A stretch of 64,000 nt of DNA from Flavimobilis marinus. GTDB lineage: Bacteria > Actinomycetota > Actinomycetes > Actinomycetales > Cellulomonadaceae. The translations under genes and the position numbers were made by a program. Positions 1 through 64,000 of this stretch are shown here, one piece after another. The notes beneath the pieces are model-generated. The model did not search any database. It was not told the origin of the DNA and saw only the letters and a list, made by a program, of their open reading frames with translations. The stretch's first letter is position 1; every line of letters starts with the position of its first letter. The stretch spans positions 186,001-250,000 of the forward strand of contig NZ_FONZ01000001.1 in assembly GCF_900113055.1 (NCBI RefSeq). The letters run 5' to 3'.

Positions 1-281
1 TCGGGGTGCCCGGGCTGACGATCGACACCCACGTCGGGCGTCTCGCGCGGCGCCTGGGCTGGACCACGAACGAGGACCCGGTCAAGGTCGAGACCGACCT
101 CGCGGCGCTGATCGAGCGGCGCGAGTGGACGCTGGTGTCGCACCGCCTGATCTTCCACGGCCGCCGCGTGTGCCACGCTCGTCGCCCGGCGTGCGGGGAC
201 TGCGCGATCGCGCACCTGTGCCCGTCAGCCGGGCTGGTGGCTCAGGCTCCGGTGACGCGAGCGAGGAACGCGAGCAGGTGA
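1..281 (+). CDS. nth: Endonuclease III, C-terminal part (truncated by window edge)
   Basis: This is the last 90 or so residues of a HhH-GPD base-excision repair glycosylase/AP lyase that removes oxidised pyrimidines from DNA. The fragment carries the catalytic-Asp segment IDTHVGRL near its start and ends with a 4Fe-4S loop of spacing C-X6-C-X2-C-X5-C (fragment residues 56, 63, 66 and 72), the Nth/MutY signature. The helix-hairpin-helix and catalytic Lys lie upstream, outside the window. The 3' end overlaps the convergent hydrolase gene by 40 bp. MutY shares the Fe-S loop, but the gene ends 15 residues after the cluster, with no room for a MutY C-terminal domain, and a full mutY is present at 40565-41461. 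Confidence 0.9.
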
Positions 282-1156
282 GACGTGACCTCGTCCGGCG
301 CTTCCTCCGGCAGGAAGTGGCCGACGTCGGGCAGCACCTCGAAGCGATAGTCCTGGCAGAGCGCAGCGCCGTCGAGGTCGACGCCGGCGACGGGAGCGAC
401 CGGGTCGGCGCCACCGTGCAGCTGCAGGACCGGCACCGTCACCGGACGCCGGACGCCGGACAGGAAGCGCCGCCCGTCGAGCCGTGCCCGGGAGCGCAGC
501 ACCCAGCGCAGCGCCTCGGCGAAGCCGCGGGAGGCGAAGGGCACGGTCATGGCGGTCTCGTACGTGTCCAGGACGTCAGGGGCGAACGGACGCCGTGACC
601 AGTCCATGAGGACTCGCGCCACGAGGCCGCGGCCGGCCAGGGCGCGTTCGGGCAGTGCCGGGAGCTGGAACAGCGCGAGACGAGCCCACGCTGAGCGCGT
701 GTAGCGCTCTCGGGACGGGTGGTGCAGGTGCGCCGGGTGGGGCGCGCTGAGGGCGACGACGCCGCGCGTCACGTGGGGCTGCAGCGTCGGCATCGCCCAC
801 GCGACGGTCGCCCCGAGCCCGTGCCCGACGACGACGGCGGTGTCGGCACCGAGGGCCCGGATGACGCCGGCCGCGTCCCGGGTGCGCGTCGGCACGTCAT
901 AGCCGAGCGGGGGCTTGTCGGACGCCCCCACGCCGCGCAGGTCCATCGCGGCGACGCGGTAGCCCGCCGCAGCGAGCGCGGGGATCTGGTCGCGCCAGGC
1001 CCACCACATCTGGGGGAAGCCGTGCATGAGCAGCACGAGCGGCGCGTCGGGGTCGTCCGGCCCCGCGACGGCGACGTGGAAGCGCGCGCCGTTGGCGGCC
1101 ACGAAGGTGTGCGTCCAGGGGCCGTCCAGCAGGACGGAGGTGTAGTCAGTGGCCAC
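242..1156 (-). CDS. Alpha/beta hydrolase, epoxide-hydrolase-like (EphE-type)
   Basis: A 304-residue alpha/beta hydrolase of the epoxide hydrolase/haloalkane dehalogenase type. The oxyanion-hole motif HGFP lies at residues 45-48, [12 protein letters not shown] at about 71-82, a cap domain follows, and the C-terminal catalytic His is in [10 protein letters not shown]. The nucleophile elbow, normally GHDxG or GHSxG, reads GHGLG at 111-115, so Gly sits where Asp or Ser is expected. From memory, mycobacterial ephE also lies close to nth, so orthology by context is plausible. The GTG start overlaps the end of the upstream glnR-like gene by 11 bp, suggesting co-transcription. Substrate unknown; activity doubtful given the missing nucleophile. 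Confidence 0.8.
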
Positions 1157-1928
1157 CGGGGGTGCTCTCGTGCAGGGCGGGCGGGGGCGTCGCGTCGACG
1201 GTCGCCGACGGCGATGCGTCGTCGGCGTCAGTTCGTCCGGCGGCGGCGCGCCGGCTCGCGGGCGGGTCGAACCGGTACCCGACGTTGCGCACCGTGCCGA
1301 TCAGCTGCTCGTGCTCGGGGCCGAGCTTCGCGCGCAGGCGTCGGACGTGCACGTCGACGGTCCGGGTGCCCCCGTAGTAGTCGTATCCCCACACCTCCTG
1401 CAGCAGCTGCGCTCGCGTGAAGACGCGCCCCGGGTGCTGACCCAGGTACTTGAGCAGTTCGAACTCCTTGTACGTGAGGTCGATCGGGACGCCCCGGACG
1501 CGCACCGTGTAGCCGGTGGCGTCGATGACGAGGTCGCCGGAGGAGATCTCCTGCGGTGTGTCCGCCTCGCTGAGCCCGCGGGCGCGCTCGACGGCGATGC
1601 GCAGCCGGGCCTCGACCTCGGCCGGGGACGCCGTCGTCAGCAGCAGGTCGACCGCTCCCCACTCTGCGGTCACGACGGTCAGGCCGCCCTCGGTGAGGAT
1701 CAGCACGAGGGGGACCGTCAACCCCGTGGCCTGCAGGACGCGGCACGTGGTGCGGGCGCCAGCGAGGTCGGTGCGCGCGTCGAGCAGGATCACGTCGGAG
1801 TCCGGTGCGTCCACCAGCGCGGAAGGTTCCATCGGAAGCACCCGGACGCGGTGCGCGAGCAGTCCGAGCGCAGGCAGGACCTGCGCCGACGCACCAGTCG
1901 CCGGGGTCAGGAGCAAGAGCTCGGCCAC
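1146..1928 (-). CDS. glnR: GlnR-like winged-helix response regulator
   Basis: A 260-residue OmpR/PhoB-type regulator. The N-terminal receiver resembles actinobacterial GlnR: an Asp occurs at residue 50 in LLDARTDL, but the usual acidic pocket of a phosphorylated receiver is not evident, which is typical of GlnR. The C-terminal winged helix (about residues 130-225) is intact, with [10 protein letters not shown], the [23 protein letters not shown] recognition region (split here as RAQLLQEVW and [12 protein letters not shown]) and VGYRF. GlnR controls nitrogen assimilation in actinobacteria; that role is inferred from family resemblance. The GTG start has GGAGG seven bases upstream. No histidine kinase gene lies next to it, which fits an orphan regulator. 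Confidence 0.75.
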
Positions 1929-2041
1929 GCGTCACCTCCGCTTGATCGCCTCCACGGTACCGTCACAGGACTCGCTTGCCCGGCAGCGTCTCAGCAGGAC
2001 CGACGTGGAGCCCGCCCGCGATCTAGGGAACAATCCACTCC

Positions 2042-2074
2042 GTGCTCCCTCCCCGACCCCGGACCTCACCATGA
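2042..2074 (+). other. Possible 10-codon leader ORF
   Basis: A GTG-initiated ORF encoding VLPPRPRTSP ends in a TGA that overlaps the ATG of the next gene as ATGA. The hexamer AACAAT ends at 2034, about where a leaderless -10 would sit. The downstream gene has no clear ribosome binding site, so translational coupling to this short Pro/Arg-rich peptide is conceivable. This is inference from layout only. Confidence 0.25.
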
Positions 2075-2811
2075 CGAACTCGACCCGCGCGGTCCTCACC
2101 TCGCTGCTCGCCGCCGCCTTCGCGGTGGCCGCGACGCTGGGAGCGGCTCCGCTCACGCTCCTCACGCTCGCCGTGGTGGGCCTGTTCGCCTACGGGTGGC
2201 CCGTCCTGCTCGACCTCCCGTGGCGCGCCGGTGCGACCACCGTCCTCGCCCTCGCCGGAGCAGGCGCGGTCGCGGCCGTCCGCCTCGCGCCCCAGGCCGG
2301 GCTGCGCGACCTGCCGCTCGTGGTGGCGATCGGCCTGATCCTCGCGTTCGTGCGCGAGGTGCTGCGTCGCGACGGCCGGGTCCGGCTCGTCGAGTCCCTG
2401 TCGGCGATGGTCGGCGGGGTCGTCATCGTGGTCGCCGGGGCAGGCTGGCTCGCAGCCGCTCAGGACGCGGGCGGCGAGTCGCTGGTGGTGACGAGCGCGG
2501 CCTGCCTGGCGGTCGCCGCCGCCGTCAGCGCCGCGCTGCCCTGGCGCGGCTGGCTCAACGTGGTGCTGACCACGGGTGCGGCGCTCCTCGCCGGCGCGGG
2601 TGTCGCCGCGGCGCTGCCGGCCCTCGGCGCGGGCCAGGGGGCGTGGGGCGGGATGGTCGCCGGTGTCCTGGTGGCGTCGCTGCACGTCCTGCTCGAGCAC
2701 CTGCCCGAGGCTCGTCGCCGTGACGGCGCGCTCGGCGCAGTGACGCTCCCCATCCTGGTCGGCGGCATGCTGATCTACATCGTGGGCACGATCGTCGTCG
2801 TCCAGGCCTGA
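2071..2811 (+). CDS. Polytopic membrane protein, unknown function
   Basis: A 246-residue, strongly hydrophobic protein with about seven or eight predicted transmembrane stretches rich in Ala, Val, Leu and Gly, separated by short charged loops such as REVLRRDGRVR and EHLPEARRRDG. No catalytic or transport motif is recognised. The start at ATG 2071 is chosen because the hydrophobic N-terminus begins right after it (MTNSTRAVLTSLL). It lies divergent from the glnR-like gene across 142 bp. It could be a small integral membrane enzyme or carrier; I do not recognise the family. Confidence 0.7.
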   Translation: MTNSTRAVLTSLLAAAFAVAATLGAAPLTLLTLAVVGLFAYGWPVLLDLPWRAGATTVLALAGAGAVAAVRLAPQAGLRDLPLVVAIGLILAFVREVLRRDGRVRLVESLSAMVGGVVIVVAGAGWLAAAQDAGGESLVVTSAACLAVAAAVSAALPWRGWLNVVLTTGAALLAGAGVAAALPALGAGQGAWGGMVAGVLVASLHVLLEHLPEARRRDGALGAVTLPILVGGMLIYIVGTIVVVQA

Positions 2812-2859
2812 CGCCGCCGGGAGGTCGACGGCGGGGGCGCCGGACGGCCGGGCGCCGGC

Positions 2860-3225
2860 TCAGTACACGAGCGCCTGCACGCCCTGGCCCAGGATCTCCT
2901 CGACGAAGGTCGCGGCGCCCGCGATCCGCACACCCGGCACGACGTCGTCGGCCCCGATCTCGCGCCGCAGCGCGCACTGGGTGCACAGCGTGACGGTCCC
3001 GGCGGCCAGCACCGCCTCGAGCAGGTCGTCGAGCGGCGCCGCGTGCGCGAGCTCGAGCTGCGCCGCGCGGCCGGGCAGGGCCAGCCACGAGGCCTCGCCC
3101 GTCAGCCAGAGGCTGACCTCGACGCCCGCGGCCACCGCGGTCGCGGCGACGGTGAACGCCTGGTTGCACGCCTCGGCGCGCTCCGGGCCGGCGGTGACCT
3201 TGATGACGAGGGGGCGCGAGCTCAT
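2860..3225 (-). CDS. DsrE-family protein
   Basis: A 121-residue single-domain protein of the DsrE/DsrF-like (YchN) fold, whose members act in sulfur relay or as small peroxiredoxin-like proteins. It has the N-terminal strand LVIKVTAGPERAEACNQAF and a CTQC pair at residues 81-84, with another Cys at 20 near the usual active site. The protein looks cytoplasmic. The ATG lies exactly six bases after TAGGGT on the minus strand and has no ribosome binding site, so a leaderless mRNA is likely. It is transcribed divergently from the 35-residue membrane protein gene. The physiological substrate is not evident. Confidence 0.8.
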   Translation of the reverse strand: MSSRPLVIKVTAGPERAEACNQAFTVAATAVAAGVEVSLWLTGEASWLALPGRAAQLELAHAAPLDDLLEAVLAAGTVTLCTQCALRREIGADDVVPGVRIAGAATFVEEILGQGVQALVY

Positions 3226-3231
3226 GCCGCC

Positions 3232-3237
3232 ACCCTA
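3232..3237 (-). promoter_or_regulatory. -10 hexamer of leaderless dsrE-like gene
   Basis: TAGGGT on the minus strand is followed by six bases and then the ATG at 3225, placing the predicted +1 on the start codon. It sits inside the palindrome ACCCTAGGGT (3232-3241), in the 46-bp region shared with the divergent small-protein gene. Confidence 0.5.
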
Positions 3238-3258
3238 GGGTGCGTCCCGACCGGCAGG

Positions 3259-3264
3259 TAGGAT
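3259..3264 (+). promoter_or_regulatory. -10 hexamer before small membrane protein
   Basis: TAGGAT lies seven bases upstream of the ATG at 3272, which predicts an almost leaderless transcript for the 35-codon ORF. Confidence 0.45.
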
Positions 3265-3271
3265 CGGGCGC

Positions 3272-3379
3272 ATGGAAGCACTCGAAGCAGTCTTCATCGG
3301 TCTCCTGGTCGCTGCGGTCATCACGATCACGTGGTTCGCCGGCTTCGTCGTCTACCGCCTGTACAAGGGTCAGAGCTGA
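3272..3379 (+). CDS. Small single-pass membrane protein (35 aa)
   Basis: A short ORF beginning MEALEAVFIG and ending YRLYKGQS. Residues about 6-28 are a single uninterrupted hydrophobic helix ending in aromatic residues, followed by a short basic tail, a typical one-pass membrane microprotein (N-out/C-in by the positive-inside rule). It is preceded by TAGGAT at a leaderless distance and is followed seven bases later by the nitrobindin-like gene, with which it is probably co-transcribed. The coherent transmembrane helix and tight spacing argue that it is real. Function unknown. Confidence 0.65.
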   Translation: MEALEAVFIGLLVAAVITITWFAGFVVYRLYKGQS

Positions 3380-3386
3380 CGCACCG

Positions 3387-3923
3387 ATGACGTTCTCGAT
3401 CCCGGACGACCTCGCGCCTGAGGTCTACCCCCTCGCGTGGCTCGTCGGTACCTGGCGCGGCGAGGGTGTGATCGCCTACCCGACCGTCCCCGAGGCCCGG
3501 TTCGTGCAAGAGGTCGTGTTCGACCACGACGGTGGCCCGTACCTGCGCTACACGTCCACGTTGCGCCTGCCGGCCGAGGCCGGCGACGAGCACGGTGCTG
3601 ACCTGGTCTGGTCGACGGAGACCGGCTACTGGCGCGTGCCGCCGGAGCGCCCCGAGGACCTGCCAGGGGACAAGACCCCGCTCGAGGTCCTGCTCTGTGA
3701 TCCCTCGGGCCGGGCGTCGGTCTACGTGGGCGCCGTCGGCAACGGACGCGTGGACCTCGTCAGCGACCTGATCGCGCGCACGGCCACCGCTGCGGAGGTC
3801 ACGGCGTCCAAGCGTCTGTTCGGCCTCGTCGAGGGAGACCTCATGTGGGTGTGGGAGCTCGCCGCGTTCGGCCAGCCGCTGCAGTCCTACGCCTCGGCGC
3901 AGCTCGTCCGGCAGGACCAGTGA
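3387..3923 (+). CDS. Nitrobindin-like / THAP4-type beta-barrel protein
   Basis: A 178-residue protein of the nitrobindin family (10-stranded beta barrel related to fatty-acid-binding proteins). The N-terminal signature GTWRGEG is at residues 21-27. The C-terminal motif that in heme-binding nitrobindins carries the axial His reads AAFGQPLQSYASAQL, with Tyr at 168 in the likely ligand position. From memory, the M. tuberculosis paralogue Rv0813c also belongs to this FABP-like group and its neighbourhood resembles this one. The ATG at 3387 is preferred over the in-frame GTG at 3240, which would read through the small membrane-protein gene. Its stop overlaps the start of ygfZ (GTGA). Confidence 0.8.
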   Translation: MTFSIPDDLAPEVYPLAWLVGTWRGEGVIAYPTVPEARFVQEVVFDHDGGPYLRYTSTLRLPAEAGDEHGADLVWSTETGYWRVPPERPEDLPGDKTPLEVLLCDPSGRASVYVGAVGNGRVDLVSDLIARTATAAEVTASKRLFGLVEGDLMWVWELAAFGQPLQSYASAQLVRQDQ

Positions 3924-5023
3924 CCGTGCGCAGCCCCCTGCTTGACCGCCGCGGCGCCGTCGCCGCCGCCGGTGCGGACGAGGGCGTGGCCTGGCACTAC
4001 GGCGACCCGACCGCGGAGCAGCGCGCCCTCGCGCGCGGGGCGGCCGTGGTCGACCAGTCCCACCTCGGTGTCGTCACGGTGACCGGCCCGGACCGGCTCT
4101 CGTGGCTGCACTCGATCACGTCGCAGCACCTCACCGGGCTCGAGCCCCGAACGTCGACGGAGACGCTGGTCCTGGACCCGCACGGTCACGTCGAGCACGC
4201 GGCGGGCGTCGTGGACGACGGCGTCACCACCTGGCTGGTCACCGAGCGTCCCGCGGAGTTGGCGGGATGGCTGGACAAGATGCGCTTCATGATGCGCGTC
4301 GAGGTCGCCGACGTGACGGCGGACTGGGCGGCGCTCGGCGAGCCCGTGCGCGCCGAGTCCGCCGAGGGCGAGCCGCTGGCGTGGTCCGACCCCTGGCCGA
4401 CCACCGCGCCGGGCAGCACGCGCTACGGGCCGGCGGACGCCGAGCACCCGGGCGCGCAGCGACCGTGGCGGCTGGTGCTCGTGCCGCGCGCCGGGCTCGC
4501 GGACGCCGTCCGGCAGCGGGAGGCGTCCGGGTGGGTCGTCGCCGGGACCTGGGCGGCGGAGGCGCTGCGCGTCGAGGCGCTGCGCCCGCGTGCCAGCCAC
4601 GAGGTCGACGACCGCACGATCCCGCACGAGGTCGACTGGCTGCGGACGGCGGTGCACCTGACGAAGGGCTGCTATCGCGGACAGGAGACGGTCGCCCGCG
4701 TCCACAACCTCGGTCGTCCCCCGCGGAGGCTCACCCTCGCTCACCTGGACGGGTCGGGCCACCTGCTCCCCGAGGTCGGGGCGGCGGTGCGGCTCGGCGA
4801 GCGGTCCGTGGGCGTCGTGACGTCGGTGGCACGCCACCACGAGCTCGGACCGGTTGCGCTTGCGGTCCTCAAGCGCTCGACGGACCCCGGGGCCGAGCTC
4901 ACGGTGGACTGTGACGGCGGAGCGGTGGCCGCGACGCAGGAGGTCGTGGTGGACCCCGAGGGCGTCTCCACGGACAGGCCCGCCGCCCGCGGTCCGGTCG
5001 CACGCGGGCTGCGTCCGCGCTGA
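3920..5023 (+). CDS. ygfZ: YgfZ/GcvT-fold folate-binding protein
   Basis: A 367-residue tetrahydrofolate-binding protein of the YgfZ/IBA57 family, which supports assembly or repair of certain Fe-S enzymes. The diagnostic motif KGCYRGQE is at about residues 248-255, followed by TVARVHNLG. The GTG at 3920 overlaps the preceding stop by four bases, so the gene is translationally coupled to the nitrobindin-like gene; a second GTG lies two codons later. Fe-S clients in this window include endonuclease III and MutY. Aminomethyltransferase GcvT shares the fold, but the K-G-C-Y-x-G-Q-E motif points to YgfZ. Confidence 0.88.
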   Translation: MTVRSPLLDRRGAVAAAGADEGVAWHYGDPTAEQRALARGAAVVDQSHLGVVTVTGPDRLSWLHSITSQHLTGLEPRTSTETLVLDPHGHVEHAAGVVDDGVTTWLVTERPAELAGWLDKMRFMMRVEVADVTADWAALGEPVRAESAEGEPLAWSDPWPTTAPGSTRYGPADAEHPGAQRPWRLVLVPRAGLADAVRQREASGWVVAGTWAAEALRVEALRPRASHEVDDRTIPHEVDWLRTAVHLTKGCYRGQETVARVHNLGRPPRRLTLAHLDGSGHLLPEVGAAVRLGERSVGVVTSVARHHELGPVALAVLKRSTDPGAELTVDCDGGAVAATQEVVVDPEGVSTDRPAARGPVARGLRPR

Positions 5024-5065
5024 CGGCACCGGAGGCGTCACGCTGCTCGGAGGCTGTCGCGCCCA

Positions 5066-5085
5066 GGCCGGGGTGAGTCCCGGCC
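5066..5085 (+). terminator. Hairpin after ygfZ
   Basis: GGCCGGG and CCCGGCC form a perfect 7-bp stem around a 6-base loop, 43 bp after the ygfZ stop. There is no T tract, as is common in very GC-rich actinobacteria. Likely a terminator. Confidence 0.45.
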
Positions 5086-5181
5086 GCCCGGGCGACCAGC
5101 AGGGGTGATTTCCGTGGGTGCTACGGCCTCAATAGCCCCGAACCTGTCACTCTCGGACAGCAGAGCCCGCCGGGCGGATCG

Positions 5182-5187
5182 TACACT
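5182..5187 (+). promoter_or_regulatory. -10 hexamer of leaderless DUF2516 gene
   Basis: TACACT ends six bases before the GTG at 5194, so the predicted +1 is the start codon itself. No clear -35 is seen. Confidence 0.5.
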
Positions 5188-5193
5188 CCGAAG

Positions 5194-5526
5194 GTGTTCT
5201 CCGACCTGCAGGCCCTCATCGTGCTCGTTCTCGCCGTCGCGATCTTCGCCGCGCAGGTCTACTGCCTCGTGGACCTCGCCACCCGGCCCGCCCGAGCCTT
5301 CCCGGCCGAGGGCAAGCGCACCAAGAAGTTCTGGGCGATCGTGCTCGTCGTGGCCGCGCTGTTCGGCTTCCTCGCGCTGCCGTACCCGCTCGGGGGCGGC
5401 GGGCTGAGCTTCATCGGTCTGCTGTCGGCCGTCGCGGCGATCGTCTACCTGGTCGACGTCAAGCCCGCGGTCGCGCCGTATGGTCGTGGTTCCGGGGGCA
5501 GCGGGCGCGGACGCGGGGGCTGGTGA
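5194..5526 (+). CDS. DUF2516 family membrane protein
   Basis: A 110-residue protein with three hydrophobic stretches (about residues 4-27, 46-64 and 72-90) and a Gly/Arg-rich cytoplasmic tail. The N-terminus [13 protein letters not shown] and the segment [14 protein letters not shown] match the actinobacterial DUF2516 family; function unknown. The GTG start lies at a leaderless distance from TACACT. One base separates its stop from the dtd start codon, so the two genes are almost certainly co-transcribed. Confidence 0.8.
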
Positions 5527-5527
5527 C

Positions 5528-5971
5528 GTGCGCGTCGTGGTCCAGCGTGCCTCGCAGGCGAGCGTGAGCGTCGCCGGTGACGTCCTGGCGCGGTTCGACG
5601 AGCCGTGCCTGGTCGCGCTCGTCGGGGCGACCCACGACGACACGCTCGACGACGCGCGGGCGGTCGCGCGCAAGATCGCGCACCTGCGGATCCTGCGGGA
5701 CGAGCGCTCGGTGGTGGACGTGGACGCTCCCGTGCTCGTGATCAGCCAGTTCACCCTCTACGGCGATGTGCGCAAGGGACGACGACCCACATGGAACGCG
5801 GCGGCAAAAGGTCATGTCGCCCAGCCGCTGGTCGATGAGGTGATCACGGCGCTCCAGGGTGAGGGCGTCCGGGTGGGCGCCGGCAGGTTCGGCGCCGACA
5901 TGGCGGTGGCGCTGGTCAACGACGGACCGGTGACGGTGCTGCACGACACCCGCCCAGGGGCTGACGGGTGA
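5528..5971 (+). CDS. dtd: D-aminoacyl-tRNA deacylase
   Basis: A 147-residue DTD that hydrolyses D-aminoacyl-tRNAs (and Gly-tRNA-Ala) to proofread chirality. Both signature motifs are present: SQFTLYGD at about residues 73-80 and NDGPVT near residue 132, which contains the cross-subunit Gly-cisPro. The length is that of the family. The GTG start gives [15 protein letters not shown], the conserved N-terminus; the earlier in-frame GTG at 5480 would overlap the DUF2516 gene and adds no conserved sequence. Confidence 0.93.
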
Positions 5972-6020
5972 GGGGTACCAGAGGGGTCCGGGGGAACGAC
6001 GACACAGCAATGAGGACAAG

Positions 6021-9000
6021 ATGGCTCCGCTGAGGGGGCTCGCGCGCGATCCGGAGACTCGGGCGCGTGAAGCGCACGTGGTGCGTCAGACCGAGGTCGA
6101 GCACGCCTGCGCGGTCGTGCTCGGCGGCGGTGGGGTCATCGTGTGGGTGGGTGACGTCGGGTCGGGCAAGACGACCCTCCTGACGAACGCGCTCGCGATG
6201 GCCGTGCAGCGCGCGATCGAGCGCGACTCCCGCCACACGGTCCACCAGCTGCGGGTCAACGCCGCGGCCGGACCGTACGGGGCGATCCACCCCGGCGAGT
6301 ACGCGCGGCTCTTCGTCGACCAGCTCGCGCAGTCGTCCGGGAACCAGGTGCCTGAGGCGCTGCGCGAGATGCTCGACCGCTGGTGTGCCGGCGACGCGGA
6401 GTCCCCGGACCTCGTCGCGACCCTGCTCGGCCAGTGGCTCGAGGTCGCGCTCGCGGGGGACCTGCTGGTGCTCGCTGTGGACGACCTCGACCAGATCGAC
6501 GAGCTCAGCCGCTACATCATCGTCTCCATGGTCGCCCAGCGGTGGGCGTCGCTGACCCTCCTGGCCACGGCTCGGTCCGCCAGCGAGCTCGTGCACCTGC
6601 CGCAGCCCTACGAGCTGCGCGACCTGCGCCCCATCGAAGCGCCAGAAGCGCTGCGCCTCATCGCGGGGGAGCGCCACGGCGCGATCTCGCCCTACGTCGC
6701 GGGTCAGCTGACCCGTGCGCTCAGCGGCAACGTCGGCGCGATCGCCGAGGTCGCGCGCGTGCTCACGGAGCAGCAGCTCGCCGGCCACAGCGCGCTGCCG
6801 GAGCCGCTTCCTGCGGTACCCGCCTTGCTGCGCTGCTGCGAGCCGGTCCTGGAGTCGATCTCCGCGGAGCACGAGGACGCGCTGCGGATCGCGGCGCTGT
6901 CGGTCCGCAACCGTGTGGACGGCCTCCTCCTGGCGACGGGACTGTCGATCGAGGACCTCGTCGACGGGCCGCTGGCGCCGTGCCTCCGGGTGCACTCGGG
7001 CCGGGTGGGCTTCGCGGACGAGCGCCTGCGGCAACTGGTCCTCGTGCGCTCGAGCGTGGTGCAGGCCGCACGGGCGCACGCTGCGCTCGCTCGCGCCGCC
7101 GGCAAGTTCGACGACGACGACGCCCAGACCTGGCACCTCTCCCAGGCCTCGCTCGACGGGGACGCGACCCTGGTGCCGCGCCTGGTCGAGGTAGCAGAGA
7201 CGCTGCTCCAGCGCGGGGACGCGGCGTGGGCGTACCGCGTGGCGCGCGAGGCCTCCGGCCTGGCCGAGGGCGCGCAGCAGGCGAGCGCTGCAGCGCTCGC
7301 CGGACGCGCCGCCGCCGCCTCCGGGCTCGTGTGGGACGCCCTCGCGCGCCTCGGGTTCGCGAACCAGGCGGGCGACCTCGCGGTGCAGGCCGCGACCGTC
7401 GCCAGCCTCATCGAGGTGGTCTCCGCGGTGAACCCCCAGGTTCCCGGCGACCTCCTGGACCAGCACCTCGAACGGTGCCGCACGACTCCGGAGGAGGACC
7501 TGCCGCCCGGGTACGTCACGCAGATCCTGATCGCCGCGATCGCGGTCGCCAACCTGCACGCCGCGCGCGGGGAGGGCACCGCGGCGCGCCGCATGCTGCA
7601 GACGGCCTCGGCCCTCGGCGGCGATCTGCGGCGCGAGCGTGTGATCCGGCTCGGCCGGATCTGGCTCGGCCTCTTCGGGGTCTCCGGGTTCGAGCCCGAG
7701 CTCGTCGCACCGACCCTCGAGGACAGCCCGCGCTACACGTCGTTCGCCGGCACGATCAACGCTCTCGTGCACGCCCGCGACGGAAAGTACGACGCCGCGC
7801 TCCGTCTCGTGACGAGCGAGCTGGCGCGGAGCATCGACCTCGAGCAGGGGCACGGCTGGTCCTCGGCAGGGCTCAACGCCCGGACACCGAGCGAGGTGGC
7901 CGAGCTCCAGGTCGTCTACGCGCTGGTCCAGTCCTGGGCGGGCGACCTCGGCTCGGCGCGCTCCGGGCTGCAGGCCGCGGCCTTCGAGGCGCCCGTGTCC
8001 GTCCAGCTCTCCGGCCTCGGCGCGCGCCTCGCGCGCCGGCTCGACGTCCTGTGCGTGGGCGAGATCGGCGCGGTCGCCGCGGCCATCGCCTCGACAAGCG
8101 GGCAGGCCCCGCTGCTCGCACGTGCCTCGGCGAGCATCGACCGGGCTGCGGAGATGGCGCTGCACGGTCACCCGGCTGAGGCAGGGACGCTCATGGTCCT
8201 GGCGCTCGAGCGGGCCCGGCCCGACGACGCGTGGGTGTTCCCCATCCCGATGCCCGACGTCATCAACACGCTCGTCCGCGCCGGCCGGCCGGACGAGGCG
8301 CGGCACGCGGAGGAGCTTCTCGCGGAGCACCGCCGCTACCTGCCGGAGCCGTGGCGCGCGGCGCAGGCGGCCCGCAACGCCGTGCTGCTCGCCCCTCCGC
8401 ACGAGCTCGAGCGCGCCCTCGACCGGCTCGCCGAGGTGGGCCGGGGCCTGGTGTCCACCTTCGAGCTCGGCCGCAACTCGCTCGCGGCCGGGTGGGCGCT
8501 GCGCGAGAAGGACCCCACCCGCGCGCGCCACCACCTCGTCGGTGCGATCGACCTGCTCGACCAGGCTGGTGCGCAGACGGTCGCGCGGGTCGCCCGCGCG
8601 GACCTCGCCGCGCTCTCGCGGCAGACGCCGTCGACCGGCTCGACGCAGCCGGTGGACACCGCCGCCTCGGCCCGGGGGACCGCTGCGCCCGTGAGCTGGA
8701 CCGATCGCCCTGCGGAGGCGGCCGCACCACAGCCGACGCCTGAGGTCCTGCGTGGACGCCTGTCGAGCGGTCGCGACGCCCGGACGCCCCCGACCCCGGT
8801 CCGTCCCGCCGTCACCGCCGTCCCCGGCTGGGCCACCGCCCTGACGGAGCGGGAGCTCGAGGTCGCGCTCGCCGTCGTCGCCGGCGCGTCCAACCGGCAG
8901 ATCGCCGACTCCCTCGCGCTCTCGGTGCGGACCGTCGAGGTGCACGTGAGCAAGATCTTCAAGAAGCTCGGGGTGCGGTCGCGTCGCGAGCTCGGTGAGA

Positions 9001-9053
9001 TCGCATTCGCGGAGGCCCACGGCGCCGCCCCGGCGGGTCCGCCTGCCACCTGA
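6021..9053 (+). CDS. Large ATPase/LuxR-type transcriptional regulator
   Basis: A 1010-residue LAL-like regulator. It has an N-terminal ATPase with Walker A GDVGSGKT at 44-51 and Walker [14 protein letters not shown] near 150, a long alpha-helical Ala-rich middle region resembling TPR-type repeats, and a C-terminal LuxR/FixJ helix-turn-helix (about 945-1000: [30 protein letters not shown]). It probably activates target promoters after ATP or ligand binding. A linker rich in Pro, Thr and Ala (about 870-940) joins the sensor to the DNA-binding domain. The ATG has GAGGA upstream. It lies 125 bp before clpC in the same direction; whether it controls clpC is untested. Confidence 0.85.
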
Positions 9054-9065
9054 CAGCACGACCGA

Positions 9066-9082
9066 TCACGCCGCTGGCGAAC
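9066..9082 (+). promoter_or_regulatory. Possible ClgR-type operator before clpC
   Basis: The sequence CGC-CGCTG-GCG at 9069-9079, followed by AAC, resembles the CGC-N5-GCG core of ClgR sites found before clp genes in actinobacteria. The right half is good and the left half weak. TAGAGT at 9111-9116 is the best -10 candidate and predicts a leader of roughly 55 bases. Confidence 0.35.
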
Positions 9083-9178
9083 ACAGGCATCGCGTGGGGG
9101 GCTGCGCCGTTAGAGTCGATGCGGTCAGACCTGTGCACTACCGGGGTGCGGGTGTTCGCCGCTCGTGAGGAGCAGCAG

Positions 9179-11749
<2,571 letters not shown>

Positions 11750-11763
11750 CCGGACGCACGAGC

Positions 11764-11802
11764 CGACGGCGCCCGCTCTCTGAACGAGGGCGGGCGCCGT
11801 CG
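11764..11802 (+). terminator. Terminator hairpin after clpC
   Basis: A perfect 13-bp stem (11764-11776 with 11790-11802), extended by three or four further inner pairs around a small loop, starts 15 bp after the clpC stop. There is no T run. Confidence 0.7.
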
Positions 11803-11898
11803 TCGTCGGTGGGCGCAGGTGGTGGGATCTGTCCGTCGCCACGACCGCCCCGATCCGGCTAGGGTTCGACACGGCGTGACCGGGCGCCGTCGACGAGG

Positions 11899-12756
11899 AT
11901 GGACGACGTGAGCGAGCACTACTACGGCGTGGCGCAGGCCGGCGCGGGGCGGCTCGGCCACCTGTGGTGGGCCGCCTACGGGTCGCCCGAGAACCGGCCG
12001 GTCGTCCTGCTGCACGGGCTCGCCGACTCGGGGGCGTGCTGGCCGGGGACCGTTGAGCACCTGGCCGAGCGCTACCTCGTGATCGTCCCGGACGCGCGCG
12101 GCCACGGTGACTCGCAGCTGTTGCCTGGGCCCTTCCGGATCCGCGACCTCGCCGACGACGTCGCGACGATCGTCCGGAAGGTCGCCCAGCGCCCGGCGGC
12201 GCTCGTCGGGCACTCGATGGGCGGCGTCGTCGCGCAGGACTTCGCGCTGCGCGCGCCCGCCCTCGTGTCCGCGCTCGTGCTCGAGGACCCCGCGTGGACG
12301 GCGATGTCGGACGGCGAGGGCCGGCTCCCGGCGGACCTGACCGGTTGGCTGCGCGACCTCGACGCGGCGCCGTTCGTGCAGCTGCTGTCGCAGGTGCGCG
12401 ACGAGAACCCGGGCTGGGCGGACGACGAGATGGCGCCGTGGGCGCACGCCAAGAAAGCCGTGGACCCGCAGCTGGTGGAGCCTCCGCACGTGTGGCGCGA
12501 GCGCGACTGGGTGGAGTCGCTGGCTGACCTCGCCCCCGACGGAGAGTTCCGCACGACCGTCCTGGCGGGCGACCCGGGCCGGGGCAGCGTCGTGACGATG
12601 GCCGACGGCGCTCGGGCCGCCCAGCTGCTGGGCGACGCGGGCCACGTGCACCGGCTCGACGCGGGCCACAGCGTCCGCCGCGACCAGCGCGAGGCGTTCC
12701 TGGCGATCCTCGACCAGGCCCTGGCGGAGATCAAGGACCCCCCGATCCCCACCTGA
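11899..12756 (+). CDS. Alpha/beta hydrolase
   Basis: A 285-residue alpha/beta hydrolase of unknown substrate. HGLADSG forms the oxyanion region, the nucleophile elbow is GHSMGG at about 104-109 with an intact Ser, and the C-terminal His lies in LDAGHSVRRDQ. No signal peptide, so cytoplasmic. The ATG at 11899 is preceded by CGAGGA. It is convergent with the DUF4862-like gene across a long inverted repeat. Unlike the hydrolase at 242-1156, its catalytic triad appears complete. Confidence 0.85.
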   Translation: MDDVSEHYYGVAQAGAGRLGHLWWAAYGSPENRPVVLLHGLADSGACWPGTVEHLAERYLVIVPDARGHGDSQLLPGPFRIRDLADDVATIVRKVAQRPAALVGHSMGGVVAQDFALRAPALVSALVLEDPAWTAMSDGEGRLPADLTGWLRDLDAAPFVQLLSQVRDENPGWADDEMAPWAHAKKAVDPQLVEPPHVWRERDWVESLADLAPDGEFRTTVLAGDPGRGSVVTMADGARAAQLLGDAGHVHRLDAGHSVRRDQREAFLAILDQALAEIKDPPIPT

Positions 12757-12780
12757 CCCGCCCCGCCCCCGCCATCTCCC

Positions 12781-12842
12781 GCTGAGTGCGTGTTTTTGGC
12801 GGTGTGAACGCGCGAGACGACCGCCAAAATCACGCACTCAGC
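12781..12842. repeat. Long intergenic hairpin A (23-bp arms, one mismatch)
   Basis: Arms at 12781-12803 and 12820-12842 are complementary over 23 bp except for one T/T mismatch at arm position 13, around a 16-base spacer. The hairpin sits between convergent genes and could act as a bidirectional terminator. It is compositionally unlike ordinary GC hairpins: the stem contains GAGTGCGTG and TTTTGGCGG. Confidence 0.75.
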
Positions 12843-12864
12843 GAGCGGGGGGAGGAGTGCGGGT

Positions 12865-13875
12865 TTACGCGTGCGGGTGAGGGTGGGTGGCTTCTTCGAG
12901 GAGGGCCAGGGTGGCGCGGGCGACCTCGAGGCGGGTGGCGACGTCGGCGTCGGCCGGCTGGGTCGTGATCTTGGCGCCGACGAACGCGAGCGGTGCGTCC
13001 CCGGCGGCCGCGAGCGTCGCCCGCATCTGCGCGAGCCCGAGCAAGGACGCCGACGACGCCGCGAGGGCCCGGTCGTCGCCGTGCGGGGCGATGTGTCCGT
13101 CGTCCCACGGCTCGCCCCACGCAGAGTGCTGGTCCGTCGCGCCCGAGAAGACGATCCCCCGGAGCACACCGGCCTCCGCCGCCGCGCGCGTGTGGGCGAG
13201 CGGCGTGCTCGCGGACCGGCCCTCGATCGCGGAGCGCCCCCAGTTCACGGACACGCCGACGACCGGGTGCGCGCCCCCGGCCGGACCGCCCCCCACGGCG
13301 CGCGCGACGGCGATCTCGTCGGCCAGCGGGAAGAAGCCCTTGGCCGGCTCCTGCTCGGCGACGAGCGCGTCGTTGTGCTCGATCACGATCTCCGCCCCGG
13401 CGAGGTCCCAGGTGGCGATCTCGGCAAGGGAGCGCGCGAACGCACCGGCGGACCCGACGACGCCGCGGGCAGAGCCGTGCGTCGGTGCGGGGGCGCTGTG
13501 CACCTCGACGGCGAGGACGCGGGGACGGCCAGCCTCGTCGGCCAGCCGGAGCGTGAGGTCCCGCACGTCGGCGAGGTCCGCGAGCGCCGCGAGACGGCCG
13601 TCCTCGTCGCTCGACGCGAGGCCGTAGCCGGGTGCGTGGCTCAGGCGCACCATGGTGCGCGGGATGGCGGTCACCACGAGCTGCCAGTCGTGCAGGTGCC
13701 GACGCTGCCACGCGGCCTTGAGGCTCGGGTGACCCGTGGCCATCAGGGGGTGCTCGATGACGTCGATCTCGAGGGCGCGCAGACCGTCGTAGAACTCCCC
13801 GACCGCGCGGGCGTCGTCGATGGTGGGCTCGAGCGCATAGGCACCCAGCGTGCGTGCGGGGCGGGGGGTGGTCAC
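12865..13875 (-). CDS. DUF4862 family protein
   Basis: A 336-residue cytoplasmic protein that I assign to the actinobacterial DUF4862 family from its general sequence; a TIM-barrel sugar-related enzyme is possible but unproven. Candidate conserved stretches are IEVIEHPL-like IDVIEHPLMATG, EIVIEHND and VGVSVNWGRSAIEGRS. The GTG at 13875 (MTTPRPARTLGAYALEP) is preferred because AAGGAGG stands six bases upstream; an earlier ATG at 13902 has no ribosome binding site, and TAAGGT just upstream of that ATG predicts a short leader ending at this GTG. Function unknown. Confidence 0.7.
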   Translation of the reverse strand: MTTPRPARTLGAYALEPTIDDARAVGEFYDGLRALEIDVIEHPLMATGHPSLKAAWQRRHLHDWQLVVTAIPRTMVRLSHAPGYGLASSDEDGRLAALADLADVRDLTLRLADEAGRPRVLAVEVHSAPAPTHGSARGVVGSAGAFARSLAEIATWDLAGAEIVIEHNDALVAEQEPAKGFFPLADEIAVARAVGGGPAGGAHPVVGVSVNWGRSAIEGRSASTPLAHTRAAAEAGVLRGIVFSGATDQHSAWGEPWDDGHIAPHGDDRALAASSASLLGLAQMRATLAAAGDAPLAFVGAKITTQPADADVATRLEVARATLALLEEATHPHPHA

Positions 13876-13947
13876 GGCGCGCCTCCTTCGGTACGCAGAC
13901 ATCTGACCTTATCCCTCGTGGGGGCGCCCGCGTCGGGTGGTGCGGGC

Positions 13948-13953
13948 TAGCGT
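13948..13953 (+). promoter_or_regulatory. -10 hexamer of leaderless SDR gene
   Basis: TAGCGT ends six bases before the ATG at 13960, so transcription is predicted to start on the initiation codon. There is no ribosome binding site. Confidence 0.5.
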
Positions 13954-13959
13954 GGGGCC

Positions 13960-14748
13960 ATGAGCGCTCCCACCCTAGGATCTGACGGCCACGTCTCCTT
14001 CGACCTGACGGGGCGCCGCGCGCTCGTCACGGGGGCGGGGGTCGGGATCGGCCGGACGGTCGCCCTCGCACTGGCTCGCGCCGGCGCCGATGTCGTGGTC
14101 ACCTACCGCTCGCACGACGGCGACGAGGTGGCGGCGGAGATCCGGACGCTGGGGCGGCGGTCGGCCGCGCTGGCGCTGGACGCGACAGACGAGGTGCAGG
14201 TGCGCGACGTCGTCGGACGGGCGGCCGACGCTCTCGGCGGGCCGGTCGACATCCTGGTGAACAACGCCGGGGGCCTGGTCGGCCGGGTGGCGATCGCCGA
14301 CATGGACCTGGACCACTGGCGCGCCGTCATGGACGTCAACGTGACCTCGGCCTTCCTGGTGACCAGAGAGGTGCTGCGCTCGCTGCCCGACGGCGGGCGC
14401 ATCGTCATGGTGGGCTCGATCGCCGGGGAGACGGGCGGGTCGGCCGGGTCGGCGGCGTACGCCGCGTCGAAGACGGCCCTCGAGGGCCTGGTCCGGGGGC
14501 TCGCCAAGGAGGTCGCGCCGCGTCGCGCGACCGTCAACCTCGTCTCCCCGGGCTACATCACCGACACCCCGTTCCACGAGACCTTCTCGACGCCCGAGAA
14601 GCGCGCCGCGACCGTCCGCGGGATCCCGCTCGAGCGTGCGGGGTACCCCGACGACGTCGCCGCGGCCGTGTGCTTCCTCGCCTCCCCGGCGGCGTCGTTC
14701 GTCACCGGGACGGTCACCGACGTGAACGGGGGCGCCTACTTCAGGTGA
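13960..14748 (+). CDS. Short-chain dehydrogenase/reductase
   Basis: A 262-residue classical SDR with NAD(P)-binding TGAGVGIG at 25-32, NNAGG near 103, catalytic YAASK near 167-171 and the C-terminal segment FVTGTVTDVNGGAYF typical of FabG-like oxidoreductases. The substrate cannot be told from sequence; 3-oxoacyl or sugar/polyol substrates are both common for this subgroup. The ATG at 13960 is at a leaderless distance from TAGCGT. It is convergent with the tRNA methyltransferase gene and unlikely to share an operon with any neighbour. Confidence 0.85.
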   Translation: MSAPTLGSDGHVSFDLTGRRALVTGAGVGIGRTVALALARAGADVVVTYRSHDGDEVAAEIRTLGRRSAALALDATDEVQVRDVVGRAADALGGPVDILVNNAGGLVGRVAIADMDLDHWRAVMDVNVTSAFLVTREVLRSLPDGGRIVMVGSIAGETGGSAGSAAYAASKTALEGLVRGLAKEVAPRRATVNLVSPGYITDTPFHETFSTPEKRAATVRGIPLERAGYPDDVAAAVCFLASPAASFVTGTVTDVNGGAYFR

Positions 14749-14789
14749 CGCGCGGGGGCTACTACTCCGACCCCGGCGTGTTCCGGCGG

Positions 14790-15257
14790 CTACTCGCCGT
14801 CGGGGAAGCCCGCCTGGCGCCACGCCTCGTAGATCGCGATGGATGCCGAGCTGGTCAGGTTGAGCGACCGGCGCTGCGGGAGCATCGGGATGCGCACCTG
14901 CGCCGTGATGCCAGGGTGGGCGAGGACGTCGTCGGGCAACCCGGTGGGCTCGGGGCCGAACAGCAGGACGTCGTCAGGCTGGTAGGTGATGTCGGAGTAT
15001 CGCTCGGTGGCCTGCGTCGTGAACGCGAACACCCGCGCCGCCGGGCCCCACGCGGTGAGCGCGGCCTCGAGGTCGGCGTGCAGCGTGACGTTCGCGAGGT
15101 CGTGGTAGTCGAGGCCGGCGCGCTTGAGCTTGGGCTCGGACAGGTCGAAGCCGAGCGGCTCGATCAGGTGCAGCGGGGCACCGGTGACGGCAGACAACCG
15201 GATCGCGTTGCCGGTGTTCTGCGGGATGCGGGGCTCGAAGAAGGCGATGACGGGCAC
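14790..15257 (-). CDS. trmL: tRNA (cytidine/uridine-34-2'-O)-methyltransferase
   Basis: A 155-residue SPOUT methyltransferase (TrmL/CspR group) that would 2'-O-methylate the wobble base of certain tRNA-Leu species. It contains the N-terminal EPRIPQNTGNAIRL, the knot motifs FGPEPTGLP and IPMLPQRRSLNL, and the length of single-domain TrmL. The GTG at 15257 gives MPVIAFFEPRIPQNTGN, matching the usual N-terminus; a GTG at 15272 would add only five residues. SPOUT proteins of this size can also be TrmH-like, but the EPxIPxNTGN start favours TrmL. Confidence 0.88.
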   Translation of the reverse strand: MPVIAFFEPRIPQNTGNAIRLSAVTGAPLHLIEPLGFDLSEPKLKRAGLDYHDLANVTLHADLEAALTAWGPAARVFAFTTQATERYSDITYQPDDVLLFGPEPTGLPDDVLAHPGITAQVRIPMLPQRRSLNLTSSASIAIYEAWRQAGFPDGE

Positions 15258-15303
15258 GCCCCATGATCCCACCCGCCGGGCCGGGCGCTCTCCGCAGCAC
15301 CTG

Positions 15304-15381
15304 CCCGCGACTTCGTCACTTTGCTCGCGACTTCGTCAGTTGTAACTCACGAAGTGGCGCCCGAACTCACGAAGTCGCGGG
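15304..15381. repeat. Nested intergenic hairpins B
   Basis: An outer 13-bp perfect inverted repeat pairs 15304-15316 with 15369-15381. An inner hairpin spans 15330-15355, with 12-bp arms around GT and a single C/C mismatch. The unit CGCGACTTCGTCA occurs twice on the left side and CTCACGAAGT twice on the right. It lies between divergent genes (trmL and the DeoR gene), so a simple terminator role is not expected. Confidence 0.7.
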
Positions 15382-15455
15382 TGGACAGTGCGGGGGTGGA
15401 CAGCGCGCGGGTGGCGGGGCCAGCGGGCGCTGGGCGTGCAGGACCACGTTGGGTG

Positions 15456-15484
15456 TTGGATTTTGTTGAGTTGTGCTGGATACT
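15456..15484 (+). promoter_or_regulatory. Galactose operon promoter, leaderless
   Basis: TTGGAT (15456-15461) and GATACT (15479-15484) are separated by 17 bp. The -10 ends six bases before the ATG at 15491, predicting a leaderless mRNA. The spacer is T-rich with repeated TGTTG/AGTTG words, unlike the GC-rich surroundings, and is a plausible binding region for the DeoR-type regulator. Confidence 0.6.
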
Positions 15485-15490
15485 GAGTGC

Positions 15491-16287
15491 ATGCTTGCGA
15501 AGCAGCGGCACGACCGCATCCGCGCCCGGGTCCGCGCGCAGGGCGCCGTGCGCGTCTCCGACCTCGTCGCGGAGCTCGGTGTCTCCGACATGACGGTTCG
15601 CCGCGACATCTCCGAGCTCGCCGCCAAGGGCGTCCTGCGCAAGGTGCACGGCGGAGCTGTCGACGCGGCAGCGACCGCCCACGAGCCCGCCTTCGAGTCC
15701 AAGCGCGCGCTCGCCCTCGACGAGAAGCGCGCGATCGCCCGGGAGGCGCTCGCGTCGGTTCAGCCGGGCAGCTCGGTCGCGCTCTCTGCCGGCACGACGA
15801 CGCAGCTGCTCGCCGAGGCCATCGCCGCCCGCGCCGACCTGCGCCCCCTGACGGTCGTGACGAACTCCCTGCCCGCCGCCGACACGCTGTTCCGCGCCGG
15901 GCACGGCATCGAGGTCGTGCTGACCGGCGGGAGCCGCACGCCGTCGGACGCGCTCGTCGGCCCCCTCGCCGTCACCGCGCTCGAGAACCTGCGCGTCGAC
16001 GTCCTCTTCCTCGGCGCGCACGGCCTCGACGCCGACGGCCTCACCACGCCCAACCTGCTCGAGGCCGAGACCAACCGCGCCCTGGCCCGTGCCGCGAGCC
16101 GCGTCGTCGTCGTCGCGGACTCCAGCAAGTGGGGCACGGTCGGCCTCAGCCGGATCCTGCCCCTGGCCGAGGTCGACGTCCTCGTCACCGACGACGCCCT
16201 CGAACCCGAGGCCCGGACCGCGCTCGCGGACGCCGGGACCTCGCTCCACCTCGTCCCCACCCACCCCCTCCAGGACGGAGCAACGTG

Positions 16288-16288
<1 letters not shown>
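15491..16288 (+). CDS. DeoR family regulator of galactose genes
   Basis: A 265-residue DeoR-type repressor. The N-terminal helix-turn-helix (about 4-58: RHDRIRARV, VRVSDLVAELGVSDMTVRRDI) is followed by the sugar-phosphate-sensing DeoRC domain, including the GTT-type loop SAGTTTQLLA and FLGAHGLDADGL. It is the first gene of an operon with galT and galK: its stop shares one base with the galT ATG. It most likely senses a galactose-pathway sugar phosphate and represses its own operon (inference from linkage). The ATG at 15491 is preferred over a GTG at 15473 because the -10 hexamer would overlap the latter. Confidence 0.88.
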
Positions 16289-17492
<1,204 letters not shown>

Positions 17493-17496
<4 letters not shown>

Positions 17497-18737
17497 CCGA
17501 CTGGACCCCCGCCTGGACGCGTGCGGAGGGCGCCCGGCGCGTGCGCGAGCTCTTCGCGGCGCACGTGGGCGGGGAGCCCGACGGCGTGTGGTCGGCTCCC
17601 GGCCGCGCCAACCTGATCGGCGAGCACACGGACTACAGCGGCGGCCTGAGCGTGCCGTTCGCGCTCCCGCACCGCACGTACCTCGCGCTGCGGCGCAGGG
17701 ACGACGACGTCGTCCGCCTGGTCTCCGCGCAGGAGCCCGGGACGGTCTGGGAGGCGCGCCTCGCGGACCTGCGCTCTGTCGCGGACGGACCGGTCGAGGG
17801 CGCCCCCACCGGGTGGGGCACGTACGTCGCGGGCGTCGCGTGGGCGCTCGCGCAGGACGGTCACGAGGTGACGGGCTTCGAGGCCGTGGTCGACTCGTGC
17901 GTGCCGTACGGCGCGGGCCTGTCGAGCTCGGCGGCGCTCGAGTCCGCGACGGCGGTCGCGCTCGACGACGTCCTCGGCCTCGGCCTGGGCGGCACCGACG
18001 AGGGGCGCAAGGCGCTCGCGGCGGCGTGCGTGCGCGCGGAGAACGAGATCGCGGGCGCGGCGACCGGAGGCATGGACCAGGCGGCGTCGTTGCGCTGCCA
18101 GGAGGACCACGCGATCCTCCTGGACTCCGCGGACCACTCGGTGCGCCAGGTCCCCATGGACCTGGGCGACCACGCGTTGCTCGTGATCGACACCCGCGCC
18201 CCGCACTCGCTCGTCGACGGGCAGTACGCGGCGCGGCGCGCGATGTGCGAGGAGGCCGCGGTCGCGCTCGGCATCGACTACCTGGGCCTGCTCGGCCCCG
18301 ACGACCTCGACGACGCCCTCGCTCGCGTGGCCACCGCGCCGACGCTCGGCGACCCGGAGCGGCGCGAGGTCGTGGCCCGCCGGGTGCGGCACGTCGTGAC
18401 GGAGAACGCACGGGTGCGCCAGACGACGTCGCTGCTCGCCGACGGCCGGGTGCCCGAGGTGGGCGCCGTGCTGAGCGCCGCGCACGCATCGCTGCGTGAC
18501 GACTTCGAGGTCAGCTGCCGTGAGCTCGACGTCGCCGTCGACGCGGCCGTCGCGGCTGGGGCGCTCGGGGGCCGGATGGTCGGCGGGGGCTTCGGCGGTT
18601 CGGCCCTGGCCCTCGTGCGCACGCCCGACGCCGAGCGCATCGCCGACGACGTCGCCCGGGCCTTCGCCGACGCCGACCTGACGGCTCCGGGCTTCCTGCT
18701 CGCGACGGCGTCGGCGCCTGCGGGGCGCGACGCCTGA
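17493..18737 (+). CDS. galK: Galactokinase
   Basis: A 414-residue GHMP kinase that phosphorylates galactose at C1. It has the galactokinase signature GRANLIGEHTDY at 37-48, the ATP-binding loop PYGAGLSSSAALE around 138-150 and the C-terminal GGGFGGS. The GTG start overlaps the galT stop by four bases. It is the last gene of the DeoR-galT-galK unit; a leaderless promoter for the next gene begins two bases after its stop, which suggests the operon is either terminated here or read through into a gene with its own promoter. Confidence 0.95.
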
Positions 18738-18738
18738 G

Positions 18739-18744
18739 TAGGCT
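18739..18744 (+). promoter_or_regulatory. -10 hexamer of leaderless aldo/keto reductase gene
   Basis: TAGGCT starts right after the galK stop codon and ends six bases before the ATG at 18751. It predicts an independent, leaderless transcript for the reductase. Confidence 0.5.
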
Positions 18745-18750
18745 CTGAGC

Positions 18751-19803
18751 ATGTCGCCGACGACGTACCTCGCCGCCCCTGACCGCTACGAGCACGCCCG
18801 GTTCCGCCGGGCCGGGCGCAGCGGGCTCGACCTGCCTGCCCTGTCGCTCGGGCTGTGGCACAACTTCGGGCACACCACCCCCCTCGAGACGCAGCGCGAC
18901 GTCCTGCGCCGGGCGTTCGACCTGGGCATCACGCACTTTGACCTGGCCAACAACTACGGCCCGCCGTACGGGTCCGCGGAGGAGAACTTCGGCCGCCATC
19001 TGGCCGCGGACTTCCGCCCGTACCGGGACGAGATGGTCATCTCGTCGAAGGCCGGGTACGACATGTGGCCCGGTCCGTACGGCGACGGCGGCTCGCGCAA
19101 GTACCTGCTGTCCTCGCTCGACCAGTCCCTGGCGCGCATGGGCTTGGAATACGTCGACATCTTCTACTCCCACCGCCCCGACCCCTCGGTGCCGATCGAG
19201 GAGACGATGGGCGCCCTGCACACCGCCGTCACGAGCGGCCGGGCCCTGTACGCAGGCATCTCGAACTACTCCCCGGCTCAGACCCGGGCGGCCGCCCAGG
19301 CGCTCGCGGACCTCGGCACGCCCCTGCTCATTCACCAGCCCAGCTACTCGATGTTCAACCGGCACGTCGAGCTGCCCGACGCCGGGCAGGCGGACCCGAC
19401 CGACGCCACGGGGCAGTCGCTGCTGGACACGGTCGAGGACCTCGGCATCGGGATGATCGTGTTCTCGCCGCTGAGCCAGGGGCTGCTCACGGGCCGCTAC
19501 CTCGGGGGCGACATCCCCGCGGGCTCGCGCGCCGCCGTCGGGCACTTCTTGCGGCCCGACCGCGTGACGGACGAGTACCTCGCGGCCGCGCGGGCGTTGA
19601 ACGAGATCGCCGCTGGGCGCGGGCAGAGCCTCGCCCAGCTGGCGCTCGCCTGGGTGCTGCGCGACGCGCGCGTGACCTCGGCCCTGATCGGGGCGAGCAG
19701 CGTGGCCCAGCTCGAGGACAACGTCGCGGCGCTCGAGGCGCCGCCGCTGACTGCCGACGAGCTCGCGGCGATCGAGCCGCTCGTGGTGCACGGGCGATTC
19801 TGA
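18751..19803 (+). CDS. Aldo/keto reductase (YghZ-like)
   Basis: A 350-residue NADPH-dependent aldo/keto reductase close to the YghZ/L-glyceraldehyde-3-phosphate reductase group, with NFGHTTPLETQRDVLRRAFDLG (split as NFGHTTPLE and LRRAFDLG). The catalytic tetrad is Asp64, Tyr69 (DLANNYG), Lys100 (ISSKAG) and His141 (YSHRPD). Cofactor-binding LIGASSV is near the C-terminus. It sits after galK but probably has its own leaderless promoter, so a role in galactose metabolism is not implied; detoxification of short aldehydes is typical of the group. Confidence 0.88.
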   Translation: MSPTTYLAAPDRYEHARFRRAGRSGLDLPALSLGLWHNFGHTTPLETQRDVLRRAFDLGITHFDLANNYGPPYGSAEENFGRHLAADFRPYRDEMVISSKAGYDMWPGPYGDGGSRKYLLSSLDQSLARMGLEYVDIFYSHRPDPSVPIEETMGALHTAVTSGRALYAGISNYSPAQTRAAAQALADLGTPLLIHQPSYSMFNRHVELPDAGQADPTDATGQSLLDTVEDLGIGMIVFSPLSQGLLTGRYLGGDIPAGSRAAVGHFLRPDRVTDEYLAAARALNEIAAGRGQSLAQLALAWVLRDARVTSALIGASSVAQLEDNVAALEAPPLTADELAAIEPLVVHGRF

Positions 19804-19872
19804 GGCCTCCCGAGCCATCCGGCCTGGGCCTTTCGTCCGTTTCGCCGTGCCTCGGCGCGCGCCTAGCGTGAG

Positions 19873-19905
19873 AGGTGTCGCGACGACGTGACACCTGCGT
19901 CGTCG
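19873..19905 (+). promoter_or_regulatory. Overlapping inverted repeats before SDR gene
   Basis: AGGTGTC (19873-19879) pairs with GACACCT (19890-19896), and CGACGAC (19881-19887) pairs with GTCGTCG (19899-19905). The two hairpins interlock, so they cannot form together. TAGCGT at 19864-19869 is a plausible -10. This could be an operator or a switching leader; the evidence is structural only. Confidence 0.35.
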
Positions 19906-19944
19906 AGTCACCCGGAGTGTGCACTCAACGAGGAGGGCAGTGCC

Positions 19945-20709
19945 ATGGCACGTCTGGACGGCAAGGTAGCGATCATCACCGGCGCGGCGAGCGGGATGGG
20001 ACTCGCCGCAGCCCAGCTCTTCGCCCGCGAGGGCGCCAAGGTCGTCGCGACGGACGTGAGCGACGCGCTCGAGGGCGAGGTCGAGTCGATCCGCACGTCG
20101 GGTCACGAGATCCTCGCAATGCACCACGACGTCGCCTCCGCGGAGTCGTGGGCCGACGTCGTGGGCGCAACCATCGAGGAGTTCGGCACGGTCGACATCC
20201 TCGTCAACAACGCGGGCGTGCACGTCGCCAAGGGCATCCTCGAGACCGACGAGGAAACCTGGGACCGCGTGCTCGACATCAACGCCAAGGGCGTGTTCCT
20301 CGGCATGAAGGCCGTGATCCCGACCATGGCCGCCGGCGGCGGAGGCTCGATCGTCAACTGCTCGTCGATCGCCGGGATCGTCGGCGGCGACGGGGACGGC
20401 AACGGCGCCGCGTACAGCGCGTCCAAGGGCGCGGTGCGCTCGATCACCAAGCACGCCGCGCAGTGGCACGCGAAGGACCGCATCCGCGTGAACTCCGTGC
20501 ACCCCGGAGCGGTGCTCACCGGGATGTCCGGCGACCTCGCGAGCGTCGAGGAGCTGGGCAAGATGGTCGGCGTCGACAAGACCCCGCTCCCCCCGCACGC
20601 GGGCGAGGCCATCGACATCGCCTACGGATACCTGTACCTGGCGTGCGACGAGTCCCGGTTCGTCACGGGCGAGGAGCTCGTGATCGACGGTGGGTGGATC
20701 ACACACTGA
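19945..20709 (+). CDS. Short-chain dehydrogenase/reductase
   Basis: A 254-residue classical SDR with TGAASGMG at 12-19, NNAGVHV near 90, catalytic YSASK near 157-161 and the C-terminal FVTGEELVIDGGW. The sequence resembles 3-alpha/20-beta-hydroxysteroid or cyclopentanol dehydrogenase-type SDRs, but the substrate is not predictable. The ATG has AGGAGG upstream, which decides it over the upstream in-frame start at 19888. It is followed 22 bp later by a DUF3592-like gene. Confidence 0.85.
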   Translation: MARLDGKVAIITGAASGMGLAAAQLFAREGAKVVATDVSDALEGEVESIRTSGHEILAMHHDVASAESWADVVGATIEEFGTVDILVNNAGVHVAKGILETDEETWDRVLDINAKGVFLGMKAVIPTMAAGGGGSIVNCSSIAGIVGGDGDGNGAAYSASKGAVRSITKHAAQWHAKDRIRVNSVHPGAVLTGMSGDLASVEELGKMVGVDKTPLPPHAGEAIDIAYGYLYLACDESRFVTGEELVIDGGWITH

Positions 20710-20731
20710 CGCCGCAGGGCATCATGGGCGC

Positions 20732-21157
20732 ATGCAGATCGCCGGACTCGCCCAGCTCGTCGTCGGGCTCCTGCTCGTGGTCGCCGGGCTGGTGACCACG
20801 CTCGTGGCCCGAGGCAGCCGTGACCGGGTGGCGCGCGTGGTCGTGCCGGGGATCGTCGTCGGGCACCGCGGCTTCGCGCGCCCGCCGGCCGTCGTCGTGC
20901 GCTACCCGCTCCCGGACGGTCGGCCCCACGAGGTCACGGCACGCCTGCGGGTGACGCGGCTCAGCCTCAACGCGACGGGAACCGAGCTGCCCGTGTACGT
21001 CGACCCACGCAACCCCTACGACGCGATCCTCGTCCCGGGCGGCTCCACCCAGCACCAGGCGGCCTTCGTCGGCGGGGTGCTGATGGCGATCGGTGCCGTC
21101 TTCGCGGTGCTCGGCGGGGCGCTCGTTGCGGTCGCGCTGGCGCTGCCGCCGGGGTGA
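20732..21157 (+). CDS. DUF3592-like membrane protein
   Basis: A 141-residue protein with one transmembrane helix near the N-terminus (about 4-26), a soluble beta-rich middle (VVGHRGFARPPAVVVRYPLPDG to VYVDPRNPYDA, given here by its ends) and a second helix at about 110-135. This helix-beta domain-helix plan and the VYVDPRNP phrase match the DUF3592 family of unknown function. ATG 20732 is chosen because the hydrophobic helix follows directly. It is convergent with the DNA polymerase gene, with seven bases between stops. Confidence 0.7.
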   Translation: MQIAGLAQLVVGLLLVVAGLVTTLVARGSRDRVARVVVPGIVVGHRGFARPPAVVVRYPLPDGRPHEVTARLRVTRLSLNATGTELPVYVDPRNPYDAILVPGGSTQHQAAFVGGVLMAIGAVFAVLGGALVAVALALPPG

Positions 21158-21164
21158 GGCGGCG

Positions 21165-22889
21165 TCAGTCCTTGGCGTCCGCGTAGGAGTCGACGATCGC
21201 GACCGTGACCGGGAACTCGACGCCGGCCTCTCCGGGCGGGCCGAACAGCAGCCGGCCCGCGTCGGCGGCGCTCGCGCGCAGGAGCTCGGCGACCTCGTCC
21301 GCCAGGTGCGCCGGCGTGTGCACCATGACCTCGTCGTGCAGGAAGAACGCCAGGTGCGGTCCGGTGCGGAGGTCGGGGCCGGCCGCCGTGCCGGCAGCCG
21401 CTGCGGGTGCGGCCGCAGCGCCTGCTTCGCGGGTCATTACGTAGAGCCGCTGGCGCAGGATCGCCATCCAGCTCAGCGCCCACTCGGCCGCCGTGCCCTG
21501 CACGATGAAGTTCCGCGTGAACCGGCCCCAGCTGCGCGCACGGGCGAGATCCGCGGGGGTGCCCGTGTTCTCGGACCACTCGCCGCGCGGACCGTCCTCC
21601 TCGGTCGCCCCGGGGCGCGGGGAGGTGCGGCCCAGCCAGGTGGAGACGACGTCGCCGCGCTCGCCCGTGCGTGCGGCCTGCTCGACGAGCCCGATGGCCC
21701 GGGGGAACGCCCGCGTCAGCTGCGGCAGCACCTGACCGGAGACGCCCTGGGTGCCGCCGTACATGGCGCCGAGCATGCCGTACTTGGCGTGGGTGCGGGT
21801 CTCGACCGCGCCCGCGGCGACGATGCCCTCGTACATGTCCGTGGCGCGCCCGGCCGTCGCCATGGCCGCGTCGCCCGACATCGCCGCGAGGATGCGCGGC
21901 TCCAGCTGGGCGGCGTCGGCCACCACGAGCTTCCAGCCGTCGTCGGCGCGCACGGCGTCCCGGACCTGGTGGGGGAGCTGGAGCGCGCCGCCACCGTCGG
22001 ACGCCCAGCGCCCGGTGACCACGCCGCCCGGGACGTAGGTGGGGCGGAACCGCCCGCCGGCGACCCACGTGTCCAGCCAGTGCCAGCCGTTCGCTGACAG
22101 CAGGCGGGACATCTTCTTGTACGCGAGCAGCGGGGCGATGACCGGGTGGTCGACGTCCTTGAGCTCCCAGGACCGGGTGCTGGAGACGCCGAGCCCGGCG
22201 TGCCGCAGCGCCTTGAGGAGCTCGGGACCGGAGTCCGGGTTGAGGTCGGGGGCGTCCAGGAGCGCGCGGACCTCGCGCGCCCGCTCCTCGAGCAGCCGGG
22301 GGCGGTAGCCCGGCGCGGGCCGTGGGCCCAGGAGGTCGGCGAGCAGGGCGTCGTGCACGTCGGCGCGCCACGGGACGCCGGCGGCCGTGAGCTCGGCCGC
22401 GACGAGAGCGCCCGCGGACTCGGCGGCGAGCAGGAGGTTCAGCCGGTTTGCCTCCGCACCCGCGTGCCGGACGGCGTCGAGCTGGGCGCGCAGCTCCACG
22501 AGCGGGTCCAGGCCCGCGTCCGCCGCGGGCACGAGGTCGAAGAGCCCGTCCTGCGTGGCTGCCACCGGGGGACGTGAGCGTGGGGCGTCCCACGCGGACG
22601 GTGGTGACTGGGCGAGCGCGCTGGCCGCCGTGAGCGCGCTGGCGCGCAGGATCGCGTGGCACAGCCGCAGGTCGACGCACCGCTCGACCCGCACCCCAGC
22701 GGCGAGCAGCGGGGGATAGGTGGCTGCGGTGTCGGCCCACACCCAACGGGGCCGGTCCGCCTCGCGCTCGCGGACGCAGCGCGCCAGGGCGTCGGGCGGC
22801 AGGGTGACGCGCCTGGTCTCGGTGCCGGACGCGTCGACGTCGACCAGGACGAGAGCGGCCTCGGCTCCCGGGATGACGACGACGTACAT
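21165..22889 (-). CDS. Family A DNA polymerase without 5' nuclease domain
   Basis: A 574-residue polymerase I relative found in actinobacteria and usually annotated as bifunctional 3'-5' exonuclease/DNA polymerase. Polymerase motif A is ADAAQLEPRILA (catalytic Asp kept; canonical form DYSQIELR), motif B is RTHAKYGMLGAMYGG, and motif C is FFLHDEVMV with the catalytic HDE. The N-terminal 150 residues occupy the exonuclease position, but I cannot see the first Asp-x-Glu exonuclease motif, so proofreading is doubtful. There is no 5'-3' nuclease domain. A role in repair synthesis is likely. The ATG lies six bases after CACACT, suggesting a leaderless mRNA. Confidence 0.82.
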   Translation of the reverse strand: MYVVVIPGAEAALVLVDVDASGTETRRVTLPPDALARCVREREADRPRWVWADTAATYPPLLAAGVRVERCVDLRLCHAILRASALTAASALAQSPPSAWDAPRSRPPVAATQDGLFDLVPAADAGLDPLVELRAQLDAVRHAGAEANRLNLLLAAESAGALVAAELTAAGVPWRADVHDALLADLLGPRPAPGYRPRLLEERAREVRALLDAPDLNPDSGPELLKALRHAGLGVSSTRSWELKDVDHPVIAPLLAYKKMSRLLSANGWHWLDTWVAGGRFRPTYVPGGVVTGRWASDGGGALQLPHQVRDAVRADDGWKLVVADAAQLEPRILAAMSGDAAMATAGRATDMYEGIVAAGAVETRTHAKYGMLGAMYGGTQGVSGQVLPQLTRAFPRAIGLVEQAARTGERGDVVSTWLGRTSPRPGATEEDGPRGEWSENTGTPADLARARSWGRFTRNFIVQGTAAEWALSWMAILRQRLYVMTREAGAAAAPAAAAGTAAGPDLRTGPHLAFFLHDEVMVHTPAHLADEVAELLRASAADAGRLLFGPPGEAGVEFPVTVAIVDSYADAKD

Positions 22890-22895
22890 GGCGTC

Positions 22896-22901
22896 AGTGT
22901 G
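22896..22901 (-). promoter_or_regulatory. -10-like hexamer before polymerase gene
   Basis: CACACT on the minus strand ends six bases before the ATG at 22889, the same spacing as the other leaderless candidates, although position 1 is not T. Confidence 0.35.
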
Positions 22902-22922
22902 TCAGGCGGCGGTGACGCTCCC

Positions 22923-22948
22923 GGCCTCCCGGCCTCCCGGCCTCCCGG
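22923..22948. repeat. Short tandem repeat GGCCTCCC x3
   Basis: Three perfect copies of the octamer GGCCTCCC followed by GG, in the gap between the polymerase gene and surE. No function evident; copy number may vary between strains. Confidence 0.7.
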
Positions 22949-22958
22949 TCGCACCGCG

Positions 22959-23792
22959 TCACGGGCCGGGGGCGGTCCCGTGCGCGACGCCGGCGTCGAC
23001 CGTCGTCGGGCCGTCGTCGTCCTCGAGGTCCGCTCCGGCGAGGTCGAGCTCGGGCAGCTCCGCGTCGGCGAGGAACGCGGGGGCGTGCAGGAGCGTGATC
23101 GTGGCCCACCCGCGCACGAGCATCCCGGCGTCGCTGTCCGGTTCCTGCGCGGCGTCCGTGCCGGCGAACGAGAGCGACAGGTGCTCGTCGTCGAGAGGAT
23201 CGATGTGTGCCTGCACCATGCCGAAGCTCGCGAGCGGGGCCTTGCGCAGGCCGCGCACCCGGTCGAGCGGGCGGTCGGGCACGTTCAGGTTGACCACGCG
23301 CCCAGGGTCGGGATTCGCCAACATCCACGTCAGGACGTGGTCGACGAGGTGCCTGCTGGTGTCCCAGTGCTGCGGGTCGGTCGCGTTGGTCGACACGGCG
23401 AGCGCCGGGATCTGGTGCGTGCTGGCCGTGAACGCGGCGCCCGCGGTGCCCGAGTGCAGGATCGCGTGCCCGGTGTTGGCGCCGCGGTTGATGCCGGACA
23501 GCACGAGGTCCGGCTTGGGCCCGAACCCGTTGAAGGCCGCGAGCAGGGTGATCAGACCCGGGGTGGCGCGCACGCCGTACGACTCGGCGGCGTCCGGCAG
23601 GCCCGGCGGGCGCTCGCGGTTGATGACGAGGCGGCCGTCGGCCTCGGCGCCCATGAGCGACGCGCTCGCACCGGAGGACTCCCGCGCCGGCGCGGCGACC
23701 ACCACCTCGTAGCCCTGGGCGAGTGCAGCCTCGGCGAGCACGGTGAGCCCGGGGGAGTCGATGCCGTCGTCGTTCGTGATCAGTGCGCGCAC
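22959..23792 (-). CDS. surE: 5'/3'-nucleotidase SurE
   Basis: A 277-residue metal-dependent nucleoside monophosphate phosphatase. The metal site TNDDGIDSPG is at residues 6-15, a Ser follows near 40 (ARESSGAS), and SGINRGANTG carries the metal-binding Asn near residue 99. The GTG start has AGGAG upstream. The C-terminal tail beyond about residue 255 is acidic and low in complexity, as in several high-GC SurE proteins. It is followed in the minus direction by the polymerase gene and preceded by a PfkB kinase gene, possibly as one transcript. Confidence 0.92.
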   Translation of the reverse strand: MRALITNDDGIDSPGLTVLAEAALAQGYEVVVAAPARESSGASASLMGAEADGRLVINRERPPGLPDAAESYGVRATPGLITLLAAFNGFGPKPDLVLSGINRGANTGHAILHSGTAGAAFTASTHQIPALAVSTNATDPQHWDTSRHLVDHVLTWMLANPDPGRVVNLNVPDRPLDRVRGLRKAPLASFGMVQAHIDPLDDEHLSLSFAGTDAAQEPDSDAGMLVRGWATITLLHAPAFLADAELPELDLAGADLEDDDGPTTVDAGVAHGTAPGP

Positions 23793-23843
23793 GATGTCTC
23801 CTGTCGGTCGGCTGTCGGCGGTCGTCGCCGTCGCGGGCGTGGT

Positions 23844-24782
23844 CTAGAGCGGGGTGACCTCGACCTCGGCGGTGAATCTCTCGATCTGGTCGCCCCGTCC
23901 CGTCCCGAGGCCGCGGCGCGTGACGTTGAGCGCGCCGGCCGCGGCGCCGAGGCGCGCGGCCTCGGCGAGGGTCAGGCCCCGGGCCAGGCCGACGGCGATG
24001 CCCGCGGTCATCGAGTCGCCCGCCCCGCGATGGTCGGCGGTGCTCACCTCGGGGGTCGTGATGGCGGACGCGCCGTCGGCGTCGACGGCGAGGGACGCTC
24101 CGCTGGCCCGGGAGACGACGACGCCACCGAGGCCACCGTCCACGAGCGCCCGCGCGGCCGCGAGCAGCGAGTCCTGCTCGTCGTCGTCGGCGAACCCGCC
24201 CTCGACGAGCTCGTCGTCGCTCATCTTCAGGACGCAGCCCTCGACCTCGAGCAGTGCTCGCGCCTGGTCGCCCGAGAGATCGGCGACGACGGTGTGGCCC
24301 GCGGCGCGCAGGTCGGACGCGAGTCGCTCGAAGAAGTCGGCGGGAACGCCCTTGGGCTCCTCGGTCCCGGTGAGGATGCAGACGCCGGCGTCGAGCGCGG
24401 TCACGAGCGCGGTGCCGTAGAGGTCGTCGAGGGCGTGCCGATCGAGCACCGGGCCGGGCATGCGGGCGATCTCGGTGCGCTCGCCGTCGCGACGGTCGTG
24501 GACGTAGGCGCCGTTGGCCGGGCCCGGGGTGGGCCGGACGTCCAGCCCTTCCTCGCGGGCGAGGTGGGCGGTGACCGAGCCGGTCTCGCCGCCGAACGGT
24601 CCGCACACGGTGACCTCGGCGCCGAGCGACTCCGCCATGCGCGCGAGCCAGATGCCCTGGCCGCCCGGGTGCACGTGCACCTCCGGGACGTCCTTGTCCG
24701 GCCCGCCGCCCTCGATCGTGACGGTCAGCAGCGGCTCGGGCGCGAACACGAAGACCTGCACCGGCGTCGTCGTCTTTCCCAT
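23844..24782 (-). CDS. PfkB-family sugar kinase
   Basis: A 312-residue ribokinase-fold kinase most like 1-phosphofructokinase or tagatose-6-phosphate kinases (LTVTIEGG start, PGGQGIWLAR). The catalytic motif GAGDSMTAG is at 253-261, with Asp256 the predicted base, and the anion hole is intact. The substrate is uncertain: no PTS gene is adjacent, so fructose 1-phosphate is not supported by context. TACGCT eight bases before the ATG suggests a nearly leaderless mRNA. It lies 51 bp upstream of surE in the same direction. Confidence 0.8.
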   Translation of the reverse strand: MGKTTTPVQVFVFAPEPLLTVTIEGGGPDKDVPEVHVHPGGQGIWLARMAESLGAEVTVCGPFGGETGSVTAHLAREEGLDVRPTPGPANGAYVHDRRDGERTEIARMPGPVLDRHALDDLYGTALVTALDAGVCILTGTEEPKGVPADFFERLASDLRAAGHTVVADLSGDQARALLEVEGCVLKMSDDELVEGGFADDDEQDSLLAAARALVDGGLGGVVVSRASGASLAVDADGASAITTPEVSTADHRGAGDSMTAGIAVGLARGLTLAEAARLGAAAGALNVTRRGLGTGRGDQIERFTAEVEVTPL

Positions 24783-24835
24783 ACGTCCCGAGCGTAGGTG
24801 GGGTCGGCCCAGCGCGCGCCCCGAGAGCCGGAGGG

Positions 24836-25231
24836 TCAGTCCGGCATCAGGCGGGAGCGGATCAGGAACCGCTTGCCCTCGGGTGCCTCGACGCTGAACC
24901 CGGCGCCGCGGCCGTCGACGACGTCCACGGTCAGGTGGGTGTGGCGCCAGTACACGAACTGCTCGGCCGACATCCAGAAGTCGATCTGCTGCGGCTCACC
25001 CGCGTCCGCGGGCGCGATGTCGAAGCGCGCCAGCAGGACGTCCGCGTCCGAGGTCAGGAAGTCGCCCGCCGGATAGCACATGGGTGACGAGCCGTCGCAG
25101 CAGCCCCCGGACTGGTGGAACATCAGCGGGCCGTGCTTTTCCCACAGGGTGCGCAGGAGCGCGACTGCCTCGTCCGTCATCGCGACGCGTGAGTCCGTCT
25201 CGCCGTCCACCACGACGTCTCCGTCGATCAT
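24836..25231 (-). CDS. DUF779 domain protein
   Basis: A 131-residue protein with the DUF779 signature FHQSGGCCDGSSPMCYP (residues about 38-54) and the segment DFWMSAEQFVYWRHT. DUF779 genes are commonly found next to aldehyde dehydrogenase genes, and that is so here, where an ald gene lies immediately upstream across a hairpin. The clustered Cys residues suggest metal or Fe-S binding, but the function is unknown. The ATG at 25231 starts a typical N-terminus; the reading frame stays open further upstream antisense to nothing conserved, so the longer form is rejected. Confidence 0.85.
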   Translation of the reverse strand: MIDGDVVVDGETDSRVAMTDEAVALLRTLWEKHGPLMFHQSGGCCDGSSPMCYPAGDFLTSDADVLLARFDIAPADAGEPQQIDFWMSAEQFVYWRHTHLTVDVVDGRGAGFSVEAPEGKRFLIRSRLMPD

Positions 25232-25266
25232 GAGCGTGCCTTCCGTCGTCGTCGTCCCTCTCCCAC

Positions 25267-25319
25267 CCGGGATTGCGCAGAATCTGTTGCTGATCGCAGC
25301 AGATTCTGCACAATCCCGG
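25267..25319. repeat. Long intergenic hairpin C (20-bp arms, one mismatch)
   Basis: Arms at 25267-25286 and 25300-25319 are complementary over 20 bp except for one C/A mismatch, and pairing continues inward through TGC/GCA to a 5-base loop. It lies between ald and the DUF779 gene, both on the minus strand, and may attenuate or end the ald transcript. Confidence 0.7.
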
Positions 25320-25365
25320 AGGCGGGGTTGAGGGGGTGAGGGAGGGGATCGGGCCGGGTCCGGGC

Positions 25366-26889
25366 CTAGAAGAACCCGAGGGCGCTCTCCGAGTAGCTGA
25401 CCAGGAGGTTCTTGGTCTGCTGGTAGTGGGACAGGGCGTGCTTGGAGTTCTCGCGCCCGATGCCGGACGACTTGTAGCCGCCGAACGCCGCACCCGCGGG
25501 GTACGCGTGGTAGTTGTTCACCCACACGCGCCCGGCCTGGATGTCGCGGCCCGCGCGGTAGGCGATGTTGCCGTTGCGGGACCACACGCCTGCGCCGAGC
25601 CCGTACAGGGTCTCGTTGGCGAGCGCGATGCCGTCGGCGTAGTCCGTGAAGCGCGTGACGGCCACGACGGGGCCGAAGATCTCCTCCTGGAACACCCGCA
25701 TCGAGTTCTGCCCCTCGAAGACGGTGGGCGCGACGTAGAACCCGTCGGTGAGGTCGCCGCCGAGGTCGACGCGCTCCCCGCCGATCGCGATGCTCGCGCC
25801 CTCCTGCTTGCCGATGTCGATGTAGCTGAGGATCTTCTCGAGCTGGTCGTTGGACGCCTGGGCGCCGACCTGGGTGTTCGTGTCGAGCGGGTTGCCCTGG
25901 ATGATCTTGCCCGTGCGGTCGAGGGCGTCGCTCAGGAACGAGTCGTAGATGGACTCCTGGATGAGCGAGCGGCTCGGGCAGGTGCACACCTCGCCCTGGT
26001 TGAACGCGAAGAGCACGAAGCCTTCCTGCGCCTTGTCGTAGTAGGCGTCCTTGGCGTCCGCGACGTCCGCGAAGAAGAGGTTGGGGCTCTTGCCGCCGAG
26101 CTCGACCGTGGAGGGGATGAGGTTGGCGCTCGCGTACTGCAGGATCAGGCGGCCCGTGGTGGTCTCGCCGGTGAAGGCGATCTTGCGGATCCGCTTGGAC
26201 GACGCGAGCGGCTTGCCCGCCTCCAGCCCGAACCCGTTGACGACGTTCACGACGCCGGGCGGCAGCACGCCCGCGAGCAGCTCCATCAGCACGAGGATCG
26301 ACACCGGCGTCTGCTCCGCGGGCTTGAGCACGATCGCGTTGCCGGCCGCGAGCGCGGGCGCCAGCTTCCAGGTCGCCATGAGCAGCGGGAAGTTCCAGGG
26401 GATGATCTGCCCGACGACGCCCAGCGGCTCGGCGTAGTGGTAGGCCACCGTGTCCCCGTCGAGCTCGGTGAACTCGCCCTCCTGGGAGCGGATGACCGAG
26501 GCGAAGTACCGGAAGTGGTCGGCGGCCAGCGGCAGGTCGGCGTTGAGGGGCTCGCGGATGGCCTTGCCGTTGTCCCAGGTCTCGGCGACGGCGAGCATCT
26601 CGCGGTTCGCGTCGATCACGTCGGCCACCTTGTTGAGCACGGCGGCGCGCTCGGTGGTGCTGGTCTTGCCCCAGGCGGGGGCGGCCTTGTGCGCGGCGTC
26701 GAGCGCGGCCTCGATGTCCTCGGCGGTGCCGCGGGCGACCTCGGCGAACGGCCTGCCGGTGACCGGCGAGATGTCCTCGAAGTACTGGCCCTGCACGGGC
26801 TTGACCCACTCGCCGCCGATCCAGTGCTCGTAGCGCGGCTTGAAGGTGACCAGGGAGTCCGGGGTCCCCGGAGGTGCGTAGACGGTCAT
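25366..26889 (-). CDS. Aldehyde dehydrogenase (acetaldehyde type)
   Basis: A 507-residue NAD-dependent aldehyde dehydrogenase of the ExaC/AldA group. It has the catalytic Cys in EVCTCPSR near residue 303, the general-base Glu in [10 protein letters not shown] near 265, and IPWNFPLLM for cofactor binding. The C-terminal [19 protein letters not shown] is typical of this group. The ATG has AAGGAG upstream. The neighbours, a GAF-domain AcoR-like regulator and a DUF779 gene, match the usual arrangement for acetaldehyde or alcohol oxidation. Substrate assignment is by family and context. Confidence 0.9.
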
Positions 26890-26921
26890 GTCGCTCCTTT
26901 GACGTCGTTGTCAGGTGAGCG

Positions 26922-26981
26922 CCTCGAGTGCTCGAGGGGCGTGCCATCGACGGTAGGTCGCACGAGGTTGCGTCCGGTTGC
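26922..26981 (-). promoter_or_regulatory. ald promoter with repeats
   Basis: On the minus strand, two GCAACC direct repeats (26981-26976 and 26971-26966, period 10) overlap the expected -35 of a -10 box TACCGT (26955-26950). Just downstream, CCTCGAG and CTCGAGG form a perfect inverted repeat with a 2-base spacer (26922-26937). Activator and repressor sites of the adjacent GAF-domain regulator are plausible. Confidence 0.45.
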
Positions 26982-27009
26982 ATCGCGGGACGAAGGTCCC
27001 TTGCCTGCC

Positions 27010-28275
27010 TCAGGCGAGCTCGGACTCGATGCTCTGGAGGTGCGCGACGACGGCGGCGCGCTTGGGAGAACGGGCCGGGAGGAGCCGCAGGCACAGCCGC
27101 CAGAGCTCGACGTCGTACCGGCCCTCGTCGGTGCGGGCGTAGGTCAGGACCGTGTCGACGCCCGCGTCCGTGAGCACGGTCTCGCGCAGGCACGCGCTCA
27201 CCTCGGCACGGAGCGCCTGGATGCCCGGCGCGGTCGACCCGGGCAGCACCGGGCCCGGGTAGCTGCCGAGCGCGACGCGGTGCGCGCCGCGCTCGCAGAA
27301 CGTCAGCACCCGGTGGGCGTCGAGGTCGATCGGCGCCGCCAGCCGGTAGGGCCGCGACGCCGGCGCCAGCCCGGGCGCGACGGCGTCGAGCACGCGCCGC
27401 AGCCGGACGATCTCGGCACGCAGGGTCATGACGGCGTCGTCGCGTCCGTACACGGCGTGGGCGAGCGCGTCGGCGGAGAGCCCGCCGCGGTGGTGCGCCA
27501 GCAGCGCGAGGATCTCCGCGTGCCGGGTGCTGAGCTCGACGGCGCGCTCTCCGCAGCGCAGGAGCCCGCGCTCGCGGCCGAGCACAGCCAGGGAGACCTC
27601 GGCGGTGGGTTTGTCCGCCGGCCGGCGGACAGCGCTGTCGCGCCGGGAGACCGTGGGGCGCGCCAGGGCGCGCAGCGCGAGCTCGGCCTCGACGGCGGCG
27701 ACGGTCGCCTCGAGGAGGGGGAGGGTGACGGGGCCGACGGCGTCGGGCCCGCCGGTGATGTCGATGACGCCGACGACGCTCCCGCTCGCCCGGTCGCGGA
27801 CCGGGACCGCGCTGCAGCTCCACGGGTGCACGACGCGGGCGTAGTGCTCCTCGCGATGGATCTGCACGCTGCGTCCCAGCACGAGCGCCGTCCCGGGAGC
27901 GCTCGTGCCTGCGGCGGCCTCGGACCAGTCGGCGCCGGCGACGAAGGCCATGCGCTCGGCCTTGCGACGCAGGCTCCGGTCGCCGTCGACCCACAGCAGC
28001 CTGCCGGTCTGGTCCCCGATGGCGACGACGAGCCCGGCGTCGAGCGTGTGCCGCACGAGGAGATCGTGGATCACGGGGAGGACACCGGCCAGCGGGTGCT
28101 CGGCGCGGTGCAGCTCCAGGTCGCCCTCGGACAGGACGCGGTCGGGGACGGCGTCCGGGTCGAGACGGTAGGCCGACGAGCGCAGCCACGACTCCGCCAC
28201 GAGAGGGCGCAGGCTCCGCTGCTCGGCGGGGCTCGGCACGGCCGGGACAGGCACCACGGCGGAACCCCCGATCAT
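27010..28275 (-). CDS. GAF-domain transcriptional regulator (AcoR-like sensor)
   Basis: A 421-residue regulator. The N-terminal half resembles the AcoR-type sensor: VAESWLRSSAYRLDP, a GAF-like domain, AAAGTSAPGTALVLGR and VHPWSCSAVPVRDRASG. Unlike AcoR there is no sigma-54 AAA+ domain; the C-terminal half has an OmpR-like winged helix (LSTRHAEILALLAHHRGGL, MTLRAEIVRLRRVL) and a helical tail. It lies 120 bp upstream of ald on the same strand and probably activates it in response to an aldehyde or alcohol cue (inference). The ATG is at the conserved distance from the first domain. Confidence 0.8.
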   Translation of the reverse strand: MIGGSAVVPVPAVPSPAEQRSLRPLVAESWLRSSAYRLDPDAVPDRVLSEGDLELHRAEHPLAGVLPVIHDLLVRHTLDAGLVVAIGDQTGRLLWVDGDRSLRRKAERMAFVAGADWSEAAAGTSAPGTALVLGRSVQIHREEHYARVVHPWSCSAVPVRDRASGSVVGVIDITGGPDAVGPVTLPLLEATVAAVEAELALRALARPTVSRRDSAVRRPADKPTAEVSLAVLGRERGLLRCGERAVELSTRHAEILALLAHHRGGLSADALAHAVYGRDDAVMTLRAEIVRLRRVLDAVAPGLAPASRPYRLAAPIDLDAHRVLTFCERGAHRVALGSYPGPVLPGSTAPGIQALRAEVSACLRETVLTDAGVDTVLTYARTDEGRYDVELWRLCLRLLPARSPKRAAVVAHLQSIESELA

Positions 28276-28410
28276 CGTTGGTCGGCAGACCCGGCCAGGC
28301 TATCCGAGCCCGAGGTCCGTGCCCACCCACGCGCCCGGCTGCCCCGCCCGCCCGCCCGCCCGCCCCCGCCCACCCCGCGTCTCTTCTCTGCGCGAGCCCC
28401 GCCCGCTCTG

Positions 28411-28453
28411 AGAGCACACTCCTGACCGGCTCAACCGGACAGGAGTGTGCTCT
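28411..28453. repeat. Long intergenic hairpin D1 (19-bp arms, A/A mismatch)
   Basis: Arms at 28411-28429 and 28435-28453 are complementary over 19 bp except for an A/A mismatch at arm position 15, around the loop CTCAA. It begins 34 bp past the pckG stop, so it can act as its terminator. A near-identical copy, with the same mismatch, lies at 51441-51483. Confidence 0.85.
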
Positions 28454-28486
28454 GTTGCGGAGTGCGGAGCGGACGGGCGCGGAGCG

Positions 28487-30334
28487 TCAGGCCTGGAGAC
28501 GGGAGCGGAGCGCGCGCAGCTCGTCACGCATCGCACCGGGGAGCCGGGCGCCGAACGTGTCGAAGAACTGCTCCGTGAGGTCGGCCTCGGCGAGCCAGGA
28601 CTCCTCGTCCACCGCGAAGAGCTCGTCGAGCGCGCCGTCGGGCAGGTCGAGGTCGTCCGTGCGCAGCGCACCGGGGGCGGGCACGATCCCGACGGGAGTC
28701 TCGACGCCGGCGACCCCCTCGTCGTCGTCGCCCGCCCGTGCGAGCGTGCGCCGGGCGATCCACTCGATCACCCGGGAGTTCTCGCCGAAGCCCGGCCACA
28801 GGAAGCCGCCGTCGGAGCCCTTGCGGAACCAGTTGACCTGGAAGACCAGCGGGCGCTTGTCGGCCGAGATCCCGGCGCCGACCTCGAGCCAGTGCGCCCA
28901 GTGGTCCGCCATGTTGTAGCCGCAGAACGGCAGCATCGCGAAGGGGTCGCGCCGCAGCGCGCCCACGGTGCCCTCCGCCGCGGCCGTCTGCTCGGAGGAG
29001 ATCGTGGCGCCCATGAAGACGCCGTGCTCCCACGACAGCGCCTGCGCCACGAGCGGCACGTTGGTGGCGCGCCGGCCGCCGAAGATGATCGCGTCGATCG
29101 GCACGCCGGCCGGGTCGTCCCAGACGTCCGCGATCGACGGGCACTGCGCGGCGGCCACCGTGAACCGAGAGTTAGGGTGCGCGGCGGGCGTTCCGGCGTC
29201 GGGCGTCCAGTCCTGCCCGAGCCAGTCCGTCAGGTGCGCCGGCGGGGTGTCGGTGAGGCCCTCCCACCACACGTCGCCGTCGTCCGTGAGGGCAACGTTC
29301 GTGAAGATCGTGTCGTGCGTGAGCGTCGCGATCGCCGTCGGGTTGGTCGTGTGCCCCGTGCCGGGCGCGACGCCGAAGAACCCCGCCTCCGGGTTGATGG
29401 CGCGCAGCGTGCCGTCCGGGCCGCGACGCAGCCACGCGATGTCGTCGCCGACGGTCTCGACCGTCCAGCCCGGGATCGTCGGGCGCAGCATCGCGAGGTT
29501 GGTCTTGCCGCACGCCGACGGGAAAGCCGCCGCGAGGTGGAACGCGCGCCCCTCGGGCGAGGTCGCGCGGATGATCAGCATGTGCTCGGCCAGCCAGCCC
29601 TCGTCCCGGGCGATCGCCGAGGCGATCCGGAGCGCGAAGCACTTCTTGCCCAGCAGCGCGTTGCCGCCGTACCCCGAGCCGTAGGACCAGATCTCGCGCG
29701 TCTCGGGGAACTGGACGATGTACTTCGTCGGGCTGCACGGCCACGGGACGTCCACCGCCCCGTCGGCCAGGGGAGCGCCCACGCTGTGCACGGCCGGGAC
29801 GAACGGGGCGCCCGCGTCGATGAGCTCGAGGACCTCGTCGCTGACCCGCGTCATGAGGTGCATGCTCACGACGACGTACGGGGAGTCGGTGATCTCGATC
29901 CCGACCTGGGACAGCGGGCCGCCGACGGGGCCCATGGAGAACGGGATGACGTACATGGTGCGGCCCCGCATCGCGCCGTCGAACACCCCGCGCAGCTCGG
30001 AGCGCATCTCGGCCGGCGCGCGCCAGTTGTTCGTCGGGCCGGCGTCGGCCTCGGTGCGCGAGCAGATGAACGTGCGGGACTCGACGCGCGCGACGTCGTC
30101 GGGATCCGACCGTGCCAGGAAGCTGCCGTGGCGGAGGTCCGGGTTGAGGGGGATCAGTGTGCCCTGGTCGACCATGAGGCGCTCGAGCTCGCGGCGCTCC
30201 TCGGGCGACCCGTCGCACCACACGACCTCGTCCGGGCGGGTCAGCGCCGCGACGGCGTCGACCCACGCGCGGGCGGACCCTCCAGGCAGGGGCGCGGCGG
30301 GCAGGGAGGGGGACTCGAGCAGCGACGTCATCAT
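28487..30334 (-). CDS. pckG: Phosphoenolpyruvate carboxykinase (GTP)
   Basis: A 615-residue GTP-dependent PEPCK that converts oxaloacetate to PEP in gluconeogenesis. The P-loop [13 protein letters not shown] is near residues 271-283, the PEPCK-specific [12 protein letters not shown] lies downstream, and the substrate region includes [12 protein letters not shown] and [13 protein letters not shown]. The length fits the GTP family rather than the ATP family. Two consecutive ATGs open the gene (30334 and 30331). It is divergent from a RamB-like regulator over 111 bp and ends just before hairpin D1. Confidence 0.96.
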
Positions 30335-30445
30335 CGGTTCCGATCTTCTCGGGGTTCGGCTTGTCTTCACTCTGGCCCCGGTGGTAGACCGTCTTCTAGC
30401 GCAACGATGCGTCAAGAACGGACGATCTTTCCAGGAGATGAAGCC

Positions 30446-31876
30446 GTGGACCTGATGACCCTCGGACGACGGGTCCGGCACTTCCGCACGGCGCGCGGCC
30501 TGACCCTCGACGACCTGTCCGCCGCGACCGGCACCGCCCCCAGCCAGCTGTCGCTGATCGAGAACGGCAAGCGCGAGCCGCGCATCTCGCTGCTCGGCGC
30601 GATCGCGACCGCGCTCGACGTCGCCGTCAACGACCTGCTGTCCGAGGAGCCGCCATCGCGACGCGCCGCCCTGGAGATCGAGCTCGACCGAGCCCAGCGC
30701 TCCGCCCACTTCACCAAGCTCGGCCTCCCGCAGGTCAAGGCCAGCCAGAAGCTGCCGCAGCCCGTGCTCGAGAACCTCGTCGGGCTGCACCGTGAGCTCG
30801 CCCGGCGCGCCCGGGAGGCCATCGCCACGCCCGAGGAGGCGCGGCGCGCCAACACCCAGCTCCGGCTAGCCATGCAGGCCCGCAACAACTACCTGCCCGA
30901 GATCGAGGCGCTCGGCGAGGAGATGGCGCGCAAGGCCGGCTACACCGTCGGCGCGCTGACCCACCACACGGTCGCGCGGATGGCCGAGCAGCTCGGCTTC
31001 ACGCTCCTGCACGTCGACGACCTCCCGCACTCGACCCGGACCGTCACCGACCTCGCCCACGGCCGGATCTATCTCCCGCCCGCCTCGATCCCCGGCGGGC
31101 ACGGCCTGCGGTCCCTCGCGCTGCAGGCGATCGGGCACCGCGTCCTCGAGCACACCCGCCCGACGTCGTACGCTGACTTCCTGCGCCAGCGCCTCGAGAT
31201 CAACTACTTCGCCGCGGCGTGCCTGATCCCGCGCAGCGCGGCCGTCGGCTGGCTCGAGGCCCGCAAGAAGGAGAAGGACCTCGCGGTCGAGGACTTCCGG
31301 GACGCGTTCGGCGTGACCCACGAGGCCGCCGCCCAGCGGTTCACCAACCTGGCCACCGAGCACCTCGGCATCCGGGTGCACTTCATGCGCGTGGGCGACG
31401 ACGGCGCGCTGTACCGCGGGTACGAGAACGACGGGCTGACCTTCCCCGCGGACATCACCGGCGCGATCGAAGGCCAGTCCGTGTGCCGGCGGTGGGCGGC
31501 GCGCACCGCCTTCCTGCGTCGGGACCGGGCCACCGAGTTCTACCAGTACACCGACAACCCGGCCGGGACCTACTGGTGCTCGACGCAGACCGGTACGACG
31601 GCGTCGGGCGACTTCTCGATCAGCGTCGGGGTGCCGTTCGCCGACGTCAAGTGGTTCCGCGGGCGGGAGACCGACCGGCGCTTGACGTCGACCTGCCCCG
31701 ACGAGGCATGCTGCCACCGGCCGCCCAGCACGCTCGCCGAGCGGTGGGTCGGCGCCTCGTGGCCGAGCGCGCTGATGCACCAGCACGTGCTCTCCGCCCT
31801 GCCGGCCGGCAGGTTCCCCGGTGTGGACGACACCGAGGTCTACGAGTTCCTGGAGAAGCACGCGCCGCGCGCATGA
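30446..31876 (+). CDS. ramB: RamB/PrpR-like XRE regulator of carbon metabolism
   Basis: A 476-residue regulator with an N-terminal XRE helix-turn-helix ([38 protein letters not shown] region, residues about 6-45), a central IrrE/ImmA-like domain lacking an intact HExxH, and a C-terminal domain with conserved Cys ([20 protein letters not shown]). This is the plan of RamB and PrpR, which sense acyl-CoA and control acetate and propionate use. Control of the divergent pckG is inferred from the shared 111-bp promoter region. The GTG at 30446 has AGGAG upstream; an ATG three codons later is an alternative. Confidence 0.82.
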
Positions 31877-31978
31877 GTCCGGGCCGCCGGGCCGCGGGGC
31901 CGGGCGGACCGAGCGGCGCCTCGCCCGGTCCGTCCCGAGCGCCCCGATATGGCCTGGCCCGGCGACGTCGTCGGCCAC

Positions 31979-31984
31979 TAGCAT
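31979..31984 (+). promoter_or_regulatory. -10 hexamer before lipoprotein gene
   Basis: TAGCAT ends seven bases before an in-frame GTG at 31992, which would give a leaderless, 15-residue-longer form of the lipoprotein. The ATG at 32037 with a G-rich Shine-Dalgarno would then be used on the same mRNA with a leader. Confidence 0.4.
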
Positions 31985-32036
31985 GTGGCTCGTGCGCCGC
32001 CTGGCGCGCATCGGCAGGGGTGCAGGGGGAAGCGGG

Positions 32037-32474
32037 ATGCTGCGCGCACAGACTCGGGCTGCGCGGACGGCCATGGTCGCCGTCACGGTGCTGGGCTCGC
32101 TCGCGCTCGGTGCCTGCCAGTCGGAGTCCGGCTGCGCGGGCCGGACGACGCCGGAGGAGACCCTCGCCGGGTTCCTGCGCGCCGCCGTCGGCAACGACGC
32201 CCCCCGAGCGCGCGGCTACGCCGACGTCACGTACGTCCTCGAGGACGAGACCGTGAGCGGGCTGTCCCAGGCGCTGTCCCAGGCGCTGTCCGGCGTCTCG
32301 GTGGACGCGCTCGAGCTCACCGCGGAGCAGCACGGCGAGCTCTTCTACTTCGCGGTCGCCGACGGTGAGGGCACCCCGGTGGGGACGTTCTCCGTCCGGC
32401 GCAGCGACCGCTGCCACGGCGTCCTGTGGGCGGACGTCTCGTCCCGCACGACCACGGTGACCCGCCCCCGCTAG
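32037..32474 (+). CDS. Putative lipoprotein, unknown function
   Basis: A 145-residue exported protein. The N-terminal MLRAQTRAARTAMVAVTV is followed by the lipobox LALGAC, with the lipidated Cys at residue 27. The mature part is short, has two further Cys residues that could form a disulfide (GCAG and RCHG), and shows the phrase TPEETLAGFLRAAVGND, suggestive of a small alpha/beta fold such as NTF2-like domains. No family assigned. The ATG at 32037 has GGGGGAAG upstream; a GTG at 31992 is possible if the mRNA is leaderless. It is followed by hairpin E1. Confidence 0.65.
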   Translation: MLRAQTRAARTAMVAVTVLGSLALGACQSESGCAGRTTPEETLAGFLRAAVGNDAPRARGYADVTYVLEDETVSGLSQALSQALSGVSVDALELTAEQHGELFYFAVADGEGTPVGTFSVRRSDRCHGVLWADVSSRTTTVTRPR

Positions 32475-32495
32475 CCGCCCGCCGCGCCCAGCCCC

Positions 32496-32546
32496 AAGTT
32501 GGGAGCACTTCTGCACGCCACCACCGTGCAGAAGTGCTTCGAAGTT
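32496..32546. repeat. Intergenic hairpin E1, upstream copy
   Basis: Left arm 32496-32517 and right arm 32525-32546 pair through a perfect 14-bp core (AGCACTTCTGCACG with its complement) plus weaker outer pairs, around CCACCAC. The 22-base left arm is repeated exactly at 33519-33540 on the other side of the DUF559-type gene. Confidence 0.8.
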
Positions 32547-32598
32547 CGGTCTGGTGCGTACATCCACAGGGGATGGTCGTGGAAGGGGGCCTCCGGCA

Positions 32599-32610
32599 GG
32601 GTGGGGGGGG
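32599..32610 (+). promoter_or_regulatory. G tract at start codon of DUF559-type gene
   Basis: GGGTGGGGGGGG, with the run of G running into the GTG start codon at 32610. It provides the only Shine-Dalgarno-like sequence. A G8 homopolymer here could vary in length and change translation initiation. Confidence 0.45.
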
Positions 32611-33518
32611 TGCGAGGGCCCGAGGATCCGCAGTGGCTACCTCCGCCTGCTCGGTCCCAGGTTCGCGTGTTCACCGTGCGACAGGCACTCGACGCCGGCG
32701 CCTCGCGGGGCCAGGTCGCTCGCCGGCTCGCGGACGGGACCTGGCGGCGGACCGTCGGGCGCGGGATCCGCCTGGCGGGCGACGAGCCTGACCCGCTCGT
32801 GCTCGTCGAGAGCGCCATGCTCACGTGGCCGGATGCGGTCGTGATCGGCCAGGCGGCGGCCGCGTTCCATCGAGCGCCGGTGCTGCTGCCGTCGGTCGTC
32901 GATGTCTGGCGTCCGCACGGCGGGGCTCGGACGATGCGGGGTTTGGTGCCGCACCGGTTCCAGCTCCCCGACGGCGCTCGTCGACCGACAAGTCTTTGGT
33001 CCGTGGCCCAGCCGGGCTTCGCGTTCGTGGACGCGCTGCGGCGGATGCCGATCGACGATGCGCGAGACCTGTTCGCCTGGCTGGTCACCCACCGGCATCT
33101 GAGTCGGGACGACCTTGCTCGCTGGATTCACGAGCTACGTGGTCAGCACGGGGCCTGTCAGCTCCGGCAGCTGTTGGCAGAGTCGGCCTCTGGGGCGCTG
33201 AGCGTTGCGGAGCGGCGCGAGCACCAGATGCTGCGGGCTGCGCGGATCCGGGGCTGGCGGGCCAATGTGGCTGTGCGCGACGAGCGGGGGATCATCGGCG
33301 TCGTCGACGTCCTCTTCGAGGCAGAGCGTGTGGTGATCGAGGTTGACGGTCGTCGTGCCCACGCCGACAGGTTCCAGGAGGACCGGACCCGGCAGAACCG
33401 CCTCGTCGTCGCGGGTTATCTGGTCCTACGGCACACCTGGACCGACCTGACACGGCGTGCTCCCACGCTCCTCGACGATCTGCGCCGAGTGCTCGCCGCG
33501 CGCCGCCCCCGCAGATAG
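32610..33518 (+). CDS. AbiEi-like N-terminus plus DUF559 nuclease-like domain
   Basis: A 302-residue protein. The N-terminal 40-50 residues (VFTVRQALDAGASRGQVARRLADGTW) are a winged-helix like that of AbiEi-type antitoxins. The C-terminal domain has the DUF559/Vsr-like PD-(D/E)xK pattern: GVVDVLFEAERVVIEVDG followed by RFQEDRTRQNRLVVAGYLVLR. Such proteins are common orphans in actinobacteria; whether they cut DNA is unknown. No AbiEii toxin gene is adjacent. The GTG at 32610 is preferred over 32499, which would translate hairpin E1. The gene is bracketed by two copies of hairpin E and two G tracts. Codon use looks slightly less GC-biased than in its neighbours. Confidence 0.75.
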   Translation: MRGPEDPQWLPPPARSQVRVFTVRQALDAGASRGQVARRLADGTWRRTVGRGIRLAGDEPDPLVLVESAMLTWPDAVVIGQAAAAFHRAPVLLPSVVDVWRPHGGARTMRGLVPHRFQLPDGARRPTSLWSVAQPGFAFVDALRRMPIDDARDLFAWLVTHRHLSRDDLARWIHELRGQHGACQLRQLLAESASGALSVAERREHQMLRAARIRGWRANVAVRDERGIIGVVDVLFEAERVVIEVDGRRAHADRFQEDRTRQNRLVVAGYLVLRHTWTDLTRRAPTLLDDLRRVLAARRPRR

Positions 33519-33567
33519 AAGTTGGGAGCACTTCTGCACGGAGATCGCGTGCAAAAGTGCTCCCAAC
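33519..33567. repeat. Intergenic hairpin E2, downstream copy
   Basis: Arms 33521-33540 and 33548-33567 are complementary over 20 bp except for one mismatch, with a 7-base loop. It begins at the stop codon of the DUF559-type gene and lies before the convergent glpK end, so it can serve as a bidirectional terminator. Confidence 0.8.
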
Positions 33568-33584
33568 CTGGACCCCGGCCCCCC

Positions 33585-33603
33585 GGGGGGGTGGGGGGGG
33601 CGG
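33585..33603 (+). repeat. G-rich tract after hairpin E2
   Basis: Runs of seven, eight (plus C) and three G residues separated by single bases follow CCCCCC at 33579-33584. The tract could form a G-quadruplex on the plus strand. Its core repeats the GGGTGGGGGGGG found at the other side of the DUF559-type gene. Confidence 0.5.
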
Positions 33604-33604
33604 G

Positions 33605-35122
33605 TCAGCTCACGTCGTCGTCGACCCAGTCGAGGGTCTTCGTGACGGCCTTCTTCCACAGGCGGTACTGGCGCTCGCGCTCGTCGGACTCCATCGACGG
33701 GCTCCACCGCTTGCCCTCCCGCCAGTTCGCGGTGACGTCCGCCTCGCCGTCCCAGAAGCCGACGGCGATGCCGGCCGCGTAGGCCGCGCCGAGCGCCGTG
33801 GTCTCGGCGACCTCCGGGCGGATGACGTCGACGTCGAGGATGTCCGCCTGGAACTGCATGAGCAGCTCGTTGGCGACCATCCCGCCGTCGACGCGCAGCT
33901 CGGTGAGGTCCACGCCCGAGTCCGCGTTCATCGCGTCCAGGACCTCGCGGGTCTGGAACGCCGTGGCCTCGAGCGCCGCGCGCGCGATGTGGTTCTTGTT
34001 GACGAACCGCGTGAGCCCGACGAGCGCGCCGCGGGCGTCGGAACGCCAGTGCGGGGCGAACAGCCCGGAGAACGCGGGCACGAAGTACGCGCCGCCGTTG
34101 TCCTCGACCTTGTTGGCGTAGTACTCGATGTCCGGGGCCTCCTCGAACAGCCCGAGGTTGTCGCGGAGCCACTGCACGAGCGAGCCCGTCACGGCGATCG
34201 AGCCCTCGAGCGCGTACACCTGTGGTGCGTCGCCGATCTTGTAGCAGACCGTCGTCAGCAGGCCGTTCTTGCTCGCGACCGGCTCGGTGCCGGTGTTCAG
34301 GAGCATGAAGTTGCCCGTGCCGTAGGTGTTCTTGGCCGAACCCTTCTCGAAGCACGCCTGGCCGAACGTCGCCGCCTGCTGGTCGCCGAGGATGCCAGCG
34401 ATCGGCACGTCGGGGACCATGCCGCGCTTGCGGCCGTGCCCGTAGACCTCGGACGACGAGCGGATCTCCGGGAGCATCGACATCGGGATGCGCATGTCTG
34501 CGGCGATGTCCTCGTTCCAGGTGAGCGTGTCGATGTTCATCAGCATGGTGCGGGAGGCGTTGGTGACGTCGGTGATGTGCACGCCGCCGTCGGTGCCGCC
34601 CGTCATGTTCCACAGCACCCAGGTGTCGGTGTTGCCGAACAGCAGGTCGCCGCGCTCGGCGGCCTCACGGGCGCCCTCGACGTTGTCGAGGATCCACGTC
34701 ACCTTGGGGCCGGAGAAGTAGGTCGCGAGCGGCAGGCCGACGCGGGACTTGTACTTCTCGAGGCCCTCGTCGCCCGCGAGCTCGTCGACGATCTTCTGGG
34801 TGCGGGTGTCCTGCCAGACGATCGCGTTGTAGACGGGCTTGCCGGTGGTCTTGTCCCACACGACGGCCGTCTCGCGCTGGTTGGTGATGCCGACGGCGGC
34901 AAGGTCGGCGTGCGTGAGGTTGCCGCGGGTGAGCGCGAGGCCGACAGCCTCGCGGACGTTGTTCCAGATCTGCTCCGGGTTGTGCTCGACCCACCCGGCG
35001 CGCGGGAAGATCTGGTCGTGCTCGAGCTGGCCCACCGAGTGGATGGTGCCCTCGTGCGTGAACACGATGGCGCGCGAGCTCGTGGTGCCCTGGTCGATCG
35101 CGAGGACGTACTTGGTGCTCAT
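33605..35122 (-). CDS. glpK: Glycerol kinase
   Basis: A 505-residue FGGY-family kinase that makes sn-glycerol 3-phosphate. The N-terminus has the phosphate-1 loop [23 protein letters not shown]-like [26 protein letters not shown] (quoted by its ends VYGHGRK and GILGDQQAA) and the signature [17 protein letters not shown] follow (quoted as GGMVANELL). AAGGAA precedes the ATG. It is the last gene of a glpD-glpF-glpK unit on the minus strand, 40 bp after glpF. Confidence 0.95.
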
Positions 35123-35162
35123 GTCAGTTCCTTGTCGTTGGTCTGGTCAACGGGGGCGGGCG

Positions 35163-35897
35163 TCAGGCGAGGGCGAGCGCCAGGAGGCCGGCGAGCGCGC
35201 CTCCGACGAGGGGGCCGACGACGGGCACCCACGCGTAACTCCAGTCGCTCGAGCCCTTGCCCTTGATGGGCAGCAGCGCGTGCACGATGCGCGGACCGAG
35301 GTCACGCGCCGGGTTGATGGCGTAACCGGTGGGCCCACCGAGGCTCAGGCCGATGCCGACGACGACGAGAGCCACCGCGAGCGGGCCGAGCTGGGTCGGG
35401 GTGTTGGCGAAGTTGAGGATGACGAAGACGAGCACGAACGTGCCGAGCACCTCGGTGAGCACGTTCCACAGCGGGGACCGGACCTCGGGCGCCGTGGCGA
35501 AGACGGCGAGCTTGGTGCCGGGGTCGGCGTCGAGGTCGAAGTGCTTCTTGTAGGCGAGGTACGCGAGGAGAGCGCCGAGCATGGCGCCGATCATCTCGCC
35601 GGCGAAGTAGACGAGCGTGTTGACGAGATTCACGTCGACGCCCTCGACGTACTGATCCTGCCCGTTGGCGATGATGCCGACCGTCACGGCCGGGTTGAGG
35701 TGGGCGCCCGACCTCCAGGCGGCCCACACACCGGCGAAGACGGCGAGGCCCCACCCGAAGGTGATGACGATCCAGCCGCCGTTGAATCCCTTGGTCTTCG
35801 GCAGGATGACGTTGGCGACCACGCCGGCGCCGAGGAGGATCAGGAGCGCTGTCCCGACGACCTCCGAGATGAATACCTGCCCGATGGTGACGTCCAT
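35163..35897 (-). CDS. glpF: Glycerol uptake facilitator (aquaglyceroporin)
   Basis: A 244-residue MIP-family channel. It has six transmembrane segments and the two half-helix motifs NPA at 68-70 and 195-197. The second is followed by Arg-Asp (NPARD), the glyceroporin form rather than the water-channel form. The ATG has GAGGGG upstream. It lies between glpD and glpK, all on the minus strand, and supplies glycerol for GlpK. Confidence 0.94.
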   Translation of the reverse strand: MDVTIGQVFISEVVGTALLILLGAGVVANVILPKTKGFNGGWIVITFGWGLAVFAGVWAAWRSGAHLNPAVTVGIIANGQDQYVEGVDVNLVNTLVYFAGEMIGAMLGALLAYLAYKKHFDLDADPGTKLAVFATAPEVRSPLWNVLTEVLGTFVLVFVILNFANTPTQLGPLAVALVVVGIGLSLGGPTGYAINPARDLGPRIVHALLPIKGKGSSDWSYAWVPVVGPLVGGALAGLLALALA

Positions 35898-35917
35898 TGG
35901 TTCCCCTCATTTCGCGT

Positions 35918-35963
35918 GCGGACGACGTCGTCCGCTCCTCCCCGGGGCACCCTTGCCCCGGGG
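35918..35963 (-). promoter_or_regulatory. Palindrome and hairpin between glpD and glpF
   Basis: The gap contains a perfect 18-bp palindrome (35918-35935, centre GAC/GTC) and a hairpin of two 10-bp arms, CCCCGGGGCA with TGCCCCGGGG (35940-35949 with 35954-35963), around CCCT. The hairpin may terminate or attenuate the glpD transcript before glpFK; the palindrome lies where a glpF promoter operator would be. Confidence 0.5.
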
Positions 35964-35992
35964 TCCAGCTGGTTGATCCCCTGATCGCGCCG

Positions 35993-37810
35993 TCAGGTCC
36001 CGACGGGACCCGCAGCCCCCTTCGTGTCCTTCGGCGATCCAGGCTTGTGCCCGCCGTCGGCCGAGGAGCCGAGCGGGACGAGTGGTGCGACGTCGTCGGC
36101 GGCGAGGCGTGCGACCTCGGCGGCGGCGTCGTCGGGTGCGGACTCCGCGGCGACCTCGGCGGCGGCGCGGGCCTCGTACGCGGCGACCTCGCGGGTGCGG
36201 GTCTCCTCGTCCCAGCCGAGGCCGTCGGCCACCAGGCGCGAGATCTCTTCGAGCGCGGCGAGCCCGCGGTCCGCGACCTCGTAGTTGAGGCGCGTGCGGT
36301 GCAGCATGACGTCCTCGAGGTGCAGCACGCCCTCGTGGCTGACGGCGTAGGCGACCTCGGCCCGCAGGTACGCCGAGGCGTGCTCGAGCGGGCGTGCGAG
36401 GGACTCGTCTGCCTCGCACAGCGCGACGATGTCGGTGATGAGCGACCCGTAGCGGTGCAGCAGGTGGTCGACCATCGCGGGCGACCAGCCGTACCGCGTC
36501 GCGTAGGTGCGGCTCCAGTTGCGCTGCACCTCGAGGTTGGTGGCACCGACGAGCGGCACCTTCGAGGTGATCGACGGGCGGCGCTTGGCGGCGTCGCCGA
36601 GCGCGAAGTCGACGGCGTCCTCGGCCATCACTCGGTACGTGGTCAGCTTGCCGCCCGCGATCACGGTGAGACCCGGCGTCGGGGAGGCGGTCGTGTGCTC
36701 GCGCGAGACCTTCGCGGAGCTCGTGCCCTCCTTGGTGCCCGGCTGCAGCAGCGGGCGCAGGCCGGCCCACGTGCCGATGATGTCGTCCTTGGTGAGCGGG
36801 TCTGCCAGCACCGCGTTGGCGTGGTCGAGCACGTACTCGATGTCGGCCGCCGTGGCGACGGGGTGCTGGAGCTGGTGCTCCCACGGGGTGTCGGTGGTGC
36901 CGATCACCCAGTAGCGGGACCAGGGGATCACGAACAGCACGGACTTCTCGGTCTGCAGGATCAGGCCGACCTCGCCGCGGATGCGCTCGCGGGGGACGAC
37001 GATGTGCACGCCCTTGGAGGCGAGCACCCGCAGGCCGCCCTCGTCGTCGGCGAGCGCCTCGGTCTCCTCGGTCCACACGCCCGTGGCGTTGATGACGTGG
37101 CGGGCGCGCACGCGCAGCTCCTCGCCGGACTCGAGGTCGCGGAGCACGGCACCGTCGACCCGGCCGCTCGCGTCCTTGGTGAGGTCCACGACCTGCGTGC
37201 GGCTCGCGGCGTGGGCGCCGTGCGAGGCCGCCGTGCGGATCAGGGTGGAGACGAGGCGCGCGTCGTCGACGCTCGCGTCCCAGTAGCGGACCGCGCCGAT
37301 CGCGGCGTCGTGGCGGAGGTCGGGGAACAGGCGCTCCATGCCGCTGCGCGTCACGTGCCTGTGCAGCGGGAGGGCGCGCTTGCCCGGCGCGATCGTCGCG
37401 AGCGTGTCGTACAGCGCGACGCCGGCGCCGACGTACCCGCGCTCCCACACCCGGTGCTCGAGGGGGTACAGGAAGGACACCGGACGCACGAGGTGGGGGG
37501 CGAGCTTCGTGATCAGGAGGTCGCGCTCGGTGAGGGCCTCGTGCACCAGGCGGAAGTCCAGCATCTGCAGGTAGCGCAGCCCGCCGTGCACGAGCTTGCT
37601 CGAGCGGCTCGAGGTCCCGGCTGCCCAGTCCTGGGCCTCGACGACGGCCGTCGTGAGCCCGCGGGTGACCGCGTCGAGCGCGATCCCGGCTCCGGTGACG
37701 CCGCCGCCGATCACGAGGACGTCGAGCGGGTCGCCCGTGGCGGACGCTCGCATCGCCTCCAGCGCATCGGTACGAGCCTGGGGGGTGAGGCGAGAGGTAG
37801 GGGCAGACAT
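35993..37810 (-). CDS. glpD: Aerobic glycerol-3-phosphate dehydrogenase
   Basis: A 605-residue FAD-dependent membrane-associated dehydrogenase that oxidises glycerol 3-phosphate to dihydroxyacetone phosphate. The Rossmann FAD motif LVIGGGVTGAGIALDA begins at residue 32, followed by SSKLVHGGLRYLQ, the family signature. About 60 residues at the C-terminus are Ala/Glu-rich, a high-GC extension without known role. The ATG at 37810 has GGAAGGA upstream, which decides it over a start 26 codons earlier. It is divergent from a SorC-type regulator. Confidence 0.95.
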   Translation of the reverse strand: MSAPTSRLTPQARTDALEAMRASATGDPLDVLVIGGGVTGAGIALDAVTRGLTTAVVEAQDWAAGTSSRSSKLVHGGLRYLQMLDFRLVHEALTERDLLITKLAPHLVRPVSFLYPLEHRVWERGYVGAGVALYDTLATIAPGKRALPLHRHVTRSGMERLFPDLRHDAAIGAVRYWDASVDDARLVSTLIRTAASHGAHAASRTQVVDLTKDASGRVDGAVLRDLESGEELRVRARHVINATGVWTEETEALADDEGGLRVLASKGVHIVVPRERIRGEVGLILQTEKSVLFVIPWSRYWVIGTTDTPWEHQLQHPVATAADIEYVLDHANAVLADPLTKDDIIGTWAGLRPLLQPGTKEGTSSAKVSREHTTASPTPGLTVIAGGKLTTYRVMAEDAVDFALGDAAKRRPSITSKVPLVGATNLEVQRNWSRTYATRYGWSPAMVDHLLHRYGSLITDIVALCEADESLARPLEHASAYLRAEVAYAVSHEGVLHLEDVMLHRTRLNYEVADRGLAALEEISRLVADGLGWDEETRTREVAAYEARAAAEVAAESAPDDAAAEVARLAADDVAPLVPLGSSADGGHKPGSPKDTKGAAGPVGT

Positions 37811-37835
37811 CGGTGGCGTCCTTCCTGGGCGGTGC

Positions 37836-37896
37836 TGACGTTGTGTAACGTCACACGTGCAGCACAGTCGCGCAACCGCAGTGCACATACGTGCAC
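37836..37896. promoter_or_regulatory. Putative glycerol-operon operators
   Basis: Two inverted repeats lie in the 144-bp glpD/SorC divergent region: TGACGTT-GTGT-AACGTCA (37836-37853) and GTGCAC-ATAC-GTGCAC (37881-37896). The first is near the likely glpD promoter, the second nearer the regulator. They are good candidates for binding by the divergent regulator. Confidence 0.5.
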
Positions 37897-37954
37897 GGGA
37901 ATGTCCTGACGGGTGGTGCGCGACCGCCCGTCACCGCGAGCCCCGGGAGCCACG

Positions 37955-38902
37955 ATGCCCACACGTGACCAGGACGTGCTGCGCGCTGCGTCCATGTACT
38001 ACCTGCAGGACATGAAGATGGAGACGATCGCCCGGCACCTGGAGACGTCGCGCTCGACGGTCTCGCGCATGATCAAGGAGGCGCGCGAGACCGGCCTGGT
38101 CGAGATCTCGCTGCGCCCGGCGCACACTCGTGCACCCGGTCTCGGCCAGCGGATCCGGGACACGTACGGCGTCGAGGCGTTCGTCGTCGCGGTCCCCGAC
38201 TCCCACTCGCAGCTGGACCGCCTGCACCAGGTGGCGCGCACCACGGCCCGCCTGGTGGGCACGTGGTTCGGGTCCGAGATGGTGCTCGCCGTCGCCTGGG
38301 GCACCACGCTGGCGACGATCGTGCCGTACCTGACGACCAAGGAGACCCGCGGCAGCGCCGTGGTCCAGCTCAACGGCGCCGCCAACACGCGCACGAGCGG
38401 CGTCGACTACGCGGGCGACCTGATGGCCGGGATCGGGCACGCGTTCGGCGCGCACGTGCACTACTTCCCGGTCCCGGCGTTCTTCGACTACGCGGGCACC
38501 AAGGAGGCCATGTGGCGAGAGCGGTCCGTGCAGCGCGTGGTCGAGCTGCAGCAGCGGGCGGACATCGCGCTGTTCTCCGTGGGAGCGCTGCGCGGCGAGC
38601 TCCCCAGCCACGTGTACTCGGCCGGCTACCTCGAGCCCGACGACGTCACGCGCCTGGACCGGGAGGGCGTCGTCGGCGACGTGTGCACGGTCTTCCTGCG
38701 GGAGGACGGCACCTACCGCGACATCGAAATCAACCAGCGGGCGACGGGGCCGTCCCCGGACCAGCTCCGGGCGATCCCGCGCCGGGTGTGCGCCGTGGCG
38801 GGCGACAACAAGGTGCTGCCCCTGCGTGCGGCGCTGCGGGCGGGCGCGATGACCCACCTGATCGTCGACGAGCTGACGGCCGCGCGGCTGCTCGAGCAGT
38901 GA
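37955..38902 (+). CDS. SorC family regulator, likely of glycerol genes
   Basis: A 315-residue SorC/DeoR-like regulator. The helix-turn-helix is at about residues 20-50 (MKMETIARHLETSRSTVSRMIKEAR region) and the C-terminal sugar-phosphate-binding domain of the SorC type has VLAVAWGTTLATIV, QLNGAANTRTSG and SVGALRGELPSHVYSAGYL. It is divergent from glpD over a 144-bp region with two inverted repeats. Control of glpD-glpF-glpK through glycerol 3-phosphate is inferred from position. The ATG at 37955 is chosen as first start after the operator region; a GTG at 37913 would overlap the operator zone. Confidence 0.85.
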   Translation: MPTRDQDVLRAASMYYLQDMKMETIARHLETSRSTVSRMIKEARETGLVEISLRPAHTRAPGLGQRIRDTYGVEAFVVAVPDSHSQLDRLHQVARTTARLVGTWFGSEMVLAVAWGTTLATIVPYLTTKETRGSAVVQLNGAANTRTSGVDYAGDLMAGIGHAFGAHVHYFPVPAFFDYAGTKEAMWRERSVQRVVELQQRADIALFSVGALRGELPSHVYSAGYLEPDDVTRLDREGVVGDVCTVFLREDGTYRDIEINQRATGPSPDQLRAIPRRVCAVAGDNKVLPLRAALRAGAMTHLIVDELTAARLLEQ

Positions 38903-39032
38903 CCGCAGCGCCGACCTGAGGGCCCGGCATTGTGCGTCCCCGAGGCGGTTCGCGCGCCGCGACACGCCGGTGAGATCCGCAGGAACTCGTCCGCTGGGCG
39001 GAAGGCGCCGCGCGCCGGACGGGGCGTTCGCG

Positions 39033-39038
39033 TAGATT
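39033..39038 (+). promoter_or_regulatory. -10 hexamer of leaderless argA-like gene
   Basis: TAGATT ends six bases before the GTG at 39045, predicting +1 on the start codon. It also supports this GTG as the true start. Confidence 0.5.
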
Positions 39039-39044
39039 TTTGGG

Positions 39045-39629
39045 GTGCCCCCGGCTTCAGTACTGACCCGAAACCTGCCCGACGGCGTCTCCGTGCGCCC
39101 CGCTCGACCCGCCGACGTCCGACGTATCCGCGACCTCGTCGAGCCCTACGCGAACGAACGAATCCTCGTCGCGAAGGAGCAGGTCGCCTACTACGAGGCG
39201 GTCCAGGAGTTCCTCGTCGCCGCCGTCGTCGAGTCCTCCGAGGACGACGCCCTCGTGGACCTGCCCGACGACGCCCAGCCCGGCGACGTCGTCGGCTGCG
39301 GTGCCCTGCACGTCATGTGGGACGACCTCGCCGAGGTCCGCACGCTCGCCGTCGACCCGTCGTGGGTGGGCCGCGGCGTCGGTCATGCGATCCTCGAGAC
39401 GCTGCTGGAGCGCGCCCGCGCGCTCGGGCTGACCCGCCTGTTCTGCCTGACGTTCGAGGTCGACTTCTTCGCGTCGCACGGCTTCGAGGTCATCCAGGGG
39501 ACGCCGGTCGAGCCGGACGTCTACGCGCAGCTCCTGCGCTCGCACGACGACGGCATCGCCGAGTTCCTGGACCTCGCCCGGGTGAAGCCCAACACCCTGG
39601 GCAACACCCGGATGCTGCTCAACCTCTGA
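39045..39629 (+). CDS. argA: N-acetylglutamate synthase (short GNAT type)
   Basis: A 194-residue GNAT acetyltransferase like the stand-alone NAGS described in Mycobacterium (Rv2747). Matching stretches are VVGCGALHVMWDDLAEVRTLAVDP, split as VVGCGALHV and EVRTLAVDP, the acetyl-CoA loop GRGVGHAILE, LTFEVDFFASHGF and the C-terminal VKPNTLGNTRMLL. It catalyses the first step of arginine synthesis. No other arg gene is nearby. The GTG is supported by the TAGATT -10 at leaderless spacing. It is convergent with the kinase gene, with nine bases between stops. Confidence 0.88.
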   Translation: MPPASVLTRNLPDGVSVRPARPADVRRIRDLVEPYANERILVAKEQVAYYEAVQEFLVAAVVESSEDDALVDLPDDAQPGDVVGCGALHVMWDDLAEVRTLAVDPSWVGRGVGHAILETLLERARALGLTRLFCLTFEVDFFASHGFEVIQGTPVEPDVYAQLLRSHDDGIAEFLDLARVKPNTLGNTRMLLNL

Positions 39630-39638
39630 GCGGCGTCG

Positions 39639-40568
39639 TCAGTCCTGCACGGCCTTCGCGATCGTCACGGCGCGCGTGACCCACTCCTGCGCTGCGGGTC
39701 CGAGCGTGCGCTCGCGGCGGCGCTCCGATGCCTCGATGGTCCACAGCGCCTGCACCATCTCGCGCACGACGACCCAGTCCCGCGCGCGGTCGGGGTCGAG
39801 CCCGGCCACGTCGACGACAGTCCACAGGCGGTAACGGACCCGCCCGCGGACGTCCCCCGAGCCGACGACCTCGGGCCAGCGGTTCCACAGCAGCGGGGCG
39901 ACCTCGAACGCGGGGTCCCCCGACAGGGGCTTCGGGTCGATCGCGAGCCAGGGCGCACGGTCGGCCGCGAGGACGTTCGCGTCGTGCAGGTCGGTGTGGA
40001 CGAGGGTGCCGTCGGCGCCCGGCGCGAGGTCGCGCGCGAGCGACGCCGCCTGCTCGACGAGCCGGCGCGGCGCGGGCGCGTCCCGCGGCAGTGCGATGAG
40101 CCGGTCGGCCCAGTCCCGGGCGGCGTCCGAGAGGCGGTCGAGCTGCGGTGGGGCCGGCACGTGCAGCCGCTCGTACAGACCGCCGACGACGGCGCACGCG
40201 GCGACGTCGTCCAGCGTCGTCAGGGCCGTGGTGCGGGCGCGCTCGAGCAGCATCGCGAACCGGCGGGGGTCGGCGCGCAGCAGCGCGACCGCGCCGTTCC
40301 CGTGCCAGTGCTGCAGCGCGAGGTGCTCGTGCCGCGCCTCGGCGTGCGGCCAGGTGACCTTGAGCGCGGCCGGCACCCCGGCGTCGGTGCGGACGGGGAG
40401 GACGAGTGCGCACTGCCCGTGCGCCGCCGGGCCGTCCAGCGTGAGGTCCCACTCGCGCAGCAACGCGTCGACCTGGGCCGGGAGACCGCGCAGCCACGGC
40501 TCCCAGGTCTCGTCCCGGTCGCCCAGGTCGCTCATCGCGGCGGGGACCTCGATCCGCGCCGCGGTCAT
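39639..40568 (-). CDS. Aminoglycoside/streptomycin 6-kinase family protein
   Basis: A 309-residue protein kinase-like phosphotransferase of the APH(6)/streptomycin 6-kinase family. The catalytic loop HTDLHDANVL is near residues 188-197 and the metal-binding Asp follows in AIDPKPLSGD. Members phosphorylate streptomycin or, often, unknown substrates; resistance is not established here. The ATG overlaps the mutY stop by four bases (ATGA), so it is translationally coupled to mutY. Confidence 0.83.
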   Translation of the reverse strand: MTAARIEVPAAMSDLGDRDETWEPWLRGLPAQVDALLREWDLTLDGPAAHGQCALVLPVRTDAGVPAALKVTWPHAEARHEHLALQHWHGNGAVALLRADPRRFAMLLERARTTALTTLDDVAACAVVGGLYERLHVPAPPQLDRLSDAARDWADRLIALPRDAPAPRRLVEQAASLARDLAPGADGTLVHTDLHDANVLAADRAPWLAIDPKPLSGDPAFEVAPLLWNRWPEVVGSGDVRGRVRYRLWTVVDVAGLDPDRARDWVVVREMVQALWTIEASERRRERTLGPAAQEWVTRAVTIAKAVQD

Positions 40569-41461
40569 GCCGGCAGTCCCAGGTGGTCCGGGCCGGCGGC
40601 CACGGCGAGGCCGTCTGTGACGAGCCCGGCGAGCACGGCGTCGACCCGGACGGGATCGAAGTCCCCGATCAGCGCCGTGAGCCTTGCCTCGATGTCCGTG
40701 CGGGCCACGGGCGCGTGCGCCTCGCGGAGCAGCCGCATCGTCGCGCCACGGAGCTGGCGGTCCGTGCCCGCCCATCCCTGGACGCGGCGCCGGGCGGCGT
40801 GCGCGTCCGCGGGGTAGCCGGCGGCACGCCAGGCGCACAGGTCCGCGACCGGGCAGGCGTCGCACCGCGGGCTGCGGGCGGTGCACACGAGAGCCCCGAG
40901 CTCCATCGACGCCGCGGCCCAGCGCGCCGCCTCGGCGTCGTCGGCGGGCGCGACGGCATCGGCGGCCCGGGTCTCCGCCACCGTCAGGTGCGGCGAGGGA
41001 AGGGCCTCGGCGCGCAGCGTGCGGCCCAGCACCCGGCGGACGTTGGTGTCGAGCACGACGGAGCGGCGCCCGTGGGCGAACGCGGTCACGGCCGCCGCCG
41101 TGTACGCGCCGATGCCGGGCAGGGCTCGCAGGGCCTCCTCGCCGCGCGGGAGCACGCCGTCGTGCTCGGCGACGACGGCCCGTGCGCACTCCTGGAGCCT
41201 CAGGGCGCGACGGGGGTACCCCAGCCCGCCCCAGGCGCGCAGGACCTCGCCCGTCGGAGCCTCGGCGAGCGCGGCCGGGGTCGGCCAGCGCGTCAGCCAG
41301 TCCCGCCAGCGCGGCTCCACCCGGACGACCGGCGTCTGCTGCAGCATCACCTCGCTGACGAGCACGCCCCACGGGGTGCACGCCGGCTCGCGCCACGGGA
41401 GGGCCCGGGCGTGGAGGTCGAACCACGCCGTGGTGCGCGCGACGAGGGCTGCAGAGGTCAT
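40565..41461 (-). CDS. mutY: A/G-specific adenine glycosylase
   Basis: A 298-residue HhH-GPD glycosylase that removes A mispaired with 8-oxoguanine. It has catalytic Glu37 in VSEVMLQQTPV, the HhH region LPGIGAYTAAAV, the catalytic Asp in VVLDTNVRRV and a 4Fe-4S loop C-X6-C-X2-C-X5-C (VCTARSPRCDACPVADLC). The C-terminal part after the cluster is short, with no obvious NUDIX-like domain. The ATG at 41461 is supported by GATAAT seven bases upstream; an alternative start at 41476 lies over that box. It is coupled to the kinase gene downstream. Confidence 0.93.
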   Translation of the reverse strand: MTSAALVARTTAWFDLHARALPWREPACTPWGVLVSEVMLQQTPVVRVEPRWRDWLTRWPTPAALAEAPTGEVLRAWGGLGYPRRALRLQECARAVVAEHDGVLPRGEEALRALPGIGAYTAAAVTAFAHGRRSVVLDTNVRRVLGRTLRAEALPSPHLTVAETRAADAVAPADDAEAARWAAASMELGALVCTARSPRCDACPVADLCAWRAAGYPADAHAARRRVQGWAGTDRQLRGATMRLLREAHAPVARTDIEARLTALIGDFDPVRVDAVLAGLVTDGLAVAAGPDHLGLPA

Positions 41462-41468
41462 CGCGCCG

Positions 41469-41474
41469 ATTATC
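41469..41474 (-). promoter_or_regulatory. -10 hexamer before mutY
   Basis: GATAAT on the minus strand ends seven bases before the ATG at 41461, so the mutY mRNA should have at most a one-base leader. Confidence 0.5.
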
Positions 41475-41604
41475 ACCCCGCACGCTCACCCTCGGCGTCG
41501 CGGCGCGTCTGCGCGCTGCCCGCGGTCCGCGCGCCGTAGCCTGGGCGGCACAGGGGCGGTGACGGCACACGGAGGGCCCCGGCGGCCCGTGACGGAGGTA
41601 GGCC

Positions 41605-42354
41605 ATGGGTACCGTGACGCGACCGGTCGGGCCGCTGCCCCCGCGCGTCTACTGGGTGCGACGGCTCGTGGCGCTGGTTGTCGTGGTCGTCGTCCTCGTG
41701 GTCGCGTTCGCCGTCGTTCGAGCACTGACCGCCGGCGACGCCGCCCAGGGCAGCGACACCGGTGGCGAGGTGAGCGCCGCCCCGGACGGGTCCGGCTCTT
41801 CGGGCGGAGCGGACGACGACGGGGACGCCGGCGCGGCTGACGGCGGTGCAGACGGCGCGGCTGACGGCGGTGCCGAGAAGGGTGAGGGCGACACGGACGC
41901 CGGCGCGGACGGTGAGGCTCCCGCCGACGAGGAGCCCGCTGCGGGCGACGCCCCCGATGGCGCAGCGACGCCCGAGTGCGCCAAGGCGGACGTCGCCGTC
42001 GCGCTGCGCTCCGACGCGTCGACCTACGCCGCGAAGGCGGACCCCGTGTTCACCATGGACGTGACCAACGTCGGTGACGCGCCCTGCCTCGTCGACGTCA
42101 CGGACGACACCCGCGAGCTGCTGATCGTCTCCGGACCCGCCCGGGTGTGGTCGAGCGCGGACTGCAACGACCCCGATGCGCGCCTCCTGCTCCTCAGCCC
42201 CGGCCAGGTCGACTCGCAGGAGCTCACGTGGTCGCGGGTGCGTTCGGACGAGAAGTGCGCTGCCTCGGACGTCGTGGCGGCACCCGGGACGTACCGCGCC
42301 ACGCTGAGCCTCCTCGGGCGCGCCACCGACGAGCTGGTCTTCGTCCTCGGCTAG
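41605..42354 (+). CDS. Membrane-anchored secreted-domain protein, unknown
   Basis: A 249-residue protein with a short cytoplasmic N-terminus, one transmembrane helix (about 22-42), a 75-residue linker of Gly, Ala, Asp, Ser and Glu with repeated ADGGADGA, and a C-terminal extracytoplasmic beta-rich domain of about 120 residues with four Cys (ECAKADVAV, PCLVDV, DCNDP, KCAAS), probably two disulfides. The domain looks Ig-like, but no family is assigned. The ATG has GGAGG upstream. The low-complexity acidic linker suggests passage through the cell wall. Confidence 0.7.
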   Translation: MGTVTRPVGPLPPRVYWVRRLVALVVVVVVLVVAFAVVRALTAGDAAQGSDTGGEVSAAPDGSGSSGGADDDGDAGAADGGADGAADGGAEKGEGDTDAGADGEAPADEEPAAGDAPDGAATPECAKADVAVALRSDASTYAAKADPVFTMDVTNVGDAPCLVDVTDDTRELLIVSGPARVWSSADCNDPDARLLLLSPGQVDSQELTWSRVRSDEKCAASDVVAAPGTYRATLSLLGRATDELVFVLG

Positions 42355-42359
42355 GGCGC

Positions 42360-42812
42360 TCAGACGGTCGGGTCGGACTGCTTCTCTGCTAGCAGGCTGA
42401 GCCGGAGCAGCGTCTCGATGTTGCGCTTGCGGATCGCTGCCTGCCGGACCGCCTTCGGGGCCCATGAGGCGGGGCCGGACACGATGTCCTCGCGCATCTC
42501 GATGCGGGTGCCCGTCCCGCTCGGGGTCAGCGTGATCTCCACCTTCGCGCGACCGACCGGTCGCATGGCCGCGTCGAGCACGAGCGTGCGGCCCGGCGCG
42601 CTCATGAGGACCGTGGTGCGGTCGTCGACGAGGATCGGCCACGCGCCCACGGAGTGGTGGACGCGGGCGCCCTCGCCCGGGAACGCGGCCTCGACCGCGC
42701 GGACGCGGGAGGCGCCGACCACCCAGCTGGGGTACTTCCAGCCGTCGGCCAGGATGCTCCACACCTGATCGGGCGAGGCTGGGGTCTCACGGGCCACGGT
42801 CACGAGCTTCAC
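42360..42812 (-). CDS. SRPBCC family (START-like) protein
   Basis: A 150-residue single-domain SRPBCC protein (polyketide cyclase/dehydrase-like). The pattern TPASPDQVWSILADGWKYPSWVVG at the N-terminus (quoted by its ends TPASPDQVW and YPSWVVG), LTPSGTGTRIEMRED and a final helix match lipid- or ligand-binding members. The GTG start has GGAGG upstream. Its ligand is unknown. The stop lies five bases from the convergent stop of the membrane-anchored protein gene. Confidence 0.8.
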   Translation of the reverse strand: MKLVTVARETPASPDQVWSILADGWKYPSWVVGASRVRAVEAAFPGEGARVHHSVGAWPILVDDRTTVLMSAPGRTLVLDAAMRPVGRAKVEITLTPSGTGTRIEMREDIVSGPASWAPKAVRQAAIRKRNIETLLRLSLLAEKQSDPTV

Positions 42813-42878
42813 GGCGCACCTCCGGGTTCGATGCGCTCAGGCTAGATCGGGTGCCGCGGCGTCGCGCGGCGAACGCTG

Positions 42879-43964
42879 CTAGACGTACCGCTCCAAGATG
42901 CTCGACTCGGCCAGCCGGGAGAGCCCCTCGCGAACGGCTCGGGCGCGCTGCTCGCCGACGCCCTCCACGCTCATGAGCTCCTCGATCGTCGCCGCGAGCA
43001 TGCGCTGCAGCCCGCCGAAGTGGTTGACCAGGCGCTCGATGATGGTCGCGGGCAGACGCGGCACCTTCGACAGCAGGCGGTAGCCGTGCGGCGCGACGGC
43101 GGCGTCGAGCGCGTCGCCCCCGCCGGGCAGGCCGAGCACCCGACCGATCTGGCTGAGGTCGAGCAGCTGGGTGGAGTCGAGCTCCGCCAGCGCGCCGAGG
43201 ACGTCGGCGATGGTGCGGTCCTTGCCGCGCAGCTCGACGTAGTCGCGGATCACGGAGTCGCGGTCGGAGCCCAGCCCGCCGATGAGCTCGTCCAGCTGCA
43301 GGGCGAGGAGCCGTCCGTCAGTGCCGAGCTCGATGACGTAGCCCGCGATCTCCTCGGAGATCCGGCCGACCATCTCGAGGCGCTGCACCACGGCGCACAC
43401 GTCGCGCACCGTGACGAGGTCCTCGATCTCCAGGGCCGAGAGCGTGCCGGAGACCTCGTCGAGACGTGCCTTGTAGCGCTCGAGCGTGGCGAGCGCCTGG
43501 TTGGCGCGCGAGAGGATCGTGTCCGTGTCCTCGAGCGCGTGCCGGTGCCCGCCGGTGTAGACGGCGACGATGCGCATCGACTGGCTCACGGAGATCACGG
43601 GGAAGCCGGTCTGCTTGGCGACGCGCTCGGCCGTGCGGTGACGCGTCCCGGACTCCGAGGTCTCGATGGTCGGGTCCGGCAGCAGCTGCACGGCTGCGCG
43701 CAGGACGCGGGAGGCGTGCCGGTCGAGGACGATCGCGCCGTCCATCTTGGCCAGCTCGCGCAGCCGGGTGGCGGAGAAGTCGACGTCGAGTTCGAAGCCG
43801 CCGGAGCAGATCGAGTCGACCACGGGGTCCATGCCCATGACGATGAGGGCTCCCGTGCGTCCGCGCAGGATCCGCTCGAGGCCGTCACGGAGCTCGGTGC
43901 CGGGGGCGACCGCCGCGAGGGTGTCGCGCAGCAGGTCGTCGAGGTGTGCGGGGATCGGGGCCAC
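42879..43964 (-). CDS. disA: DNA integrity scanning protein DisA (diadenylate cyclase)
   Basis: A 361-residue protein that makes c-di-AMP and scans DNA for branched lesions. The DAC domain has both hallmark motifs, DGA at 75-77 and RHR at 108-110 ([10 protein letters not shown]). A helical spine and a C-terminal helix-hairpin-helix domain ([18 protein letters not shown]) follow. It lies ten bases after radA on the minus strand, the usual radA-disA pair. The GTG at 43964 is chosen from the conserved N-terminus; TAGGAT seven bases upstream may drive a second, leaderless transcript. Confidence 0.95.
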
Positions 43965-43971
43965 GGGGTGA

Positions 43972-43977
43972 ATCCTA
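43972..43977 (-). promoter_or_regulatory. Possible internal -10 before disA
   Basis: TAGGAT on the minus strand overlaps the radA stop codon and ends seven bases before the disA GTG. It could give disA its own leaderless transcript in addition to readthrough from radA. Confidence 0.35.
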
Positions 43978-45378
43978 TAGGCCAGAGCGCTCACGAACAG
44001 GGGCGACGCGAGCAAGCTCCATCGCTTGAGCGAGTCCGCTGGCGGGCAGCAGCTCCATGCCGGGCGGGGCGACCTCCGCGCTGCCCGCCGGCACGATCGC
44101 ACGGGTGAACCCGAGCCGGGCCGCCTCCGCGAGGCGGCGGCCCAGGGTCGCGACCGGGCGCAGCTCGCCGGAGAGGCCGACCTCCCCGATCGCGACGGTG
44201 CCACGGGCTGCCGGGACCTGCGTCGCGGCGCTCATGGCGGCGAGGGCGATCGCGAGGTCGGCGGCGGGCTCGACCACCCGTGCGCCGCCGATCGTGGAGA
44301 CGTAAACGTCCTGGCTGTCGAGCCGCAGGCCGGCGTGCCGGTGCATGACGGCGAGGATCATCGCGAGGCGGCTCGAGTCGACGCCGCTCGTGGTGCGCCG
44401 CGGGTTGGCCAGGGTGGACGGCACGGCGAGGGCCTGGATCTCGAGGGGCAGCGGGCGCCGGCCCTCGAGGGAGATCGTCACGCACGTCCCCGGCACGTCG
44501 GCGAGGGCGTGCGACATGAACAGCCCGCTCGGGTCGGAGACGCCCGCGATCCCGGTCTCGGTCAGCTCGAAGCACCCGACCTCGTCCGTCGGGCCGTAGC
44601 GGTTCTTGACCGCGCGGACCATGCGCAGGCTCGCGTGCCGGTCGCCCTCGAACTGGCAGACGACGTCGACGAGGTGCTCGAGGGTGCGGGGGCCTGCGAC
44701 GGTGCCGTCCTTGGTCACGTGCCCGACGAGGACGACGGGCATGTCCCGCGACTTCGCGGCGGTGATGATCGCTGCCGCGACCTCCCGCACCTGGGACACG
44801 CCGCCCGGAGCGCCGTCGACCTCGGCGGACGCGATCGTCTGCACGGAGTCCAGGACGAGGAGGTCGGGTCGCTCGGCCTCGATGTGGCCGAGCACCGTGC
44901 CGAGGTCGGTCTCGGAGGCGAGGAGCAGCCCCGCCTGCAGCGCGCCGATCCGCTCGGCGCGCAGCCGCACCTGCCCGGCGGACTCCTCGCCGCTGACGTA
45001 CAGGACGCGGCGGCCCGTCCCGGCCGCGATCCCCGCGACGTCGAGCAGCAGGGTCGACTTGCCCACGCCCGGCTCGCCCGCGAGGAGCACGACGGCGCCC
45101 GGCACGAGCCCGCCGCCCAGGACCCGGTCGAACTCGGCGACGCCGGTGGGCACCGCCCGCGCACCCTCGACCGGGATGTCGGCGATCGGCCGGGCCGGCG
45201 TGTGGGCCGGGGACGTCGCGACCGTGCGCGGGCCCGTCGGGGCCGCACCCTGCTCCGCGACGGTCCCCCACTCCTGGCACTCGCCGCACCGCCCGACCCA
45301 CTTGGCCGTGGTCCAGCCGCACTCGGAGCAGCGGAATCCGCGGGGCTGGGCGGCGGTGCGGCGCGAGGAGGAGCTCAT
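43975..45378 (-). CDS. radA: DNA repair protein RadA
   Basis: A 467-residue RecA-like ATPase that helps process recombination intermediates. It has an N-terminal C4 zinc finger (Cys17, 20, 31, 34), Walker [10 protein letters not shown] near 100, the RadA-specific [11 protein letters not shown] and a C-terminal Lon-protease-like domain. The ATG at 45378 ([11 protein letters not shown]) is ten codons inside the longest frame; TACCGT seven bases upstream supports it. It is co-transcribed with disA. Confidence 0.95.
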
Positions 45379-45385
45379 GGGCGTC

Positions 45386-45391
45386 ACGGTA
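45386..45391 (-). promoter_or_regulatory. -10 hexamer before radA
   Basis: TACCGT on the minus strand ends seven bases before the ATG at 45378, again predicting a leaderless or one-base-leader transcript. Confidence 0.4.
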
Positions 45392-45467
45392 GCCGGGGGC
45401 GGTGACACGCGTCGGCCTGCCGGTGTCGGGCGCCCGCCGTAGGCTCGGTGCGGACGAGAGGTGGAGG

Positions 45468-46160
45468 ATGAGCGACGAGACGCCGCAGCACGGACAGCCG
45501 CAGCACGGACGACGCACCGACGGGCCGGACGGGGACGCCGCGCGCCCCGCGGGGACGAGCGAGCGCCCTGGGCGGCGCTCGTGGTGGATCGCGGGAGGGC
45601 TCCTGCTGCTGCTCGTGGTTGCCGCCGCAGTCGTGTGGGCCGCGACGCGAGGCAGTGAGGAGCCGGCAGCCGAGCCGACGACCCCGCCAGCCGTGACGAT
45701 CACCAACCCGCTGCCCACGCCCGAGGTCTCCCCGGTTGCCAAGGAGCCCGGGACACCCCTGTACGACCTGCTGCCGAGCACGGTGCTGCAGTTCGCGCTC
45801 AGTGCAGCGAGCGCCGAGGACCCGGGCCTGGCCCCGTGGACCGCGGGTGCGCTCGAGGTCCACCGGCTCACGTACGTGGCTGCCGACGGGACCGAGCTGA
45901 TCGTCGTCGCGACGCAGTGGGAGACGCCCGAGGATGCGGAGGCGGCCCGTGCGGCCGTCGACGCCGCCGTCGCGACCGAACTGCCCGATGCGGTCGCGAC
46001 GAACGATCCCGTCCAGGTCGGCGAGGCGCAGACCGGCACCGCGACGACGCGTGCAGGCGATCCCACCGGAGTGGTGACCTGGTCGAACGGCACTGCGGTC
46101 CTGCGCGCCGAAGGGCCGGCCGACACGGTGCGCGACGTGTTCCTGGCGTTCCCGATCTGA
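45468..46160 (+). CDS. Membrane-anchored protein, unknown function
   Basis: A 230-residue protein with a hydrophilic N-terminal 35 residues (QHGQPQHGRR), one transmembrane helix (about 40-60), a Pro/Thr-rich linker and an extracytoplasmic alpha/beta domain (about 95-230). No Cys or catalytic motif is evident. GGAGG precedes the ATG. It is divergent from radA. Family unknown. Confidence 0.65.
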   Translation: MSDETPQHGQPQHGRRTDGPDGDAARPAGTSERPGRRSWWIAGGLLLLLVVAAAVVWAATRGSEEPAAEPTTPPAVTITNPLPTPEVSPVAKEPGTPLYDLLPSTVLQFALSAASAEDPGLAPWTAGALEVHRLTYVAADGTELIVVATQWETPEDAEAARAAVDAAVATELPDAVATNDPVQVGEAQTGTATTRAGDPTGVVTWSNGTAVLRAEGPADTVRDVFLAFPI

Positions 46161-46220
46161 CCGCGCTGCGGTAGTTTTCGCTCGGGAGCGTCGTCGACGC
46201 GCTCCGGGAAAGGCCAGACC

Positions 46221-47261
46221 ATGCCGCACCGCCCCGCTCGGCCACCGGCCATGAGCGACGTCGCCGTCGCCGCGGGGGTGTCTCACCAGACCGTCTCGCG
46301 CGTCCTCAACGACCATCCGAACGTCAGCGAGGCGACACGCTCGCGGGTGCTCGCCGCGATCGAGACGCTCGGGTACCGCCGCAACAGCGCGGCGCGAGCC
46401 CTGGCGACCCGGCGCTCGTCGACGATCGGCGTCGTGTCGACCGGCTCGCCGCTGTTCGGGCCGGCGTCGACGCTCCTGGCGACGGAGGCAGCGGCGCGCG
46501 AGGCCGGGTACTTCGTGTCCCTCGCGACGATCACGCGCCACGACCGCGACGCGATGCGGGAGGCGTTCGACCACTTCCTGAGCCAGGGCGTCGACGGGAT
46601 CATCGTCGTCGCGCCGCACGACGAGGTCGCCGATGCCGTGGTCAGCCTGGCCGCTCCGGTCGCGGCCGTCCTCATCTCCTCGACGCAGGTGCGAGACGCC
46701 GGGACGGGCGCGGGCCTCGTGCGCTCCGTGGGTGTCGACCAGCGGGCGGGCGCGCGTCTGGCCACCCAGCACCTGCTCGACCTGGGGCACGACGACGTCG
46801 TGCACCTCGCGGGCCCCTCCGACTGGTTCGACGCTCGGGAGCGCGTGGCCGGCTGGCGCGCGACGCTGGACGCGGCAGGGGTGGCCTGGCGCGAGCCGCT
46901 CGCGGGCGACTGGAGCGCGGAGCGCGGGTACGACGTCGGGCGGCGGCTCGTCGACGAAGGTCTACCGAGCGCGATCTTCGCGGGGAACGACCAGCTAGCC
47001 CTCGGTCTGCTGCACGCCTTCTGGGACGCCGGTGTCCGCGTACCGGACGACGTCTCGGTCGTCGGGTTCGACGACGTCGCCGGTTCCGACCACTTCATCC
47101 CGCCGCTCACCACCGTGCGCCAGCACTTCGGTCGCCTCGGCCGCCGGGCGATCGACGTGCTGACCGGCCTGCTCGCCGGCGAGGAGCGCGATCAGGCGCC
47201 GCTGCTGCCCGACCTGCGGGTTCGTGCCTCGACGGCCCCGCCGCGTTCCGCGACGGCGTAA
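46221..47261 (+). CDS. LacI family regulator of arabinose genes
   Basis: A 346-residue LacI/GalR repressor. The helix-turn-helix and hinge (about residues 11-62: MSDVAVAAGVSHQTVSRVLN, GYRRNSAARALATRR) are followed by a periplasmic-binding-protein-like effector domain. It lies 122 bp upstream of araB in the same direction. Two copies of TGTTAGCGCTAACA, a typical LacI-family palindrome with central CG, stand before araB and the sugar importer, so it is the likely repressor of both (inference). Confidence 0.88.
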   Translation: MPHRPARPPAMSDVAVAAGVSHQTVSRVLNDHPNVSEATRSRVLAAIETLGYRRNSAARALATRRSSTIGVVSTGSPLFGPASTLLATEAAAREAGYFVSLATITRHDRDAMREAFDHFLSQGVDGIIVVAPHDEVADAVVSLAAPVAAVLISSTQVRDAGTGAGLVRSVGVDQRAGARLATQHLLDLGHDDVVHLAGPSDWFDARERVAGWRATLDAAGVAWREPLAGDWSAERGYDVGRRLVDEGLPSAIFAGNDQLALGLLHAFWDAGVRVPDDVSVVGFDDVAGSDHFIPPLTTVRQHFGRLGRRAIDVLTGLLAGEERDQAPLLPDLRVRASTAPPRSATA

Positions 47262-47299
47262 CGGGTGGGTGCGCGCGCCGAGCCGAGCGGGCCCGGCGC

Positions 47300-47330
47300 T
47301 TGACGATCGGCGCGTTGTTAGCGCTAACAT
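47300..47330 (+). promoter_or_regulatory. araB promoter and LacI-type operator
   Basis: TTGACG (47300-47305) and TAACAT (47325-47330) lie 19 bp apart. The perfect 14-bp palindrome TGTTAGCGCTAACA at 47316-47329 overlaps the spacer and -10. Binding there would block RNA polymerase. Confidence 0.75.
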
Positions 47331-47383
47331 TGCAGGGTGGCGCCGACGGTCGCGCGCCCCTTCTCGAGGCAATGGAGCCGAGC

Positions 47384-49159
47384 ATGAACGTCGACCCCCA
47401 CAACGCCCTCGTCGTCGGCGTGGACTACGGGACCCTGTCCGGCCGCGCCGTCGTGGTGCGCGTGCGCGACGGCGCTGAGCTGGGCTCAGCCGTCCACCCC
47501 TACGCCCACGCCGTGATGGAGACCGAGCTCACCGCCGGTCCGTCGCGCCAGCGGCTCGCTCCGGACTGGGCCCTGCAGGTCCCCGCCGACTACGTCGAGG
47601 TGCTCGCCACGGCGGTCCCGGCGGCGCTCGCCGCAGCCGAGGCGGCGCACGGGATCGACCGCGCCGACGTCATCGGGATCGGCACCGACTTCACGGCGTG
47701 CACGATGGTGCCTGTCACCGCCGACGGCACGCCGCTCAACGAGCTGGAAGCCTTCGCCGACCGCCCGCACGCGTACGTCAAGCTGTGGAAGCACCACGCT
47801 GCGCAGGGGCAGGCCGACCGCATCAACGAGCTGGCGCACGCGCGCGGCGAGTCGTGGATCAAGCGCTACGGCGGCCTGATCTCGTCCGAGTGGGAGTTCG
47901 CCAAGGGGCTGCAGATCCTCGAGGAGGACCGGGAGGTCTACGACGCGATCGAGCACTGGGTCGAGGCTGCCGACTGGATCGTGTGGCAGCTGTGCGGCCA
48001 GTACGTCCGCAACGCCTGCACCGCGGGCTACAAGGGCATCCTGCAGGACGGCGAGTACCCGTCGCGCGACTTCCTCGCGGCCCTCAACCCGGACTTCGCC
48101 GACTTCGTGACCGCCAAGGTCGAGCACCCGATCGGCCAGCTCGGGCAGAGCGCCGGAACCCTGACGGCCGACGCCGCGCGGATCACGGGTCTCCCCGAGG
48201 GCATCGCCGTCGCCGTCGGCAACGTCGACGCGCACGTGACCGCTCCCGCGGCCGCAGCCGTCGAGCCCGGCCAGATGGTCGCGATCATGGGCACCTCGAC
48301 GTGCCACGTCATGAACAGCGACACGCTCGCCGAGGTCCCGGGCATGTGCGGGGTCGTCGAGGGCGGGATCGTCGAGGGCCTGTGGGGCTACGAGGCCGGC
48401 CAGTCCGGCGTCGGCGACATCTTCGGCTGGTTCGTCTCCTCCGCCGTCCCGCCGACGTACGTCGAGGCTGCCGCAGCCCGGGGGCTCGGTGTGCACGAGT
48501 ACCTCACCGAGCTCGCGGCCGAGCAGGAGATCGGCGAGCACGGCCTCGTCGCGCTCGACTGGCACTCCGGCAACCGGTCGGTCCTCGTCGACCACGAGCT
48601 CTCCGGGCTCGTCGTCGGGCAGACGCTCACCACGCGGCCTGAGGACACCTACCGCGCGCTGCTGGAGGCCACCGCCTTCGGCACCCGCACGATCGTCGAG
48701 ACCTTCGCGGCCGCGGGCGTCCCGGTCACCGAGCTGGTGGTCGCGGGCGGGCTGCTCAAGAACCGCCTGCTCATGCAGATCTATGCGGACGTCACGCGCC
48801 TGCCGCTGTCCACGATCACCTCGGAGCAGGGCCCCGCGCTTGGGTCCGCCATCCACGCTGCGGTCGCGGCCGGGGCGTACGACGACGTCCGGGCGGCCGC
48901 GCAGGTCATGGGTCGTCGCGAGGTGGCCGCGTACACGCCCGACGAGGACCGCGCCCAGCGCTACGACGCGCTGTTCGCCGAGTACACCGCGCTGCACGAC
49001 CACTTCGGCCGCGGCGGGAACGACGTCATGCACCGGCTCAAGGCGATCCGGCGCGACGCCGTCGGGCGACGGCTCGCTACCGGCACCGCCGGTGTCGACG
49101 CTGACGACCCGGCCGGCGACGCTGCCGCCGCGAGCGTCCCGCAGGAGGTGACGGCATGA
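47384..49159 (+). CDS. araB: Ribulokinase
   Basis: A 591-residue FGGY kinase that phosphorylates L-ribulose. The N-terminal VVGVDYGTLSGRAVVVR and the C-terminal signature VVAGGLLKNRLLMQIYADV (19 residues) are conserved, as is GTDFTACTMVP. The C-terminal 25 residues are an Ala/Asp-rich extension. ATG 47384 is favoured because GGAG stands at 47374-47377; ATG 47372 has only GAGG four bases away. The stop overlaps the araD start (ATGA). Confidence 0.93.
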   Translation: MNVDPHNALVVGVDYGTLSGRAVVVRVRDGAELGSAVHPYAHAVMETELTAGPSRQRLAPDWALQVPADYVEVLATAVPAALAAAEAAHGIDRADVIGIGTDFTACTMVPVTADGTPLNELEAFADRPHAYVKLWKHHAAQGQADRINELAHARGESWIKRYGGLISSEWEFAKGLQILEEDREVYDAIEHWVEAADWIVWQLCGQYVRNACTAGYKGILQDGEYPSRDFLAALNPDFADFVTAKVEHPIGQLGQSAGTLTADAARITGLPEGIAVAVGNVDAHVTAPAAAAVEPGQMVAIMGTSTCHVMNSDTLAEVPGMCGVVEGGIVEGLWGYEAGQSGVGDIFGWFVSSAVPPTYVEAAAARGLGVHEYLTELAAEQEIGEHGLVALDWHSGNRSVLVDHELSGLVVGQTLTTRPEDTYRALLEATAFGTRTIVETFAAAGVPVTELVVAGGLLKNRLLMQIYADVTRLPLSTITSEQGPALGSAIHAAVAAGAYDDVRAAAQVMGRREVAAYTPDEDRAQRYDALFAEYTALHDHFGRGGNDVMHRLKAIRRDAVGRRLATGTAGVDADDPAGDAAAASVPQEVTA

Positions 49160-49920
49160 GCCTCGACCACCTCTCCGCGGAGGTGCGCGCCGAGGTCGAG
49201 CGCACCCGCGCCGTCGTCGCCGCGCTGCACGCCGAGCTCCCGCGCTGGGGGCTGGTCGTGTGGACGGCGGGCAACGTCTCCCAGCGTGTCCGTGTGCCGA
49301 GTGGTGACGACCTCCTCGTGATCAAGCCGTCGGGGGTGACCTACGACGAGCTCACGCCGGAGGCCATGGTCGTGTGCGACCTCGAGGGCAACCTGCTCGA
49401 GGGGACCCGCGCGCCGTCGTCGGACACCGCCGCCCACGCCTACGTCTACGCGCACATGCCCGAGGTCGGGGGAGTCGTGCACACGCACTCCACCTACGCG
49501 ACCGCCTGGGCCGCGCGCGCCGAGCCCGTGCCGTGCGTGCTGACGATGATGGCGGACGAGTTCGGCGGGGACATCCCGATCGGACCATTCGCGCTGATCG
49601 GCGACGACTCGATCGGCCGCGGCATCGTCGAGACGCTGCGCGAGTCGCGCTCGCCGGCGGTGCTCATGCGCAACCACGGTCCGTTCACGATCGGCACGGA
49701 CGCCAAGGCCGCCGTCAAGGCTGCCGTCATGGTCGAGGAGGTGGCCCGCACGGTGCACATCTCGCGCCAGCTGGGCGAGCCCCTGCCCATCGAGGCGCAC
49801 CACGTCGACTCCCTGTACGACCGCTACCAGAACGTCTACGGACAGGGCTCGGCGCCCACGTCCGGCATCACCCCCGCGCCGACGACGACGTCGGCTACCG
49901 ACAAGGAGCAGCAGCGATGA
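49156..49920 (+). CDS. araD: L-ribulose-5-phosphate 4-epimerase
   Basis: A 254-residue class II aldolase-family epimerase producing D-xylulose 5-phosphate. It has the substrate region TAGNVSQRV, the zinc-binding [13 protein letters not shown] and a later His in RNHGPFTIG. The C-terminal 20 residues are a low-complexity Thr/Pro tail. The gene overlaps araB at its start and araA at its stop, so the three are translationally coupled. Confidence 0.92.
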
Positions 49921-51422
49921 CCAAGCCCTACGCCGACCGTGAGGTCTGGTTCTTCACCGGCAGCCAGGACCTCTATGGCGAGGACACGCTGCGCCAGGTC
50001 GCCGAGCAGTCGCAGGAGATCGCGCGCACGCTCGACGCGGCCTCCGACGTGCCCGTCAAGATCGTCTGGAAGCCGACCCTCAAGGACTCGGCGTCGATCC
50101 GCCGCGCGGCGCTCGACGCCAACAGCGACGACCGCGTGATCGGGATCATCGCGTGGATGCACACGTTCTCGCCGGCCAAGATGTGGATCGCCGGCCTCGA
50201 CGCGCTGCGCAAGCCGCTGCTGCACCTGCACACGCAGGCCAACGTCGACCTGCCGTGGGCGTCGATCGACATGGACTTCATGAACCTCAACCAGGCCGCG
50301 CACGGCGACCGGGAGTTCGGGTACATCCAGTCGCGCCTCGGCGTCGCGCGCAAGACCGTCGTCGGGCACGTCACGCACCCGGCCGTGACCGCCTCGATCG
50401 CGACCTGGGCGCGGGCCGCCGCCGGCTGGGCCGCCGCGCACGAGCTGCGCCTCGCGCGGTTCGGCGACAACATGCGCAACGTCGCTGTCACCGAGGGCGA
50501 CAAGACCGAGGCCGAGCTGCGGTTCGGCGTCTCCGTGAACACGTGGGGCGTCAACGACCTCGTGGCGGTCGTGGACGAGGTTGCGGACACCGACGTCGAC
50601 ACGCTCGTCGCCGAGTACGAGGAGCTGTACGACGTCGTGCCCGAGCTCCGGCGCGGGGGCGACCGGCACGACGCCCTGCGCTACGGCGCCCGGCAGGAGA
50701 TCGCCCTGGAGACGTTCCTGACCGGCGTCGGCGCGAAGGCGTTCACCACGAACTTCGAGGACCTCGGCGGGCTGCGCCAGCTGCCCGGGCTCGCGGTGCA
50801 GCGCCTGATGTCGAAGGGCTACGGGTTCGGTGCCGAGGGTGACTGGAAGACTGCCCTCCTCGTGCGCGCCGCCAAGGTGATGGGCGAGGGCCTGCCCGGC
50901 GGTGCGTCGCTCATGGAGGACTACACGTACGACCTCGCGCAGGGCCAGGAGAAGATCCTCGGGGCGCACATGCTCGAGATCTGCCCGTCGCTGACGACGT
51001 CCCGCCCGAAGCTCGAGATCCACCCGCTGGGCATCGGCGGCAAGGAGGACCCGGTGCGCCTGGTGTTCGACACGGACCCCGGCGTGGGCGTCGTCGTCGC
51101 GCTGTCGGACATGCGGGACCGCTTCCGCCTGACGGCCAACGTGGTCGACCTGGTCGAGCACCCGGAGCTGCCGAACCTGCCCGTCGCGCGCGCCGTCTGG
51201 CAGCCGCGGCCGAGCTTCGCGGTGTCGGCGGAGGCGTGGCTCACGGCTGGCGCGGCGCACCACACGGTGCTGTCGACGGCCGCGGGGATCGAGGCCTTCG
51301 AGGACTTCGCCGACATGGCGCGCACCGAGCTCCTCGTGATCGACGAGTCCACGACGCGGCGCGACTTCCGCGACCGGGTCCGCTGGAACGCGGCGTACTA
51401 CCGCCTGGCGCAGACCATCTGA
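49917..51422 (+). CDS. araA: L-arabinose isomerase
   Basis: A 501-residue Mn-dependent isomerase converting L-arabinose to L-ribulose. Metal ligands are visible as Glu in TTNFEDLGG, Glu in LMEDYTYDL, His in [11 protein letters not shown] and His in AAHHTVLS. The N-terminus [17 protein letters not shown] is characteristic. The ATG overlaps the araD stop by four bases. Hairpin D2 follows 18 bp after the stop. Confidence 0.96.
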
Positions 51423-51440
51423 CGCTTCTGCTCCGCCCGT

Positions 51441-51483
51441 AGAGCACACTCCTGACCGGCTCAGCCGGACGGGAGTGTGCTCT
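51441..51483. repeat. Long intergenic hairpin D2 (second copy of D)
   Basis: Arms at 51441-51459 and 51465-51483 match hairpin D1 at 28411-28453 almost base for base, including the A/A mismatch at arm position 15; one further pair is a T/G wobble and the loop is CTCAG instead of CTCAA. It lies 18 bp after araA and may end the araBDA transcript. Confidence 0.85.
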
Positions 51484-51533
51484 CGGCGTTTGTGCCGGGG
51501 TCTTGGCGGGGATGAGGTTCTGGGGTAGCGTTC

Positions 51534-51562
51534 TCTACAACGATGTAGATCAACGATGTAGA
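51534..51562 (+). promoter_or_regulatory. Operator-like repeats before GH43 gene
   Basis: TCTACAACGATGTAGA (51534-51549) is a 14/16 palindrome with central CG, like LacI-family operators. The word AACGATGTAGA is repeated 13 bp later (51552-51562). The sequence differs from the araB operator, so a different regulator is likely. Confidence 0.6.
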
Positions 51563-51577
51563 AGGCGGCGAGCAGGC

Positions 51578-52717
51578 ATGACGCTCATCGACAGCGGGCG
51601 TACCGACGCGATGCGTGCGCGGCCGGGAACCGACGAGGTCCCGGGATCTGACGACGCCCTGGCGGCGTACCTGTTCGTGTACTTCGCGGGCGAGGACACC
51701 GACGACGGCGAGTCCATCCACCTCGCGGTCAGCCGCGGCAACGACGCGCTGCGCTGGGACGACCTCAACGGGGGGCGCCCGGTGCTCACCTCGGTCCACG
51801 GCACGCGCGGCCTGCGGGACCCGTTCATCCTGCGGTCGGCCGAGGGCGACCGGTTCTTCCTCATCGCGACCGACCTCAAGGTCTATCCGAGCGGATCGTT
51901 CGCCGCCCCCCAGGAGACGGGCTCGCGGCACCTCGAGATCTGGGAGTCGACCGACCTCGTCACCTGGTCGGACCAGCGCCACGTCGAGGTCTCGGGGCCG
52001 GAGGCCGGGAACACCTGGGCGCCCGAGGCGCACTACGACGCCGCGCGCGGCGAGTACCTCGTGTACTGGGCCTCGAACCTGTACGACGCCGGCGTCCCGG
52101 CAGCGGAGCGCGTGGCCACGGACTCGTACAACCGCATGCTCTGCGCGACGACGCGCGACTTCCGCACCTTCTCCACGCCTCAGGTCTGGGTCGACGTCCG
52201 GCGGGGCCCGGGCCTCGGCATGATCGACTCGACCGTGATCGAGCACGAGGGCGTCTACTACCGGGCGACGAAGGACGAGGCCACGATGCTGCCGCGGCTC
52301 GAGCGGAGCGTGGACCTGCGGGCGCAGGTCCACGGCGAGCTCCCCGACGCTGACGCCGCCACCGGCTGGGCGCTCGTCGCGCGCGACCTCGGGCTCGGCC
52401 AGGCCAACGGCGTGGGCGGGGCGTTCACGGCGGGCGAGGGGCCGACGATCTTCCGCGCGAACGACGGCGACGTCTCGACCGGCGGGCGCCCGGCCTGGTA
52501 CCTGTTCGTCGACCAGCCGAGCTATCACGGAGGACGCGGGTACGTGCCGTTCGTGACCGACGACCTCGACTCGGGCGTCTGGACGAGCGTCGCGGACCGC
52601 GCGCAGCTCCCGGCCAGCCCGCGCCACGGCACGGTCCTGCCGATCACGGCAGGCGAGGCCGCGCGGGTGCGGGCTGCCCTCGGAGCGGAGGTGCCTGCGC
52701 GCAGCGCCGTCGACTGA
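51578..52717 (+). CDS. Glycoside hydrolase family 43, cytoplasmic
   Basis: A 379-residue five-bladed beta-propeller glycosidase. The modulating Asp81 is in GLRDPFIL and the acid Glu150 in NTWAPEAHY, both GH43 hallmarks; LFVYFAGED near residues 32-40 forms the first strand. There is no signal peptide, so it should act inside the cell on imported arabino- or xylo-oligosaccharides. ATG 51578 has GCAGG upstream. It sits between araA and the sugar importer but has its own operator-like repeats, so it may belong to another regulon. Confidence 0.88.
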   Translation: MTLIDSGRTDAMRARPGTDEVPGSDDALAAYLFVYFAGEDTDDGESIHLAVSRGNDALRWDDLNGGRPVLTSVHGTRGLRDPFILRSAEGDRFFLIATDLKVYPSGSFAAPQETGSRHLEIWESTDLVTWSDQRHVEVSGPEAGNTWAPEAHYDAARGEYLVYWASNLYDAGVPAAERVATDSYNRMLCATTRDFRTFSTPQVWVDVRRGPGLGMIDSTVIEHEGVYYRATKDEATMLPRLERSVDLRAQVHGELPDADAATGWALVARDLGLGQANGVGGAFTAGEGPTIFRANDGDVSTGGRPAWYLFVDQPSYHGGRGYVPFVTDDLDSGVWTSVADRAQLPASPRHGTVLPITAGEAARVRAALGAEVPARSAVD

Positions 52718-52753
52718 GCGGTGCCGAGCGGATCCCGGCGTCCGCTTCTCGCC

Positions 52754-52807
52754 GTTACCAAACAGTTACCGCCGACGCTTCCTTCCTGTCCGTTGTTAGC
52801 GCTAACA
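52754..52807 (+). promoter_or_regulatory. Importer promoter region with operator
   Basis: The palindrome TGTTAGCGCTAACA at 52794-52807 is identical to that before araB and is followed by T, giving TAACAT (52803-52808) as the -10. Upstream, GTTACC occurs twice (52754-52759 and 52765-52770) with an 11-bp period, a candidate activator site. Confidence 0.7.
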
Positions 52808-52874
52808 TCGGACCAGAGCGAGATCGACGAGGACCTCGCGCCGAGCCGCACCGGCGGCATCTCAAGGAGGAGAC

Positions 52875-53858
52875 ATGGCACGCAAGGCTTTCTCTCGCAT
52901 GGCTGTCAGCACGCTCGCAGCGCTCTCGCTGGTGACGCTGGCCGCGTGTGGGAGCGACAGTGACCCCGCGAGCACGAGCGGCGGCGGAGGCGGGGGCGAC
53001 GACCTCATCAAGGTCGGCTTCTCCCAGCTCGGCGCCGAGAGCGGATGGCGCACGGCGAACACCGAGTCCGTCAAGGCGAGCCTGACGAAGGAGAACGGCA
53101 TCGACCTGACGTTCGTCGACGCCCAGCAGAAGCAGGAGAACCAGATCAAGGCCCTGCGCGACTTCGTCGACCAGGGCGTCGACGTCATCGCGTTCTCCCC
53201 GGTCATCGAGACCGGCTGGGACGAGGTCCTCCAGGACATCAAGGACGCCGAGATCCCCGTGGTGCTGGTCGACCGCACGGTCGAGACCACGGTCGAGGAC
53301 CCGTTCGTCACCTGGATCGGCGCCGACTTCAAGCAGGAAGGCACCACGGCGGGCGAGTGGGTCAAGGAGAACCACCCCGACGCCAAGATCTTCGAGCTCC
53401 AGGGCACCATGGGCTCCGGCGCGCAGACCGACCGTCAGGAAGGCTTCCGCGAGGTCGTCGGCGCGAACGTGATAGGTGAGGCGTCGGGCAACTTCACCCG
53501 CGCCGAGGGCAAGACGGCCACGGAGGCCGCCCTGGCCGCCTACCCGGACATGGACCTGATCTTCGCGCACAACGACGACATGGGTCTGGGCGCGATCGAG
53601 GCCATCGAGGCCGCGGGCAAGAAGCCCGGCGAGGACATCAAGATCGTCACCGTCGACGGCGTGCGTGACGGCCTGCAGGCGCTGGTCGACAAGAAGTTCA
53701 ACTTCGTCGTCGAGTGCAACCCCGTCTTCGGGGACCAGATCGTCGACCTCATCAAGAAGGTCGACGCCGGCGAGACCGTCGAGAAGGAGACCATCGTCGT
53801 CGACGAGGCCTTCGACCAGACCATCACGCAGGAGTTCGTGGACGCGCGTTCGTTCTGA
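52875..53858 (+). CDS. ytfQ: Sugar-binding lipoprotein of ABC importer (YtfQ-like)
   Basis: A 327-residue type I periplasmic-binding-protein homologue. The lipobox LAAC places the lipidated Cys at residue 25, followed by a Ser/Gly linker. The sequence KVGFSQLGAESGWRTANTESV and FSPVIETGWDEVL closely resembles YtfQ, the galactofuranose-binding protein of E. coli. Context in an arabinose locus suggests arabinose, arabinofuranose or short arabino-oligosaccharide as ligand (inference). AAGGAGG precedes the ATG. A strong hairpin separates it from the ATPase gene. Confidence 0.9.
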   Translation: MARKAFSRMAVSTLAALSLVTLAACGSDSDPASTSGGGGGGDDLIKVGFSQLGAESGWRTANTESVKASLTKENGIDLTFVDAQQKQENQIKALRDFVDQGVDVIAFSPVIETGWDEVLQDIKDAEIPVVLVDRTVETTVEDPFVTWIGADFKQEGTTAGEWVKENHPDAKIFELQGTMGSGAQTDRQEGFREVVGANVIGEASGNFTRAEGKTATEAALAAYPDMDLIFAHNDDMGLGAIEAIEAAGKKPGEDIKIVTVDGVRDGLQALVDKKFNFVVECNPVFGDQIVDLIKKVDAGETVEKETIVVDEAFDQTITQEFVDARSF

Positions 53859-53864
53859 CGCCCT

Positions 53865-53895
53865 CCCGGCCCGGGCCCTCGCGGCCCGGGCCGGG
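53865..53895 (+). terminator. Hairpin between binding-protein and ATPase genes
   Basis: A perfect 13-bp GC stem (53865-53877 with 53883-53895) with a 5-base loop, seven bases after the ytfQ-like stop. Such hairpins usually stabilise the binding-protein mRNA or partly terminate transcription so that the binding protein is made in excess. Confidence 0.65.
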
Positions 53896-53967
53896 TGCAC
53901 GATCCACTCGGTCGCGCCCCCTCGTTGTCGGGGACGCTGACGACTCGTCCGCAGGAAGAAGGCAGCT

Positions 53968-55515
53968 ATGGCCCCGACGACGGAGCCGACCGGTACGCCG
54001 GTCGTGCAGATGACGGGCATCACGATCCAGTTCCCGGGCGTCAAGGCGCTCGACGACGTCGACTTCCGGCTCTTCCCGGGCGAGGTCCACGCGCTCATGG
54101 GTGAGAACGGCGCCGGCAAGTCCACCCTCATCAAGGCACTGACCGGCGTCTACGCGATCGATGCCGGAGAGATCCGCGTCGCCGACCGCACGCACCGGTT
54201 CTCCGGGCCGGACGAGGCCCAGGCGGCTGGCATCTCGACCGTCTACCAAGAGGTCAACCTGTGCGCAAACCTCAGCGTCGCGGAGAACGTCATGCTCGGC
54301 CACGAGCCGCGCACCGGCCCGTTCATCAGCTGGCGCAAGATGCGCGCCCAGGCCGCCGAGTACCTCGCACGTCTGCACCTCGACATCGACCCGGCCAGCC
54401 TGCTGTCGGCCCACTCGATCGCGGTGCAGCAGCTGTGCGCCATCGCCCGCTCGACCGTCGTCGAGGCCAAGGTGCTCATCCTCGATGAGCCCACCTCGAG
54501 CCTGCAGAAGGCCGAGGTCGACGAGCTCTTCGAGGTGATCCGCGAGCTGCGGGAGCGCGGCGTCGCGATCCTCTTCGTGTCCCACTTCCTCGAGCAGGTC
54601 TACGAGATCTCCGACCGCATGACGATCCTGCGCAACGGACGCCTCGTGGCCGAGCACCGGACCGCAGACCTGCCCCGGCGCGAGCTCATCTCGCTCATGG
54701 TCGGGCGCGAGGGCGCCGAGCTCGACGCGATCGAGGACGGCGTGCAGTCCGCGCACCGCGAGCGCCCGGCCGACGTCGTGCCGGCGCTCGCCGCCGTCGG
54801 GCTCGGTCGTGACGGCTCCGTCGAGGCGTTCGACCTCGACGTCTACCCCGGAGAGATCGTCGGGCTCGCGGGACTCCTCGGCTCTGGCCGCACCGAGACC
54901 GTGCGCCTCCTGTGCGGCGCCGACCGCCCCGAGCGCGGGGAGCTGCGCCTCGCCGGCGAGACGGTAAAGATCTCCGACCCCCTCGACGCGCTGCACAAGC
55001 GCATCGCGTTCTCTTCCGAGGACCGCAAGAAGGAGGGCATCGTCGGTGACCTCACGGTCCGGGAGAACATCGCCCTCGCCATGCAGACCATGCGGGGCGT
55101 CTGGAAGCCGCTGCCGCGCAAGGAGCTCGACGAGGTCGTCGCGAAGTACATGACCGCGCTGAAGATCTCGCCCGCGGACCCCGGGATGCTCGTGAAGAAC
55201 CTCTCTGGTGGCAACCAGCAGAAGGTCCTCCTGGCCCGGTGGCTCGCCACCGCGCCGCGGATCCTGATCCTCGACGAGCCCACGCGTGGCATCGACATCG
55301 GCGCCAAGGCCGACATCCAGAAGCTCGTCACCGACCTCGCCGCCGACGGCATGTCGGTGCTGTTCATCTCGTCGGAGTTCGACGAGGTCCTGCGCGTGAG
55401 CCAGCGCATCGACATCCTGCGCGACCGCCGTCTGGTGCGCACCATCGCCAACGGCCCCGAGGTCACGCAGGACACCCTGCTGGCCGCGATCGCCGCGAAG
55501 GGAGAGGTCGCATGA
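53968..55515 (+). CDS. ytfR: Sugar ABC transporter ATPase (YtfR-like)
   Basis: A 515-residue protein with two fused ABC domains. The first has Walker A GENGAGKST at 45-53 and Walker B LILDEPTSSL. The second has a degenerate Walker A (GLLGSGRTE) but an intact signature LSGGNQQK and Walker B LILDEPTRGID, the asymmetric pattern of RbsA/YtfR-type ATPases. The stop overlaps the permease start (ATGA). Confidence 0.93.
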   Translation: MAPTTEPTGTPVVQMTGITIQFPGVKALDDVDFRLFPGEVHALMGENGAGKSTLIKALTGVYAIDAGEIRVADRTHRFSGPDEAQAAGISTVYQEVNLCANLSVAENVMLGHEPRTGPFISWRKMRAQAAEYLARLHLDIDPASLLSAHSIAVQQLCAIARSTVVEAKVLILDEPTSSLQKAEVDELFEVIRELRERGVAILFVSHFLEQVYEISDRMTILRNGRLVAEHRTADLPRRELISLMVGREGAELDAIEDGVQSAHRERPADVVPALAAVGLGRDGSVEAFDLDVYPGEIVGLAGLLGSGRTETVRLLCGADRPERGELRLAGETVKISDPLDALHKRIAFSSEDRKKEGIVGDLTVRENIALAMQTMRGVWKPLPRKELDEVVAKYMTALKISPADPGMLVKNLSGGNQQKVLLARWLATAPRILILDEPTRGIDIGAKADIQKLVTDLAADGMSVLFISSEFDEVLRVSQRIDILRDRRLVRTIANGPEVTQDTLLAAIAAKGEVA

Positions 55516-56594
55516 GCGACGTCCGCCGCGCCCCTGCCGTCCCGGCCTGGCGCAAGGTCACCCAGCACCGTCTGTTCTGGCCGGTCGTCGCGCTCGTCGT
55601 GCTGATCGTTGCCTGCGGTATCAAGAACCCCACGTTCCTGTCCGTCGAGATCCGCGACGGGCACCTGTTCGGCCAGCTGATCGACATCGCGCGCTTCAGC
55701 GCGACACCCCTCCTGCTCGCCCTCGGCATGGCGCTCGTGATCGCCACGGGAGGCATCGACCTGTCGGTCGGCGCGGTCATGGCGATCTCGCTCGCCGTGT
55801 CGTTGACCTACCTGGACGGCAACCCGAACGCCGACAGCGCGGGGACCGTGGTCGTCGCGGTGCTCCTCGGCATCGTCGTCGCTCTCGTGGCGGGTGCCTT
55901 CAACGGCTTCCTGGTGTCCGTGCTCGGCGTCCAACCGTTCATCGCGACCATGATCCTCATGGTCGCGGGCCGCGGCGTCGCCATGCTGATCACCCAGGGC
56001 CAGATCACCACCGTCACGAGCGCACCGTTCAAGTACCTCGGCTCCGGGTTCGTGCTGGGCATCCCCACCCCCGTCGTGATCGCCGCGGTGATGTTCGTCG
56101 CCGTCGCGATCCTCGTGCGACGCACCGCCCTCGGCATGCTGCTCGAGAGCATCGGCATCAACCGCGAGGCCAGCCGCCTCGCGGGCGTGCAGTCGCGCAA
56201 CATCACCTGGTTCGTCTACGTCCTCGCCGGCATGCTCGCCGGGATCGCAGGAATCGTCTACGGCGCTCCGACCATGGCGGCCGACGCCAACAACATCGGC
56301 CTGATGAAGGAGATGGACGCCATCATGTGCGTCGTCCTCGGCGGGACGGCCCTCGCAGGTGGCAAGTTCTACCTGGGCGGCACCGTCGTCGGCGCCCTCA
56401 TCCTGTCGACCATCGAGCGTGCCGTCGTGATCTTCCACATCCCCTCGCAGATCACGCCGCTGTTCAAGGCGGTCGTCATCATCGCGGTGTGCATCGCCCA
56501 GTCGCCGCGGCTGCGCGAGTACCTCAAGCCGCGACGACCACAACGTCCCCGCAGCATCGTCCCCGCGGCGCTCGCCGTGAAGGAGGCCGTCTGA
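55512..56594 (+). CDS. ytfT: Sugar ABC transporter permease (YtfT-like)
   Basis: A 360-residue inner-membrane permease of the ribose/galactofuranose type with about nine transmembrane helices. The conserved IATGGIDLSVGAVMA and GVQPFIATMILM are present. The ATG overlaps the ATPase stop and its own stop overlaps the next permease, so the three are translationally coupled. The two permeases form a heterodimer. Confidence 0.92.
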   Translation: MSDVRRAPAVPAWRKVTQHRLFWPVVALVVLIVACGIKNPTFLSVEIRDGHLFGQLIDIARFSATPLLLALGMALVIATGGIDLSVGAVMAISLAVSLTYLDGNPNADSAGTVVVAVLLGIVVALVAGAFNGFLVSVLGVQPFIATMILMVAGRGVAMLITQGQITTVTSAPFKYLGSGFVLGIPTPVVIAAVMFVAVAILVRRTALGMLLESIGINREASRLAGVQSRNITWFVYVLAGMLAGIAGIVYGAPTMAADANNIGLMKEMDAIMCVVLGGTALAGGKFYLGGTVVGALILSTIERAVVIFHIPSQITPLFKAVVIIAVCIAQSPRLREYLKPRRPQRPRSIVPAALAVKEAV

Positions 56595-57661
56595 TGTCCG
56601 CGACCCTCACCGCGCCCCAGACCCCGCGGTCCGACGACGGGCGGCGTCGTCCGACGGCAGGCACGGCCCGCCGCACGCTCGCCCGGTTCCTGCGGCCCGA
56701 GCTGCTCCCGATCGCCGGCACGCTGCTGACCCTCGTGATCATGCTCGTGCTCGGCGAGTCCCGCTACGGCGGGGAGCGTGGCTTCGTCTCCGTGAAGCTG
56801 TTCTCCAACCTGCTGCAGGACAACGCCTACCTGCTCGTGCTCGCGATCGGCATGACCTTCGTGATCATCACGGGCGGGATCGACCTGTCGGTCGGTGCCG
56901 TCGTCGCCCTCGTGGGGCTCGTGATTGCCACGCTCCTGCCGGCCGGTGTGCCCCTTCCGCTGGTGCTGGTCATCAGCGTCCTGATCGGGTCGACCTTCGG
57001 TCTCCTCATCGGCGTGCTCGTGCAGTACTTCGCGATCCAACCGTTCATCGCGTCGCTCGCGGCGATGTTCCTGGCCCGCGGCCTCGCGAACGTCGTCAGC
57101 GTGCAGTCGCTCGCGATCACCGACGAGGGCTTCTCGTCCATGGCGTCGTGGAGCCTCAAGTTCGGCGAGGGGCGTGACATCTCCAAGATCAACCTGTCGA
57201 TGATCATCGCGGTCGCCGTGCTCGCCCTCGCGTTCTACCTGCTGCACTACACCCGGTTCGGCCGCACGGTGTACGGGCTCGGTGTCGGGGACGACGGCAA
57301 CGCGGTCGAGCTGATGGGTCTGCGCGCAGGCCGCACGCGACTGTGGGTCTACGTCATCTCCGGGACGTGCGCGGGTATCGCCGGCATCCTGTTCGCCTTC
57401 TACACGAAGTCCGGCTACAACCTCACGGGCATCGGGATGGAGCTCGACGCGATCGCCGCCGTCGTGATCGGCGGGACCATCCTCACCGGCGGTGCCGGCT
57501 ACGTGCTGGGGACCGGGGTCGGGGTCGTCGTGTACGGCCTCATCCAGGTCCTGATCGCCCGCGAGGGCCTCGACTCCTGGTGGACGAAGGTGTTCATCGG
57601 CGTCGTGCTGCTCGCGTTCGTGATCCTCCAGCGCGCCATCGCGGCACGCAAGAAGAAGTAG
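56594..57661 (+). CDS. yjfF: Sugar ABC transporter permease (YjfF-like)
   Basis: A 355-residue partner permease with IITGGIDLSVGAVVAL and AIQPFIASLAAMFLARG, matching YjfF. An N-terminal 40 residues are hydrophilic and Arg-rich. The start shares one base with the previous stop (TGATG). The C-terminus ends in basic ARKKK on the cytoplasmic side. It completes a YtfQ-R-T-YjfF importer; a hairpin follows. Confidence 0.92.
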   Translation: MSATLTAPQTPRSDDGRRRPTAGTARRTLARFLRPELLPIAGTLLTLVIMLVLGESRYGGERGFVSVKLFSNLLQDNAYLLVLAIGMTFVIITGGIDLSVGAVVALVGLVIATLLPAGVPLPLVLVISVLIGSTFGLLIGVLVQYFAIQPFIASLAAMFLARGLANVVSVQSLAITDEGFSSMASWSLKFGEGRDISKINLSMIIAVAVLALAFYLLHYTRFGRTVYGLGVGDDGNAVELMGLRAGRTRLWVYVISGTCAGIAGILFAFYTKSGYNLTGIGMELDAIAAVVIGGTILTGGAGYVLGTGVGVVVYGLIQVLIAREGLDSWWTKVFIGVVLLAFVILQRAIAARKKK

Positions 57662-57668
57662 GTCGTCC

Positions 57669-57694
57669 GCGGACCGCCCTCCGGGGCGGTCCGC
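57669..57694 (+). terminator. Terminator hairpin after importer operon
   Basis: A perfect 11-bp stem (57669-57679 with 57684-57694) around TCCG, eight bases after the yjfF-like stop. No T tract. The importer transcript probably ends here. Confidence 0.7.
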
Positions 57695-57748
57695 CTCGGC
57701 GCAGGATCCACCCTGCCGCCCGTCCCCGCGGTCCCACCGCCCCTCCCG

Positions 57749-57787
57749 TCGACCGCACCTCCGCTCGACCGAACCTCCGCTCGACCG
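57749..57787 (+). repeat. Three TCGACCG direct repeats, period 16
   Basis: TCGACCG occurs at 57749-57755, 57765-57771 and 57781-57787, embedded in a longer 16-bp near-repeat (TCGACCGNACCTCCGC). It lies in the 233-bp gap before the GH51 gene, where an upstream regulatory region is expected. No arabinose palindrome is seen in this gap. Confidence 0.5.
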
Positions 57788-57894
57788 CGTGACCTGGACA
57801 CGGACGTCCGGGCCCCCTGCACGCGGGTCTTCGCCGCTCCTGGCCCGAGCGCGCCTTCGCGCTGCCCGGGCACCCGACGATGAGGAGACCGACC

Positions 57895-60800
57895 GTGACT
57901 TCCCGGACCAGATCCGCGCTCGCGACCACCACGGTCGCGGCGCTCGTGGCCAGCCTGATGGCAGCCACCTCCGCGACCGCCGCGCCACCCACCAGCGTCC
58001 TGCCTGGCGAGCCTGTGCCCGCAGCCGCGCCCGTCGGGGTCATCCCCGACGGCGCGTGGGTGGACGACTTCGACGGCACCGGCCTGGACGCCGCGTGGCG
58101 CACCGTGAACCCTGCGGGCGACTCCGTCACCGTGGCCGACGGCGCGCTGCGCATCGCCTCCCAGGCGGGGGACACGTGGCAGACGTCGAACACCGCCAAG
58201 AACCTGCTCATGCTCGACGTCCCCGACGCCGACTTCACGGCCGTCGCCGCCGTCGACGCTCCCGCGACCCTGGACTTCCAGGGCGCGGGACTCATCGCGT
58301 GGCAGGACATGGACAACTACGTGCGCACCGGGCTCTCGCACGTCGGCTTCACGACCGCCGAGCCGCACGGCTTCGACGACCCGATCGTCGTCGAGAACGG
58401 CGTGGAGACGGCGGGGGCGTTCGCCTCGACGTTCACCTCCCGGCCGGGCTCGACGTCGGAGATCCTGCAGCTGCAGCGCACCGGCGACGTCCTCACCAGC
58501 AGCTACTGGCGCGACGGCGCGTGGGAGCAGGCAGCCCAGGTCACGCTCGCGTTCCCGGTGACGCAGGTCGGCGTGTACGCGCTCGCGTCCCAGGACGGCA
58601 CCAGCCACACGGCGTCCTTCGACTACGTCGCGCTCGCGGCCGACGACGGCGCTGACGTCGTCCCGGAGGGCACCTTCACCCTGCGGGGCGAGGGCGACGC
58701 CCGCTACCTCACCGCGAGCGAGGACGGGCACCTCGGCCTGGCCGCCGAGCGGCCCAGCGGAACCCTGACCCTCGAGGCACGGGCGCTCGGCGACGGGGCG
58801 CTCGCCCTGTGGTCCGGCGAGCACCCGGTGGTCGTGGCCGACGGTGTCCTGGCCTTCGGTGCGGCAGACGCTGCCCCGGTGCCGCTGCGGCTCACCGACG
58901 CCGGGGGCGGCACGCTCGTGCTGCGCACGGCCGACGGCGGGGCTCACGTCGGCCTGGTCGACGGGGTCCTGACCCTCGGGGCGCAGGACGACGCCGTCCG
59001 TCTCACGGTCGAGCAGGTCACCGTCCGCGACGGCTCGAAGATCGAGATCGACGGGGACGCGACGAGCATCGAGACCTCGGACGAGCTGTACGGGATCTTC
59101 TACGAGGACATCAACTACGCGGCCGACGGCGGCCTGTACGCCGAGCTCGTCCGCAACCGGTCCTTCGAGTTCGCTCCGGCGGACAACGCCTCGTTCACGG
59201 GCCTGACCGCCTGGCAGGTGCTCGCGCGCGGCGACGGCGCGGGCAGCACCGGTGTGGTCGTCGACGACGACGACCGGCTCAACGAGATGAACCGCAACTA
59301 CCTGCGTCTCGACGCGACCGGTGCGGGCGGCGGACTCCGCAACGCCGGGTACAACGCGGGCGTCGCGCTCGCCGACGGCGAGAAGTACGACTTCACCGTG
59401 TGGGCGCGCACGACGACGGCCCAGACCCTCACCGTCGCGCTCGAGGACGCGGCTGGCGACCGCACGTTCGCGACCGGCACGGTCGAGGTCGACGGCTCGG
59501 ACCAGTGGCAGCAGCACGCGGTCACGCTGACGGCCACCGGGTCGACCGACGCCGCGCGCCTCGTGGTGCTCGCCGGCGCAGCCAGCACGGTGCGCCTGGA
59601 CATGGTGTCGCTGTTCCCCCAGGACACCTGGGTGGGACCGGTCAACGGCAAGTCCGTGCTCCGCAAGGACCTCGCGGAGAAGATCGTCGACCTGGAGCCG
59701 CGGTTCCTGCGCTTCCCGGGTGGCTGCGTGACGAACGTCGGCACCTTCGACACCTACGCCGAGTCCGGCTACACCGACCGGCAGCGGACGTACCAGTGGA
59801 AGGAGACCATCGGGCCGGTCGAGGAGCGACCGACCAACTGGAACTTCTGGGGCTACAACCAGTCCTACGGCATCGGCTACCTCGAGTACTTCCTGCTCGC
59901 CGAGGACCTCGGCGCGATCCCGCTCCCGGTGGTCTCCGTGGGTGCTAACGGTTGCGGCTCGACCATCCCCGAGCTCACCGACCCCGCGGGGATCGAGCGC
60001 TGGGTGCAGGACACGGTCGACCTCGTCGAGTTCGCGATCGGCGACACCAGCACCGAGTGGGGCGCCGTGCGCGCCGAGCTCGGCCACCCCGAGCCCTTCG
60101 ACCTGCGCTACCTCGGCCTCGGCAACGAGGAGAACACGGCGACGTTCGAGGCGAACTTCCCGGCGTTCCGTGACGCGGTCGAGGCGCGGTTCCCGCAGAT
60201 CGAGATCATCTCCAACTCCGGCCCCGACGACGCGGGCACCCGGTTCGACGAGCTCTGGGACTTCAACCGCGCGCAGGACGTGGACATGGTCGACGAGCAC
60301 TACTACAACGATCCGTCGTGGTTCCTCGCGAACACCGAGCGCTACGACTCCTACGACCGCAGCGGTCCCGCGGTGTTCCTCGGCGAGTACGCCTCCCGCG
60401 GGAACACGCTGTGGAACGCGCTGTCCGAGGCCGCGTACATGACCGGCCTGGAGCGCAACTCCGACGTCGTGCGGCTCGCCTCGTACGCGCCGCTGCTCTC
60501 GAACGAGGACTATGTGCAGTGGTCCCCGGACGCGATCTGGTTCGACAACGACGAGTCGTGGGTGACCCCGAACTACCACGTGCAGCAGATGTTCGCGGCG
60601 AACCATGGCGACGAGGTGGTGCCGAGCACCTACGCCGGACCCGTGGTCACGCCCGACCCGCTCAAGGGTGGCGTCTTCCTGTCGACGTGGGCGACGAGTG
60701 CCGCCTACGACAACGTGCGCGTGACCGACAACGCGACCGGTGACGTGCTGTTCTCCGACGACTTCGCCGACGCGTCGCAGTGGGCGAGCCAGGCGGGCAG

Positions 60801-62583
60801 CTGGGCCGTGACCGACGGCGAGTACCGCCAGACGTCCACGTCCGTGACGGACGCCCGGAGCATCATCACGGACGCGTACGCCCGGGACTGGGAGAGCTAC
60901 ACGCTCGAGCTCGACGCCCGCAAGCTCGCCGGCTCCGAGGGCTTCCTCGTCGGGTTCGCCGCCGAGGGCGCCAACGACTACTTCTGGTGGAACCTCGGCG
61001 GCTGGAACAACTCCCGCACGGTGCTGCAGAAGGCCGACGGTGGTTCCGCGGGTGAGGTCAAGGCGGTCGAGGGTCACACGATCGAGACCGGTCAGACCTA
61101 CCGCCTCAAGGTCGTCGTCGAGGGCCGCGACATCCAGCTCTTCATCGACGGTGAGCTGCAGATGGAGTACACCGACGCGGTGCCGACGCTCGACACCTAC
61201 CAGGTGGTCACGCGCGACACCGACACCGGTGAGCTCGTCGTCAAGGTGGTCAACACCTCCGGCGAGACCCGCCGCACCCAGGTGACCGTGTCCGACGTCG
61301 GCGTCCTGCCGACCGGAACCGTGACCGAGCTCGCGGGCCGGCCCGGCGACGCGAACTCGAAGGGTGCACCGGACACGGTGGAGCCGGTCACGCGTGAGGT
61401 CGACGGCCTGTCCGAGGACTTCCTCTGGGACTTCGCGCCGTACTCGGTGACGTTCCTGCGGATGCAGACCGCGGACGCCGTGGCTCCGACGGTCGACGCG
61501 GTCGAGCTGAGCGGGACGCCCGTGCGCGGGTGGCGGGCTGGTCCCGTCACGGTCTCCGCGACGGCGTCGGACGACCGCGAGGTCGCCGCGCTGGAGACCC
61601 GGCTCGACGGCGGGGAGTGGGTCCGTGCGTCGGCGGCCTCCGCGCAGGTGACGGTGGACGGGCACGGCTCGCACACGGTCGAGGTCCGCGCCACGGACGC
61701 GGCCGGCAACGTCTCAGCGACCCGGCCGGTGACCTTCCTGATCGACGCGAAGGCGCCGGTCACGAACGCGGTGCTCTCCGACCGCACGGTGGCGCTGCGC
61801 GGCGCTGACGACGACGCCGGCATGGGCCACGTCGAGCACCGCGTCTCCGGTACCGCGGCATGGACGCGGTACGCGGGTCCGGTGGCGCTGGGACCCGACG
61901 CCGTCACGCTCGAGTTCCGCGGCGTCGACGCGGTCGGCAACGTCGAGACGGTCAACGCGCTCGAGGTGCCGGCGGCGGGTGTGGTGCTGCGGGGGTCGTC
62001 GACGGCGGCGGTGGTTGCGCCGTCGAGCGTGGTGTTCGGCAAGACGAAGGCGTCGGTGCGGGTGCGGGTGTCGGGTCGTGGCGGTGTGCCGTCGGGTTCG
62101 GTGCGTGTGCTGGACGGCTCGACGCTGCTGGCGACGGGCACCTTGCGGGCCGGGAGCGTGCAGGTCGCGTTGCCGCGCAAGGCGTTGGAGGTGGGTCGGC
62201 ACCGGTTGTCGGTCGTGTACTCCGGTGATGCGGTGTTCTCCGGGTCGCAGGACGCGGTGAGCGTGAAGGTGACGAAGGCGCCGTCGAAGGTGAAGGCGAA
62301 GGTCTCACCCAAGAAGGTCACCACGCGCTCGAAGGCGCGGGTGTCGGTGGCGGTGTCCTCGCACGGTGCCAAGGCCGGGAAGGTGACGGTCAAGGTCACC
62401 AAGAAGGTGCGGGGCAAGACCAAGACCTACGTCACGAAGAAGGCTGTGGTCTCGGCCAACGGCAAGGCCACGGTGCGGTTGCCGCGGCTGAAGCAGGGCC
62501 GGTACACGGTGCGCGTGTCCTACGCGGGCAGCGAGTCCGCGGCCAAGGCCACCACCACCACACGGCTCACCGTCCGTCGGTAG
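57895..62583 (+). CDS. Secreted multidomain GH51 alpha-L-arabinofuranosidase
   Basis: A 1562-residue exported enzyme. A signal peptide ends near ATSATAA (about residue 30). A ConA-like domain follows (about 45-250), then a beta-trefoil-like region, the start of the GH51 barrel (LYGIFYEDINYAADGG), an inserted CBM4/9-like domain, and the rest of the barrel with acid/base Glu745 in GNEE and nucleophile Glu831 in FLGEYAS. A second LamG-like domain interrupts the C-terminal beta-sandwich (about 940-1080). Ig-like repeats and a Lys-rich Ig tail close the protein. No sortase motif or anchor is seen. GTG 57895 is chosen because AGGAG precedes it; ATG 57880 lies over that site. Confidence 0.9.
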   Translation: MTSRTRSALATTTVAALVASLMAATSATAAPPTSVLPGEPVPAAAPVGVIPDGAWVDDFDGTGLDAAWRTVNPAGDSVTVADGALRIASQAGDTWQTSNTAKNLLMLDVPDADFTAVAAVDAPATLDFQGAGLIAWQDMDNYVRTGLSHVGFTTAEPHGFDDPIVVENGVETAGAFASTFTSRPGSTSEILQLQRTGDVLTSSYWRDGAWEQAAQVTLAFPVTQVGVYALASQDGTSHTASFDYVALAADDGADVVPEGTFTLRGEGDARYLTASEDGHLGLAAERPSGTLTLEARALGDGALALWSGEHPVVVADGVLAFGAADAAPVPLRLTDAGGGTLVLRTADGGAHVGLVDGVLTLGAQDDAVRLTVEQVTVRDGSKIEIDGDATSIETSDELYGIFYEDINYAADGGLYAELVRNRSFEFAPADNASFTGLTAWQVLARGDGAGSTGVVVDDDDRLNEMNRNYLRLDATGAGGGLRNAGYNAGVALADGEKYDFTVWARTTTAQTLTVALEDAAGDRTFATGTVEVDGSDQWQQHAVTLTATGSTDAARLVVLAGAASTVRLDMVSLFPQDTWVGPVNGKSVLRKDLAEKIVDLEPRFLRFPGGCVTNVGTFDTYAESGYTDRQRTYQWKETIGPVEERPTNWNFWGYNQSYGIGYLEYFLLAEDLGAIPLPVVSVGANGCGSTIPELTDPAGIERWVQDTVDLVEFAIGDTSTEWGAVRAELGHPEPFDLRYLGLGNEENTATFEANFPAFRDAVEARFPQIEIISNSGPDDAGTRFDELWDFNRAQDVDMVDEHYYNDPSWFLANTERYDSYDRSGPAVFLGEYASRGNTLWNALSEAAYMTGLERNSDVVRLASYAPLLSNEDYVQWSPDAIWFDNDESWVTPNYHVQQMFAANHGDEVVPSTYAGPVVTPDPLKGGVFLSTWATSAAYDNVRVTDNATGDVLFSDDFADASQWASQAGSWAVTDGEYRQTSTSVTDARSIITDAYARDWESYTLELDARKLAGSEGFLVGFAAEGANDYFWWNLGGWNNSRTVLQKADGGSAGEVKAVEGHTIETGQTYRLKVVVEGRDIQLFIDGELQMEYTDAVPTLDTYQVVTRDTDTGELVVKVVNTSGETRRTQVTVSDVGVLPTGTVTELAGRPGDANSKGAPDTVEPVTREVDGLSEDFLWDFAPYSVTFLRMQTADAVAPTVDAVELSGTPVRGWRAGPVTVSATASDDREVAALETRLDGGEWVRASAASAQVTVDGHGSHTVEVRATDAAGNVSATRPVTFLIDAKAPVTNAVLSDRTVALRGADDDAGMGHVEHRVSGTAAWTRYAGPVALGPDAVTLEFRGVDAVGNVETVNALEVPAAGVVLRGSSTAAVVAPSSVVFGKTKASVRVRVSGRGGVPSGSVRVLDGSTLLATGTLRAGSVQVALPRKALEVGRHRLSVVYSGDAVFSGSQDAVSVKVTKAPSKVKAKVSPKKVTTRSKARVSVAVSSHGAKAGKVTVKVTKKVRGKTKTYVTKKAVVSANGKATVRLPRLKQGRYTVRVSYAGSESAAKATTTTRLTVRR

Positions 62584-62590
62584 CCGCTCT

Positions 62591-62616
62591 GGGGGCGGGC
62601 CTGCAGGCCCGCCCCC
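62591..62616 (+). terminator. Palindromic terminator after GH51 gene
   Basis: A perfect 26-bp palindrome (GGGGGCGGGCCTG with its complement) followed by TCCCTCTC, starting seven bases after the stop. In RNA it forms an 11-bp stem with a small loop. Confidence 0.7.
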
Positions 62617-62669
62617 TCCCTCTCGCCCGTGCTTCAGCGCCAGGGCAGCTCGACTCACGAAGGAGTGAC

Positions 62670-64000
62670 ATGAGAGCACGACACAGCACGACCGGGCGGT
62701 CCTGGGCCGCCCGACTGACGGTGGCCGCGGTCGCCGTCGCCGGTCTGGGCCTGGCGCCCACGGCCCAGGCGGCCCCCGCCGCCGACGAGCCCGACGTCGA
62801 CCTGATCGCCTGGTACAAGCTCGACGAGATCTCCGGCACGGTTGCGACCGACGCGTCCGGCAACGAGCGGCACGGCACCGTCGACGGCGCCGCGACCTGG
62901 AACGCCGGAGACGGCTTCCGCTTCAGCGGCGGAGCGACGGGCTCCGGCAACGCGATCGCGCTGCCGGACGACCTGCTCGCGGGCGCCGACGACGTCACGA
63001 TCGACTTCGACGTCCGCGTGGACCCCGCGCTCAGCGGCAACTGGTTCATCTTCAACCTCGGCAACGACGCCGTGTACCCGGACGGCACGGGCTACCTGTT
63101 CGTCACCGGCACCGACTCGAGCTCGCGCCTGCGCGCCACGATCGCCGACGCCGGCTACGCGAGCGAGCAGAGCATCGCCCGTGCGGGCGGCCTCGACCGC
63201 AGCGTCTGGAAGCACGTCACGTACGTCGTCGACGGCGGCACCCCGGCCGAGCCCGGCTCGGCCCAGCTGTACGAGGACGGCGTCCTCGTCGCCTCGACCG
63301 ACGCCCTGACGATCTCTCCCGCGGACCTCGGCGAGCCGGACGGCTCGACCACGAAGAACTTCCTGGGCCGCTCGGCGTACCCCGACAACTCGTTCCAGGG
63401 CGAGATCCGCGACTTCCGGATCTACGACGGCCTGCTCGACGCCGCCGACGCCGCAGACCGGGCGGAGCCCACCGTGGCACCGGCCGTCGCGGCGGACGCC
63501 GCGGCGCTCGACCTGGGCGACCTCTCCGCCGTCGCGACCGACCTGTCCCTGCCGGTGCGCGGGGAGAACGGTGCCCGCATCGCGTGGGCGTCGTCGGCCC
63601 CGGACGTCATCAGCGCCGCAGGGAAGGTGACGCTGGGCGCCGCCCCCGTCACCGTCGACCTGACGGCGACGCTCACCATGGGCGTGGCGACCGAGACCCG
63701 CAGGTTCACGGCGACCACGGTGCCCGGCGCGTCGGACGAGGACATGGTCGAAGCCGCGGCTGCTGCGCTGAACGTCCCGAACCTCGACGACGTGCGCGGC
63801 AACCTCACGCTCCCGGCGACGAGCCTCGGCGCGGACGTCGCATGGACGTCGTCGGCGCCAGGCGTCATCACCGCGACGGGCGAGGTCACCCGCCCGGGCG
63901 CCGGCGCCGACGCGGTCGACGTCGAGCTCGTCGCCACGGTCACCCGCGGCGCGGCGACGACGACGCGGACGTTCGCCGCGCGCGTCGTCCCGGCCCCGAC
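62670..64000 (+). CDS. Secreted LamG protein with atrophied Ig-like repeats (3' end beyond window)
   Basis: The reading frame is open from ATG 62670 to the window end (443 residues). A signal peptide (basic MRARHSTTGR, hydrophobic core, cleavage near AQAAPA at about 35) is followed by a LamG/ConA-like domain (about 42-255: DLIAWYKLDEISGT to EIRDFRIYDGLL, quoted by its ends) and at least two repeats of the atrophied bacterial Ig type (IAWASSAPDVISAAGKV and VAWTSSAPGVITATGEV). In related organisms such N-termini precede arabinofuranosidase or other glycosidase domains; the catalytic part is not visible here. AAGGAG precedes the ATG. Confidence 0.8.
   Translation, partial: MRARHSTTGRSWAARLTVAAVAVAGLGLAPTAQAAPAADEPDVDLIAWYKLDEISGTVATDASGNERHGTVDGAATWNAGDGFRFSGGATGSGNAIALPDDLLAGADDVTIDFDVRVDPALSGNWFIFNLGNDAVYPDGTGYLFVTGTDSSSRLRATIADAGYASEQSIARAGGLDRSVWKHVTYVVDGGTPAEPGSAQLYEDGVLVASTDALTISPADLGEPDGSTTKNFLGRSAYPDNSFQGEIRDFRIYDGLLDAADAADRAEPTVAPAVAADAAALDLGDLSAVATDLSLPVRGENGARIAWASSAPDVISAAGKVTLGAAPVTVDLTATLTMGVATETRRFTATTVPGASDEDMVEAAAAALNVPNLDDVRGNLTLPATSLGADVAWTSSAPGVITATGEVTRPGAGADAVDVELVATVTRGAATTTRTFAARVVPAP

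Follow-up and report, generated by a model that had tools for sequence, protein, structure and literature searches.

Why does a single gene with a nuclease-like domain lie between two copies of one palindrome? The window analysed here is a stretch of 64,000 nucleotides on contig C7 of the 2.9 Mb genome of Flavimobilis marinus (G000). A first-pass annotation of its letters had pointed to such a gene and had likened the arrangement to REP/RAYT pairs or small mobile cassettes. We describe the repeats, the protein and their relatives in other genomes, and weigh four explanations of the arrangement.

Results

The gene and its two palindromes

The 22-base sequence AAGTTGGGAGCACTTCTGCACG occurs in exact copies at 32496-32517 and 33519-33540 of the window. 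Each copy is the left arm of a 51-base imperfect palindrome, R, whose inverted arm lies at 32525-32546 (3 mismatches) or at 33548-33569 (2 mismatches). The upstream palindrome R1 (32496-32546, no strand assigned) has two arms of 22 bases, the second with the 3 mismatches, around a centre of 7 bases. The downstream palindrome R2 (33519-33569, no strand assigned) has its first base directly after the stop codon of the gene. None of 100 shuffled windows had a match at up to 3 mismatches. The annotated repeat is confirmed, as is its place as the left arm of an imperfect palindrome. G tracts had been described downstream of both hairpins, and they were found there. On the plus strand, GGGTGGGGGGGG is present at 32599-32610, just 5′ of the likely start codon, and again at 33589-33600, inside a G-rich tract (33585-33600, plus strand) between R2 and the 3′ end of a convergent gene, glpK as judged by eye. 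The distance from hairpin to G tract differs between the two. A search of 31800-34000 against Rfam gave nothing near the gathering score.

The gene itself (32610-33518, plus strand) encodes an AbiEi-like protein with a DUF559 nuclease-like domain, 302 aa long if the GTG at 32610 is the start codon. A longer open frame begins at 32499. The G tract differs in length in G003, a sister species, so this longer frame is probably noncoding and the gene probably starts at about 32610. When the G run at 32603-32610 is compared with L037 and L129, both its length and its sequence differ between the sister species. With a G run before the likely start codon, phase variation of translation is possible.

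The encoded protein

The annotation had named the families AbiEi and DUF559, and both names stand. The C-terminal part of the protein matches Pfam DUF559 (E 8.5e-8, above the Pfam cut-off), and a C-terminal nuclease-like domain is what it has in common with DUF559 / REase_MTES_1575 proteins. PADLOC AbiEi profiles match residues 14-175 (E 3e-7), and Pfam AbiEi_4 gives a weak match below the cut-off (E 9e-4). Pfam scans of this protein and 10 relatives returned only DUF559, MTES_1575 and AbiEi models and a weak DUF2726 match; no HUH (Y1) transposase domain was found in them. Four proteins searched against NCBIfam had no match. E201, D233 and E244 are invariant across 20 diverse family members. 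Profile matches of the nuclease domain in the PDB were 3hrl, an endonuclease-like protein, and 3r3p, entitled “Mobile intron protein” (E 6e-5). We take 3r3p to be I-Bth0305I, presumably a Vsr-like EDxHD homing endonuclease. An AlphaFold2 model built on a four-sequence alignment had a mean pLDDT of 50 and was set aside.

In IMG/VR no relative of the window protein was found. Among plasmid and phage records, distant relatives of a second protein of the class, from the flgE site described below, were found in only 3 and 1, respectively. No AbiEii-like partner was noticed when the neighbours were read by eye; the stop codon is followed by R2 and then by the convergent gene. In nine pairs of family genes dN/dS was 0.11-0.38, so the protein is under purifying selection. 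Copies broken by frameshifts or stops were seen at L081/L122 (Sanguibacter hominis), L135 and L137. A matched repeat can still be detected beside those at L122 and L135, but not beside L137.

Bracketing by matched repeats

We compared the two sides of the gene at 100 loci, 60 of the family and 40 further ones, chosen by hand from the best matches listed with high scores and long contigs favoured. The 60 family loci comprised 25 of the close clade and 35 broader DUF559 relatives, at 20 kb each. The test scored a matched repeat and did not require palindromy; shifted windows, random cross pairs and neighbouring genes served as controls. At a score of at least 20, a matched repeat brackets 71 of the 100 family genes and 11 of 422 neighbouring genes. 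At a score of at least 30 the counts are 43/100 and 3/422. The Fisher p values are ∼1e-51 and ∼2e-31 respectively, for loci that include orthologues and are not all independent. A traceback version of the test, with slightly different alignments, gave 73 bracketed loci instead of 71. No matched repeat reached the threshold at 29 of the 100.

Among the 60 loci, upstream and downstream repeats matched at a score of at least 20 in 44, compared with 9 of 360 shifted windows. Of the 40 further loci, 29 are bracketed, compared with 5/240 shifted windows; three genomes contributed 34 of these loci. These three genomes (G279, G314 and G335) belong to one genus and have at least 13, 14 and 10 protein matches; 25 of the 34 genes fetched from them are bracketed, each by its own different repeat. 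Across a sample of the phylum, at least 40 of 119 genomes have such proteins. Thirty loci were fetched from it and 27 were usable, since L186, L190 and L193 were cut short and left out. Fifteen of the 27 are bracketed, compared with 1 of 150 random cross pairs, and 12 have no matched repeat at the threshold; L197, shorter than expected, was counted as a miss, and some loci are shared with the sample of paralogue-rich genomes. A scan of the genome contigs gave 4 loci. Of the G000 paralogues, C3:138866 and C3:405634 (score 44.5) are bracketed and C3:413911 (14.5) and C2:272014 are not. Other family genes in the genus have nearby hairpins of other sequence. The feature in the window is one case of a general bracketing and no local oddity.

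Most of the repeats are palindromic. A strongly palindromic repeat is present in at least one copy at 58 of the 73 loci bracketed in the traceback version and in both copies at 37, compared with 8 of 584 shifted segments; 15 of the 73 have no clear palindrome. R spans about 45-75 bases, is in most cases an imperfect dyad made of two half-sites in inverted orientation, each about 20 bases or longer, and is private to its gene. The downstream R begins at most 20 bases past the stop codon at 51 of the 73 loci, and between the end of the upstream R and the first position of the protein match lie 38-541 bases (median 130). Around the 60 family loci, the density of strong palindromes is 0.04-0.10 per kb at 2-9 kb from the gene; in the first 150 bp downstream it is 1.6 per kb for the close clade and 3.05 per kb for the broader relatives. 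R is often doubled in tandem on one side, with the copies tens of bases apart in a manner similar to BIMEs, as at L116, L118, L120, L135, L155, L181, L189 and L192.

R is private to each gene

We compared R between pairs of the 73 bracketed loci. For proteins less than 65% identical, R is shared in 0 of 2,564 non-syntenic pairs and in 0 of 31 syntenic pairs; pairs without a 180-residue alignment were entered as “no hit”. For syntenic proteins above 65% identity, R is shared in 7 of 7. L170 and L171 also share R, a pair that the filter counted as non-syntenic although it is orthologous, and L211 and L233, at 67% protein identity, do not. Another 24 of the 2,628 pairs have intermediate synteny and fall in neither class. 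The pair comparison therefore shows that both R of one locus stay alike, yet R differs fully between loci, even at one site. R queries against the other fetched regions gave few further copies.

Unit boundaries, inversions and gene-less sites

In a flagellar cluster, between genes named flgE and flbD by eye, both G000 and G003 have such a unit (L170 9213-10334 and L171). Between these two genomes the flanks are mostly 85-99% identical, with one 100-base bin at 70%, and the unit is 54-83% identical. At a second site the gene bins are 53-75% identical and the far left and right flanks 86-100%; here the low stretch continues leftward past the gene for about 1.4 kb. G002 and G005 have about 1.9 kb between matches of the flgE/flbD flanks.

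Of 44 syntenic pairs, 16 have the gene inverted relative to conserved flanks. These inversions lie at four different sites, three of which include members with no detectable R pair. The site that holds a unit in G205 and G206 has the same flanks in G028 and no gene, with one R of that family where the filled sites have two; this may be a loss. G203 has no gene and one palindrome of other sequence at the site of the L152 unit. The lone palindrome of G203 (L248 1155-1236) was seen where six related genomes are about 1.1 kb longer between the same flanks. The gene is listed in five of these relatives, the R pair was checked in three, and the lone palindrome is possibly the solo R of a lost unit.

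The glpK locus had been singled out earlier as the place where a fixed gene would speak against mobility. The unit is present there only in G000 and G003; the other four genomes of the genus have no listed protein match near glpK. Many sites are common to several genera, so movement is not frequent.

Synonymous divergence

We compared dS of the enclosed genes with that of their neighbours. For the window gene, dS between G000 and G003 is 0.021, below all 11 neighbours (0.118-0.710, median 0.255), and with the longer frame it is 0.093, still below all of them. For the flgE-site gene of the same two genomes dS is 0.72-0.77, above all 14 neighbours (0.140-0.365, median 0.236). With a dS of 0.92, a third unit, L117/L115, falls among its 13 neighbours, whose values vary widely (0.023-1.328). 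L160/L164 (0.054-0.071) is below its 10 neighbours (0.126-0.455), whereas L116/L118 and L134/L136 are above theirs (6 and 9 neighbours). L149/L152 equals the median of its neighbours; L152/L166 falls inside the neighbour range and L159/L169 at the top of it. Such a spread fits a mixture in which some units were exchanged recently and others are old, divergent alleles.

Dispersed copies of R

A strict pattern of the window R matched 2 of 221 genomes of the taxonomic family. G000 has 3 copies, two of them at the unit. G003, in which the orthologous unit is present with both R, has 6, one of them at the unit. No copy was found in the other 219 genomes, and the reversed-pattern control gave 0. Degenerate copies are also present on C8 and C7 of G000. 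The dispersed copies are intergenic and lie beside unrelated genes as judged by eye, and none of those in G003 is less than 50 kb from the four listed matches of the protein there. Enrichment of copies next to DUF559 genes had been proposed as a test. None of the strict dispersed copies, five in G003 and one in G000, adjoins such a gene; R is therefore not confined to DUF559 genes. Four R sites of G003 were checked against their G000 counterparts, and this R is present in none of the four. One counterpart is without it, one has an unrelated palindrome and another a different, weak palindrome; the fourth is rearranged and has an additional 708 bases. The unrelated palindrome is single-copy and was rejected as a member of the R family.

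Two other families are also dispersed. Copies of the CGATAGC family, unit included, number 49 in G004, 38 in G001 and 0 in each of the remaining four genomes of this genus. G004 and G001 are the genomes with an orthologous gene of this family, 88% identical. For the flgE-site family, 8 copies were found in G000 and 3 in G003 (unit included), all of 56 bases, compared with 0 in the remaining four. Reversed-pattern controls gave 0 for both families. All 11 flgE-site copies have a C-rich left shoulder and a G-rich right shoulder. A degenerate copy of this family, with a G-rich right shoulder, was also observed in the window at 12783-12840. The L160 family is not dispersed and was found only at its own site among the 9 genomes searched. 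Thus three of the four R families tested are dispersed, with up to 49 copies.

The half-sites of the flgE-site family differ between species. Among strict matches, those of G003 all read GAGTGCACGA and those of G000 all read GAGTGC(G/A)TGA. At the orthologous dispersed site L276/L281, whose flanks are 90% identical, both arms differ in the same species-specific way. Co-evolution of the sites with a species-specific protein is what would give this pattern.

A different view is that the repeats are common bidirectional terminators or insulators on both sides of a gene that was acquired; gene conversion would keep them alike, and they would have no connection with the protein. Several dispersed copies of the flgE-site family do lie 3′ of a stop codon with a convergent gene beyond, as judged by eye. 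G004 has only a plain hairpin beside glpK, and the single-copy palindrome of G000 at a G003 R site also agrees with such a role. We consider this improbable. Terminators of this kind would not be expected to bracket the family genes and so few of their neighbours (11/422), to track the identity of the enclosed gene, or to be restricted, as in the three dispersed families, to genomes with that gene. One copy moreover lies upstream of the gene start, and the copies listed keep one length although the search patterns allowed many.

Dyad or hairpin

All listed copies of the CGATAGC family have 43 bases, although gaps of 5-40 were allowed. We looked for covariation in 48 of the 49 G004 copies (one was an exact duplicate), with the outer arms fixed by the search pattern. 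A base-paired hairpin was rejected for this family, as the inner pairs were hardly above the shuffled expectation in the 48 distinct copies. Because inner covariation is weak and the length is constant despite the gaps allowed, we describe R as a dyad. In this family R looks more like a fixed-length dyad, a predicted binding site, than like a hairpin held by base pairing. Support for pairing was also weak when the two R of a locus were compared: 23 of the 100 loci were usable and gave 14 compensatory pairs (4.7 expected), 22 other double changes and 118 one-sided changes.

These results bear on control at the RNA level, in which the hairpins would act in the transcript and the nuclease domain would bind or process its own mRNA. 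The R copies do flank the reading frame, and in the accessible text of PMC11879112 a Vsr-like protein, FASTKD4, acts on mRNA stability. This explanation is nevertheless very improbable in our judgement. The inner stems of the best-sampled family hardly covary, the dispersed copies adjoin unrelated genes (by eye), and R pairs occur in clearly inverted orientation (5 loci) as well as in clearly direct orientation (16 loci), with 50 loci ambiguous.

Discussion

Comparison with known systems

The closest anatomy is that of REPtrons and TIRtrons, in which REP or TIR repeats flank RAYT/TIRYT tyrosine transposase genes, according to the available part of PMC3733652. As described there, palindromes or inverted repeats stand on both sides of the gene and one may overlap its 3′ end; different genes have different repeats, only some repeats are dispersed, and copies often lie between convergent genes. 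All this is similar to the units described here. In contrast, our protein is AbiEi-like with a DUF559 domain, a HUH transposase domain was not found, and by inspection R1 and R2 of the window have no GTAG or CGTC tag. Since the anatomy is that of REPtrons and TIRtrons and the enzyme is another, we regard the unit as a REPtron-like cassette whose nuclease is of the AbiEi/DUF559 kind. The original comparison with mobile cassettes and REP/RAYT pairs proved useful and is partly supported, in that bracketing is general, the borders are discrete and one gene-less site retains one R. Two points have to be revised: R is not confined to DUF559 genes, and in the best-sampled dispersed family it looks more like a fixed-length dyad than a base-paired hairpin.

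The nuclease domain suggests a second comparison. I-Bth0305I, taken to be 3r3p, has a profile-related domain and, in the portion of PMC3943268 available, dimerises on a target of nearly 60 bp, a length similar to that of R. Unlike I-Bth0305I, the unit is free-standing, intergenic and not located in an intron. Unlike a homing site, R is doubled by the gene and not interrupted by it, if R is indeed the recognition site.

A third comparison is with AbiE type IV toxin-antitoxin systems. In the accessible text of PMC7319586, AbiEi and Rv2827c bind paired inverted repeats of 23 bp, with gaps of 3 or 13 bp, in their own promoters and do not cross-bind. Our units share the AbiEi-type part and, next to the gene, paired inverted repeats close to 23 bp long. 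The fused nuclease-like domain, the second dyad near the stop codon and the copies elsewhere in the genome set our units apart; read by eye, the neighbours showed no AbiEii-like partner.

Titles and opening lines of abstracts on DUF559 showed no link to flanking palindromes, and the sole co-mention of a hairpin there concerns SPOUT methyltransferases. Those on REP/RAYT in Actinobacteria, AbiEi inverted repeats and actinobacterial palindromic repeats, which included few subscription papers and no bioRxiv preprints, do not join these genes to palindromes.

Autoregulation as a possible alternative

The AbiE comparison raises the question of whether R only regulates its gene. R would then be an AbiEi-type operator whose upstream copy represses the gene and whose downstream copy assists through looping or ends transcription, and the protein would be an immobile defence nuclease; an arms race would account for the fast change of the protein. 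The match to PADLOC AbiEi profiles, the dN/dS values, the distance of the upstream R from the start of the protein match and the operator geometry, which for AbiEi and Rv2827c is close to that of our dyads and goes with the lack of cross-binding (PMC7319586, as far as accessible), all agree with it. Autoregulation through the upstream R is likely and may be the whole story. As the sole explanation, however, we think it rather unlikely. Autoregulation alone leaves unexplained the second R at or near the stop codon, the dozens of copies elsewhere in some genomes, the inversion of the gene at conserved sites and the one R at a gene-less site.

A proposed nuclease cassette with its own dyad

The explanation that we somewhat favour is a selfish REPtron-like cassette of the form R-gene-R, belonging to a widespread class, whose AbiEi/nuclease protein recognises its own dyad. 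Bracketing, a private R sequence, a discrete unit, inversion, a gene-less site with one R, allele turnover and dispersed copies were all observed and find a place in such a cassette. Binding and cutting of R, and the protein as the driver of the unit, are what we infer.

Under the cassette explanation, a pair of protein molecules would recognise both half-sites of R, in the manner of AbiEi antitoxins at their operators. The nuclease would cut at R and the R copies would then recombine. As a result the cassette could spread between alleles, invert, be replaced by another, or be lost and leave a solo R. In some genomes R copies alone would have spread elsewhere, as REPs did. Recombination between two palindromes would suffice for inversion and for a solo R; the nuclease would account for the spread.

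A broader proposal can be made more tentatively, and we hold it to be a little less than even. AbiEi-DUF559 genes may be selfish invertible cassettes throughout the phylum, in which a dimeric nuclease of the DUF559 kind, and not an HUH or DDE enzyme, recognises and propagates the private dyad that brackets its gene and seeds REP-like families. One genome may carry ten or more such nuclease-palindrome pairs with mutually exclusive specificities.

If the cassette explanation is true, it would give a physical target, open to testing, to DUF559 / AbiEi-REase proteins, a common family of unknown function. It would also add a second, unrelated enzyme class that is paired with its own dispersed palindromes, which bears on the origin of REP-like repeats. 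The units would then amount to a naturally occurring set of nucleases and their sites, each pair with its own specificity and accessible to direct assay.
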